Assembly: GCA_964036665.1 (NCBI GenBank)
Contig: OZ038530.1
Coordinates: forward strand, 14,045,001 to 14,109,000
DNA: 64,000 nucleotides
Direction: 5' to 3'
DNA from: Gordius sp. MW1
Taxonomy: Eukaryota; Nematomorpha; Gordioida; Gordea; Gordiidae
In this document: positions 1 to 64,000 of the stretch, one piece after another
Layout of the letters: the number at the start of each line of letters is the position of its first letter
Position numbering within the stretch: position 1 is the stretch's first letter
Program-made: the position numbers and the translations under genes
The notes under the pieces: generated by a model
Database searches by the model: none
The model's input: only the letters and a program-made list of their open reading frames with translations
Told to the model about the DNA's origin: nothing

Positions 1-16
1 GGTTGACAGAGATGTA

Positions 17-854
17 CTAGAGCTGTTAAGAACTAGTTCACTTTTTTCTGAACTTAGAACTGAACTAGTTACCTTCCAAAAAATTTGAACTGTGAACTTG
101 AACTAGTTCGTTTTTTTCAAATTCTGAACTTGAACTTGAACTATACAATATAATTGAACTAGTTCATCACAAATATATTATTTAAAATAAATTTATAAGC
201 CGAGTTTGATTGTTTTTATTAAGAAGAATTACACACGATTTCAACGAATTTCGACTCAAGCAGAAAATCACCAGGAAAATTGTAAAATCCAATACAATTT
301 TCAATCCGTAGCTTTATGCCATCTCGTTAATCTAATATATTTTTGCACGTATCATACACAATCATTTTCCTGTAGAAATAAACCTCTATTATAAATTTTT
401 TTTATTAAACACGCCTTTTTAATATTATAGAAAACAACAACAATCGAGCCTGTCTCCATGGGGCGGATGCCCTCCTTTAAATCCAAAAATTTGTTAAAAT
501 TTATTAAAATTATGACTAAAATTTCGAAAAATGATCATTTTGCCCCTCCTTAAATCATTATTGCCCCTCTCTAATTTGAATGCTGGCTACGCCCATGGCT
601 GTAATATTGTCAGTAGAACCCCTTGGATTAGATTTAAACTTTATCATATTAAAAAAAATGAACTAAACTTTGAACTGAACTTGAACTAGTTATTTTTGTA
701 AAGTTAAACTATTAACTTAAACTAGTTACATTTTTTCCTACATGAACTTGAACTAGTTACTTTTTAAAAAAATATGAACTTGAACTAATGATTTTTTTCA
801 AATTGAACTATGAACTTGAACTAGTTCGTATCATAGATGAACTTTAACAGCTCT
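17..854. mobile_element. hAT-like non-autonomous element with intact empty site elsewhere
   Basis: The ends are inverted: TAGAGCTGTTAA at 18-29 and TTAACAGCTCTA at 844-855. The flanks repeat AGATGTA (10-16 and 855-861), 7 bp or 8 bp with one mismatch. The same host repeat at about 12509-12523 shows the unfilled site, GAGATGTAAGTAACC. Both ends carry many degenerate copies of GAACTTGAACTAGTTC (about 30-170 and 655-835). No transposase is visible, so the element is non-autonomous. Assignment to hAT rests on duplication length and is inference. Confidence 0.65.
457..597. mobile_element. Degenerate MITE of the CATGGGCGTAGCCA family
   Basis: The right end reads CTGGCTACGCCCATGG and the interior ('ttttgcccctcctt', 'aatttcgaaaaatgatca') matches the better copies at 52225, 57936 and 59178. 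The left end is damaged. It sits inside the element at 17-854, so it is a nested insertion. Confidence 0.6.
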
Positions 855-1067
855 AGATGTAACTAACCGGGCATTTGGCAGATTGGATTGATATAAACCG
901 TGGGATCGAGCAGGGTTGTTTTAAACTAAACATGGTTTTTAGCAAATTTAATTTTAGCTTACTATTAGAGTTGGCAGCTGACATATAATGCTAATCAATA
1001 TTTTTCAATCATATATTAATCCAAAAATGGTGATAAAAAAATTAAAATATATTATAAAGAACTTTGC

Positions 1068-1290
1068 CCCCCTCCCTTTATTTGTCCCATTGGTTTGCCC
1101 CCCCCCCTTATTTTTCCCGTTTTCTCACCAGAGGGGAGGGGGGGGGGTTGCCCCCACCCGTATTTTTTACCCTCTTTCTCACCAGGGGGGGGGGGGGGGG
1201 GTGTTTTGCCCCCCCCCTTATTTTTTACCCTCTTTCTCACCAAGGGGGGGGCCCCCCCCCCCCTTATTTTTTACCCTCTTTCTCACAGTG
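1068..1290. repeat. Poly-C/poly-G hairpin units (short array)
   Basis: About four units of C-run, TTATTTTTTACCCTCTTTCTCACC, G-run and a short spacer. They are the same unit as the long array at 12735-14350. The open frames here (proline/glycine-rich) are artefacts of the homopolymers. Confidence 0.8.
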
Positions 1291-1325
1291 CCTTTACATT
1301 TAATTAAAAACATTCATATTATATT

Positions 1326-1867
1326 AGAAATATTTTATGTAGCATGCTCGCCGCTAAACTTATATCAATTATTTATATTTAAGATATATAAAATTTTTAA
1401 TGAAAAACAGAGGTAACTATTGTTACAGTCTGTATTAATCTATTTTGCCATCACTTTAAAATATCATTAATAATTTAAACGAAATGCGTAGAAAAAAAAC
1501 GTTTTGAAGATCAGATTTGAGATTTAATAACTATTATTAATTAAGGTTTTAAAGCATAAAAACCTTAATGTCGGCATTTTAAAGTAAAAGGCTTTTATCT
1601 CTTTTCAGTCGAAATATATTTTACAATAACTTAAGTGTGCTGTCTGGCATTAGTTACGATTTTTTTTAAAATGATTAATAGTAATTTTATATGATAAAAT
1701 TTTCTCGGTCTCTCCTATTTCATCTCTCTTTCAATATCTTTTGTCCCTGCTTTCGTCTATAAATAATCTAACTCATCGAAAACAAATTTAATATTTAAGT
1801 TCTATATAAACATGGATCAGGATATAACTCATCGAAAACAAAGTTAATATTTAAGTTCTATATAAAC
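1326..1867 (+). promoter_or_regulatory. Conserved 5' flank of the receptor family
   Basis: This stretch is recognisably similar to the flank of the second receptor (about 25540-25860) and, on the other strand, to 17690-18005 upstream of the dead copy. The best kept block is AAAGTAAAAGGCTTTTATCT (from 1581; from 25777 in the paralogue) followed by CTTTTCAGTCGAAATA. Shared flanks show the genes arose by DNA duplication, not retrocopying. Promoter function is inferred from conservation only. Confidence 0.5.
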
Positions 1868-1881
1868 ATGGATCAGGATAT
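1770..1881 (+). repeat. 56-bp tandem duplication across the receptor start codon
   Basis: Units 1770-1825 and 1826-1881 differ at one base. Each contains the leader and the first codons ATG GAT CAG GAT. The first ATG (1812) opens a frame of only 11 codons ending TAA at 1845-1847; the second ATG (1868) opens the receptor. The duplication therefore created an upstream ORF 20 bp before the true start. Confidence 0.85.
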
Positions 1882-2947
1882 TGTTTTAAGTCAAAAATTG
1901 ACTTCAAATGAAGGCTCCACGCGAAGCTACGTTCTCAACATTTCTCTCTTTTCTATCCTTGTAACATTGGGCATTATAGGAAATTTTAATTTATTAATTA
2001 TAGCCAACATGGTAGAAAAGAAGGTAGCTAAACCTTACTTTGTTATGAAATGGATGGCAATCGGCAACTTTATGATATCTGCAACCTATATTTTAAATCC
2101 TATCCTGAGTTACCATTTAAACCATACCAAAAATTCGCTATTATGCACCCTTGGATGGAATATTGGCGTTCATACCATAAATGTTTTACTACATGCTTGG
2201 CTTAAAAAAGCAAGTCTACTCATGACGTTGCTTCTCACAATAGATAGATATATTGCTGTTTGCAAACCATTTAAATATCGTAGCCCTCAATACGATATAA
2301 GATTTTACAGGTGGGCCGTTTTATTGTGTTATCTAAGCTCTTTGTTCATCAACGTCCCCGTTATATTGAGAAGTTCCACACGTAAAGCTAATCACATAAT
2401 TGATGCAAACCTTTCAAGAAAGTTGAGTATGTGTTTCGATGGTTATTACACGATACGGAATCCGGTCATTTGGAACAATACCTATTACCAAATTTACGAA
2501 ATAGTTAAAGAAATCATTTTAGTATATGGCCCAATGTTAATCATATTGGCCCTGAATATTTCCATATTGCGTCGGTATAAAGCCCGAATAAAAGTCAAAC
2601 CAAGTCCTTTATCTAAAGGTGCAGTTAGGCTAAATAATCACGTGGAATGGAATGCAAACACGCAACTCACGGTGTCATTGGCCATCACTTATATTTTGTT
2701 AATCGTCACACTTGTGCCAATGTCCGTAAAGAGAATTCTTAACAGTTATAACACATGCAACTTAAACAAGCATCAGGCGGAGATAAATATAGCTGAATCT
2801 CTTAATTATTGTCTGAACTTTTATATATATTTAGCATTAAATCGAGATATTCGTACACTCTTCTTAAAAACCTATGGTTTTAAAACAAGTGCATCCAAAT
2901 CAACAACTTTACTCCCTCTTCAATTGCAAACAATATCGCCTATATAA
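1868..2947 (+). CDS. Class A (rhodopsin-like) G protein-coupled receptor, peptide-receptor type
   Basis: This is an intact, intronless 359-residue seven-helix receptor in the plasma membrane, expected to signal through a heterotrimeric G protein. Seen in the sequence: N23 in an NIS glycosylation site, TM1 with the GN motif (N39), C93 at the top of TM3, DRY at 126-128 followed by IAVCKPFKYR, C189 in extracellular loop 2 (the likely disulphide partner of C93), a basic third loop (RRYKARIKVKPSP, 235-247), and a TM7 where NPxxY is replaced by LNFYIY (316-321). Small-peptide or FMRFamide-type receptors are the nearest family impression, but the ligand cannot be told. The start at 1868 is preferred over the upstream ATG at 1812, whose frame closes after 11 codons. 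AATAAA lies at 3006-3011. It is clearly paralogous to 26002-27111. Confidence 0.93.
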   Translation: MDQDIVLSQKLTSNEGSTRSYVLNISLFSILVTLGIIGNFNLLIIANMVEKKVAKPYFVMKWMAIGNFMISATYILNPILSYHLNHTKNSLLCTLGWNIGVHTINVLLHAWLKKASLLMTLLLTIDRYIAVCKPFKYRSPQYDIRFYRWAVLLCYLSSLFINVPVILRSSTRKANHIIDANLSRKLSMCFDGYYTIRNPVIWNNTYYQIYEIVKEIILVYGPMLIILALNISILRRYKARIKVKPSPLSKGAVRLNNHVEWNANTQLTVSLAITYILLIVTLVPMSVKRILNSYNTCNLNKHQAEINIAESLNYCLNFYIYLALNRDIRTLFLKTYGFKTSASKSTTLLPLQLQTISPI

Positions 2948-3545
2948 ATTATTAGTTCCTTTTCATTTGAACAAAAACATATATCTCTCATTTCATTATA
3001 TTAATAATAAATAACTTCGATGTAAATAAATTGATAGCATTATGTCTGCTTTAACATAAATAGAGTTTATGTGAAACATGATATTAGAAATGTTCCTTTA
3101 CTAAAAATATAATTGTAATAAGGGATTTCACATCAAATTCAAAGAATGTAGTGAGGCGTCTTAGTAAAACTTAGTATAGTAACATTTGGAAAACTATATC
3201 AAAACTCCCTCACTTCAAATAAATTAAAATGTGTATCACAGCAAATAAACAGCATGTCAACCATAGGGCGTTCCCAACGAAGGATAAAATTATCACCTTA
3301 AACTGAAGAGGCTAAAGATATTAGTTAACGCACAATTAAGTTTGTGTCAGAATGATAGCTTAGAGCAAGAATTAGCTAAAATCTTTAGGGGGTGAAAAAC
3401 GGATATCGCTTGTATTTAAGAGGCGAAATGGAAAAGTAATAAAGAGTAATGTTTAGGCGATGGGTTCACGCTTTACGCATTGAAATCCTGTAGGTAATGG
3501 TGCTATCAGAAGAATTCTAACAAAGCGTCGTCTACATAAAAAAAA
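2948..3545. other. 3' flank of receptor 1, no further gene
   Basis: Up to about 3110 this resembles the 3' flank of the second receptor (shared 'attatgtctgct' and 'gaaacatgat' blocks). From there to 3545 I see no gene or recognisable repeat. Confidence 0.6.
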
Positions 3546-3904
3546 CTTGGGCCTTCGGCCCTCGTGGGAAGGGGAGTAGAGGAAGGGAAGGGGGGGGGGC
3601 GACTCATCTATACTCCGTATAAACGTAGCATATTTGCTATGCAATTTATGGGCGAGAAAGGTAGAAAGGGGCGAGAATGCCTATAGGGGGGTATTAAATG
3701 CAAAATAATTAGTTATAGACCCTTGTAGGGGAGGGCATAGGGTAATTATCAATGTTAACCAATTCAAAAACGAAAAAAAAAATCCGATTTATTTGGCCAA
3801 TGGTCATTTTTTCCAATGGTCAGTAGCCTGCGGACGATCAAAAAGTCATATTATCAATGATATTAACAAGAACAAAATATTAATTTAATTTAAAAAAAAA
3901 TAAA

Positions 3905-3975
3905 AATTTAGCCCTCTCCCGAGCTTGAACCCGGGATATCCAGGTCACCCTGTTTACAAGCCGTGCGCTTTAAAA
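3905..3975 (-). repeat. tRNA-Thr-like segment within Helentron-like copy A
   Basis: On the minus strand this reads like the 3' two thirds of a tRNA with TGT anticodon (CTTGTAAACAGG) and a B-box CGGGTTCAAGCTCGGG. It matches the better copy at 10911-10990. The 5' part is degenerate, so it is not a working tRNA. Confidence 0.55.
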
Positions 3976-4324
3976 TAGTAGAAGTTATTATGTTATTTAT
4001 ATAGATAATGAAATAATAAAGTTCTGTTTTATGTTTAGAAAATCAATATATTTCATCGGTCAGTAGCCAGCGGACGGTCAAAAAGTCAAATTATCAATGG
4101 TATTAACAAGAACATAATATTAATTTAATTTTAAAGAAAAAAAGTTAAAATAAAAATTCCTTTTAGTTTTAAAAAAGGGCTAAATTCTGAAACTACCCGC
4201 CCGATTCGCTCGAAACTTTACCCGTAGGTGCCCAGGGCGGTCAGGGGTAAAATGGCCTTTTCAGATTTTAAATACCTTTTCGTTTTAAAAATATCGGACA
4301 TTTCCCGGCCACACGTGCGGTGTA

Positions 4325-5285
4325 ATATCTATCAGAGGTCAGAAATGCCCGGCCCGCCCGGCCCGGCCCACGGGCCGGGCCGGGCCGGGCAACTGTCTTA
4401 AGTTTTACTTTTCGGACGGGCCCGGGCGGGCACGCTGATAAGATTCGGGCAATTCGGGCATGCCAAAAATTTTATCAAATTGATTTTCCTCGAAAAAAGA
4501 AAAATTCGCTATGGGCTGATGATGAAGATGATACAGCATTAGATGAGATCAATTCATACTTGAATGATGTTTTAGACAAGGACGTGGATGAAAAATTTTC
4601 CCTTTTAATATGGTGGAAAAATAAAGAAAACAAGTCACATTAAAGTTATCTAAAATTATAACTATTTTAGGTATCCTAAATTAGCAAGATTAACAAAAAT
4701 ACTCTTTGCCATCCCGGCGACGAGTGCTGCAAGTGAAAGAAGTTTCTCTATCGCAGGAAGATTAATAGAGGAAAGACGCACAAGATTATCCCCGAATTGT
4801 CGACGATTTGTTATTTTTACATAATAATTATGAATAATAAAATATTGTCATCTTTGTTCTGAACAATATGCCATTATTTAATGCTTATTTTGTAATAGTG
4901 GTTAAAAGATTTTGGGATTGGATAATTTCTAGTCTAACGGGCAAATTTTATTAATAAGGCCGGGCAGCTCTAATGGTTTGGGCATGGCTGAGCGGACACT
5001 TAGAAGGGTTCAGGCGGGGAATTTAGTTAAAAATTTAGACCGGGCCGGGTGTGGGCAGAAAAATTTTAACAAATCCGACCTCTGTTTGCGACCTCACAAA
5101 TTCGGGTCTAACGGGTAAATTTAATATTTCGGGCCGGGCAATTCGGGCAGCTTTAACGATTCGGGCGGGCCCGGGCGGACACTTAGATGGGTTCGGGCGG
5201 GCTCGGGCGGGCAGATTAATTATAAAATCGGGCCGGGCCGGGTTCGGGCTGAAAAATTCTAACAAATCTGACCTCTGATATCTAT
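4325..5285. mobile_element. hAT transposon remnant with perfect 8-bp target duplication
   Basis: The element proper is 4333-5277. Its ends are CAGAGGTCAGA and TCTGACCTCTG, and the flanks ATATCTAT (4325-4332 and 5278-5285) are identical. CAGNG ends with 8-bp duplications are diagnostic of hAT. Subterminal regions are packed with GGGCCGGGC-type iterons (4350-4470 and 5040-5260). The mirror arm at 10544-10551 holds a single ATAGATAT, the empty site, so the insertion followed the formation of the two arms. Confidence 0.9.
4470..4815 (+). pseudogene. hAT transposase C-terminal fragment
   Basis: Two coding-like pieces remain inside the hAT element. The first (about 4497-4638) is acidic, DEDDTALDEINSYLNDVLDK. 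The second (about 4673-4815) contains LFAIPATSAASERSFSIAGR followed by RLSPN, the classic hAT dimerisation domain. Stops and a gap between the pieces, and the absence of an N-terminal catalytic region in a 945-bp element, show it is an internally deleted, dead copy. Confidence 0.8.
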
Positions 5286-7231
5286 AACACGTAGAAAATT
5301 TTACTAATTATATAAACTTACGCGCGCCATCTAATAAAGTGCAATTCGTGTTTTAATAGTTTAATAGTAGATTGAATTTAATTAGAAAGAACGGGCTATG
5401 ATTATACCTTTGAGGAGGTTTCGTATTTTGTGTTAGTTTCTATCAATATATTGTACCGTAAATTAGAATCTAATACCTATATTTTTTTAACTATTACTTT
5501 TTAGGTTTTCTATGAAATCCCAATCTAATTAAATGAAATATATTAACCCAATAAAAAAATATATATGCATTTATAAGGTTAAAAATATATATTACATAGT
5601 TGGCTGTCTGATAGACCATCTATAATAAATTTTTAGGTTATATATAAAATTTGGCCAATGATCATTTTTTCATTGGTCAGTACCAACAGATACTCTATAA
5701 GTCAATGATAGCCAAAAAAAACGGAAAAAAAATTTTTGATGCTCACTTTGGCCAATGGTCATTTTTTTCCATTGGTCAGCAGCCAGCGGACGGCTAAAAA
5801 GTCATATTATTAATGGTATTAACAGGAACAATCATAAGAGTCAAAAAAACGGAAAAAAAATTTCGATTCACAATTTGGCCAATGGTCATTTTATTCCATT
5901 GGTCAGCAGCCAGGACACGGTGAAAGTGGATATAAATTCATAAGAGTCAAAAAAAAACGAAAAAAAATTTTCGAATCACATTTTGGCCAATGGTCATTTT
6001 TTTCCATTGGTCAGCAGCCAGGACACGGTAAAAGTGGATATAAATTCATAATAGTCAAAAAAAACTAAAAAAAAATTTTCGAATCACATTTTGGCCAATG
6101 GTCATTTTTTTCTATTGGTCAGCAGCCAGGACACGGTAAAAGTGAATATAAATTCATAATAGTCAAAAAAAAAACGAAAAAAAATTGTCGAATCACATTT
6201 TGGCCAATGGTCATTTTTTTCCATTCGTCAGCAGCCAACGGACGGCCAAAAAGTAACAATAGCAATGGTAGTAACAGGAACAATCATAATAGTCAAAAAA
6301 ACGAAAAAAAAAATTTCGATACACATTTTGGCCAATGGTCATTTTTTTCCATTGGTCAGCAGCCAGCGGACGGCCAAAAAGTCTTATTATCAATGGTAGT
6401 AACAAGAATAATCATAAGAGTCAAAAAAAACTCTGGGATTCGAACCCACAAACTAGTTAAATTAATTAAAATTAAAAGTAAACAGCGTGAGAAGACATTG
6501 GATGCGTGACAAGACATTCGGTTCAAGACACCGAAGAGCGTGACAATATATAGATAATGAAACATAGACCCTTGTAGGGGAGGGCATAGGGTAATTATCA
6601 ATGTTAACCAATTCAAAAACGAAAAAAAAATTTCGATTTAAACTTTGGCCAATGGTCATTTTTTTCATTGGTCAGTAGCCAGCGGACGGCCAAAAGGTCA
6701 CATTATCAATGGTATTAACAAGAACAATATATTAAATTAATTTAAAAAATAAATAAAAATTTTGCCCTCTCCGGGATTCGAACCCACATTAGTAAAGGCA
6801 TAGGGTTTGGTAAGGGGCACAGGGAACCATATCAGTAAAGGCATAGGCTTTGGTAATGGGCACAGGGACCCATATCAGTAGAGGCGTAGGCCCTTGTAGG
6901 AAAGGGCATAGGGTAATTATCAATGTTAACCTATTCAAAGACGAAAAAATACCATAAATTGCATATAGCAATTAAAAATTTCGCTTTATTTGGCCAATGG
7001 TCATTTTTTTCATTGGTCAGTAGCCAGCGGATTGTCAAAAATTCATATTATCAATGGTATAACAAGAACAAAATATTAATTTAATTTAAAAAAATTAAAA
7101 AAAAAATCGTCCTCTCCCTGGCTTGAACCCGGGAGATCCAGGTCACAAAGCTGGCGCCAATAACTTGGTGGACGGACGACGGACGACGGACGGACAACCA
7201 AAAACGAGCCCATAAATTGCATAGCAATTAA

Positions 7232-8651
7232 TATTCTTCGTCGAAAGTGAGCCCATTAATGCATAGCAATTAAAAAATGTGGTTATATAAGACATTGACT
7301 CTAATATTATTTTAAAATCTAACAGGGTAGAGCATTCTTAGGCCGATAGGTCTCTTGAATTTGGGACAAAGCCATATATCATAAATCTAAATTTTGTTGA
7401 TCTTTGCACCATTTAAATCATTAGAGTGTTCGACCAAAAATTTAATTTTTTCTGAGTTTTTGGCAAAATAATTGACGCCGTAGGTGTAATTTAGCCATAT
7501 AATATATAAGTGGGACACCCTACAACCCTTTTGATTGGGTGGTAGTGTGATGTTATGCCTTTAGTACCAATTAAAAATGGCTCACTAATTATACGATAAA
7601 ACTGAGTGATAATAGGTTAAATTTTTTAAAAAATCCCCATTACTACGCCTCGCTAAGATCATCTAAGGGAGAAACGTCGTCCAAAGGACTGAGTTTATAA
7701 TTATATATGTGATATCCCAATATGCACTTACACCAATGAACAAAGTTTCTCCACATTTCCGTGGGCCTTTATTTATCCATAGCCACTTTTAACTCCATTG
7801 CCGATATTTACTCCGCTGGGTTTAATGAAGCGGAAAACCCAAGAATAAAATTGAAAAAATAGAGCAGTGAGACGATAGGAGATAAAAGCGATATTGGTTC
7901 AGTGGCGTAACCAAGGGAGGAGGATTGGAAAATTCTCCTTTGATTAATTAATAAATTTTAAAAGAATTTAAGAGAATTTAATGTTGCATAAAGGACTTAG
8001 GCACTTGTATGTACTTTCAAAGTTTATATAAATAATGTCTTCTTAATTAAAGTTTCGACCATCATTAATTTCCCTTTTCCCAAAATCACTTGTTCATTGC
8101 AAAAAAATTAGAATGAGCATCTTCCTCACATTACCTGGTCTACCACACCTGGTAAATAGCAATTTTATAATATATAAGGGAAATTCTCTTCGCCAATCTG
8201 AAAACTTGATTTTTTGTAAATCTTGGTGAATTTTTAGCCAAACATTCTTACTAGGCAAACAATTGTTTAAAAGGATTTTGACATTCAACAAGTGATTTAA
8301 CTTGCAGATAATATTGCAACTCAGATAATATTTATAAGAGATAATGTTGACAAGCAAGATTTATTAGCTAAAGCTAATTAGATAAGCTAATTAGATGTTA
8401 GGTCTAAACCACGATTTGCTAAGAGGCATTCGTACTAATATTTTAACTTGATCCATTGAGGTTTATTCAAATTAACACTTTTTTCCCATTAATCGAATCC
8501 TTCATCATACAAGTTAATAAATGGTTTTCGATAAAAAAAACAAGTTTTAATTAACTTAAAATCGAGTTTAGGTAACGTATCTACAAGCTCCATTCGAAAA
8601 TAATCTTTTTCACCTCGGAGTAATGAAACACAATAGGATATCATTAATCCT
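7232..8651. other. Spacer between the two Helentron-like arms, no gene
   Basis: A second small subterminal-repeat relic sits at about 7250-7265. The stretch 7274-7480 resembles 21850-22060 in the same orientation ('aaaaatgtggttatat', 'acaaagccatat'), so part of the spacer is an old dispersed repeat. I see no convincing coding sequence; the minus-strand frame at 8094-8357 matches nothing I recognise. Confidence 0.5.
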
Positions 8652-10543
8652 TTTAATTGCTATGCAATTTATGGGCTCGTTTTTGGTTGTCCGTCGTCCG
8701 TCGTCCAACCAAGTTATTGGCCCCAGCTTTGTGACCTGGATATCCCGGGTTAAAGCCAGGGAGAGGACGAATTTTTTTTTTTAATTTTTTTAAATTAAAT
8801 TAATATTTTGTTCTTGTTAATAACATTGATAATATGAATTTTTGACCATCCGCTGGCTACTGACCAATGAAAAAATGACCATTGGCCAAATAAAGCGAAA
8901 TTTTTAATTGCTATATGCAATTTATGGTATTTTTTCGTCTTAGAATAGGTTAACATTGATAATTACCCTATGCCCTTTCCTACAAGGGCCTACGCCTCTA
9001 CTGATATGGGTCCCTGTGCCCCTTACCAAACCCTATGCCTTTACTAATGTGGTTCGAATCCCGGAGAGGGCAAAATTTTTATTTATTTCTTAAATTAAAT
9101 TAATATATTGTTCTTGTTAATACAATTGATAATGTGACCTTTTGGCCGTCCGCTGGCTACTGACCAATGAAAAAAATGACCATTGGTTAAAGTATAAATC
9201 GAATTTTTTTTTCCGTTTTTGAATTGGTTAACATTGATAATTACCCTATGCCCTCCCCTACAAGGGTCTATGTTTCATTATCTATATATTGTCACGCTCT
9301 TCGGTATCTTGCACCGAATGTCTTGTCACGCATCCAATGTCTTCTCACGCTGTTTACTTTTAATTTTAATTTAACTAGTTTGTGGGTTCGAATCCCGGAG
9401 TTTTTTTTGACTCTTATGATTGTTCTTGTAACTACCATTGATAATAAGACTTTTTGGCCGTCCGCTGGCTGCTGACCAATGGAAAAAAATGACCATTGGC
9501 CAAAATGTGTATCGAAATTATTTTTTCCGTTTTTTTTGACTATAATAATTGTTCCTGTTACTACCATTGCTATTGTGACTTTTTGGCCGTCCGTTTGGCT
9601 GCTGACCAATGGAAAAAATGACCATTGGTTAAAATGTGATTCGAAAATTTTTTTTTCGTTTTTTTTTGACTATTATGAATTTATATCCACTTTTACCGTG
9701 TCCTGGCTGCTGACAAATGGAAAAAAATGACCATTGGCCAAAATGTGATTCGAAAATTTTTTTTTAGGTTTTTTTGACTATTATGAATTTATATCCACTT
9801 TTACCGTGTCCTGGCTGCTGACCAATGGAAAAAAATGACCATTGGCCAAAATGTGATTCGAAAATTTTTTTTTCGTTTTTTTTGACTCATATGAATTTAT
9901 ATCCACTTTTACCGTGTCCTGGCTGCTGACCAATGGAAAAAAATGACTATTGGCCAAATTAATCGAAATTTTTTTTCCGTTTTTTTTTTACTCTTATGAT
10001 TGTTCCTGTTAATACCATTGATAATATGACTTTTTGGCCGTCCGCTGGCTGCTGATCAAGGGAAAAAAATGACCATTGGCCAAAGTGAGCATCAAAAAAA
10101 AAATTTCCGTTTTTTTTGGCTATCATTGACTTATGGAGTATCTGTTGGTACTAACCAATAAAAAAAAATGACCATTGGCCAAATTTTATATATAACCTAA
10201 AAATTTATTATAGATGGTCTAACAGACAGCCAACTATGTAATATATATTTTTAACCTTATAAATGCATATATATTTTTATTGGGTTAATATATTTCATTT
10301 AATTAGATTGTGATTTCATAGAAAACCTAAAAGTAATAGTTAAAAAAATATAGGTATTAGATTCTAATTTACGATACAATATATTGATAGAAACTAACAC
10401 AAAATTCGAAACCTCCTTAAGGTATAATCATAGCCCGTTCTTTCTAATTAAATTCAATCTACTATTAAACTATTAAAACACGAATTGTCCTTTATTAGAT
10501 GGCGCGCGTAAGTTTATATAATTAGTAAAATTTTCTACGTGTT

Positions 10544-10551
10544 ATAGATAT
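10544..10551. other. Empty target site of the hAT insertion
   Basis: A single ATAGATAT here corresponds to the duplicated ATATCTAT at 4325-4332 and 5278-5285 in the mirror arm. The flanks match on both sides. Confidence 0.85.
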
Positions 10552-10910
10552 TAAACCGCACGTGTGGCCAGGAAATGTCCGATATTTTTAAAACGAAAAG
10601 GTATTTTAGGAATCTGAAAAGGCTATTTTACCCCTGGCCGCCCTGGGCACCTACGGGTAAAGTTTCGAGCGAATCGGGCGGGTAGTTTCAGAATTTAGCC
10701 CTTTTTTAAAACTAAAAGGAATTTTTATTTTAATTTTTTTTCTTTAAAATTAAATTAATATTATGTTCTTGTTAATACCATTGATAATTTGACTTTTTGA
10801 CCGTCCGCTGGCTACTGACCGATGAAATATAGTGATTTTCTAAACATAAAACAGAACTTTATTATTTCATTATCTATATAAATAACATAATAACTTCTAC
10901 TATTTTAATA

Positions 10911-10990
10911 CCAGCATGGTGTAACGGGTTATAGCGCTCGGCTTGTAAACAGGGTGACCTGGATATCCCGGGTTCAAGCTCGGGAGGGGG
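10911..10990 (+). repeat. tRNA-Thr(TGT)-derived SINE-like segment
   Basis: It has an A-box TGGTGTAACGGGTTATAGCG, an anticodon-arm-like CTTGTAAACAGG with TGT anticodon, and a B-box arm CCCGGGTTCAAGCTCGGG. The 5' acceptor strand (ACCAGCA) does not pair with the 3' strand (GGGGGC), and the segment runs on into an A/T-rich tail inside the Helentron-like repeat. It is therefore a tRNA-derived retroposon head or captured Pol III promoter rather than a functional tRNA gene. Confidence 0.6.
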
Positions 10991-11390
10991 CAAAATTTTT
11001 ATTTTTTTTTAAATTAAATTAATATTTTGTTCTTGTTAATATCATTGATAATATGACTTTTTGATCGTCCGCAGGCTACTGACCAATGGAAAAAATGACC
11101 ATTGGCCAAATAAATCGAAATTTTTTTCCGTTTTTGAATTGGTTAACATTGATAATTACCCTATGTCCTCCCCTACAAGGGTCTATAACTAATTATTTTG
11201 CATTTAATACCCCCCTATAGGCATTCTCGCCCCTTCCTACCTTTCTCGCCCATAAATTGCATAGCAAATATGCTACGTTTATACGGAGTATAGATGAGTC
11301 GCCCCCCCCCCCTTCCCTTCCCCTACTCCCCTTCCCATACTCCCCTTCCCCTTCCCCTACTCCCCTTCCCACGAGGGCCGAAGGCCCGAG

Positions 11391-12100
11391 TTTTCTATCT
11401 ACTTGTCGGTCTTGTCTCATCCTGTCTTGGTTAGCTTGTTGGTTTATAATGGAAACTTACAACTAGACCTGCTATACCATTGCCTAAAATGTATTTTTTG
11501 TAATGTATAATGGCCCCTGCTTGTATTTCATTTGTATGACACCCGATCGAAGCAAAGATCCTTTTTTATTTTTGAGCCCGACTAGAGCCCGGATCAATAT
11601 TTTAAAAATTTAATGCGTTCGCTTAATAAAATGATGCCCCCTATATAAAGGTAATTTGTATGAGCCCCGCTCGAGATCAAAATTCATTTTTACTTTGGGT
11701 CCATCTAGAGACCGGTCCAATATATAATGTAAATAATAAATAAATAAAAAATGTTAATATATTATTACCCTACCAGACATTTTTACAAATAGAAGCCATG
11801 ATAGAAACAAACAACCTATATATAAAGATATTAATATTACAAAAGATTTTCACATTAACAAATTTTATTATTCACCATTTCGTTAAAATAATAGAGTACG
11901 TTATAAATTAATTTTACAATAAACTTTTATCTTAGCAAGAAACATTGTCAAATATAAGTAATCAAGTTTTAAATAATATTTATTATATGTAAAATATATC
12001 AGCAAACATATGTTTAATTATTTTCAAGCATTTGTGATGTTACTATATTTGAATGAACAGAAAGATTATATGTCTTTATTGAACGGACAAGAGATTAATA
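11391..12100. other. 3' flank of the dead receptor copy and degenerate repeats, no gene
   Basis: Read on the minus strand, about 11750-11830 matches 27410-27490 downstream of the second receptor ('gtttgtttctatc', 'ggtagggtaataata'). The dead copy is thus closest to that paralogue. About 11515-11720 holds two diverged tandem copies of a GAGCCCGACTAGAGCC-like segment. No coding sequence is seen. Confidence 0.5.
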
Positions 12101-12364
12101 GATTATTTAGGAGTTATTGTTTGTACTTGAGGATGAGGACGGAATAAAGATGTTAATTTGACTGCATTAGCTTTAAAACCATAGGTTTTTAAAAAAAGTC
12201 TGCGAATATCTCTATTTAATGCCAAAAATATATAAAAGCTCAGACAAAAATTGAGAGACTCAGCCATATTTATCTTAGCATAACATAATGCTTCATTAAG
12301 TTGCATGCATTATAACTATTAAGAATTCTTTTTATAGACATAGGCAAAAGTGTTAAGATTAATA

Positions 12365-14741
12365 AAATATAAGTAGTGTTGTTAAAATGCCAAAATGCTA
12401 CTACCATAACCTATGGTAGTAGCATACATCTCGCCCATTACCATCATCATAACCAGCATCATGCTGCTTAATAACCCGGTTGCTATCACTGGCAACCATG
12501 GTTGCTTGGTTGTAAGAGATGTAAGTAACCGGGCATTTGGCAGATAGGATTGATATAACCGTGGTATTGAGCAGGCTTGTTTTAAACTAAACATGGTTTT
12601 TAGCAAATTCAATTTTAGCTTACTATTAGAGTTGGTAGCTGCCATATAATGCTAATCAATATTTTTCAATCATTTATTAATACAAAAATGGTGATTAAAA
12701 AATTTAAATATATTATAAATATGTCCCGTTATTTTGCCCCCCCCCCCTAATTTTTTATCCTCTTTCTCACCAGGGGGGGGGGGTGTTTTGCCCCTCCCCC
12801 CCCTAATTTTTTATCCTCTTTCTCACCAGGGGGGAGGGGGGGGGGGGGGTGCCTAATTTTTTATCCTCTTTCTTACCAGGGGTGAGGGGGGGGGGGGGTG
12901 TTTTGCCCCCCCCCCCCTTATTTTTTATCCTCTTTTTGACGAGAGGGGAGAGGGGGGGGGGTGTTTTGCCCCCCCCCTTATTTTTTATCCTCTTTACCAG
13001 GGGGGAGGGGGGGGGGGGGGTGTTTTGCCCCCCCCCCCTAATTTTTTACGCTCATTCTTACCAGGGGGGAGGGGGGGGGGTGTTTAGCCCCCCCCCCTTA
13101 TTTTTCACCCTCTTTCTCACCAGGGGAAGGGGGGGGGGGGTGTTTTGCCCCCCCCCCCTTATTTTTTATCCTTACTTTGACCAGAGGGGAGGGGGGGGGG
13201 GTGATTTGCCCCCCCCCCACTATTTTTTACGCTTTTTCTCACCAGGGGGGAGGGTGGGGGTGTTTTGCCCCCCCCCCCCTTATTTTTTACGCTTTTTCTC
13301 ACCAGGGGGAAGGGGGGGGGCATGCCCCCCCCCTTTATTTTTTATCCTCTTTCTCACCAGGGGGAGGGGGGGGATGTTTTGCCCCCCCCTTATTTTTTAT
13401 CCTTATTTTGACCAGAGGGGAGGGGGGGGGCAAACCCCTCCCTCCTGATGAACACCCCCCCCCTGGTGAGAAAAAGCGTAAAAAAGAGGGGAGGAGGCAA
13501 AACACCCCCCCCCCCCCTGGTCAGAAAGAGGATAAAAAATTAGGGGGGGGGCAAAAGACCCCCCCCCCTGCCCTCTTGTCAGAAAGAGGATAAAAAATAG
13601 GAGGGGGGCAAAACACCCCCCCCCCCCCCTGGTGAACACCGCCCCTGGTGAGAAAAAGCGTAAAAAATAAGGGGGGGGGGCAAAACACCCCCCCCCCCTC
13701 CCCTCTGGTCAAAAAGAGGATAAAAAATAAGGGGGGGGGCAAAACACCCCCCCCCCCCTCCCCTCTGGTCAAAAAGAGGATAAAAAATAAGGGGGGGGGG
13801 GCAAAACACCCCCCCCCCCTCTGGTCAAAAAGAGGTTAAAAAAAAGGGGGGGGGCAAAACAACCCCCCTCCCATCTGGTCAAAAAGAGGATAAAAAGTAA
13901 GGGGGGGCAAAACACCCCCCCTCCCCCCTGGTCAGAAAGAGGATAAAAAATAAGGGGGGGGGCAAAACACCCCCCCCCCCTCCCCTCTGGTCAAAAAGAG
14001 GATAAAAAATAAGGGGGGGGGGGGCAAAACACCCCCCCCCCCTCCCCTCTGGTCAAAAAGAGGATAAAAAATAAGGGGGGGGGGCCAAACACCCCCCCTC
14101 CCCTCTGGTTAAAAAGAGGTTAAAAAATAAGGGGGGGGGCAAAACACCCCCCCTCCCATCTGGTCAAAAAGAGGATAAAAAATAAGGGGGGGCAAAACAC
14201 CCCCCCCCTCCCCCCTGGTAAGAAAGAGCGTAAAAAATAAGGGGGGGGGGCAAAACACCCCCCTCCCCCCTGGTGAGAAAGAGGATAAAAATTTAGGGGG
14301 GGGCCCCCCCCCCTCCCCCCTGGTGAGAAAGAGGATAAAAAATTAGGGGGGGGGGCAAATAACGGGGCAAATTTATAATATATTTAAATTTTTTAATCAC
14401 CATTTTTGTATTAATAAATGATTGAAATATTGATTAGCATTATATGGCAGCTACCAACTCTAATAGTAAGCTAAAATTAAATTTGCTAAAAACCATGTTT
14501 AGTTTAAAACAAGCCTGCTCAATACCACGGTTATATCAATCCAATCTGCCAAATGCCCGGTCACTTACATCTCTCCCAACCAGCAACCATGGAACTTTAA
14601 TCTGCCATGCTAGTAACCGGGTTATTAAGCAGCATGTGCTGCTTAATAATGATGGTAATGGTAGGAGATATGTGCCTATTACCAGGTTTAGCACTATACC
14701 AGCAGAACCCATTTAGCAGATTAACAACACTAAATATAAGT
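12365..14741. mobile_element. Mutator-like foldback element of 2.36 kb
   Basis: The element is 12375-14731, with 11-bp termini AGTGTTGTTAA and TTAACAACACT, flanked by AAATATAAGT (12365-12374 and 14732-14741). The two copies of the flank collapse to one in the paralogous receptor sequence, so the 10-bp duplication is real. Arms of about 350 bp (12380-12730 and 14350-14715) are inverted copies, and between them lies an inverted array of G/C hairpins that flips orientation near 13440. There is no transposase. Duplications of 9-11 bp and long inverted arms fit a MULE-like foldback; the family call is inference. Confidence 0.75.
12735..14350. repeat. Inverted array of poly(G)-TGTTTTG-poly(C) hairpin units
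   Basis: About 25-30 units of roughly 55-70 bp: CTCTTTCTCACCAG, a run of about 8-14 G, the loop TGTTTTG, a run of about 8-14 C, then TTATTTTTTATC. Each unit can fold into a G/C stem of about 9 bp or more with a 7-nt loop, and each G-run could join a G-quadruplex. Units are in one orientation to about 13440 and in the opposite orientation afterwards. Frames reading PPPLFF or TRGGGG through it are spurious. Confidence 0.9.
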
Positions 14742-14985
14742 AATCGCCAATGACACCGTCAATTGCATGTCCGCATTCCACTTTACGTGATTCTTGGACC
14801 TCGGCAACTGTGGTTGAAGGACTTGGTTTAACTTTTTTACGAGCTTTATACCGAAGTTCTATGGAAATATTCAGTGCCAATATGATTAACCGTGGGCCAT
14901 ATACTAGACTTATTTCTTTTATTATTTCGTAAACTTGGTAATAAATATTGTGCAAAACGACTGGATTCCTTATCGTGTAATAATC

Positions 14986-16077
14986 ATTATACCACATAAA
15001 TTTCATTGTATAAATACGGTGGATTTGGATTGATAGCGTAGGTAGAGGGAAATGGCACGCAATATTTCGGACACTTATAGTCCATCTTCAGGAAAAAAAA
15101 AAAAAAAAAAAAGGAGAAGATGAAGTCTCAAAAAATAAAAATGAAGTAAAGTGATTATAACAACGATGATATAGATACAAAAAAAAAATTACAAAAACTG
15201 GTTATAGCGAGAAATTAACAATAGCGATTGTAGGGATGGATGTTTTTTATAAGAATAGAGTAGATACATATGGAGATAGGAAAAAGGTGCGAAAAAAGTA
15301 AATAGCTAAATAATAAGAGAAAAGGGGGGAACAGAGTTATTTAATATATAAATATAATAACTGTGCTTAACAAATTATAGTTTTGAGTATTGAACGGGTA
15401 GGTAGACATAGTGAATAATATAAAAATATGTGTGGATGTATGGGCTTGTGGTAATGAAATTGGATGGTCGTTAACTCGACTGCCATTCACATAGCGTGAT
15501 ACAACAAAGGAATTTCGTAGAAAGCGTTTTAATCGACCGCGTCAAGCCCAAAAAACAAACAAACAAAATCAACGACCATCCAATTTCATTACCACAAGCC
15601 CATACATCCACACATATTTTTATATTATTCACTATGTCTACCTACCCGTTCAATACTCAAAACTATAATTTGTTAAGCACAGTTATTATATTTATATATT
15701 AAATAACTCTGTTCCCCCCTTTTCTCTTATTATTTAGCTATTTACTTTTTTCGCACCTTTTTCCTATCTCCATATGTATCTACTCTATTCTTATAAAAAA
15801 CATCCATCCCTACAATCGCTATTGTTAATTTCTCGCTATAACCAGTTTTTGTAATTTTTTTTTTGTATCTATATCATCGTTGTTATAATCACTTTACTTC
15901 ATTTTTATTTTTTGAGACTTCATCTTCTCCTTTTTTTTTTTTTTTCCTGAAGATGGACTATAAGTGTCCGAAATATTGCGTGCCATTTCCCTCTACCTAC
16001 GCTATCAATCCAAATCCACCGTATTTATACAATGAAATTTATATAAACGGATTGAAAATTATTGATTATACCACATA
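14986..16077. mobile_element. 1.07-kb foldback element with near-perfect 476-bp arms
   Basis: The arms at 14996-15472 and 15571-16042 are almost exact inverted copies around a 98-bp spacer. The flanks are ATTATACCACATA at 14986-14998 and 16065-16077, a 13-bp duplication, and the receptor sequence is continuous once the element and one copy are removed. The right side carries an extra 22 bp (about 16043-16064) absent from the left. Each arm has a run of about 20 A or T beside TGAAGATGGACTATAAG. No intact coding sequence is present. The long duplication suggests target-primed integration, but the class is unknown. Confidence 0.8.
15947..15973 (+). ncRNA. Hammerhead-ribozyme-like core (tentative)
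   Basis: CTGAAGA fits the conserved CUGANGA box. It is followed by a GGAC..GTCC stem with a short loop and then CGAAA. The mirror copy lies at 15066-15091 on the minus strand. Hammerhead motifs are known in Penelope-like elements and retrozymes. I could not place stem III or the cleavage triplet with confidence, so this is a candidate only. Confidence 0.3.
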
Positions 16078-16667
16078 CTCAACTTTCTAGATAAGTTTGC
16101 ATTTAATGTTTGATTAGCTTTACGTGTGGAACTTCTGTAACGGGGGCGCTGATGAGCAGAGAGATTAGATAACACAAGAAAACGGCCCATCTGTACAACC
16201 TTATATTAAATTGAGCGATACGATAATGAAAGGGTTTACAAACAGCAATATATCTATCGATTGTGAGAAGCAACGTCATGAGCAGACTAGCTTTTTAAAG
16301 AAAAGCATGTAATAAAGCATTTGAGGTATGTACTTAAATATTATATCCAAGGGTGCATAATAGCGAATTTTTAACATATATTAAATAGTAACTCAAATGA
16401 GTTTTAAATATAAGTAGCGGATATCATAAGGTTGGTAATTGTCATCCGTTTTATACAATAAAATAATAAGGTTTAGCTACTTCTTATCTACCGTGTTAGC
16501 TATGATTTCCTATAATGCCCAACGTTGCAAGGATTGAAAAGAGAAAAATATTGAGATAGCTTCTTCGTGTAGTGCCTGCAAATGTTTGACTTATAACAAT
16601 ATACTCATGATAATGGGACTTAAAAGTAATATAAATATTTAAGTATCGGCGAAAGTTTTTAATGGGA

Positions 16668-17615
16668 CAAACGATCAGGCGCGTAGCCAGGATTTTCTCC
16701 GGGGGGGGGGAAATTTCCAAAAAAATTTTATATTATTTTTATTTCAACATCAAAATTATAAAATCTGGTATAAAACATAAAGAAAGTCAATATAAAGTAA
16801 TTTCATATTTTTTCCCAGTGTCATCTGGAGTAGGAGCTAATTCCCCATGAATCGCTAATAAAAGTGTCAATCCATTTAATCTATTCAAACGTCATGAAGT
16901 TTTAATTAAAATGTTGTCAGAAATGGGAGAGAAACCATATAATGAGAAATTGAAGCAAGCTGGTATGATCACGATGTTGCAACAGAAGCTGCAACTTTGC
17001 TCACTTATCTACGACAATCTGAATATATTATGCAAGCAATTGCAAAAAAAAGGACCTAGATCTTCAGCAAGTCAGACAGTTAGCAGAAACTTTAGTAATA
17101 GTAGTCGAACCTAAGGCTATGTATGATTTTAAACTTAAGAAATCTCGATATGCAAAGAAAATGAACGGTTTTTGGACAAGAAACAAGTTTTGGCAAATTT
17201 CCAAATAATATTTCCTCCGAAAAATAAATTATAGAAGGATTTCGGCCAAAGAATCCCTTGGCCCTATCGGATTTTAAAATTTTGTAATCTTTGCCCAACA
17301 TCACAACTCTTCTTTACTATTAGCTTTTATAAAAGAAATACTATGTCAAAAAATAGATTAAATGGATGCCTTTTTATAGCATTTTTATTTCAACATTAAA
17401 ATTAAAAAAAGAAAGTCTTTCTAAAATAATTTTATATTTTCTTTTTCCCAGCGATAATATCTCAAGAACTTCATATAGGTGGGAGCTAATTCCAATAAAT
17501 TGCATAGCAATTAATAAGTGTCTTACTTGGTCAGTTACGTTGCACAACTATAAAATATAAACTTTAGATCTAAAATAATTTCCCCCCCCCCCGCATTTAC
17601 GCCGCTGCAAACGAT
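16668..17615. mobile_element. hAT-like element inserted upstream of the dead receptor
   Basis: The element is 16676-17607, bounded by CAAACGAT (16668-16675 and 17608-17615), a perfect 8-bp duplication. Its ends CAGGCGCGTA and TACGCCGCTG are roughly inverted, each followed inward by a G or C run. On the minus strand it separates the receptor N-terminus from its conserved 5' flank at 17690-18005. It carries a coding-like relic but no recognisable transposase. Confidence 0.75.
16911..17180 (+). pseudogene. Unrecognised coding-like relic inside the hAT-like element
   Basis: The frame gives MLSEMGEKPYNEKLKQ and then LQQKLQLCSLIYDNLNILCK. After a one-base shift at the A-run near 17045 it continues KDLDLQQVRQLAETLVIVV and EPKAMYDFKLKKSRYAKKMN. 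The amphipathic, non-repetitive composition looks like real protein. I do not recognise the family. It may be a decayed transposon gene or a captured host exon. Confidence 0.35.
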
Positions 17616-17689
17616 ATAGAAATACCATTACATATATTTTAGTTAATAATTTTATAATAAAATCGTACCTATGTAGGTCAAGTATAAAA

Positions 17690-18005
17690 ACTTTCAAAAT
17701 AAAGTAAAAAAAATTACACTTTGCTTTTAGAAATAAAAGCTTTTTACTTTAAATTTGCACACATTAGTGTTTCTCTAAAGAGGCAATATGAAAAATGCTT
17801 TTAGACCCCAAATATTGTTTCAAAAACTCATTTTTTTACTAATTACTTGTAAATTATTAATGACGCCTTAAAGTGTTAAAGGGAATAATACCCACATTAA
17901 TAATAGTTATCTAAGTTTTTCATTGGCAATTTCAGTCAATCCCAGACATAAATAATTGATATAGATATATAGCGCACCTAGCATGTTACAGAAAATAGCT
18001 CTAGT
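17690..18005 (-). other. 5' flank of the dead receptor copy
   Basis: On the minus strand it matches 1326-1620 and 25540-25820, with the AAAGTAAAAAGCTTTTATTT block at about 17735-17755 and TCATTAATAATTT at about 17850-17865. This confirms the orientation and the true 5' extent of the pseudogene. Confidence 0.65.
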
Positions 18006-18170
18006 GTTTCAAGGTATTAACTAAATGTAAAGTCATTATTTTCAGCCACATCTTATATTTATTTTATATAATCATTAAAGTTTGTTTTAAATGATTTGTG
18101 ATAGTTTAATAAGCCTTTATGCATTGGCGTAGGAAGGGGATGGTTTTTGGGTTAAAAACCTCCTATGATT

Positions 18171-20578
18171 TTATATTGTATTTTAATCTTCTTCTTCTTC
18201 TTTATCAGTTATTTGGTCCCACATTCGCGGGGTTTGTTTTGGTAAGCTTCTTCCATCTTGACCGGGTGAGTGCCATGTCTTGACTAAGCTCTTTAGTTTT
18301 CATAACTTTATCGACTTGCCCTTTCCACGTGACACGGGGTCGTCCTCTTCCTCTCTTCCTCGGTACCTCCATGTCCTGTACTTTTCGATTTACGTCATCC
18401 GTGTCCCTTCTTAGTAAATGCCCATACCACCTTAGCCGATTTTCGTTAATCATGTCCGCCATAGGTTGAATACCCATTTTTGTCATGAGAAAGTCATCCG
18501 ACATATGGTCGAGCTTAGTATACCCCATCCACCGTATCATTCTCATCTCCGTGGCTTGTTATAGCTTTCCTTCCGTGGTGTTTAATGCCCATGTTTCACT
18601 TCCATAGAGTAACACCGGTCTTACGATGGATTTGTAAGCTTTGCTCTTCAACCTTGTTGGCATTTTTTTGTCGCACATTACACCGGATATACTTTGACAT
18701 TTAAGCCATCCTTTTTGGATCCGGGCATTGACTTCTGTTGCGCAACCTCCCTCTTGATGTAGCATCGAGCCGAGGTATGTAGACCTGTATACTTTTGGGT
18801 ACTTTAGAGGGTCATCTAGCGATGGGGTGCTTGTACCGTTCATTTCCATCTATACCGTTTTTCGATCGTTGACCTTTAAACCATATCCAGCTAAGCGCTT
18901 CGACCATTTTTCGGCTTCTTCGATTACTTTCTTCCTTGTTTCCTCGCATAGTACTATATCATCGGCATATGGCATACACCATGGCGATGGCTTTTGAATG
19001 TCCCCGTTATCGTGTCTATAATGATTTTAAATAAAAAGGGACTTAAAGCAGATCCTTGATGTAATCCAATTTTAACCCGAAAAGATTTAGAGTCGCCAAC
19101 TGTCGTCCTAATGCAAGAGTTTGAGGCTTCATAAATATTTTTCATTAGCCGTATATATGCGTCAGGAATATTTTATTTTCTCAGGCACCACCGTAAATCG
19201 CGGGGGACCGTGTCATAAGCTTTCTCCAAGTCGATAAAGCCCATATGTAGGTCTTTCCTCTTTTCACCATACTTATCCATCATTTGTCTTAGTGCGAAGA
19301 TTGTGTCGATTGTGGATTAGCCGGCCACAAATCCGAATTGATTAGCCAATATTTCCACCTCGTTTTTCAGCCTTGTTACTAAGATCCTTTCCATAAGCTT
19401 CAAGGAGTGGCAAGTTAGCTTGATACCTCTGTAATTGCCACAGTCTTGAGGGTTTCCTTCGCCTTTAAATAAGGGTAATCGTGCTTGCTCTCCATTGATT
19501 AGGAATTCGCTCTTCTACCAATATCTTTTTAAGAAGGTTCGTCATGATGGTTACTCCTTCTTCACGACATCCGAGCAATGCTTCCATAGGTATTCCATCT
19601 GGGTCATTTGCTTTTCCTTTTTGCATCTTGTTTATTTGTGTCCTAACTTCATCCTCCTGAAAAAGTTACCTAATACTTATATTTGGCTCAATTTTGGGAA
19701 GAGAATCCTTGTCATTTGCAATATTCATAAGTTTCTTAAAATATCCTTTCCACCTTTCCATCACTTCTTTTGGCTTGAATAAGGTTTGACCTTTCTCGTT
19801 TTTGACTTTTTTAAGAACTCCGACATCGCGACTTTTCTTCTCCCTTAACTTGGCCAATTTGTACATAAGCCTATCGCCCCCTTTTTGGTCCAGTTTGTTT
19901 GCCATCTCGGTGAACGCGGCAGTCTTCGCTTTTTCAACGGCCTTTTTTGCGGCCCTCTTTGCGTCCCTGTATTCTTGATAATCCTCCGACTTTTGGAATT
20001 TAAGCCACCGTCTATATAGATTTTTCTTTCTTTCGATAAAATCTTTAACCGATTGATCCCACCACCATAGTTCCCTATTCATAGCTTTGCCTCTTTGGTC
20101 TGTCCTAGAACATGAATCTCTGTTTCCTTAATGTTCTTAGATAGCGTCTCCAAATCGTCGTCTACGTCCCTTTGCAACTTCCTTGCACCCAAGAGTGAGG
20201 AGGCTTTTTGATGGTATTCATCGTTCGTCGACGTATCCTTTAGTCTTTCGTATCAAATTCGGGGTTCATTGACCTTTCTTCTTTCGGGAAATACTCTTCT
20301 GTCAAGATCCATAACAAGCGGACGATGTTGCCTGGCGATTTCTTCTCCCGGTAATACTTTGCAATCCTTGATATTCCATAAGTCCTTTCGCCGTATGAGC
20401 AAATAGTCAATTTGACTACAATGCTTCCAACTTCTATAGGTCACAATATGATCTTCGCGTTTTCAAAAATAGGTGTTAACGATCGCCATGTCATATGCTT
20501 GGGCTACTTGGAGAAGTTTTTCCCCTTCTTTGTTCTTCAGACCATGCCCACAACCTCAATGATTGCGTTATATTGTAT
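18171..20578 (-). mobile_element. 5'-truncated RTE-type non-LTR retrotransposon
   Basis: The element is 18182-20567, flanked by TTATATTGTAT (18171-18181 and 20568-20578). The minus-strand reading gives the end of an endonuclease domain (SQIDYLLIRRKDLWNIKDCK), a linker (MNRELWWWDQSVKDFIERKK), reverse transcriptase blocks including LHQGSALSPFLFKIIID and a frameshifted YADD box, and a C-terminal part (RLRWYGHLLRRDTDD). It ends in a short GAA repeat. Compared with 28024-31083 it lacks the 5' third. Several stops and shifts make it dead. Confidence 0.9.
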
Positions 20579-20946
20579 AATTAATAAAAATAAATAGTTG
20601 GAATTTTACTTTTAGTATTTAATTATTTTTACGCTATTGTCACTTTAAACTTTAAGAAAAAAAACATTTTTATCCAAAAAAATAGTTACAAAAATAAAAT
20701 GCATAGCAATTAAAAGTTTCACCATGAAAATTTTATACCCCCCCCCCCTTCCCTTGAGGAAATCCTAGTTACGCCTAAGCCTTGATGTAAGCGAACTTTA
20801 AATGAGTAGCTTTATTGTTAATCATATTAAAACCCCAAAAAACCTACCTAATTGCGGCGATAACTAAAAATGGCCAAAAAAATCAGTGAAAAAGTAAATA
20901 TACTCAAATTACTAATATATATATCAAATAATAAAATTAATATTTG
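20579..20946. other. No gene; AT-rich sequence with a subterminal-repeat scrap
   Basis: A scrap ATGCATAGCAATTAAAA at about 20699 matches the end of the Helentron-like family. Nothing else is recognisable. Confidence 0.5.
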
Positions 20947-21130
20947 CATGGGCGAGCCAGGTGGGGCAAGGGGGGGGGGGGCCGCCTCCGCCTTAATGAC
21001 AAAAAAATCTTTGCAATACAAAACCCGTAAAAATTAAAAAAATGTATGTTTTGCCCCCCCCCCCTTAATTGAATTCAAACAACTTTCGCCCCCCTCTAGT
21101 CCAAAACCTGGCTCAGCCCATAAATATTTG
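20939..21130. mobile_element. hAT MITE, CATGGGCG family
   Basis: The element is 20947-21122, with ends CATGGGCGAGCCAGGT and ACCTGGCTCAGCCCAT and an identical 8-bp duplication AATATTTG (20939-20946, 21123-21130). The interior has G and C runs and 'gtatgttttgccccc'. Confidence 0.8.
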
Positions 21131-21487
21131 CAATTAATTATAAATATTCTCTCGGATGCATATAATATGCACTTAAAAGAAGCCTTATTATCGGGTTATT
21201 AAATATGTTGAGAAGTACTTAAACTTTTTTATCCAATTTCAAATCCTGATGCGAAAATTTTAAATAAATGCCGTTTTCATTTTCTTTAATCATTAGAAAA
21301 ATTAAGTTTAATTTAATTAGAAATACCTAAAAGCGTGGCCAGAATTTTCAAAGAGTGCTGGCAAAAAATGTAAAACATTATTTATAATATAATAAAAATA
21401 CAAATTATTTGGATAAAGTATAAAATGTTATAAAAAAATAGACATTATAAAGCAAAAAACAATGCTGATTTGTTCCTTAGCTCAACT

Positions 21488-21686
21488 ACAGTATTCATGG
21501 GAGTAGCCGGGGGGGGGGGGCAGGGGAGGGCGGCTGCCCCCGCCCCTAATTTACGGAATAAAAGTTTTTCAATGCATAAACTTTAAAAAATTAAAAAAAA
21601 ATTATGTTTTGCCCCCCTCTAATTGAACTTTTAAACGTTTTGCCCCCCCCCCTTATCCAAAACCTGGCTACGCCCATGACAGTATT
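21488..21686. mobile_element. hAT MITE, CATGGGCG family
   Basis: The element is 21496-21678, with ends CATGGGAGTAGCCGGG and CTGGCTACGCCCATG and an identical duplication ACAGTATT (21488-21495, 21679-21686). The interior is close to that of 20947-21122. Confidence 0.88.
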
Positions 21687-22743
21687 TCTAATTCTTAAGG
21701 TTGGGAGCTAATTTCCAATGGATTATTAAATATGCCAATCAAAATCGATGTTATGACCTACTTTTACTTAAAAAGTTTTCAGTCTTCTACTCTTGTGGAA
21801 AAACTTCGCCCAATGGCACATGGGGTTAGGGGGAGTCATGCGAAGATATAAAAATGTGGTTATATTAGGCAATGGATATAATTATAAAAACCGCCAGGGC
21901 GTCGAGAGCTTTCTTGGGATGTCAGGACTCTTAAGTTAATACAAAGCCATATACCGTAAATTAAAATCTCATATTATGTTAATGTTTGCGTTATTTGAAT
22001 CGGAAAATTAAAAAAAAAATAATGTGTTCCGTTGTTTTGGTAAAATGTTACGGATAATGTGGAAAGAAGATTTGAAAATTAGCTAGAACTTGTTTTTTAT
22101 CCATTTATTTACTTATATAATGAAGAAAAAATTAAACTTTATATTAAATTGGGTTACTGAGGCTCTTGCAGCAATGAAAAATAAATGGACACTAGAAAAA
22201 TTTTTTGAATTTTTTCTTAAAAGTGATTTTAATCATAAAATCTATAGTAGAAACATTTTAATACTTAACAGTCGATATTTTGAATCTAAGAGAGCTTTAA
22301 AAAATACGCAACGGAGCTATTATGTCTTATCAGGTGGCTATAATACCCTCTGTAGTTTTTGTTATTATATTCACAAAACTTTCAGTTAACATGAAAACCA
22401 CAAAATAACAAATATATGACTTTATTAAGTATTTTGCACATAAAAAACATCAGTAACGTTTGCATGCAAATTCATTTTCATGCTATTGTTAAATTTATAG
22501 TCTCAACATTGCAGTAATCTTTATTTAATTTATTATTTTTTAGCAACTTAGTTGTTTGATAGAGTTAGTTTGACTATATTTTTTTCCTATAGCCGTTTGT
22601 CACACCTGGTGGTCAGCTCCATCAAGTAGTTTTTTCACATATACTTCTGCACTTACATATTCGCTCTCTTTTCAAATCCATATATATCAGCTTCCACCAT
22701 TACATTGTATCCTAGAACCAAGTGAGATTATTATTAGCTTCTA
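21687..22743. other. No recognised gene
   Basis: 21850-22060 resembles the spacer at 7274-7480. A 99-codon plus-strand frame at 22090-22389 has protein-like parts (NWVTEALAAMKNKWTLEKF), but I recognise no family and see no splice or flank support. Confidence 0.4.
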
Positions 22744-24330
22744 TCACCTTTCCCAGACCTTCATTGCAAGATTTGTTAACTTTAACCCCCGATTGTTATT
22801 GCACTCTTGTACATTTCCCTTCATTTTATACATTGTTACAAGACAGCTTTCCCTCCACTTATCAGGCATCCTTCTACTTGCAAGTATTTTGTTAAATAGC
22901 TTTGAAAGTAAATGTGCATCTAAGAACCCTATCATTTTAAAACCTTCTATAGGTATGTTATTAGGTCCCATAGCTCTACCCATGGTCATCTTCTTCTTTC
23001 ACTTCAACTCTAAGTCATATTCACTTATTTCGCAATTGTCCGAAAACCCATATTCATTCTTCAACAAATCCTGATAGTATTCTTCCCAACGCTCTAGGAT
23101 TGATAGTCCAGACTTAAAGTGTTACCCTCTTTGCTCTTTGTCGTTTTTAATTTTACCACATCTCATGAGTTCCCTGCCCAAGTCTTTGAAATTGTAGATC
23201 TATTTTTTCACTTTTTAACATCTAACTTGGCGGTCAAATCTTCGTACACATGTGTTTAAGCCATGGCAACACAACCTTTACTTCATTTTTAACTTTAAAA
23301 TATGCCAATTTGTCTCTTTAATCCAGTTACCCAACGATATTTTGTAAGGTTTTTTTAATTGACTAACCGTTGCACGTCTTCGTACCACCACCACGTCTCT
23401 AACTTTCTGTATACCTGGATTGCCTACCCCTAGGACACATTTCGTTACTAATCGTTCCATGTTGACTATGTTATTCCATGTTTCGTTAGCATTCTGATTA
23501 TAGTTTACTTGCAATCGTTTAATTATCATTATAAACGTCTTTGAAATTTTGTAGCCCGAACAATTTAAGTTTCACATTTAGTTCTTCGTCTTTTTCGTCA
23601 TGAAATGACATAGTCCATCACATTAAGTATGTTTTGGGCTAGAATTGCCTCACCTGGTATAACCTTATACCCGCGTAAATTGAATTCCTTTTTCGATTTT
23701 AAGAGGAAGTCGACCTGCGAAGATGGATTCCCATTTTCAAACGTTATTAGGTAATTTGAATTCTTTCGCCATTATCGTTTCTCGACTTTATCCATTTTCG
23801 TCATAATATTGTTTGAACCCTTCTCTTGTTTGGACGTGACCGTTCACATCAGCTCCCATTATAGTAATCTCGGCATACAGATATCCTACGACGCTTTTCG
23901 CCTAATTCTTACCGAAGATCATCCTTTTATTCGACTGTGCATTTGGTTTTCGGAGCATAACTGAACGCTACATGAATTATTTGACCTTCTTTACAAAGTT
24001 TCAACGTCATAAGTCGGCCACTCTTTCTTTGTACCATGACTTTATCTTGCCGATTTGAAGCTTATATGATTTCCAATCCCAACCCATTTTTAAGCCTTTG
24101 AAGTAAGTTGTAGCCTTCACCAATCATCCTTGTGTATACAAGATATTTCACCCGCTGTTGGCTGAGTGTGTCAGCAAGTTCTCGACAAATTGCAGTCATT
24201 GTTCCAACATTATGCGAACCCACCAATCTTGTCTTTAGCACACTTCTTTAATTACATCCGTTTGCGGATGATGTAGTGACTCCCGTTCACTTTTCGCATG
24301 TTACAGACGCCAACTATGCTGGTCGTTTGA
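22744..24330 (-). mobile_element. Older, decayed RTE-type retrotransposon
   Basis: Minus-strand pieces run from an endonuclease (about 23760-24230, including NVGTMTAICRELADTLSQ, KDKVMVQRKSGRLMTLKL and ADVNGHVQTREGF) through a linker to the reverse transcriptase start (22744-22989, MGRAMGPNNIPIEGFKM and NKILASRRMPDKWRESCLV). They align with the order in 28024-31083 but are more diverged, with many stops. The rest of the reverse transcriptase is missing. The ends are not resolved. Confidence 0.75.
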
Positions 24331-25540
24331 GAAGCAGGTCCAACTCTTTCATTGCTTACTTTCCTATGTACTTTCATATCGAGAATTCTGAAAAGAGGTA
24401 ACGCTCGACTAACCTGGCCTAGCCGTGTTGACGATGTGGATGTTTATTAACCTATTTGGGAAAAAGTGCAATAGATTTGAACCACGAGCTTCTAAGGCAA
24501 AGCCTCCCTCAATATACCTTTAACTTATTTTTTGCTTCCTTGCTTAATAAACTTCATTCTTCTTTTTATGGGCAAAGATTAAACTTTTGTTGGAGGGAAG
24601 GGGGGCAAAAAGTATGGTAATAATTTAATGTGAGTGGGTGGAATTGTGATTTTTTAAAATTGTAACTACAGTTATATTAAATATATAAAAACTTCTAAAT
24701 TACAAGGCTGCTCCCCCCCATCTTGCCTGAACCCTCGCTTTTTATAATCATGCACATGATTGGTTTCACGCTTATAAAATAACACGATTTAGTATGTTTT
24801 AATGAACAAAAAGTAATTATAGCCCTCTGTCAACAGCCCTATGGTTAAAATACTTCATTGTGGGTTGTTATCTGAGTTATTTACAAAAAAAAATTATTAA
24901 TTCTTTCTATGATATAAACAATCCTCTATCAGATATATTTGTTTGAGTTCTAAAAGTTGATAGTTGAAAAATTAGTTAAAAAGAAAATTTAAAAATTTCT
25001 CCATATTTTTCCACTATAATTTTTCAAGAAAATTTTTAAGCATGGGATGCGTCTTTATAAAGTACATTTTACATATAACTCTAACCCGGTATAATTATTA
25101 ACACGAAAATTATTCGAGAAGATATCTATTGCCCTGAGACAAACATAATCCCGGGCTCCTACACCACCTAAATTAAATGTGACCATATCAAAATGGAATC
25201 TTACCCATATAATGAATATAACTGCTACTTACTAGCTTTGGGACGGCTCTGTAATTTTGTGGCGAAAAGATGCTCAATCAAGTTTTTTTATGACAAGTGA
25301 ATTTGTAAAAAGGATATTGGTGTAAATTTAAAAATATAGTTGGTATTTCTAAGAGCCTTAAATTATTATGTAACTATAAATATTTTTTATTCTTCTAATG
25401 TTTAATTCTAAGTTAGAAGAAAACTTTTCAGACTTTTTCCAGGGGGGGGGAAGGGGGTGAAAAATTTTCTGTTCTCTCTCTTTGCTATATAGCGTCTTTC
25501 CAATTATTTTATAACTTCAATTAGAAGTGATATTTTCTGT
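24331..25540. other. No gene seen
   Basis: AT-rich sequence with one G-run (about 25441-25460). Nothing coding or recognisable is seen. Homology to the receptor family flank starts near 25540. Confidence 0.45.
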
Positions 25541-26001
25541 AGCTTGCTCGGTGCACTATATATCTTTATCAATTATTTATGTTTGGAAATGGTTAATTAC
25601 TAATTAAAAACTTGGATCATTTATTAATAAGGTGGCATACTCTTTTGCCATCGCATTAAAGTGCTATTAATAATTTAAACGAAATCTGTAGAAAAACCTA
25701 ATTTCAAAAACTATATTTGTGATTTAAAAACATTTTTCTAATTGACCATTTAAAAAACATTAGTGTCGGTAAATTCAAAGTAAAAAGCTTTTATCTCTTT
25801 TAAGTCGAAATACAATTCTCTTTTAGGTGGCATTTTAAATTGTCCGCCATTGGCTAAAGATTTTTTATTGAATCATTAACTCAAAGATATAAATAATGGT
25901 AATTCCTAATCTCGCTCATATTTCTTTCATTCTATGTCGTTTTTCCTACTCTAAACTTTCGCCTACGATTACCCCAACTCATTTAAAACAGCGTTACAAA
26001 A
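25540..26001 (+). promoter_or_regulatory. Conserved 5' flank of receptor 2
   Basis: It shares blocks with 1326-1867: CTTGCTCGGTGCACTATATA, TATTAATAATTTAAACGAAA and AAAGTAAAAAGCTTTTATCT (from 25777). Regulatory function is inferred from conservation in three copies. Confidence 0.45.
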
Positions 26002-27111
26002 ATGAATTATTTTAAATCTCATAAAAACATGGATCCTAAGTATATAGTTTTAAGTCAAACACTTACTTCAAATGAAGGCTTCAAACAAAATTATATACTC
26101 AACATTTCTATTTTTGCCATCCTTGTAACGTTGGGCATTATTGGAAACTATCATTTATCAGTCATAGCGAACATGGTAGAAAAGAAGATAGCTAGACCAT
26201 ATTATTTCATGAAATGGATGGCAATCACGAACTTTATAATATCAGCTACCTATATTTTAGATCCCATCCTGAGTTACTATTTAAACTATGTAAAAAATTC
26301 GATATTGTGCACCCTTGGGTGGAATATTTGCGTGTATACCATAAATCTTTTATTAAATGCTTGGCTTAAAAAAGCCAGTATGCTCATGACGTTGCTTCTC
26401 ACAATAGATAGATATATTGCCGTTTGCAAACCATTTAAATATCGTAGCCCTCGATACGATATAAGATTGTACAGATGGGGCGTTTTCTTGTGTTATCTAA
26501 GCTCTTTGTTGATCAACGTCCCCGTTATATTGAGAAGTTCCACACGTAAAGCTAATCACACATTAGATGGAAACTTTTCGAGAAAGTTGAATATGTGTTT
26601 TGATGGCTATTACACGATAAGGAATCCAGTCATTTTTAACAATACCTATTATCAAGTTTACGAAATAGTTAAAGAAATCATTTTAGTATATGGCCCAATG
26701 TTAATCATATTGGCCCTGAATATTTCTATAATTCGTCGCTATAAAGCTCGTATAAAAGTAAAGCCGAATCCTTTATCCACGACTGCTATTAGGTCCAAGA
26801 ATTATGTAAAGTGGAATACGGACATGCAACTGACGGTGTCATTGGCGATTACTTACATTTTATTAATTTCAACACTTGTCCCTATGTCTATAAAGAGAAT
26901 TCTTAATAGTTATAATGCATGCAACTTAATGAAGCATTATGCTGAAATAAATATGGTTGAATCTCTCAATTTTTGTCTGAGCTTTTATATATTTTTGGCA
27001 TTAAATGGAGATATTCGTAGACTCTTCTTGAAGACCTACGGTTTTAAAACATTTGCAATCAAATCAACATCTTTCGTCCCTCCTCAATTGCAAACAATAA
27101 CTCCTAAATGA
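26002..27111 (+). CDS. Class A G protein-coupled receptor, paralogue of 1868-2947
   Basis: An intact, intronless 369-codon seven-helix receptor. Seen in the sequence: GN at the end of TM1 (N49), C103 and C199 for the TM3-ECL2 disulphide, DRY at 136-138 with the same IAVCKPFKYR loop, a basic third loop (RRYKARIKVKPNP), and a TM7 LSFYIF in place of NPxxY. It aligns with receptor 1 along its length, with most changes in the N-terminus, ECL2, ICL3 and tail. Methionine 10 (26029) lines up with the start of receptor 1 and may be the real start; the longer reading adds nine residues. A peptide ligand is likely from the family look but unproven. Confidence 0.93.
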   Translation: MNYFKSHKNMDPKYIVLSQTLTSNEGFKQNYILNISIFAILVTLGIIGNYHLSVIANMVEKKIARPYYFMKWMAITNFIISATYILDPILSYYLNYVKNSILCTLGWNICVYTINLLLNAWLKKASMLMTLLLTIDRYIAVCKPFKYRSPRYDIRLYRWGVFLCYLSSLLINVPVILRSSTRKANHTLDGNFSRKLNMCFDGYYTIRNPVIFNNTYYQVYEIVKEIILVYGPMLIILALNISIIRRYKARIKVKPNPLSTTAIRSKNYVKWNTDMQLTVSLAITYILLISTLVPMSIKRILNSYNACNLMKHYAEINMVESLNFCLSFYIFLALNGDIRRLFLKTYGFKTFAIKSTSFVPPQLQTITPK

Positions 27112-28010
27112 CCTATTTTCTCCTTCTTGTTCGTTTGATAGAAAACATATAATATTTATGTTCATTACTTAAAAAAGTTAACACCAAAAATGGAAGTAAA
27201 TTGTTATATATTATGTCTGCTTCTATATTTTAACACTAGATATTATGTAAAACATAATGACTTATATCTGTCAATACCCCTTAATAAGACACAAGATCAT
27301 TCTAATGTTAATTTATTTTTAACGTACCCTATGATTTTAACAAAATGTTGAATGTTGAGAATATTTATTAAGGTAAAAATTTTCTTAAATATCAATATCG
27401 TTGTATCACAATGAATTGTTTGTTTCTATCGCGGCCTTTCAATTTGTAAAAGTATCATGTTATGTGGCAGGGTAATAATAAAATAAACTTTTTTGTATTT
27501 AGATATTTATCTTTTATATACCATAAAAAATAGTAAATTTTGACTCATACATTAATTACTAGGACTGTGATAAACATACACATTATCTTGTTTAAGAAAT
27601 ATTTTAAAATTTTAAGAAAATTGGAATTATTTATCGACAATAAAAAACGCATTCGATATTAGCTAAAATTCAATGGCTTCACATCTGCATCGATTCCCTT
27701 ATTTTTCTAATTTGTATTGTACAACACTAAGCGGACTAAAACATTCCCTTTACTATTCTTATTATTATAAATATAAAGTATTAATTAATTTGTCTACATA
27801 TCTTAAAGATGTAGATTAGCGAAATTAGTGATTTTTCTCCTTATTAAGGAATTATCTCAATCTGGATAGAACAACATTCCTAAAATTATCACCTTAAATA
27901 GGGCTTCATAATATAGGATATTATTAAATGTTATTAAACGGTTCCAAATTAGGTTTAAAACAATTCAACTTCAATTTTGTAAACATATAATGCGATGATT
28001 TCTCTCCATT
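27112..28010. other. 3' flank of receptor 2, no gene
   Basis: The first 380 bp or so match the 3' flanks of receptor 1 (partly) and of the dead copy (to about 27490). The remainder is AT-rich with nothing recognisable. Confidence 0.5.
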
Positions 28011-31000
28011 AACCGATGACTATGACAACACTACCTACGACGGTCCCAAGTCCGTGTGCAAAAAGTGGAGGGTTGCCGTCAGGTCGGAAGCCGGCTATAA
28101 AAACCAACTCCAAAATTATGATAGTTTTAAACAAGATTTTACAAGAAAAGGCTAGGGCGTCCTACACAAACGACGCGCATTGCATACCCCGCCCGTGCAA
28201 TGTAAAAAATACACTAGGGTCATTGCCCAACTCACAACAAAGGCGGTTAAGGAAACTAGTTGTTGAAAAAATGCGAATAACGTTTTGGAATGTGGGAACG
28301 TTGACGGGGAAGAGAAGTCGCACAAATGCTAAAAAGAAGAAAGTACACATCGCCTGCCTACAAGAGACGAGGTGGAACGGAACGAAAGCTCGGGAATTAG
28401 GCGAAGGATACAAGCTTTTCTACAGTGGGTCACCAAATCGTAGAAACGGGGTCGGTATCGTTCTAAGAGAATCGTTCAAGGACAAAGTGGTGCAAGTCAA
28501 GCGTTGTTCCGACAGGCTAATGTAAGTGAAGATTGCATACCTCCTAACCGTTATGTGCGCGTATGCTCCCCAAATTGTGTGTTCGGAATCGAAAGACATA
28601 TTCTTTGATTCATTGGTAAAGGAAATACAAGGAATAGGACAGGAAGAAAGGCTAATTATTGGAGCAGATTTCAATGCCCACGTAGGGAAAGATCGCCTCG
28701 GGTATGAACGCAATCATGGAGGCTATGGGTATGGTCTGAAGAACAAAGAAGGAGAAAAACTTTCCAAGTGTCCCAAGCATATGACATGGCGATCGTTAAC
28801 ACCTATTTTCAAAAGCGCGAAGGTCATATTGTGACCTATAGAAGTGGGAAGCATTTTAGTCAAATTGACTATTTGCTTATACGGCGAAAGGACTTATGAA
28901 GTATCAAGGATTGCAAAGTAATATCGGGAGAAGTTATCGCCAGGCAACATCGTCCCCTTGTTATGGATCTTGACAGAAGAGTATTTCCTGAAAGAAGAAA
29001 GGTCTATGAACCTCGAATTCGATATGAAAGGCTAAAGGATACGTCGACGAACGAAGAATACCATCAAAAACTCACTCTTGGGTGCAAGGAAGTTGCAAAG
29101 GGACGTAGACGACGATTGGGAGACGCTATCTAAGGACATTGAGGAAACAGCGATTCATATTCTAGGACAGACCAAAGGAGGCAAAGCTATGAATAGGGAA
29201 CTATGGTTGTGGGATCAAACGGTTAAAGATTTCATCGAAAGAAGGAAAAATCTATATAGACGGTGGCATAAATCAAAAAAGTCGGAGGATTATCAAGAAT
29301 TTAGGGACGCAAAGAGGGCCGCAAAAAAGGCCGTTGCAAAAGCGAAGAATGCCGCGTACACCGAGATGGCAAACAAACTGGATCATAAAGGACGGGATAG
29401 GCTTATGTACAAAATTGGCCAAGATAAGGGAGAAGAAAAGTCGCGATGTCGGAGTTCTTAAAATAGTCAAAAACGAGAAGGGTCAAACCTTATTAAAGCC
29501 GATAGAAGTGATGGAAATGTGGAAAGGATATTTTAAGAAACTTATGAATATTGCAAATGACAAGGATTCTCTTCCCAAAATTGAGCCTAATATAAGCATG
29601 GTCGAACTCTTTCAGGAGGATGAAGTTAGGACACAAATGAACAAGATGCAAAAAGGAAAAGCAAATGGCCCAGATGGAATACCTATGGAAGCTTTGCTCG
29701 GGTGTCGTGAAGAAGGAGTCACCACCATGACAAACCTCCTTAACAAGATATTGGTAGAAGAGCGAATTCCTAATCAATGGAGAGCAAGCACAATTATACC
29801 CTTATTTAAAGGCAAAGGAGACCCTCAGGATTGTGGCAATAGAGTTATCAAGCTAATATGCCACTCCTTAAAGCTTATGGAGAGGATCTTAGTAACAAGG
29901 CTGAAAAACGAGGTGGAAATATCGGTTAATCAATTCGGATTTGTGGCCGGCAAATCCACAATCGACCGAATCTTCGCCCATGCTGGATAAGTATGGTGTA
30001 AAGAGGAAAGACTTACATATGGTTTTTATCGACTTGGAGAAAGCTTATGACACGGTCCTCCTTGATTTAATATGGTGGTGCCTGAGAAAACAAAATATCC
30101 TTGACGCATATATACGGCTTATGAAAAATATTTAAGAAGCCTCAAACTCTTGCGTTAGGACGACAGTTGGAAACTTTAAACCTTTTCGGGTTAATATTGG
30201 ATTACACCAAGGCTTTGCTTGAAGTCCCTTTTTATTTAATATAATTATAGACACGATAACGAGGGACATTCAAAAGCCATCGCAATGGTGTATGCTATAT
30301 GCCGATGATATATTACTATGCGAGGAAACAAGGGAGAAAGTTTTCGATGAAGCCGAAAAGTGGTCAAAGCGCTTAGCTGGATATGGTTTGAAGGTCAACG
30401 TCGAAAAACGGTATACATGGAAATGAACGTTACAGGCACCCCATCACTGGATGACCATCTAAAGTACCCAAAAGTAGACAGAATTACATACCTCGGCTCG
30501 ATGCTACATCAAGAGGGAGGTTGCGCAACGTAAGTCAATGCCCGGATCCAAAAGGATGGCTTAAATGGCGAAGTATATCTGGTGTAATGCGCGACAAGAA
30601 GATGCCAATATGGTTGAAGAGCAAAGCTTACAAATCCATCGTAAGACCGGTGTTACTATATGGAAGTGAAACATGGGCATTAAACACCACGGGAGGAAAG
30701 CTTATTACAAGCCACAGAGATGAGAATGATACGGTGGAGCTTGGGGTAAACTAAGCTCGACCATATGACAAATGACTTTCTCATGACAAAAATGGGTATT
30801 CAACCTATGGCGGACATGATTAACGAAAATCAGCTAAGGTGGTATAGGCATATACTAAGAAGGGACACGGATGACCTAAATCGCTAAGTACTAGACATAG
30901 AGGTACCCGGGAAGAGAAGAAGAGAGGAAGAGGACGACCCCGTGTCACGTGGAAAGGGCAAGTCGATAAAGTTATGAAAACTAAGGAGATTAGTTAAGAC

Positions 31001-31096
31001 ATGGCACTCACTCGGTCAAGATGGAAGAAACTTATCAAAACAAACCCCACGAATGTGCAACCAAATAATGATAAAGAAGAAGAAACCGATGACTAT
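28011..31096 (+). mobile_element. Near full-length RTE-type non-LTR retrotransposon (dead)
   Basis: The element is 28024-31083 (3060 bp), with AACCGATGACTAT at 28011-28023 and 31084-31096 as a 13-bp duplication. An AP-like endonuclease (from 28271: ITFWNVGTLTG, HIACLQETRWNG, IGADFNAHVGKD, SQIDYLLIRRKDL) is followed by a basic linker. The reverse transcriptase (29400-30420) has KANGPDGIPMEALL, NQFGFVAGKSTIDRIF, FIDLEKAYD and YADD (about 30300). The C-terminal RLRWYGHLLRR-type region is at about 30830-31060, ending in GATAAAGAAGAAG. At least six stops or shifts break the frame. The length and simple-repeat 3' end fit the RTE clade. Confidence 0.92.
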
Positions 31097-31460
31097 AACC
31101 GGGCTGAATTAATCTCGTAAAAATTAATAGAAGCGTACGAGAACGAAACACTGGTCAACAAAAACAATCAACCAAGAAAAGGCTATCAGATTTTTATAGT
31201 TCCTTGTGCCGGAATCAAATATATTTTACTGTCTTAAATGGATTTAGAATAACGAGAGTAAGTGATTCTACAGTTTTTAGGATGTGTATTGCAAAACAAA
31301 TTCATCAAAAGCATAATGCAAAACAAACTTAGGATTATAACTTAAAAAATTGACGCAATAAATTATTTTTGATCTATATTAGAAATTTATTTGTTTTCTA
31401 TATTTTATATTGCAATATCCGCCAAGTCTTTTGGTTGCCATCTTTTCGCTATTCCTTTGG
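31097..31460. other. No gene seen
   Basis: AT-rich sequence between the LINE and the next hAT relic. Confidence 0.5.
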
Positions 31461-32126
31461 GGTATTGATCCGATCCGATCCGAGGGGTTTTTGAAAAATT
31501 TTATATCCATCCGATCCGATCCTAGTTTTTTAAAATCTAAATCCGATCCGATCCGAGTTTTTTAAAATCTAAATCCGATCCGTTCCGAAATTTTTAAATT
31601 AAAATTTTATGAACAGAACTTTTTATTGATGATTAAATTCAAAATACATAAAAATAAGGTATAGCAATTTTAATAGACCCGAAATAAATATAAAATTTTA
31701 TTTGACTAATTCCATATTATCATATAAAAATAATAAAGAATCTAAATTTTCTGGTTTAATTCGCGTTCATCTTTCTTCTAATGTTCTTCCAGCCACCGAG
31801 AAATTTCTTTCCGAAGTAGTAGAGGTTGCAGGTATAGCTAAAACTTTATTTGCCAGCTTATAAAGCTTTGGCAGGATTGTTTGATATGAAACCCACCATT
31901 TCAGCAAATGTTTTTTTGAATCATATTTGCAATCGTCATTTCAAAGATAATTATAAAAAGGTATACTAAAAATTATTAATTTAATTAATTAGAACTTGTT
32001 ATTGTTTATTTTGAATTTAAAATCCGATCCGATCCGACTAAAATAAAATGTTGATCCGATCCTATCCGACTTCCAAAATTAAAATGTTGATCCGATCCGG
32101 ATCGGATTGATCCGTGCACACCTCTA
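31461..32126 (-). mobile_element. hAT relic with GATCC-rich ends
   Basis: Subterminal iterons of ATCCGATCC fill 31465-31585 and 32020-32115. The right end AGAGGTGTGCACGGATC (minus strand) is typical of hAT termini. On the minus strand, about 31905-31770 encodes KLYKLANKVLAIPATSTTSE followed by RNFSVAGRTLEER, a hAT dimerisation domain. The rest of the transposase is gone. No clean 8-bp duplication was found. Confidence 0.75.
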
Positions 32127-33235
32127 ATTTGTATATTATATTATGATACACACTATCGGATGAGCCTAAAACCGAGTTCTGGGGTTATGTTCTTACAAAA
32201 CTCGTTCATATTTCATATAATAGTAGAACATTTGCTATTATAATTAAAGAAGGAAAATGGGGGAGCGAGGGGCGGAAATGGTGGTAGGAGAGGCAACGCC
32301 GAGGCTAGTGATAGCGAAACTGGCGAAAGCCATGCTCGTGAACGAAAAAATTTGCACAATTTGCACGAGCCATAAGGGGGAGTGGAGTGGGTGGTAAATT
32401 GCATAACACTTAATTAAACCCAAGTTGGATATAAGATTTAGAGCCATAGCATTTTGCGTTATGAGGTATACATGTTAGGTTGTTTGTACATCGCTAAGTA
32501 AACGTCAAGGCGCAAAACTAGTGTTTCGATTTCATCTCGGGTATGAAAATCTCCATCTCGTCTCCACAAGAAGACTCGACATGTTTCGACTGTAAATATT
32601 TTTTATATTATCTAAATTTTTCCCCTACATTATTTAAATTATTAATAAATAAGCCTTAACAAAATAAACATGACGAACCATATTTTTTATTCAAAAACCT
32701 TTTTAAACATGTCATTTACTACTTTGAGATTAAGTCTTTTAGTTAGCATAGGCAAAAATAAGAAATGCCTTTAGTTAAATAATTAAAAAAGAGTTTTAGC
32801 CGTCGGATATAACAGTCATCAGTTCGTTCCTAAAGAGTTTTTAGCATGTTTATTATTGATATAGAAACTTGAAAGATATCAGTGGATGCATTTTATCATA
32901 ATTCATAACTGAATAATTAATTTCACATATTACAACGTTGTAAAAACAAATTAGACTGGCATTGTTACCGATAAATTTGATTAAATAATTAAATAATTTT
33001 AAAACAATTACTATCACATTCAAAAAGTATACAATTCTATTATAGTGTAGAGGACCCCATATTATCTTCTAAGGTACACATACCAAATGCATTTTTTGAA
33101 TAAGTTAGCCGTAAAATACTTTTTATTATTAAAGCTTATACTCGTGCAAATTGCTCAAAAATTCAGTTGATTTGAGTTCAATTGCAACCATGTTAAAGAT
33201 AATTTAAGAGCCACGACAAATGCAAAAAAGGATTT
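32127..33235. other. No recognised gene
   Basis: A GC-richer island at about 32255-32400 has a plus-strand reading (GNAEASDSETGESHARERKN) that looks protein-like but is short and without splice context. Otherwise this is AT-rich sequence. Confidence 0.35.
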
Positions 33236-35126
33236 ATTAATTGCTATGCAATTTATGGGCTCGTTTTTTGTTGTCCGTCCGTTGTCCGTCCGTCTGTCTG
33301 TCCGTTACCCTCCCTATCTATTTGCATTGGGTATATTAGGTTATCGATTTTTTAAATTAATGCATGAGAAAGAGGTGCCCCACCCCTCATCTCTATCTCC
33401 CTCGCTGTGTTATTTTTAAAATTAATGCATAAGAGGTGCCCCACCCCTCATCTCTATCTCCCTCGGTGTGTTATATATAAGATTTGTTAAATTATCTATT
33501 ATATAATAAACATAAATAAAAGTTGTTTACTTTTAATTGCTATGCAATTTAACTAGTTATATAATAAACATAAATAAAAGTTGTTTACTTTTAATTGCGA
33601 TGCAATTTAACTAGTTTTTTAGTTAGAATCCCGGAGTTTTTTTTGACTCTTATGATTGTTCTTGTTACTATTGATAATAAGAATTTTTGGACGTCCGCTG
33701 GCTCTTGACCGATGAAAAAAATGACCATTGGCCAAAATGTGAATCTAAATTATTTTTTTCGTTTTTTTTACTATTATGATTGTTCCTGTTCCTACCATTG
33801 CTATTATGACTTTTTGGCCGTCCGCTGGCTGCTGACCAATGTTATATAATAAACATAAATAAAAGTTGTTTACTTTTAATTGCTATGCAATTTAACTAGT
33901 TTTTGGGTTAGAATCCCGGAGTTTTTTTTGACTCTTATGATTGTTCTTGTTACTATCATTGATAATAAGAATTTTTGGCCGTCCGCTGGCTCCTAACCGA
34001 TGGAAAAAATGACCATTGGCCAAAATGTGAATCCGAGTTTAATTTTTTGTTTTTTTTTGACTATTATGATTGTTCCTGTTCCTACCATTGCTATTATGAC
34101 TTTTTGGCCGTCCGCTGGCTCCTGACCGATGGAAAAAATGACCATTGGCCAAAATGTGAATCCGAGTTTATTTTTTCGTTTTTTTTGACTATTATGATTG
34201 TTCCTGTTACTACCATTGCTATTATGACTTTTTGGCCGTCCGCTGGCTCCTGACCGATGGAAAAAATGACCATTGGCCAAAATGTGAATCGACAATATTT
34301 TTTTCGTTTTTTTTGACTATTATGATTGTTCCTGTTCCTACCATTGCTATTATGACTTTTTGGCCGTCCGCTGGCTGCTGATCAATGGAATAAAATGACC
34401 ATTGGCCAAAATGTGATTCGAAAATTTTTTTTTCGTTTTTTTTTTGACTATTATGAATTTATATCCACTTTTACCGTGTCCTGGCTGCTGACCAATGGAA
34501 AAAAATGACCATTGGCCAAAATGTGATTCGAAAATTTTTTTTCGTTTTTTTTTACTCTTATGAATTTATATCCACTTTTACCGTGTGCTGGCTGCTGACC
34601 AATAAAAAAAAATGACCATTGGCCAAAGTGAGCATCAAAAATTTTTTTTTTCGTTTTTTTGGCTATCATTGACTTATAGAGTATATGTTGGTACTGACCA
34701 ATAGAGAAAAAATGACCATTGGCCAAATTTTTGATTTTTTAATTAAAAATTGTTCAAATTCAACGAAAAATTTCTCCCAACAATTCTGCAAATTGTTTTA
34801 TAATATAATGTTTGTTAGACCCATAATCACTAAAGGCCATAAAAACTAATGTAATACGCAACTAGATGCAAACACTAAATCTAACCCTAACCCTTGCCTA
34901 TATTACATTTTGCCTATAAATGGAAAATTTGTATAAATAATTAATTAATCATTAGGCATTTAATACCCCCCCCCCCTATAGGCATTCTCGCCCCTTCCCA
35001 CCTTTCTCGCCCATAAATTGCATAGCAAAAATGATACATTTATACGAAGTACAGATGAGTCGTCCCCCCTTCCCTTCCCCTCTTCCCTTCCCTTCTCCCC
35101 CTTCCCACGAGGGCCGAAGGCCCGAG
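33236..35126 (+). mobile_element. Helentron-like element, copy C
   Basis: It has the same ends as copies A and B: the subterminal repeat TTGCTATGCAATTTATGGGC at 33241, a GTCCGTCCG microsatellite at 33270-33305, the inverted subterminal repeat at about 35009-35030, and the hairpin GGGCCGAAGGCCC at about 35111-35123. Internal differences: a 60-bp duplication (GAGGTGCCCCACCCCTCATC at about 33374 and 33435) and three copies of a 58-bp segment carrying the subterminal repeat (about 33498, 33555 and 33841) interleaved with the minisatellite. It has no tRNA-like head. Confidence 0.65.
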
Positions 35127-35694
35127 TAGCTTTTTTCAGATGTATATCATGAGTTCAAGCATTATAAACTCTTGGCAGACTCATAATTTAATCTAATGTA
35201 TTTGAAGGCAATCATTCGGTTGACATACAAGTTGCTAGGATGCTTAAAAAACTTTAGCCATTGTAGCCAAATATCTATAATTATTTTTATTAATAACCAT
35301 CAATTTAAAATATTGCTATAGACAGTATGATGTGTTTGTTGCGAAATTTGAAAATATTTTAGTTAGATTTTATATTCTGTCAGAACTAATTTAAAATCAG
35401 TGTTTTTACTGTATATTAATGCTAAAAAATAGGTAAATATGCATATATATTTAAAAAAATATGCCCAAGAGTTACTTACAAAAAACTAAAATGATAAAAT
35501 TTATATTTTAAGCCACTACACTACTTGCATAATTTTTATATTTACTTCCTAAATGTTAATAACAAATTCAAAAAATACATAGTCATAGACTAGCAGACAC
35601 GAAAATTATTCAAGCACCTTCCTGCGCACCATGCATTTTTTCTTATAAAAAACTGCTATTCAATTCGTAAATTAATGCATTCCGGTCCTCTGCA
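35127..35694. other. No gene seen
   Basis: AT-rich, with nothing recognisable. Confidence 0.5.
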
Positions 35695-36160
35695 GTGTTC
35701 TTACATCGCGAGTCCTTGTCCAAGTTTGATGCAGAACTTAGGTCTTTAACAGAAGAAATAACCAAGCTAACCCTAGGCTCCACACAAGGGCAACAAGCTT
35801 GTCTTCCAACAAAACTGGGGGGGGGGGGGCTAGGCTTTCTCTTCGCATTTATATCAAGCCGCCTGTCCAATGAAAGCATCATTCAACATTAACTCCACAG
35901 ACTGACAACTTACTCGACGTCGCCTTCCAACAATGGAAGGAATTTGTTAGCGTCCCTACTCAATTCCCTGAAGTAAACTCAAAAGTGTTGGAATGGCTCC
36001 CTGTCCAAGTGCCTCTTAAAGTCTCTTATTACGGCGCCTTGTCAGAGGAACTTCCGAGCGCTTAGGAGCTTAGCTTCACGCTCAGGTCACGAACGGATGG
36101 CCATCATGGTCTACACTTTAATCGCAACAAAGCCCGGTACCTTGGACATACCACGATTAA
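35695..36160 (+). pseudogene. C-terminal relic of a YLDD-type LINE
   Basis: The frame reads HRESLSKFDAELRSLTEEIT, ACLPTKLGGGGLGF, then after a shift LLDVAFQQWKEFVSVPTQFP and VPLKVSYYGALSEELPSA, a stop, and SRTDGHHGLHFNRNKARY. The LPxxxGGxGxR/F block also occurs in the LINE at the window end (63620-63660, LPTKSGGEGIRSP), so this is the tail of a related element. It ends where GC-rich hAT sequence begins (36180). Confidence 0.65.
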
Positions 36161-36179
36161 CAAACTCATACATAGCTGC

Positions 36180-36310
36180 ACGGGTCGCCCAAAGGCCGAC
36201 TCGGCCCGAGCCCGGCCCGATCGGGTTTCGGGCCGGGCTCGGGTAGAATTTTATAAAATAACCGGGCCTCGGGCTCGCGTCGGGCTTGATGCGGCGGCCC
36301 CACCCGAGGT
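36180..36310. mobile_element. GC-rich hAT end fragment
   Basis: GGCCCGAGCCCGGCCCGATC and similar iterons resemble the subterminal repeats of the hAT at 4333-5277. No duplications or transposase are visible. Confidence 0.45.
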
Positions 36311-39209
36311 GTGTAACAGAATGTAGGTCCACACAACCAAAATACTAATTAAAAATATTGTTAACGATAATTTAAATTTATGCTTGGTATTCGCAACTAT
36401 CCGAAAAGCAACAAGCTAGACAACTTGCCAAAGAAATATATATATATATACGTAATCAGTCGGGGCACAAAAATAAAATTAAAATTTGGGCTGGGGCGAG
36501 GTCGGAAAAATTAAAGCCAACCAGCTGTCATTAGCTATTTTTATGCGATGCAAAAAAGTCTTTTACAAAAGCATAAGCTTCCATAGCAATAAAAAAAATT
36601 AAAAGTTGGACAGGACAGGACGGACAACCAAAAGCGAACGCATAAATTGGATAGCAATTAATAGACACTGTATGTGGTGAAGGTGGGCGGCATGTTGTGT
36701 AGTTAATATAACAGGCGCGTTGCCAAGGGGGGAACCTTGGCCAAACTTTGAGTAAATTTGATTAATAATTAAAATTAAATAAGTTAAATTATTAGAGTTT
36801 AATAGCATCAAAGATTTTAAGACATTTATAAACATTTAGATAGATAATATATGCATTTCATATAATTCATTAAATTTTCGAAAAACAGGTTATACACCAT
36901 CATTATAAAATTTCCGAATTTGATTGTGCAAATTACTATGAAAAGAAATTTGATAGAGCATTTTTTCCCCTTGACAACACCAGACCCACGTATTGCCAGT
37001 AAGTAGCTAACTAAGCGATTATGTTTAATATAGTAATAATTTCATATGTATTTCAATTGTTATAAATGTTATTGTTAATTATTTAAATTGTTAGACGAGC
37101 ATATATAGACCAAACATATGCATAACCAAACCTAATTAAGTATTGACAACAAAATAAATATTTATTGTATCCTATCCTATATACACAAAATTTTTATCTA
37201 TCTGATAATTATCTAGATTCTAGATGATACCCTGAATTTGCCCAATAATGTAGATAAAAACGTCTCGCCTATAGTTATAAACAATGATGTAGATCAATGG
37301 CGTAGTTAAGGAGAGTCCCCTCCTCCTAAGCAAAAATTAGAGAAATTTGATTTAAATAAAACATTAAATTAATTTAGAGTAATTATATCTGAAAAAAAAC
37401 TAAGATAAATACCTCAAAAGCTTATATATACCTATTATTAAATTATTTTCGGCAAAAGGCTTTAACCGCACCGCACATTTTTGTCTTCCCAACAACATAT
37501 GCATCAATGATCGTAGTGTTACTATAATCAAGAGATTAGAAGCTTATTTAAAATATAGGATCTCAAGACATCGATGGAATGAATTGGCAATATTAACAAA
37601 TCATCGGTAATGCTCCTACTAGAGGTGAAATCTCAAAAAGACTATAGCTGAACAAATGAAAAATCAAATGACTATTTATTATAACGTTCCACATTTTATA
37701 CACAGAATTAATACCTTTATCATTGATTTGTCTTAATTTTTCTGCTAGGAACCATCACGGTCTGATAACTAATTGCTTGCCAGGGCCCGCCTGAACCCTT
37801 TTTAGAGTCCGTTCGGCCATGCCCACATCACTATAGCTAACCGAGCTGCCCTGCCCTAAATGATGATTTTAAATTTCAAGTATCAATTTTGTCATATTTT
37901 CAAAAAATTTTGATTTAATTATCGAATTTTTTACGTAAATAAATAACAAAAAAATAGCAAACTATATAAAAAATCTCATTAAGGCCGCATTGTCCCAATC
38001 TCGTTATGGTGCCCGCCTGGGTTTAATAATCTAAATTTAAGACGTTTGCCTGCCCGGCCCCTAAGTTGGCTATTTAATCTTTATTTTAAATTACAAATAA
38101 GACTGTTTAAAACTTAGGCAGCTTCCCCCTCCCTTGATAAAATCCTCGCTACGCGCATGTATAGACCTACTAACCCTCTATCTCCTTTCCTCTTTTCTTT
38201 CTATATGATGATCTAATGCTTTATTATGCAATTGTGTTAAATATATAATGTAATTTAAAAAGAGAATATACAAACAAAAATAATTATAAATAAAATGATT
38301 AAGCATATTCAGTTTGTTCATGTGATATAGTTTAATTTCCAACATAAATCGACAACTAGTTAAGATAAAGCATAATTTTTTAGGTTTAAGCCCTAAGTTG
38401 ATTTTACGACTTGTTTAATTTTAATCGTTTCGCTTCAGCAGCATACATCTTCAAAAGTGGGAAGAACGTTTATATTTGCAACTTTAAACCCAAATATTTT
38501 TTCAATAAACTTGACGTATAGTGAATTAAAAACAAAAGAACTTGTTGATATTCATCACGAAACACTTTAATTTATTAATCTTTTCACGATTGATTTTGAC
38601 TAGCGTAAAAAGAAAAAATCAAGAATGAACAAGCATTTGAGCACTATTTTACAATTTTTAGATGGACGCTAAATTGACACGTGACCGATCTAGCAGGCTT
38701 TAATAAATGATAAAAATGTTAGTCACAAAGCATGACACCATATTAAAACAATTAGAGTAAAAATTATGAGCATTCTTCTGAAGAAAAGGGTCCTAAACAC
38801 TAAATCATTTCTTCGAATTAGTCAATTTGTTTTACCAAAACTTAAGGATCAACATAGGCAAAATTATTACATATATATATATATATAGGAACAAATTAAT
38901 ACATATTATAATATATTAACTGTGTATATGAGAGATTTAATAAATATATATAACAGTTATAACGATAAATTGCACAAATGATAGTGATACGATGGCACGA
39001 TCAGTATACTTTGGTAAACGAAATTGCCTTTGTAAAATTTGTTAATTAAATCGCCTCTGCTAAACAAATATAATTGTCGAAAGAGAAAGGTGAAAGTTAT
39101 ATGAATTAAATTGCACATCATATTTGGATTTAAGGGGAGAGAATAGGGTATAAGATATCAAAAAGGAATGTTACAGAATTGGGGATTAGTACCGGAGCAA
39201 GTATTAAAT
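36311..39209. other. Intergenic, degenerate repeats only
   Basis: A subterminal-repeat scrap of the Helentron-like family is at about 36640-36662. GCCCGCCTGAACCC and TGCCCGGCCCC at 37780-38065 look like the ends of a worn hAT copy. A short TA microsatellite is at about 38870-38888. No gene is seen before the terminal exon of the minus-strand gene. Confidence 0.45.
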
Positions 39210-42200
39210 TCAAAATGCCTCTTTCATGTTTTTAAGGTGGAAAACGGCCAAATCGACGGGCAGATCGAAATCTATGTCATCCAACTTTTCAAGGGATTCA
39301 AATGCGTCAGCGAATTCTAAAAAGCGCGAATTGTATTTATAAAAGGCTTGAATATGAAATTTAAAAGAGTTTTCAAAAATGTGTCAAATATTTTTTAATT
39401 TAGGTCGTTGTCGCAAAATATGAAATTTCTTGTTCCATAAATAAATGATATCGTCACTTTTATAGGAAAAATAAATAGTCGCCCAAAATCTAAGAAAAAA
39501 TGTAATATTTTTGATTGTAATGTTCAATGATCTTTAAAATTGTTATTTTAACAATTAATACATAATCAATATCGCCCCAAAAAATGCGTATCAATGCACA
39601 TATTATACCTGTTTTTAGGACGTAACTCCAAGATTGATAATAATTTTTTACGATGAATTGAGATCTGAGGATCAACCTCAACCAAGGCACCAATAACTTT
39701 TGGCTAAAACAAAACAATTTTGTGTAATAATAGTTTATTACACATATTTATGCTATAAAATCTATAATAATGGCAAAAAATAATAAAAAAGCGGTAAAAC
39801 CTTATGACCTTTATTAGGGTCAACCCAAAACTCCACAACTTATGCTTTAAAATTTTTTTGCGAATTTCAAGAATAAAACAATCTTCAAATACTTGAGACC
39901 GTGGCACACGAATGCTTTGAAGTGAGCGTCTTTACTACGTTTCAAGGGCTGGTGTGTGCTTGTTATATCGTGCACTACCGATAACAATTTCTAAAGATTG
40001 CATGGGAAAAGGATACAATTATTTAAAATGTTTTTATCCATAATGACATGCCAAACAAGCGTCTATATCAAGCCAAAGACTTAAAACCAATGGGCAAAAA
40101 GGCATAAAACGTATATTTGTTGATCATTTTAATCACAGAGATTTACTAAAATTTCTAAAGGAAAAATTCAAGTAATATATAAAAGTGCATGACAAATATT
40201 TACCGATTTCGAAGTTATCCTGGTCTGTCCAACGATGTCGAGATCAAAACTACGGGATAATTTGCGAGAAGCGGAATCATTGAATTGAGGGCCACCCTAA
40301 CATGACAATTGCATAAAGTAGAGGAGTTAATGAGGACATTTGAAGATCAAAGCCTATTTTAATAAGAAATCATCAAAAGTCGGGTAGAGTAAGTTATACT
40401 CAACACACGTTTAGAGCCAAAGCAAATTTATGTTATTTATAGTGTATATTATAAACAAAAAATGGGAAAGGCTTAAGATCCACAATTTGTATATAGAAGT
40501 TTTAAAAAGAAAGATACTAATTTGGCAAGCGGTATCCATTAATTTTCACAGTATAACTTTTTCTAATAATATTTTATATTTTCCTAATTCCAGCTAAGAA
40601 TTACCCTTAAACTTCACATGAATCTCGCTAAAAATTAAGGGTGAAACTTTAAAATAAGCAAAAATCCCATTCATTGAGCAACGGGTTTTACAAAAATTAA
40701 AATCGTGAAGGTGATAAATGTAAATGCTATGCTAACCTTTATTTCGTAGTAAGTCATGATTGCATCCCAAAAATGGGGAGGTTCAATTCCAAACATGTGC
40801 CTGGCTATGTTACCAGGGGCAAAAACGCCTTGAGACGAAAAACAGGGAAGGTAGGACGTAACCAACGAAGAATTTTTGTGAGCGGGCTATATAATAACGA
40901 GGTGTTGTAACATTGAACAGTAAATTTTTTAACACAAATCTATGTTAAATCTTGTCATTTAACTCAATGGAATTTAGAGTGTCTTCTTCCACAATTTTTT
41001 ATAGCGATTAACTGATTTAAAAGTATGATATATTAAGCAAAAAAATAAAAGATTTAGAGCATGTATTTTGGGAAAATGGCACCACAACAAAAACAATAAA
41101 AAAATAATGACCATAAATAAGCTACATAGGTTTTTGCTAATCAAAAATAGTACATGGCTTGCAAATCCTGCTTCTATGAAATAAAGGGAACGCGCATAAA
41201 GCAAGTTTTGTGTGACTAATTTTTATTAATATAATTATACAGTAAGCACAAAATACATAGAGGAACACTAATGAATGTTATAGGCTTATCGCGCACAGTA
41301 TAAATTTCAACGGGTATTTTGCGAGATATAAATAACTGAATTTCTAACAGTTTTTATTTAATTACTTTGTGCAGCAAACTCTTCGGCTAAAACCAAAATT
41401 CTTTAAAACTCTAAATTCCCCCACCATAATATAGCCTAATGTTTATAATCTTATAAAAAAAAGTTTAAATGATTTATGTAGTCGTCAAACAAATGAGTTT
41501 TATAACGCATAGAATTGTTTAAGCGGCCTGTAGTTAAAATTTAGGGTGACCAATAAGTGAAATCAAGTTTCTATACATGCCCCAATCTTGCGCGAGCTGA
41601 TATCGATTTGCATAAGTAAATTTCATAGTACTTAGGCCTGAGTATAATTTTTATAGAGTAATAGACTGTTCATCTCTTATATATTCACGCATCAACAGTG
41701 TTGCCAAAAAGGACCGCCATTTTAATAAGTCAAGTAGAGTTTGTATAGCGATGGATTGCATTGGACAATAATCATTGATCTTATAACATGAAACAACCCA
41801 TTTTAATCATTGTAGCGATTTACAAAATTTATCAAACCATATGAATTGGCCAAAATTCATGTTTCACTTATTAAAATGGCTGCCAAAATGGGGTATACTC
41901 TTTAAAAGGGAATGAGCAGTCTATTAGTCTATGTTTTTAACAACCAGGTTTAGCCCTTTTAAGCACCACTATTGTTTGCAAATATCTGATATTACAGGCA
42001 AAGTGCAGAGTCATGTAAAGTCGCCCCCGAACTTAAAAACGCTTTTAAAAATTTCACCTCGAACTCTAGGCTGAAATCATTTATACAAAATTAAATATAA
42101 ACCAGACTCGGTTATTATATAATCTTGGCTCAAACTCGAATACAAATTATGACCCAACTACCCCCCTGCAATAGACAGTTATTAAATTTATAACGAGAAA

Positions 42201-45200
42201 TGTGTAAACAACAGTAGCTTTACATAAAACAATTTATTTATGCATTTTATAAAAAGTTAAACTAATTAAATATGAGAAAAATGCAAGGCAGAGTCCCGCA
42301 AAAACAATATGTATCAGCCCAAACTTAACCCAATTTAGAACCCAATCTGTAATTTTGAAATATTCAAACAAATTTCAGATGAGCTATGCGGGAGTCCGGT
42401 AATACAAAAATAGGTAATCGAGTACAATTTAAACATAATCAGGCAATAAGGTCGCCCAAGATCAAATTAAGAGCATATTTTCCCGGCGCGAGCCTAAATA
42501 ATTTCGAGCAGAGCTAGCCCTAAGCTTGCCCGTGCAAAGCAGGAGCAGAGCGGACAATAATCTATAAACACAGACACACTATTACTTGTACGATGCCGTG
42601 TTGCAGAAGTTCCAACAAACAGGGCACAAATTGTTTTCGAACATCATTGAGAATCTCTTCGTCGCACAGCAAATTCGTTTGTTGTTCCTAAGAAGAAGCG
42701 ATATAATTTTTGGATACAGTCATCTTCTATCTTTACTTTACAGTAAAAACTACGGTATATTTTTTAGTAAAAGACCGAGTTCTGGAAAAACATTTCCGCA
42801 GCTAATTACTATCAAATTACAACAAAAAATCGTTAAATAAACTATAGAGCTCTCTCAGACAATTTCTTGTCCCATTATATGAAAAATAATTTTCCGTCGT
42901 ACTATATTATTTTTTTTTAAAAAACATATTTTTTAAATAATAAAAATAATTTCACTAAAAAAATTGCGCAAATTAATCATTTTACCGTTTCGCTATCGTC
43001 TTCCGTCGTGTAATCGCTGTCAGACGTTATTTTACTCGATGCGTCAATATTGTAAGCAGCCTTTTTGGATATTTTAGCCAAGGTTAATATCGCCAACTCA
43101 AGGTTGGCCCTAAGGTTTCTATTCGAAAATACAATATCGCATTGCATAAAAAAATTTCGTTGTGCAAAAAAGCTTAAAATTTTTATATAACCATATAGAT
43201 TAAAATTAAATAAATATAATACTGCATTTCAAACCCTAAATAGTAAACCATGACTCCATTAAGCTTTAATTAACCTTAATAAAATAATTTTAGGAAGATC
43301 GTTAATCAGAAAAAAAAGGAAGCCACATATCCTTGTAGAATGGAAAAATAGCTCCTGTGAATTTTAATAATATATTCACCAAAAAACTCTTATTTATTGA
43401 AATCAGCGTAGTAATTTATCTCTAATCAATAACTTTTTTTACCCAAAATGCCTTTTAAATTTGGCTGTCGTGCAAGGCAAGCGTTATAGCCAAAATTGAG
43501 GGCTACTTAAAAAAGGTTACACGCGTAGATATTTTATACTACGGAATTGTATACCAAGTTTTCAAAGCATAAAACAGTTCCATCTAGTTAAAATAAATGC
43601 AAAAAGATTTTTTAAATTAGTGTATTACCCCCAATGACTACCCTGAGGCATGGATTGGTATATGGATGGAACCATGTTCCACGGTGAATGAGCAGCCGTG
43701 TAGTGTAGTCCTGGGTTGCCTTCTTTGCTACCACAATTGAGAAAACTCACGAATATCATGCCTATGATCGTCATGGCTTTGGATAACAAATTTTGATCCT
43801 AATATTAATGTAATAATAACTTGGTTAAAAAACAATACAACGAGATATTATATGGGCGACAATATGAAAAAATTTGAACGGTGAAATATCTAATTAAAGA
43901 TTTTATACTTATGTAATGAGGGGACAAATTTTATCACGAAAGGTAAACATCTTAAGCTAAGCACTTATACAATAAACGATCTAATAAATAAAAACTATAA
44001 AATGGACTGATGAATTGTAACATTTTAGTGTATAACCAAAATTCTATATAGTTAAAAACCCCAGATTCGACCAACTTATTTTTTCAATAATGTGAAGTAA
44101 TAAAAGGCATAGACCCTCAATTTTTATCTTTTAGTCAAGCTACACACAGCTGCAATTTTTTAAACTGCTATTAAGTATTTAATATTGGCAAATAAAGAGG
44201 TTTATACTAACGTTAGATCCAACGTGTTTAGAGTCATGGAATTGACAACCAGCGGAGCCCTATTAGGATAAATAACACGACGACAATAAATAAAATAAAT
44301 CGATTTGCTGTAAATTTATAAAAAAGACTTTTGTAAAGTTCTGATAAGACGGTATTTCAACGATCATATTTTTTAGCATAAGAAATTAAATAGTCACAAT
44401 AAAATTATTGTCAAGTGTTAGCAATATTCCTTACTTTAACACGATGCTGGGGACATATGCATGTGCAAGTTTTCTCCTGCGCAGATATAGATTCTAAATC
44501 AGAAGCAACATGATGAATAGATTAATTGTAATTAAAAAGAAAATAGTTTGAGAGTTGGAAATAAAAACTAAAGCATTCGTCAAGTTAAAGCTATTCCAAG
44601 AGACGTTTATTCCAACTTATACTTTTTTCAATCAAGAAGGCTAATCCCAACAAGCTATAGATCAGTGTTGTAAAAAGACCTTAATAACTTTTGGTCGGTT
44701 TTTCTAAGTCGACCTCTAGGCTTAGTCGAAACTCGAAAGATAGGCCAGAGGATTTAGGTCTGTTTTAATCAATCCGACCGCTAGTCTTAGTTTAACCAAG
44801 GGTCGACTAAAAAACCCAGATTGTTTTACAATACTACTATCGATATTGGCGCAAAAGTTGACAAAGTGGTTAGTTTGAAAAGACATGGGTTAATTAATAT
44901 CAGCTGAGCAAATTTCAAAGCAATTCAAGTACCGATTAACTAAATTGTGACAGCTTTATTACATTAATAAATTTAAAAAACTCTACCTAAATCCACACCC
45001 CGGATAATAAAAATGGTATTATTAACAATATCTTAAAACTCCTAATAAAAAAATCTCCTAGTTACAAAAAAGGTAAAGTCATATTGAGCTATTCCATTAC
45101 CCGACGTTTGAAGGTAACTGACGAAACGTTCGAGATCGATGATTTGTGTTTTTAGCTGGTTCACTAACTTTTCTTTCAAGACAGCTGGATTCAGAAGCTA

Positions 45201-48200
45201 TGGCATAATCAAAAACTATATAATAACATTTACACTAGTTTCGTTTCTATATTTATTTTAGAAATTATTACAAAATATAAAACTCCAAAGCTATTTGAAT
45301 AATAATTGCCGAGAGGCATAAAATTGTGTAGACGATTCGATGTAAATGGTAAAATGCATTCAAAATTATATCCAAATTCAATATTTTGCAGCGCAAGCCC
45401 AACACTAAATCATTCCTAAAAATAACACGACTAAACCCCACTTAACTTAAAAAAAATAGTCACTTTTTGGAACGTTTAAAGCATTTCTAGCCTAATTCAA
45501 ACAATAAATGTAATTTTTTTCAAAACAAACCTAAATCTAAACTTTAGTGTTAAATTGAATTATTAGTGCATTGTTCTGGCAAAAAAATCATGACACGAAA
45601 ATTAAAATATTCTTGAACCTTAATTGAAACATCAGGCTAAAATTCACTTTATTAATGGCACAATCGACGGTTTCCCTCAACTCTGTGTAGGACATCTTGT
45701 TAATTTCCTCGTACTTTATGTTTATCTTTTTATTCAATTCCTCCAACAACATTTTTTGCTTCTCCACCAAAACGTTCTGCGGCAATTCCGTGATAGTGCC
45801 AGCCTATATTTGAAAAAAAGCCAGTTACTTTATTACCTACAAACATATTTTAGAAAAATCGCTTTTCACTCAATAGAAAAAAATAATTCAAAAATTTTAA
45901 AATATATTAAAACTTTTTGACTAATTTATGAACCAAGCCCAGAATACCTCGTAAGCATAATTTTCGAGTTCTTGCAGCTGTAATTTCAATTGGTGTATCA
46001 AGTGTTGCTGCTTTTCCTTCTGATACATGATTTTATTCTTAGACATCTCCTTCTCCTAAAAACGACGCAAATAAAAATAAGTAATGAATGGATTCAAACT
46101 GAACATGTATAAACAGCTATTAGCATTATGTATTAACTCGAAAACGTTCAGATAATTTCCATGTTTTAGAAATCAAACATAACGTCAAAGTACATGTTTG
46201 ATCAGCAGTGTTACAAACATATATGAAACGCTAAAAATTTTGGCACTATTTCCTATGTATTACAATTTACATGCATAGACTAAATAGACTGCACATCAAC
46301 ATTAAATATGTGTACCGTTTTTCCGCCATTTTGAAATGTGCACAAATGAGGGAAGGACATATAGATTATATAGTAATTTTGGTTAATAAAATTGTTTTTA
46401 AAACGGTAAATCATATTGAACTAGTTAAACATTAAACAGCATTTTAAAATATACATGATTTACAAAATTCATAAAAATAAAAATACTGTAATGATGTGAT
46501 GTTAAAGCAACTAAGTGGCATCTGCATTTTATTAAATATACATTTATTAACATTATTTTTTTATTATAATGAGGAAAGTAAATTCACTTTTTCTATTTTA
46601 ACCATAGGGTAGGTACACTGCATAAAGACATGGGAGATAGTTAAATTCAAAATGGCGGATTTAATGGTGCACCCTTTACCATATGAAACATATGACATAA
46701 GCAGTCTAATTAGTGATTCAGTTGCAATTGACCAAAGAGCAAATAACAAATAAATGTCTACGAAAATGCATTTGTCGATTAAAATGTGTGCATCTAATCC
46801 TAACCCAAACCCTAACCTAAAACCCCGACCTAAAACACTAACCCTAACGTTTTCGTCTCTGTAAACCCCTCTCAAGGAGCATTTTCGTTGAATATTCATA
46901 GACATTCGTAGACATTCATAGATATTTGGTCAGTTAAACTTTGGTCGAATGCACCGATACGCTAATTAGTAGTGTTGTAAAAACGGATGGGATTTGTTTG
47001 GTCTACCTTGGTTATAGTCGACTAAACATAAACAAACCAAAGGCTTTTTGGCCTGTTTCTCTTAGTCGTATAAAAAGACCAAAGATTTTTTGGTCAAACC
47101 TTGGGTGAGTTTATGTTAACTCGACTAAAACCAAAAGTCGCCAGCCGTTACTACAACACTACTATGTAGTCAAAGATTACGTGTTTATAAAAATTCAAAT
47201 TGTAAATAAGAAAGTATAATTTATGAGAAAATTCTCACTTGCACATTTTCCCCTCCAGGCACGGCGGGCATCGTATCAGTCCAATTGGTGTCTTCATCAA
47301 AGCCGCTGCTGCCCCTAACACTGCTATCGGCGTTGTGATCTTTTTTAAACGTATCTCGCAACGACGAAAAATCGATACAACCTTTGGAGGCAAAATCTTC
47401 GAGATCTTTCAACAGGGTCTGTAACGTGGTGAATTAAACAACGCGCGTTTAAACGGGCTCACTTTAAACATAATAAGCGAGTGTGCGCTTTTTAGTTAAA
47501 ATTAAACGCGTAAGGGCTTGTCTTAATATCGGATTCAGATTCAAATGACGCGAATTTATCTTTATCAAATATCCGATTCAATTTCATGTGTCAAACTCGG
47601 TTGTAATTATTAATGTTTTGGTTTTTGATAGTTAAACACGTTTTAATTGCTATTTCAACTCTAAAGGCCAGGTCAATTCGCTATTAAATGCGTTTTATAT
47701 TTAAGTTTATAACTATCGTGGGGTCCGTGGTACCCCACGAATGCTCTCGAGGGTTAAACCCGTGTGCACACGTGTGCCTACATTCAATAATTCAATCTTT
47801 CAATTAAATCTAACACTAAATAACATGACGCGAAAGCGAATGTTTTTATTTAATCGTATAAATTCAGTTAATAAGCCTAATTTAGGTTGAAGTTGTTTTC
47901 ATAATATCGTTGGTATAAAAAAATTAGTTATTGATTTTTAAATAAGATATAGTCCCCTTAACCTAAAAAAAAACTCATTTTAGCGTATTTCCTTAATTAA
48001 AGTATAATTAGCATCAGACGTGAGGCTAAATGTGTCTCATAAGTTGCTCTTAAATTATTAAGTTTTTAATTAATTTCTGGTAAGGCACATTAAAAGATCC
48101 TTAAAAAGTTTTTTGTATTCAAACCCTCAAGATGTTAGTAGAGATTTATAGGAAAGAATCGACAAGAACAAAAAGAAATAATTTTTGTATTTTAAAAATT

Positions 48201-49420
48201 AAAAGCAGCGCCACTACACATTCTCTTCAACTTAGCAAGTTTTCAACTAACATAAATCATAAATATTGCAAGATTTTTGTTTAAAATAGTAATTAATATT
48301 TCATTGAAAATTGGATTCCTACATGAGGAGCCAAAGAGTAAGCCTTTTAAAGAAGTTGTATAATGTTAGATGACAGTATTAATATTAACAGGGATTTTTT
48401 AAACTTTTGCATTCAAATTAAGGTAACGGGAAAAAAAAGTTATATAATAGGTAGATTGCAATTTCAAACTGTTAGACATTTATTTTTTAAAACATAAAAC
48501 TGGTCACAAGAAACAAGTTTAAGTACTTGCAAAATGTCAGAGTTCATTTATTATAATACTGGAACAAGGATAAGTGCAAAATTAAAAATTCATTTAAAAA
48601 ATCTTATAAAATTTTTGTTAATATTTTACTGCATTGTTCAAAATGATTACTTCAAAAAACTAAAAATTTAAAAACACTTTAAATTTTTCAGCTTTTTTAA
48701 TCAAATATTTATTATACAATTTAAAAGTAAAATGAAAAAGAGAAAATTCAATATTAATATTAAGTGTTCTGATGTAATGGATGATTAAACCCTACATATA
48801 GCATGAGCTGCCAAAGAAAAATGCACATACTGAAACTAAATTTTAATTACAATTTAATCAATCTGGAAAGGATTTATAAATAAATAAATTTTAAAATACC
48901 ATGTCAATTTATTTGGACTTTAGTACATAAGACCAATAAAAATAAACTATTATAATATGAGAACTGCAAAGAAAAATAATTTTATCAATTATAAAGTATA
49001 TTTTAAAAATAACAAATGATTACTTCTCTTTCTTTTGGATCCGCTGCTATAATTTGCTTTAGTCTAAATTGAACTTGTGCAAAATGTGTAGTCAAGGATA
49101 AAAGTGAGCCATTTAATTGTTCATGCTCTTTCTCTAATATTTTTAGCTGGCCTATATCTAATAATTTGAGGTTTGATTTGGGCAAAACATTTATATTTCT
49201 GCTGTGATGTACAGATTCTTCGGCATCCGAGCTTTCTTCATAAAGATGACTAAGAACAAATTTAAAAAAAGAACAAAATCCATTACTTAATTGGAGTACA
49301 ATTGCCACCAAGAGGCGGCCAGCGCTCAGGCAAATTATTTAAGGGAATGTCTTCAAACAAGATTTTATCTCCTTTTTCAAAAAAATCATCTAAACAATCA
49401 TCATTCTTATCAAAGGACAT
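39210..49420 (-). CDS. RUNDC1: RUN domain-containing protein 1 orthologue, 16 exons
   Basis: Minus-strand exons: 49287-49420, 49024-49249, 47239-47418, 45948-46055, 45648-45803, 45101-45197, 44435-44493, 44212-44259, 43629-43798, 42986-43118, 42586-42687, 40737-40886, 40204-40296, 39893-39990, 39609-39703, 39210-39316. All have GT-AG borders and matching phases; they total 1956 bp (651 residues, MSFDKNDD... to ...NMKEAF). Recognisable vertebrate RUNDC1 blocks in order: THFAQVQFRLKQ and LLKDLEDFASKGC (about 100-135), coiled coil (QLKLQLQELENYAY; PQNVLVEKQKMLLEELNKK), NPAVLKEKLVNQLKTQIIDL, then the C-terminal RUN region (KQFVPCLLELLQHG; SLVTSYLPCFSS; SRKLSRSF; PLKRSKDAHFKAFVCHGL; YYQSWSY; FDLPVDLAV). 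Human RUNDC1, as I recall it, is about 613 residues. RUN domains usually bind small GTPases; a p53-related role is reported for the human protein. Exon 8 (44212-44259) is the least certain. Confidence 0.93.
41659..41925. mobile_element. MITE in a RUNDC1 intron (TAATAGACTG ends)
   Basis: The ends TAATAGACTGTTCAT and ATGAGCAGTCTATTA are inverted, and inner blocks (GCCATTTTAATAAGT at about 41713; ACTTATTAAAATGGC at about 41867) are inverted too. A possible TA duplication could not be separated from the termini. It lies in the intron between exons 11 and 12. Confidence 0.6.
44655..44844. mobile_element. hAT MITE in a RUNDC1 intron
   Basis: The element is 44663-44836, with ends CAGTGTTGTAAAA and TTTTACAATACTA. 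The flanks CTATAGAT and CTATCGAT are an 8-bp duplication with one change. The interior has GGTCGA/TCGACC-type repeats. Confidence 0.75.
46280..46713. mobile_element. MITE in a RUNDC1 intron (related to 41659-41925)
   Basis: The ends CTAAATAGACTGC and GCAGTCTAATTAG are inverted; inner blocks CCGCCATTTTGAA (about 46325) and TTCAAAATGGCGG (about 46646) also pair. The terminal AGACTGC motif is shared with 41659-41925. Confidence 0.55.
46795..46855. repeat. Degenerate telomere-like CCCTAA repeats
   Basis: About eight variants of CCCTAA (CCTAACCCAAACCCTAACCT..., CACTAACCCTAACG) lie between inverted ACGAAAATGC (about 46758) and GCATTTTCGT (about 46879). They probably belong to a small element rather than to an old chromosome end. 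Confidence 0.5.
46962..47169. mobile_element. hAT MITE in a RUNDC1 intron
   Basis: The element is 46970-47161, with ends TAGTGTTGTA and TACAACACTA. The flanks CTAATTAG and CTATGTAG (6 of 8) may be an old duplication. The interior 'ggtctaccttggttatagtcgactaa' is related to 44663-44836. It sits just upstream (on the minus strand) of exon 4 and downstream of exon 3. Confidence 0.65.
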
Positions 49421-51810
49421 TAGTATCAAACAAATTTATTAACATATGGTACATTTACAACAGCTTTTAAGCAGGGATTGCTTTAATCGAAATTTATTCA
49501 AAAATTACAAAAAATTCTTATACGGCAGTGCAACAATACCCTATAAGCATATTTAGTGGTGTCTACACAAATAGGTTCATTTACAAAAAGCCCTAGATTT
49601 GCTTCTCTCTGAAATATTCTCAAAGTACGTCACTTTTATACATGGGCGTAGCAATTTTATTTAAAGCGATTTGGACAACCTTCGCAAATAACTAAGCACC
49701 TTTTTTATTACAAAAAAATAAACCCTCATTAATAAAAACAAAACACAAAAAAAATCTGAGCAATTAAAGCTGTGCATTTAATAATAAAAAATAAGTATAT
49801 ATTAATGAACTATATGCAATTTCAACCGAACATTTAATTAAAACTCATATAAATATATATTATATTGGGACTTGCAGTACTTAATATAATATAGAATAAC
49901 TATTTTATTGTACTTTGCATAAACTCATGTGTTGATAGAGCCCTGCGAAATGGATTTTCTTCGGCCCGAGCACAGCCCGAGTGCGACGTCTCAATCTCTA
50001 ATTTGCCCGAGCCCGGCCTAGCCCTAAATAATTTTTTAATCTTAGGCCCGACCAGAGCCCAAACCCGGCCCGATTTTTTAAATAAAAACTTTAGGCAAAT
50101 TTTGCATTTAAAAATTATTACCATATTAATAATAAAATATAAATTCGTTTGTTACTAATTATAATGTAAAACAATAAGTTTGGGATAAAGGATCCCTCTT
50201 GCTACAATTTATTCAACTAATAATTTTAACGTAATAAGTTTATAAATATAATTTTTGTTTAACGGTACAAAATCAATAAGCTTTTGAAATCTAAAAAATT
50301 TTTCCAAAAAGATGATGTTTTTAAAAAATCTAATAGCTACTATAATTCAACACTAAAAAGATTGCCATTTAATCAAAAAATTTATATATACAGGGGGGAG
50401 GGGCTGGGTTTGAAAGCTATATTATGTATGTTGGAAGATATATTTTTATATAAATTTAGGTTTATTTAGGCCCGGCCCGAGCCCGACGTCCAATTATTTT
50501 AATATATTTAAGGTAGGGCTTCGGGCGTGTAGATCATGTCATCCCGCCTTCCATTTATTATGCAAGTTTTAAATTAAAACGAAATCCAATGAACACTTTA
50601 TCGTGTCTTGAAAAGGGTTCACCACTTATAAAATTTTTTAACTTTTTAAACGCACATTTATTATTTCCTAAGGATAAACTGAATTTACAATTCAGTTTAT
50701 TTAATAAAGTATAATTTTTATTGTCTTATTTACCAAAATTATAAAGACTAATTAAGGTGTAAAAGACATAACATATGTCGAAAATTGTAAGGATAGCGCT
50801 AAATATATTTTTTTACTAGAATAATTTACTAAGCAAGTTATCTAATATGTTTCCTACCCATAAATTGATTGCTAAATACGACCATATAGGGCTAAAATTT
50901 GCAGTCATTATAATTAAGAAATTATTTCATGCCCTATAGGGAACTTATTGTATATTCTAGAATGTATGAAAGACATGGGTAATATTTTCTACGACTACTA
51001 ATTAAAAATAAATAACATTTGGTCATGGAATTATATTTTACCTAATTTTTATAAAACGAAGGTTTTGGTAATATTTATAATCTTTTCAATTTCATTTATA
51101 ACGAGGTTTAATATCTTTTTAAATTTGATCTTTACAAAAACATGATGTCTTAATCTAAACTATTTTATTAGTTAGTGGAAAGACATTTGACTTGAATATA
51201 TTTTAAACTATTTTATTCTAAAACCAAATATAAAACAGTAGACTAGTTTAATGAGAAAAAGGTTTTAAAACTATAAAAAAATTATTAAAACATTTAAAAA
51301 AGCAACTTTTAATCTAAATTTAATAATGTCGCTTGACTATTTAATGTCAGTGTGCAATATTAAAGCAAATTCCGTTAAAAGATAGCAGCATCTTAATAAG
51401 CGCGTCACCACATCTTTAAAATTTGAAAATTTTTAATCGCATAACGACTTGCTTTTCGCGTTTACGATGGTTAAAGGATCTCTAAGCGAATTTCATGAGT
51501 AATATAATAATTAATTAAAGCTAATCGTGCGATGATTCTTTAATATGCAGAACTAGTTAGATATAATTAGTATTTGACAAATAAGTAGTGTTTTAATTTT
51601 CAAAGCTAAAATTGGTCAGATTATAGCACCTTTACATCTTCTATGTAAGCATATTTCATATATAAGCTTTACAGAATTACAAGTTCTATTTACATATGTT
51701 TTTAAATTAATGTAAAAATCATCCAAACGTTACTCTTTATCTATTTAATATAATAATGATTTTGTATTTATTATTAATATCTATTAATAATAATTTATGG
51801 CCAACCACAA
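49421..51810. other. Intergenic between divergent RUNDC1 and CAP genes
   Basis: This 2.4-kb AT-rich gap would hold the 5' ends of both genes. It contains a hAT relic (49936-50545). No promoter motif stands out. Confidence 0.5.
49936..50545. mobile_element. hAT-like relic with GCCCG-rich ends
   Basis: The left part (AGAGCCCTGCGAAATGG, GGCCCGAGCACAGCCCGAG) and the right part (GGCCCGGCCCGAGCCCGAC, GTAGGGCTTCGGGCG) are GC-rich in an AT-rich setting, and about 410 bp of AT-rich interior lies between. The layout resembles 4333-5277, but no transposase or clean duplication is visible. Confidence 0.5.
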
Positions 51811-54800
51811 ATGCATACGGTGATACTATTATTTCTTGTCGTTTTCAAAAGAATTAAAGTAAGAATATAATTCATTAGCCATAACCGAATGTTTTCCTAA
51901 TATTAACGATTCTTAACTTTTTGATTTATTTATCTCACCTTTACAAAATATATAATTCTCTTTGCCAATAAATTAGTTTATACAAACAAACAAAAAAGTC
52001 AAATCTTAATTTAAAAAATTTTTACGAAATGTGATCATCTTACAATTTACTATTTTTAGAGTGAATTACCTACTCGACAAGAAATAAATACTATATTAAA
52101 GGCCCACAATGACTATCGCGTGAGCGTACAACCACCTTCGAAAGCCATGTTTTTAATGGTACGTTTTACTTTTTATTAAAACCTACATATTTTCTAATTT
52201 AATGACACTGGTCTTGGACCTACGCATGGGGGTAGCCAGCATTGGGATTAGAGGGGGGCAATAATGAATTAGGGAGGGGCAAAATGATCATTTTTTGAAA
52301 TCTTAGCCATAATTTTAATTAATTTCAACAAATTTTTGGATTCAGAGGGGGGCCGCCGCTCCTCTCTGCCTCCCCCCCTACCTTGGCTATGCCCATGGCC
52401 CTAGGGCTAAAGTTTAGTTTTGTCTTGTCGTCTTAGAGAATATTTTAAGTAAACTCTATTGATTCAAATATATATTTACATGACCTGTATTTTTTAAATC
52501 ATATAAACTCTATTGATCCAAATGTTAATAATTATGTGACCTGTATTTATTCAAATTTGCTTGAGTTTAGCGCTGTCTAATGAGTCGCCTATCTTGATAG
52601 TCACGAATCCAATTTGAAGCCTTTCGGTTTGATTGTAGCCCTTAAAACAATTTAAAATCTTAAATGTGTTAATTTTAACGTCTACGTGGGTGGGTGGACT
52701 TTAACCTTAAAAATGTATTAGTTATTGACTTTTTGAAAAATTTATCTAAAACAAATAAAGCATATGAAAGATGTTTTGCTTTTATATTTTTAAGGTTTGG
52801 AATGCGGAAGGCGCCCTAAAAGCTGAAAAGTTGACGGAAAAATGTGTTTTTGAGCACGACACCAATGAAGACAGGGCTATATCAAGTGAGAACTTATCCT
52901 ACACAAATATTTTAACTTGTATATAAATGAAGGATTCCGAATTGCAAATAGTGGGTTGAATCTAGGTTAAGATTCCATGAATCAAATAAATTTTAAATCC
53001 ATTGCGGTTCTAAAAATTTTGATAAACCAAGATATCAAATATTTCATTTAAACCCTCTAGGATATAAGTTTTAAGTTTTTTTATCTAACATTAGAAGGGC
53101 AGTAATGATTGAGCGAGGGGCAAAATGATAATTAAAATTTTAGCCAATTATATCAAAATATAAAGAATTTGGATTTAGAACGGGGCAGCCGCCCTTCCCT
53201 GCCACCCCCTGCTACTCCCATTTTATCTAAGTCTTTAATAAGAAGCTATTATTTTAAGATTGTTTGATAGATTTATGGATCGATTGGAATATTTAACCAT
53301 ATCGTAGTATATGTTTCTTTTTGTAGAGTTTGGTATAATACAAAGATAAAGATATTTAAAATTTAACATTTTATAAACATTTTCAAATTTAAGGCGTTAT
53401 ATTATAGTTTTTGGTTTAAATGATTTATTTTATAATAGCTAGCTTTACATCAATGTATCAAAGTGAACAATCATAAATCACCTTCTGTAATTTATATAAA
53501 TTGCCGCAAAATTATTATATTTATATTTACTTCGTTTAATAGCATATGAGGGAGGTGGCCAAAATTTATTCGAATCTACCGAAAGAACAGATTGGGCTGA
53601 TGTTGTAAGGGAATGGTATAATGAGGTTTCATATTTTACTTTTGGAAATAAAGAAGCGAAAGGTGTTATTGGACATTATACTCAGGTATTTAGTTTTACA
53701 ATGTCTTTTCAATTTGGCAATTAAGCTTGTAATTTTGACAATACTATTTTGATTTATAGAAATACCAAGATTATGATTTAATTAATAATAAAAAGTGAAA
53801 TTATAATACAAAAATATTTTAATAAACATTATTGCTTTAACGACAAACTAGACTAGGTCGATTATTATCCTTAGCATCATACGAAACATAAAAGTTAGAA
53901 TATGATAAGCTTTTACTTTTCTAGGCGAACCTTCCACTGATACATTTATTAGTTAGTAGTTTAAATATTATTAATATGAAAATAAACATAACCTATTAAT
54001 TAAAAGTAAAAGGTTTTATGATAATCTTAAAACAACAAGCTAAAGTACAAAATTAGAGTAACTAAACTTTGTATAATATGTAAAGTTTTTTTGTTTTCAA
54101 AGGACAGTAGAACTCGTTGTTGAGATGGCATATATAAAACAAAAATTAAAAAGAGCAGAATTTTTTTTTCTATAATTAGCAAATTTAAACCTTAATAATT
54201 GTAAGTTGAGTATAAAAAGAACCACTATTTAGTTTCATTAGGAACAATGATTCTTAATGTAAGACATTAATTAATGAATTACATTTAATGCAAAAGTCTA
54301 ATTCACAACTTAACAACGTCATATACTAAAACAAAGTATTTTCTCTTAAGAATAATAATCTCACTGGTCAACAAATAATGGACTTGTGAAATCAACCGGC
54401 AAACTGTTTGCAGATTATGGTAGAGTTTTTTACGGTGAACACAAATATGTCTTTAATTTTTCCCTATATGTCAAGTTTTTTAGATATTCGCTCTCAAAGT
54501 TGCCAAAAACGCGATTTTAGCGTTTTTTAAACGTCAATAACTTGCAAATTAGTGGGTAAAAATTTTGTTTAATAGATTTAATTCGTAGATATATGGGAGA
54601 AAAATGTATTTACAATTTTTTTTATCCTAGCACTTTTACTTTTTAAATTATATACAAAATTAACTATCCCTATCTTTTACATTGACAAATTACACCCGAC
54701 TTGAGGGCGCCCTCCCTTCTCTTCAGCACTAGGAATTATGTGCGTGTTGTTGTTTGTGTTGTTGTTTATCTACTCTACTACTACTATTACCAAAACAACA

Positions 54801-57800
54801 ACACGCACTTAATTCCTAGTGCTGAAGAGAAGGGAGGGCGCCCTCAAGTCTGGTGTAATTTGTCAATGTAAAAGATAGGGATAACTAATTTTGTATATAA
54901 TTTAAAAAGTAAAAGTGCTAGGATAAAAAAAAATTGTAAATACATTCCTCTCCCTTATATCTACGTATTAAATCTATTAAATAAAATTTTTACCGACTAA
55001 TTTGCAAGTTATTGACGTTTGAAAAACGCTAAAATCGCGTTTGTGGCAACTTTGGCAGCGAATATTTAAAAAACTTGACGTATAGGGAAAAAACTAAAAA
55101 CATATTTGTGTTCACCGTAAAAAACTCTACCAGAATCTGCAAACAGTTTGCCGGTTGATTTTTCTTGTTGAACCGTGTTATTATTACTTATTTGACCATA
55201 TGAAGACAAAGGTTAAAATAATAATGATATTTTTTCTAATTATCTTTTAAAAATATTTATATTTATGCATGAAACTTATTAAGACCCTTACTTCTTTAAG
55301 CGTATCGGGCGTAAATTATAAAATGAATGCTTATTTTTTTAAAAACTCATATTCTTCCTATCTTTAATTATATTAGTCGCTCGTTTTTAAAGAATTTTAT
55401 CAAATAACAGCGCAATGCAAGTTTGATATTGTCTCAATTTTTCTAACTTTTATTAATATGCAGAGAAATTAATTGCAAAGCTTCCTTTTTAGATCTAAAG
55501 ACTGAAATTTAGAAAACTTAATGTATACTTTCAAATGTATGGTTTCTCTAGCATTTTCTATGTATTATTTGCTTAACATTATAGGTGGTATGGGGCACAT
55601 CTAAAGAAGTAGGATGCGCCATGACTGATTGCAATCAGTGGAAAATTTATGCTTGCAATTATTATCCAGCGTAAGTATAAGATTTATTAATAATACAATA
55701 CAATTTCATAATTCTCATATTTAGTTTTACCTACAAATTTTTGTAAAATTTGGGTGATAGAATGAGCAAATAAAACGTTTTAAGAAAACATTTCTTTGTA
55801 TTTTTTAGTGGAAATGTGATTCCAATAAGCGTTCCCTACTTATCCGCTACTACAAGTTCTTGCGAAGGGTGCATCGAAGGAGCCGTATGTGTTTCAAGCG
55901 GTCCATACGCTGGGAAATTATTGAAAAGTTGTGGTAATAAAAACGCGTATTTTAATCTGATCATTAAATTCATCAAGGAATTTCCTTGTTCCCGACTTGA
56001 CACAAATCTAGTAAAACTCTTATTAGCATCTTTATAAGTCTGAAAAAATAATTCTTTCATTACTTTTTAAAATCTTATGTAAAAATGTTGTTTTGCAACA
56101 ATTCCACCTACGGAGTTTATATTGCCGTAAATCAAATATTTATCAGTTTAAGTATTCATAATCATAACACCCGTCCATTTTCGAACCTCTACTTGTTACA
56201 AAAAAAGCACTGCACCCTGTAACATGGGCGAATGATACGGATTAAAGTGGCACAAAAATTTATAAATATTATGAGGTTAGATGCATAGTCCTAATTTTTT
56301 AATCTTCATTTAAGTCGTATTGATTGAATTCAATATATTTAGGGAGTGGCTCATTCTGCATCCCCCTGGCTCCTTTCTTACAGCGTTAGGTAGGTGAAAG
56401 GGCATTTATTAATGAGTATTCACGGTGCTCACAAATACCACGAGCCCAGCCTTAACTTATTTAGTTTAATAAAGTATAGGGGGCTTAAAAAACGTGAATT
56501 TATTAGTCGTACATGAAGAGGTAGTAAAGCTATGGAACCAGAAAGATCTTCAAGAAGCCTTAGTTTAGTTCTACCAACAACACTAAGCTAAATGGTTTAA
56601 GATACTCTGTTAGTTTAGCGCTCCGCTGCTTAAGGCTGCGTTCATAATGTGATGAGATGCGAAAATTTTGAGCACAGATTACAAAAGTTGTGAGTAAAAA
56701 AGGGTATTATATATTATGGTGAATTTGTTCGATTAAGACAATTATAAAAAAAATCAAATATGGGCACTAGGTGTTTATCAATCCAAATCGATCATTAATA
56801 AACCCAAATTTCGTATATAATGGATTGAACTTTTAAATAAAGGCACTATTTTTTCTGTCGCTTCGCATAGCGCTCTTGTGAGCCCCGTGCGCCGCTAAAA
56901 TAAGATATTTGGTGTCTGATAACCCTGTACATGAAGAGCTAAAAACACATCCATGCGAATTCTATAAAATTAAGCTAGAAGCTTCTTAAGATATAGCCCT
57001 ATGCCTCAGCATCATATAGGTAAACCAGTGGAAATTACAACCGACTTCGGTTGGTTACCATAATAAATTTAAGCAGATTAACGCCATTATAGAGTCAGCT
57101 GTTAAAGAGGCTCTAATTCGTTCCTTAGACCGTCAGACTCGTCCTTAAAAGTCAGAATGCGATTTGATAGTCTCTCACTTGTTCTATAGTAGAAATTATT
57201 TTAAAGATAAGAGTTTATTCGCCCCCTACGATGTCTTTCGGATGCAATGTGATGTTTTAAAAAATCTAAATAGAAAACAGATCCCTCGTTTCTGCATTCT
57301 TATATAAATATTTTTGATAATCTAATGTAAAAACTTATTGGTTTATAAAATGCGTTTTGTGATGGATAGTTTGCAAAAGACAAAAATACCTGCAATGTTT
57401 AATTTACTAGTAACATGAATGTAGCAATAAAAGGGGGGGGGGGTCAGAAATAGGCAAGTGTCCAATCTCATCATTTTGCCTTATGATTACCAAACTCCCC
57501 CCTCCTTTACGGACTCATGGTCACAAGGAATATGCGAGAATCCTAATTAATATATTTTTACTAATCACTTTAGGCATTGATATTTTCTAAAGTTTGCGTC
57601 GTAAATTTCTATAATTTAAATATTGAATATATGTCGGAAAAATCAAGAAACACTATGCGATCGGTATAACGAATGCCCGGATGTTAGTTCGTCGAGTGAT
57701 GATGAAAAAGGCAATAGCAACAACAATAATGTCGTTAAGGGAGGTTGGGAAATCACGGATACGTCCGAAAATGGCGATGATAATACCTTGAACGGAGGTA

Positions 57801-58880
57801 TAAATGTTGAGGAGAATGGGCAAACTAACATCCCAATCATAATAAGGGTACATTATATAGGAGAGTAAATCTTGATTGTAATGTTTATAAAAATTAAACA
57901 AATCATATATAAAGTATATACATAATAATCAATCTCATGGGCTTAGCCAGGTATGAAATTAAAGGGGGGGGGGGGAAAAAATAATGATTAAGGGAGGGGC
58001 AAAATAACCATTTTTTTACAATTTAGCCATAATTTGATAATAAATATCTAAGATTTTTTGGATTTAGAGGGGGGCAGCCGCCCGTCCCAGCCACCCCCTG
58101 GCTACGCACATGATCAATCTAAATTTATGGGATCAAGATTGAGGATGTAATGACTTTTATCACTTTAATCTATCGAAATCAAAATTAATTTAATTAAATT
58201 TCGGGTTCTGGGCCATATAGATTTATTGATAATGTTAATCTTACAATAACATTTTACTTTGATGAACTGCAAGACCGTTAGAGAATGGAATAAGCTTAAT
58301 TTGTTGGCAATTAATAGTAGATTTTGTAAACTGTCCTTAGCACGCAAAAGACTTTAAAAACCATATATATAGCTTAAGAATACAATTTTTATGACTTTCA
58401 TTGATAACAAATGGTCTATTACTTTAAATAAGTTTGTCATTTATTTTAATTTAATTTTTAAGGATTTGGTTGCAAATAGTGCATCATATTTATTCAATTT
58501 AAACGTACACTATATGATTTTCCAAATTGAAAATGTATAAAAAAAATACCGTATTAACAATAGTATTTTCCTCTAACGACAATGGAGGTGAATCAACCAA
58601 GAAGAAATCTAAAAAGAAGAAAAAAATTCCAAAGAAAAAGGCAAAAAACAAAAAGGAAAACAATTTAAAATCTGGACAACCTGGTGCGTTCTTAAGGTAG
58701 AATTCAATAAGGATGATGAACTAATTTAGCTTTATTTAATTTTGATGTCAAATTTAATTAATACTATATTAATTGCTATATAATATCTATTTTAGAGTTG
58801 ATCTAACCTGGAGGCAATTGATAACAACTGCAATATGTATCTGTGTATTTAGTCATGTGTATTTAATTAATGTCTTTTAA
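51811..58880 (+). CDS. Secreted or surface CAP-superfamily (SCP/TAPS, CRISP-like) protein
   Basis: Exons 51811-51858, 52060-52158, 52795-52885, 53543-53685, 55585-55670 and 55809-55933, plus three tentative 3' exons (57648-57797, 58564-58696, 58796-58880); phases match and the total is 960 bp (319 residues). Residues 1-12 (MHTVILLFLVVF) are a signal peptide. The CAP domain runs about 25-158: AHNDYR, C66, H70, GGQNLF, REWYNEV, GHYTQVVW (123-130) and CNYYPAGN (151-158). The CAP tetrad is H70, Q86, E107, H124; the usual GENL glutamate is Q. A Cys-rich segment follows (SSCEGCIEGAVC). If exon 6 is not spliced at 55933, the frame runs to a stop at 56035-56037 and a 231-residue protein results. CAP proteins are extracellular and often bind lipids, but no specific role can be assigned here. 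Confidence 0.85.
52225..52397. mobile_element. MITE of the CATGGGCGTAGCCA family in CAP intron 2
   Basis: The ends CATGGGGGTAGCCAGCA and TTGGCTATGCCCATG are inverted. The interior 'ggggggcaataatgaattagggaggggcaaaatga' resembles 59178-59339. The flanking 8-mers agree only partly. Confidence 0.75.
53091..53222. mobile_element. Truncated MITE of the same family in CAP intron 3
   Basis: 'gagcgaggggcaaaatga' and 'ggggcagccgccc...ctgctactcccat' match the family, but the left terminus is missing. Confidence 0.6.
54389..55161. mobile_element. 773-bp foldback element in CAP intron 4
   Basis: Two arms of about 365 bp are inverted copies (AAATCAACCGGCAAACTGTT at 54389; AACAGTTTGCCGGTTGATTT at 55142) around a spacer of about 35 bp (54757-54791). 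The inner part has a GGGCGCCCTCCCTTCTCTTC block and its complement. No coding sequence and no clear target duplication were found. The transcript of the CAP gene would carry this as a long hairpin in its intron. Confidence 0.85.
57000..57305 (+). pseudogene. Unrecognised coding relic in CAP intron 6
   Basis: One plus-strand frame (about 57020-57305) reads QPTSVGYHNKFKQINAIIES, AVKEALIRSLDRQTRP, a stop, then SHLFYSRNYFKDKSLFAPYD and VFRMQCDVLKNLNRKQIPRF. The tail faintly recalls BESS-type motifs in transposon accessory proteins, but I cannot assign a family. It is dead (single stop, no start). Confidence 0.3.
57648..58880 (+). CDS. Candidate 3' exons of the CAP gene: acidic, lysine-rich and hydrophobic tail
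   Basis: 57648-57797 encodes ETLCDRYNECPDVSSSSDDE and an Asn/Asp-rich stretch. 58564-58696 encodes STKKKSKKKKKIPKKKAKNK. 58796-58880 encodes RQLITTAICICVFSHVYLIN and a stop, a hydrophobic C-terminus that could be a membrane or GPI-anchor signal. The junction phases fit exon 6 spliced at 55933. The first acceptor (AATCAAG at 57647) has a poor pyrimidine tract, and the donor at 57798 is one of two choices. AATAAA follows at 58903-58908. Alternatively these exons belong to a separate small gene. Confidence 0.45.
57928..58120. mobile_element. hAT MITE in CAP intron 7, perfect duplication
   Basis: The element is 57936-58112, with ends CATGGGCTTAGCCAGG and CTGGCTACGCACATG and identical flanks ATCAATCT (57928-57935, 58113-58120). 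Confidence 0.88.
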
Positions 58881-58902
58881 ATAATGCTGTAAATTTTGGA
58901 TG

Positions 58903-58908
58903 AATAAA
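58903..58908 (+). terminator. Polyadenylation signal AATAAA
   Basis: A canonical hexamer 22 bp after the proposed stop codon of the CAP gene's last exon. It supports the 3' end of the model. Confidence 0.5.
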
Positions 58909-60010
58909 TGTTGGTTTAAAGTTCTTTATAAAAATGTTTAATTTGTACACATTTACAATTTTTGAATTAACTCTATTTATGTAATATTTGGGTAAGTTTT
59001 TTGACAACGAGTAAAATATCATTAATATAAGGAATAAAGTCTATTTATATAGGGAATACATATAAGTTATAAAATTTGCACGATAAATGTTAACAATCAC
59101 TTAGGTTGAGAAAGGTAAAGGGTTACATGGTGTTCTAAATAACTACAAAATTTTATTCTGTCGAATCTCTCGCCATACATGGGCGTAGCCAAGGGGGGGG
59201 GGCAGGGAGGGGGGGGGGCTACCCCCCCTTTAAATCCAAAAAATTGTTGAAATTTATTAAAATAATGGCTAAATTTTCAAAAAATAACCATTTTGCCCCT
59301 CCTTGCCCCCCTCTAATCCTAATGCTGGCTACGCCCATGACGCTATATATAAATTTTTAATTGCTAGCAGTTTTTTTATAATATCAGAGTGAAAAGAGAC
59401 TATAAAAATTTCTTTTCGCATAACATTGTAAAATAATTTATTACAAGCGATAGGCAAAAAAAACTTACCGTACAGGCGATAGTAAACACTATATTATTTA
59501 ATTGAGCCAGAAAATCATATTATTAATTTTCTTGAGGATCTCAAATAATATTTCATTGATATGAAAACAAGTTCTTAATTGAAATTCAGTTATTCAGGCA
59601 AAGACGAAATTATCGATGGTTTATCGAAAGCACATTACAACTTATAAATTGAATAGCAATTAATTAGACACAACTTAATTTGTTTTCTAATTATGACAAC
59701 TAAGTCAATTGTCCGGCAAAATTGATGTTGCAAAGGCTAATCGAACTATTATGAGTTTTTGTAATTTTAGCACGGATCAAAATTTATGCATTTTTATAAC
59801 TATGCTTAAGTATTTTAATATTGTTTTTCAAGTCAATGTCTTGCTACAAGATGTGGCGTCGTTAATATAAACATTAGTTCTAGCCCTTCACTCTATTAAA
59901 TTTGTCTTTACTAGGTGGGGGTTGGAATTCTTGTGATCGATTTACTTTAAAATGAGATAATTTATAATTTCATTCTTAAAACATTTCAATTTTTAATCAC
60001 AAAAAATAAA
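58909..60010. other. Intergenic, one MITE, no gene
   Basis: Apart from the MITE at 59178-59339 and a subterminal-repeat scrap at about 59641-59660, this is AT-rich with nothing recognisable. Confidence 0.5.
59178..59339. mobile_element. MITE of the CATGGGCGTAGCCA family
   Basis: The ends CATGGGCGTAGCCAAG and CTGGCTACGCCCATG are inverted. The interior has TTTAAATCCAAAAAATTG and 'aaaataaccattttgcccct'. The flanks TCGCCATA and ACGCTATA agree at 6 of 8 positions. Confidence 0.8.
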
Positions 60011-61040
60011 CTCGGGCCTTCGGCTCTCGTGGGAAGGGGGAGGGGGGAAGGAAAGGGGGAACGAAACTCATCTATACTCCGTATAAACGTAGCATATTTG
60101 CTATGCAATTTATGGGCGAGTAAAATGGGAAGGGACGAGAATGCCTATAGGGAGGTATTAAATGCAAAATGATTAGTTAATTATTTATACAAATATTCCA
60201 TTTAATTTAAAAAAAATTTGCCCTCTCCGGGATTCGAACCCACATTATTAAAGGCATAGGCTTTTGTAGGGGAACAGGGACCCATATCAGTAGAGGCGTA
60301 GGCATTTGAAGGGGAGGGCACAGGATAATTATCAATGTTAACCAATTCAAAAACGAAAAAATAAAATTTCGATTTATACTTTGGCCAATGGTCATTGTTT
60401 TCATTGGTCAGTAGCCAGCGGACGGTCAAAAATTTATATTATCAATGGTATTAACAAGAACAAAATTTTAATTTAATTAAAAAAAAAATAAAAAATTTTA
60501 CCCTCTCTGGGATTCGAACTCGGTTCCTCCTGTTTACAAGCCGTTCAAAATAACCACTTACACCATGCTGGTATTAAATGGGAGAAGTTTTTATGTTATT
60601 TATATAGATAATGGAATAAAAAAGTTGTGTTTTTGTTTATTATAGAATAAAATGAAACAATAATAGAAGGCATAGGCTTTTGTAGGGGCACAGGGACCCA
60701 TATCAGTAGAGGCGTAGGCCCTTGTAGGAAAGGGCATAGGGTAATTATCAATGATAACCTAATTTACCCAATTCAAAAACGAAAAAATAAAATTTCGATT
60801 TATTTGGCCAATGGTCATTTTTTCATTGGTCAGTAGCCAGCGGACGGTCAAAAATTCATATTATCAATGATATTAACAAAAACAAAATATTAATTTAATT
60901 TAAACAAAAATAAAAAAAAAATCGTCCTCTCCCGGGATTGAACTCAAGACCTCCAGGTCATAAAACTGGCGCCAAAAAGTTGGTGGACGACGGACAACGG
61001 ACGGACAAAAAACGAGCCCATAAATTGCATAGCAATTAAT
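60011..61040 (-). mobile_element. Helentron-like element, copy D (short)
   Basis: On the minus strand it starts with the subterminal repeat (about 61018-61040) and GTCCGTCC microsatellite, and ends with the inverted subterminal repeat (about 60095-60113) and hairpin (about 60014-60026). It has only three minisatellite units and a tRNA-Thr-like block, so it is the shortest copy. Confidence 0.65.
60505..60580 (-). repeat. tRNA-Thr(TGT)-like segment in copy D
   Basis: Minus strand: CCAGCATGGTGTAAGTGGTT (A-box), CGGCTTGTAAACAGG (TGT anticodon) and GAGTTCGAATCCCAGAG (B-box). It is closer to a tRNA in its B-box than the copy at 10911-10990, but the acceptor stem still does not pair. Confidence 0.55.
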
Positions 61041-61734
61041 ACAGATTTTGTTAAAACAAAAAAATAAATAGTCAAAAATTAAGGTTATATAAATATTTGG
61101 AAAACTATTTAGCAGGGGAATTAAATTTAAAAAATATTGCACCGATTTTCCGCATAGTGCAAAAAAGATTCGCGATTATCATGGAAAAGCCGTTTCCCTA
61201 TTTTTTAAATTTAAATTTAAGGCTTGGGGCCAAAGGTAGTGAGAGAGTTGTCGCATTGGACAATGTTATTCAATTAATCAGTCTAATATTTTTATAATGT
61301 AAAGGTCCTATATTTGGTGCATACAAATATCACCTCATTGCAAATTCACTCACACCTATACGTTCAGATGATTCCAGAAACTTCAACCTTCTAATTCTTA
61401 TGGCAAAAGTTTACATACTATTATTCTTTTTAAATATTTATTTACAATTACTTTTTCTTTACTTGTACCATAATTAAAGTAAAACCAATAATCATATTAT
61501 TAATCATGTTTATAATAAACAATGTTCTCTACAAATTCAGCAACACATACTTTTATCCCTAATTTATATATCTACACACATAATTAAAGCGATTTTACTA
61601 ATGATATCACTAATTATTTCTTACAACAAACCATCTTTCCAACATACTCAATAACTCAGAATCTTACAATAAATCATCAGTGTAGACCTGAATAGATTTT
61701 TTTTTGTCTGTGATAATACTCTAATACATATTAA
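61041..61734. other. No gene seen
   Basis: AT-rich. It could include the 5' untranslated part of the LINE that follows. Confidence 0.45.
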
Positions 61735-64000
61735 ATGGTCCTTTTAAAAGCCCTATGCCCCTTGTGTTTCAGAAATATCTCATTAAACAAAAAGAATTGT
61801 TTTTTACAACATGGCCCTGTTAAAAATAAATGCCCCTCCTCAGGCAAGCTTGCTCCCCCAAGCACTATATGTCCACCATCTACCTTAATATTGGATGATA
61901 ACATTAATTTCAGCCCTTCTGGTGCAGATATTCCTAATCTAATACCTCATCAAACCTACTATACCACAAATGAAAAAAATGACATGACATGGAGCACAGC
62001 CTTCTTATCTCAAGCATTCCCACCAACCATATCCAGAATTCCAAGGGGGCACGGGCGTGCATGCAACAGTTTTTAATAAACTTACTTAACAATATTATTT
62101 CTCTCGCTCAGAACCTATCCTATTGGGAGAAATTATTTAAATTCTCTTTTTACATTTTATCCATTCTTCAAGACAAGGAAGCAAATATCACTCATAATAT
62201 TAAACAATCAGTTTTAAATTTTGACAGTCAAAACAGCCCTCCAGCATATAACATGGATAGAAAGGAATCCCAAAACCCCCAAACAAAAAGCGAATATAAT
62301 CTCTAAAAAAATTCATTCATTCAACATAAAAAGTGCAATGAGATACCTTGAAGAAGACAATTCATTTTTGAGTCCTTCACAAAAATCATATGAAGAAATG
62401 GTTCTCAAGCATCCCCAGAGTCTATCGTCTACTTATACTTATCTATCGCCCTCGCAACCTACAGATATTGCTTTTAAGTCATCAGACATTCGAGATGCCA
62501 TCTTATCTTTTCCTATGGATTCTGCAGGTGGTCTCGACGGCATAAAACCAATTTTTTTAAAAGATCTTACAACAATTGATAATAATAACTTCTCCATCTT
62601 ACTAGACTTACTCACCAAATTTTGTAACCCTTTAGCCAATGGGAGTATACCTAAAGAAATAACGCTCATAGTCTTTGGAGCTAAGCTTTTAGCTATAAGG
62701 AAGGCCGACAATTCAGCCAGGCCTATCGCTATCGGCGGTGTCTTTTGAAGAATTATTTCTAAATTAATTTGTTTGGCGATCAAACCAATATTGACCCCTA
62801 CTTAATTCCGCATCAACTAGGCTTTGGGGTCAAAGGAGGGTGCGAGATAGCTACCCACGCCGCACGCTTAGCCCTGGAACACCTCCCTCTGGGCGACTCC
62901 TTTATAAAACTGGATTTTAAAAATGCTTTTAATAGCATTCGCCGCACAGCCTTCATTAACGATTTTATCGAGCTATTTCCCCACTACACCAACTACATCA
63001 TTTTAAGTTACGGATGTCCTTCGATTTTGAAATTTGGAGAATTCTTCCTTAACTCCGCAGAAAGGATCCAACAAGGTGACCCCCTAGGCCCCCCTTTATT
63101 CTGCTTGGCTATAAATCACCCAATTAACGTAATTAACAAACATTGTAAACTCACCCTTAATGTCTGGTATCTAGATGACGCCACTCTTGTTGGCACCCCT
63201 GACAACCTAGTCCAAGCACTAGATGTAATACATGCTTTTTCCCCACATTAAACTTATGTTTAAATGCCTCTGAAAGTGAAATATATTCTGACTTGGATAA
63301 TATTCACCCAAAGTTTTTTGACTTTGCCAAAATTATGTTTTAGGCGCACCTATCGGGGGCCCGAGTGCCTCAAAAATTTTTTAGACAAAAACCTCTCTTC
63401 TTTAAAAACCAAATTAGACATTTTTAAATCTACGCCTTCTCATCATTCCTTTTACATTATAAAAATTATTATAACATTACAAAATTTTATTCTGCTTCCG
63501 CTCCACGCAAGCTTTTTTATTTAAAGATGTTTTACATAATTATGAACACTTTTTAAATCCACACTTGAATTAATTTTAAATATTTCTTTTAACACGAATA
63601 CTTGGCTTCAAGCCACTCTTCCCACAAAATCCGGCGGTGAAGGTATTCGCTCCCCAACTGCGATTTCCTTAGCCGCATTTTCCTCCTCCCTTTCTTTTAA
63701 ACAATCTATTAACAACCTTGTCCCTTTCTCACTCAACCCCTCTATCAATCAAGCCTTATCTCTATGGAATGAGAATGTCAATTTAGGAGTTGACATTCCA
63801 CAATCAAATGCCCAAAAAGATTTGGATGCAAGTTTGGTGGCACGGTCCGTTGCTTACCTTCTCTCGACATGCGACGCCAAACAGCATTGCAATCTAAGGT
63901 CATTGGCTTTCGACCAATCCGGTCATGAATGGCTTGAAGCTTACCCTAGTAAGTTTTCGGGTGTTTTTAGAGAACCCCACCCTGTCCTTTAACATAGCCC
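61735..64000 (+). mobile_element. Non-LTR retrotransposon with YLDD reverse transcriptase, runs off the window
   Basis: A Cys/His motif comes first (61756-61850: CPLC...FLQHGPVKNKCPSSG), of the zinc-finger kind seen ahead of some LINE ORFs. The reverse transcriptase follows: DSAGGLDGIKPIFLKDL (about 62520), RPIAIGGVF, then after a stop and a shift near 62749-62810 GFGVKGGCEIATHAARLALE, FIKLDFKNAFNSIRR, QQGDPLGPPLFCLAI and WYLDDATLVG (about 63165-63190). A C-terminal domain continues (63600-63930: LPTKSGGEGIRSP, LWNENVNLGVDIP). Several stops and shifts make it dead. It is not the RTE type at 28024; the clade is left open. Confidence 0.85.

Follow-up and report, generated by a model that had tools for sequence, protein, structure and literature searches.

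The foldback elements FB of Drosophila and TU of sea urchin have arms of short tandem repeats, and FB has been tied to a Mutator-like enzyme. Both differ from the family described below in the sequence of their units. Mutator duplications typically measure 9-10 bp, and the consensus for hAT termini is that of short inverted ends of the form (C/T)A..G.

Tandem repeats in foldback arms have been described for several other systems. Galileo of Drosophila belongs to the P superfamily and has a P-type transposase with a THAP domain (PMC3573991, PMC4168063, PMC3688188). It resembles the present family in its long inverted arms, in the internal tandem repeats of some subfamilies or copies, and in the occurrence of transposase-bearing next to arms-only copies; its arms grow when repeats expand or inner sequence is recruited. 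Its repeats are different, with a length of ~140-210 bp, and no G/C hairpin units are noted for it. Tetris of Drosophila virilis, likewise non-autonomous, is a foldback whose arms contain tandem repeats and whose ends are shared with another element; it has a 220-bp unit and 8-10 bp duplications, and its authors suggest a Mutator origin, the parent not having been found (PMC4079207, which also mentions the foldbacks of Drosophila and sea urchin). Muta1 of Aedes aegypti, which has a Mutator-like transposase, is called a foldback and carries subterminal tandem repeats (9 copies of a 12-bp repeat) beside complex inverted ends (PMC5225508).

The window analyzed here, a stretch of 64,000 nucleotides from Gordius sp. 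MW1 (C4:14045001-14109000, in a genome of 212 Mb on 12 contigs), contains an element of this general kind. An initial sequence-only reading had described it, at 12375..14731, as a foldback transposon built around G/C hairpins in an inverted array, and knew of no named family built this way. The architecture is indeed present at that place. The supposed novelty stood in part: foldback arms with tandem repeats have been published (Galileo, Tetris, Muta1), whereas the open-licence literature searched, in its available parts, yielded neither a hAT-superfamily foldback nor a foldback of G/C hairpin units. What looks new here is the hAT parentage of a foldback combined with the G/C hairpin unit. We consider it highly probable that the element is non-autonomous and belongs, as a young copy, to a foldback family of the hAT superfamily, for which a parent and a history of the arrays can be proposed.

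Layout of the element and its target site

The window copy is a complete and intact insertion at 12374-14732, with inverted termini, arms of ~360 bp each and two opposed arrays of units. The features are listed below with coordinates in the window, strand, and basis.

855..1290, plus strand: truncated relative, made up of a left-arm fragment at 855-1058 (93.6% identical) and a short ACCCTC-type array as seen in the relative L037
11990..12373, minus strand: 3' portion of the 7TM receptor pseudogene that the element interrupts, with its downstream flank (joined-flank alignment)
12366..12373, no strand: target-site duplication, left copy, AATATAAG (8 bp; empty site and duplication count)
12374..12385, plus strand: left 12-bp terminal inverted repeat TAGTGTTGTTAA (532 in the genome versus 60 for the reversed control)
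12374..12735, plus strand: left arm, non-array part (the 326-base query 12375-12700 matches 40 scored places at 96-100%)
12736..13440, plus strand: left array of 12 units, each with linker, G-run, loop and C-run (inner limit approximate)
13441..14357, minus strand: right array with 16 units facing the other way (one flip, near 13440; boundaries approximate)
14358..14732, minus strand: right arm outside the array (identity of 84.7% with the left arm and 90% with the L037 right arm)
14721..14732, minus strand: right 12-bp terminal inverted repeat TTAACAACACTA (sequence and other copies)
14733..14740, no strand: target-site duplication, right copy, AATATAAG (empty site and duplication count)
14741..14998, minus strand: upstream part of the same receptor pseudogene (joined-flank alignment)

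Each unit combines a linker (e.g. TATTTTTTATCCTCTTTCTCACCA), a G-run in which an A often intervenes, a TGTTTTG loop and a C-run. The expectation of about 25-30 units that switch strand in the middle agrees with the count of 28 linkers, 12 in plus and then 16 in minus orientation, with one flip. The inverted arms are 97% complementary between 12507-12664 and 14425-14582, and 84.7% identical when their full non-array parts are compared. The related array that had been noticed at 1068-1290 is real and, together with the arm fragment at 855-1058, represents a truncated relative of the same family.

The window also contains a second large inverted-repeat structure at 5278-10551, the arms of which (5278-7231 and 8653-10551, ~1.95 kb at 93%) include 108- and 128-bp tandem repeats. 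Isolated runs of at least 10 G or C occur 15 times outside the two arrays (e.g. at 16701, 20970, 21509 and 59193), versus ~0.001 expected from base composition, and several of them adjoin GCGTAGCCAGG-like sequence.

The insertion lies, as had been proposed, within a dead receptor gene, a 7TM pseudogene of the 7tm_1 family that it interrupts. Paralogues of the receptor that carry Pfam 7tm_1 are found in the window at 1799-2944 and 25987-27108 and display the empty site: when the element and one duplication are removed, the joined flanks can be aligned with both of them, and no gap falls at the junction (junction-spanning alignments to the regions 26592-27232 and 2428-2997). The empty site alone fits a duplication of either 8 or 10 bp, and the length was therefore decided by the other copies. 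Among the 18 fetched copies with both ends, a T precedes AGTG in all and an A follows CACT in 17, so that the termini read TAGTG...CACTA in 17/18. The T and the A are thus element sequence, the termini measure 12 bp (12374-12385 and 14721-14732) instead of the 11 bp given earlier, and the supposed 10-bp duplication is one of 8 bp. The 8-bp duplication is exact in 17 of the 18 (the exception being L027), whereas a 10-bp reading is exact in just two, the window copy and L011; L013, L014 and L019 have no right end and are omitted from this count. In 6 more short copies the duplication is exact in 4 and has one mismatch in 2. The family shares with hAT elements both the 8-bp duplication and ends of the (C/T)A..G form.

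Size and age of the family

Further copies with the same termini, on the existence of which the sequence-only reading had made its claim depend, were readily found. The left-arm query matched 40 scored places of 433 candidates with 96-100% identity, and the genome contains 55 occurrences of a 24-mer of the left end (0 reversed), 532 of the 12-bp terminus (60 in the reversed control) and 1,389 exact occurrences of a 25-base linker (0 in the reversed control). Since the fetched elements carry 5.1 exact linkers on average, the linker count suggests, as a rough estimate, some 250 elements genome-wide, with which the excess of termini agrees.

The copies studied in detail are 20 of the 40 scored places plus the window copy. 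Their left arms differ by 0.6% on average and by 1.4% at most; since these 21 copies are the best matches to the window, youth and uniformity are overestimated by them, and the family as a whole is evidently older. The left flanks (400 bp) of the copies are unrelated, except those of L013 and L014. The flanks of the latter two are 99.7% identical and they are duplicates of one segment, so that the 21 copies represent 20 independent insertions. L013 and L014 also contain a nested insert (element positions ~1040-3090) that, by eye, reads like a reverse-transcriptase/RNase H retroelement. The left ends of L011 and L012 lie 7.3 kb apart in opposite orientation, and the two copies have an identical unit order, 0 substitutions and different duplications, which suggests local hopping.

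Two observations concern the genome in general. On contig C12 (14.8 kb) lies a cox1 frame whose 7 internal TGA codons are read through by the invertebrate mitochondrial code; together with the 7TM receptors, this suggests an animal. Many nuclear stretches match mitochondrial cox1, one of them spanning the whole profile length; G000:C8:2829490-2830827 is an example.

Transposase-bearing relatives

A pair of inverted termini 7.1 kb apart led to L037, an element of 7,159 bp with the same termini, arms and arrays (8-9 units left, 3 right) that encloses a decayed hAT reading. This reading is itself interrupted, at ~3500-5765, by another element with ends CAGTGGCGTAGC (by eye). The flanks of L037, CCTATAAC and GTATATAG, show no matching duplication. 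A second copy, L038, is 91% identical to L037 over 2.8 kb and has the left end and 3 units, with no right end seen in the 7.2 kb fetched. Its last piece matches the hAT dimerisation domain (Pfam Dimer_Tnp_hAT, PF05699, E 1.4e-19). The core piece of L037 alone (124 residues) matched no Pfam family; in the region of the dimerisation domain, however, L037, which has both ends, is 88% identical to L038 at the DNA level. Pfam searches with pieces of the associated transposases, the N-terminal part of which was not recovered as a single frame, returned hAT and no THAP domain. Given that copies with the same ends carry a hAT transposase, the window element is taken to be a non-autonomous hAT foldback.

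The arms of the window copy are 89.7% (left) and 90.0% (right) identical to the corresponding arms of L037. As these values exceed the 84.7% between left and right, the two arms already differed when the family began to spread. Neither relative pins down the active transposase, because both are broken and their arms are ~10% away from those of the window copy. Among the 150 of 262 candidates that were scored, no intact source was found and L038 was the only close relative of the transposase (83-91%, two pieces); the next best by score was 65% identical, at three equal places that include L039. A comparison of hAT-domain candidates (150 scored of 3,413) with the first 100 of the 532 terminus places gave no pair within 10 kb.

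The hAT family of this genome represented by L039 has arms of at least 2.4 kb that are 93% identical and in which a 119-bp repeat is present in 12.3 and 11.1 copies. It resembles the window family in its hAT transposase, with 65% identity in the core piece, and differs in its 119-bp unit and in the lack of any G or C run of at least 7 in its 4.4 kb. Tandem-repeat arms may therefore be a habit of this hAT lineage. Two window fragments, at 4669-4815 (49 residues) and 31743-31907 (55 residues), resemble the hAT C-terminal region and are 45% and 44% identical, respectively, to the L039 piece.

Several short copies have retained sequence between their arrays. The centres of L020, L023, L025 and L026 match L037 at 869-1117 (82%) and ~1180-1328 (74%) in inverted orientation, whereas that of L022 matches 6459-6604 (89-91%). 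These centres are remnants of the parent element. The inverted ones resemble the recruitment of inner sequence into the arms as described for Galileo. In L013 and L014 the nested insert, which is unrelated, stands in their stead.

Behaviour of the arrays

A strict order of the units was seen throughout. In all 21 copies every plus unit (9-16 per copy) precedes every minus unit (9-29), and the 9 mixed-sign clusters among the first 100 of the 1,389 linker places are arranged likewise. The order also holds, with a stricter unit pattern, in L037, L040, L042, L043 and L044; in L037, L042 and L043 a looser pattern gives stray matches within arms or transposase, which disappear with the stricter one. 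When the units are compressed to barcodes, several groups of copies have their order in common, L027 being short of three units.

In L016 the outer six units of the right array follow the left array (with unit 2 altered) and the inner ones are those of the usual right array. Its right arm is of the right type at the informative columns 12-95 and of the left type at 4/4 columns from 246 to 340, which places the start of the copied tract between columns 95 and 246. Left-type sequence has evidently been copied into this right arm, the donor being either its own left arm or another copy.

The lengths of the long G/C tracts vary between copies that are otherwise nearly identical. L011 and L012 have 0 substitutions in 1,047 compressed positions, yet 17/57 G/C tracts differ versus 0/34 A/T tracts. 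For L020 and L025 the numbers are 0 substitutions in 1,820 (7 gap columns), 49/98 and 1/70, and for L013 and L014 they are 2 substitutions in 2,739, 43/84 and 1/69. The same trend was found for L016/L028, L017/L028, L020/L023 and L009/L021, with 25, 4, 2 and 38 substitutions, respectively; L017 versus L018 was left out because an insert in L018 spoils the alignment. These differences reflect either fast mutation or homopolymer read error.

Taken together, we propose the following history. In the parent, the transposase gene would have lain between two hairpin arrays inverted to each other, with an arm on the outer side of each. Once the gene was lost, the two arrays would have come to stand face to face, with the single flip as a result, and some subfamilies may have kept a piece of the inner flank of the parent, in one group inverted. 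A hAT transposase acting in trans would cut at TAGTGTTGTTAA and TTAACAACACTA and insert the element with an 8-bp stagger. At transposition the arrays are passed on unit by unit, as the shared unit orders show, and would be altered later by deletion or duplication of units, by fast change of G/C run length and by copying between left- and right-type arms.

Role of the hairpin array and alternative explanations

As to the statement that each unit can form its own stem, DNA folding of five stretches of the window, each 60-64 bases long, gave z-values of -4.6, 0.0, -2.1, -1.5 and -2.4. The larger stretch 12700-13450 folds with a z of -5.9, none of 20 shuffles being equally stable. The predicted G-quadruplexes are likewise plentiful by motif count (9 in the element versus 16 in the other 61.6 kb of the window), but their abundance is a consequence of the G-runs and is no evidence of a function. 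Selection on the stem or the quadruplex itself, for instance as a replication block or as a cruciform that promotes excision, could explain such stable stems and frequent motifs; it would not predict the stretch with z ~0, nor the run lengths. Within the 425 hairpins with the loop TGTTTTG, the G-run and the C-run are equal in 7.1% (8.6% in permutations), and their correlation (rho 0.085) was reached by 54 of 1,000 permutations. Co-evolution of the stem lengths was rejected accordingly, as the runs within a unit matched no better than chance, and we hold selection on these structures to be improbable. The main rival to a passenger array is, because of Galileo, that the transposase binds or synapses at the repeated units, as has been reported for the Galileo repeats (PMC3688188). 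Arrays are present in 21/21 top-matching copies and in both transposase-bearing ones, the loop TGTTTTG is retained in 425/592 hairpins, and the 65%-identical hAT family also has arms of another tandem repeat. However, the arrays start ~360 bp from the ends, and ends and unit have no word of at least 6 bases in common, the longest being GTGTT/AACAC at 5 (a weak test). Moreover, L041 consists of arms only (of the older type) and has an exact 8-bp duplication, which suggests that the array is not essential, although it could have lost the array after insertion. L045, which retains ~50-60 bp at its left end and an array on one side only (minus units), has an exact duplication as well. On balance a role as binding sites seems rather unlikely. 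In view of the duplications of L041 and L045, the unmatched run lengths and the lack of a common word of at least 6 bases, we favour, within the hAT reading and with fair though limited confidence, that the hairpin array is a passenger, which would be tolerated and self-expanding and would not be a required part.

A Mutator-type foldback, as Muta1 is and as was proposed for Tetris, might be expected from the statement that most foldbacks belong to Mutator (PMC4079207) and from active Muta1, itself a foldback with subterminal tandem repeats. The duplications of that superfamily are given as 8-10 bp, so that the 8 bp of the window family, at the edge of this range, would not decide alone (PMC5225508). 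Nevertheless, the transposase between or beside the same ends is of the hAT type, and the duplication is 8 bp in 17/18 copies whereas 10 bp fits only 2/18. A Mutator origin was rejected on the basis of the associated transposase and we give it very little credence. The variation of G/C run lengths between otherwise identical copies could also be thought to betray an assembly artefact, with collapsed or mis-joined homopolymer reads. Yet copies at independent sites, with different duplications and, L013/L014 excepted, unrelated left flanks of 400 bp, agree in their unit order, which makes such an artefact hardly conceivable. A much wider generalization of the hAT reading, which we put forward as a doubtful speculation, is that a hAT lineage of this genome repeatedly builds foldback arms from tandem arrays, with the unit of the present family as a hypermutable G/C hairpin that would drive arm growth and copying from arm to arm, would turn each copy into a self-rearranging barcode and would offer the transposase many binding sites.

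Significance

Through the transposase-bearing relatives, the foldback architecture becomes tied to hAT, beside the cases of P (Galileo) and Mutator (Muta1). The dozens of recent copies with readable barcodes make the gain and loss of units, the instability of G/C runs and the exchange between inverted arms directly measurable. In this family, G/C-rich hairpin DNA is seen spreading in an A+T-rich genome.
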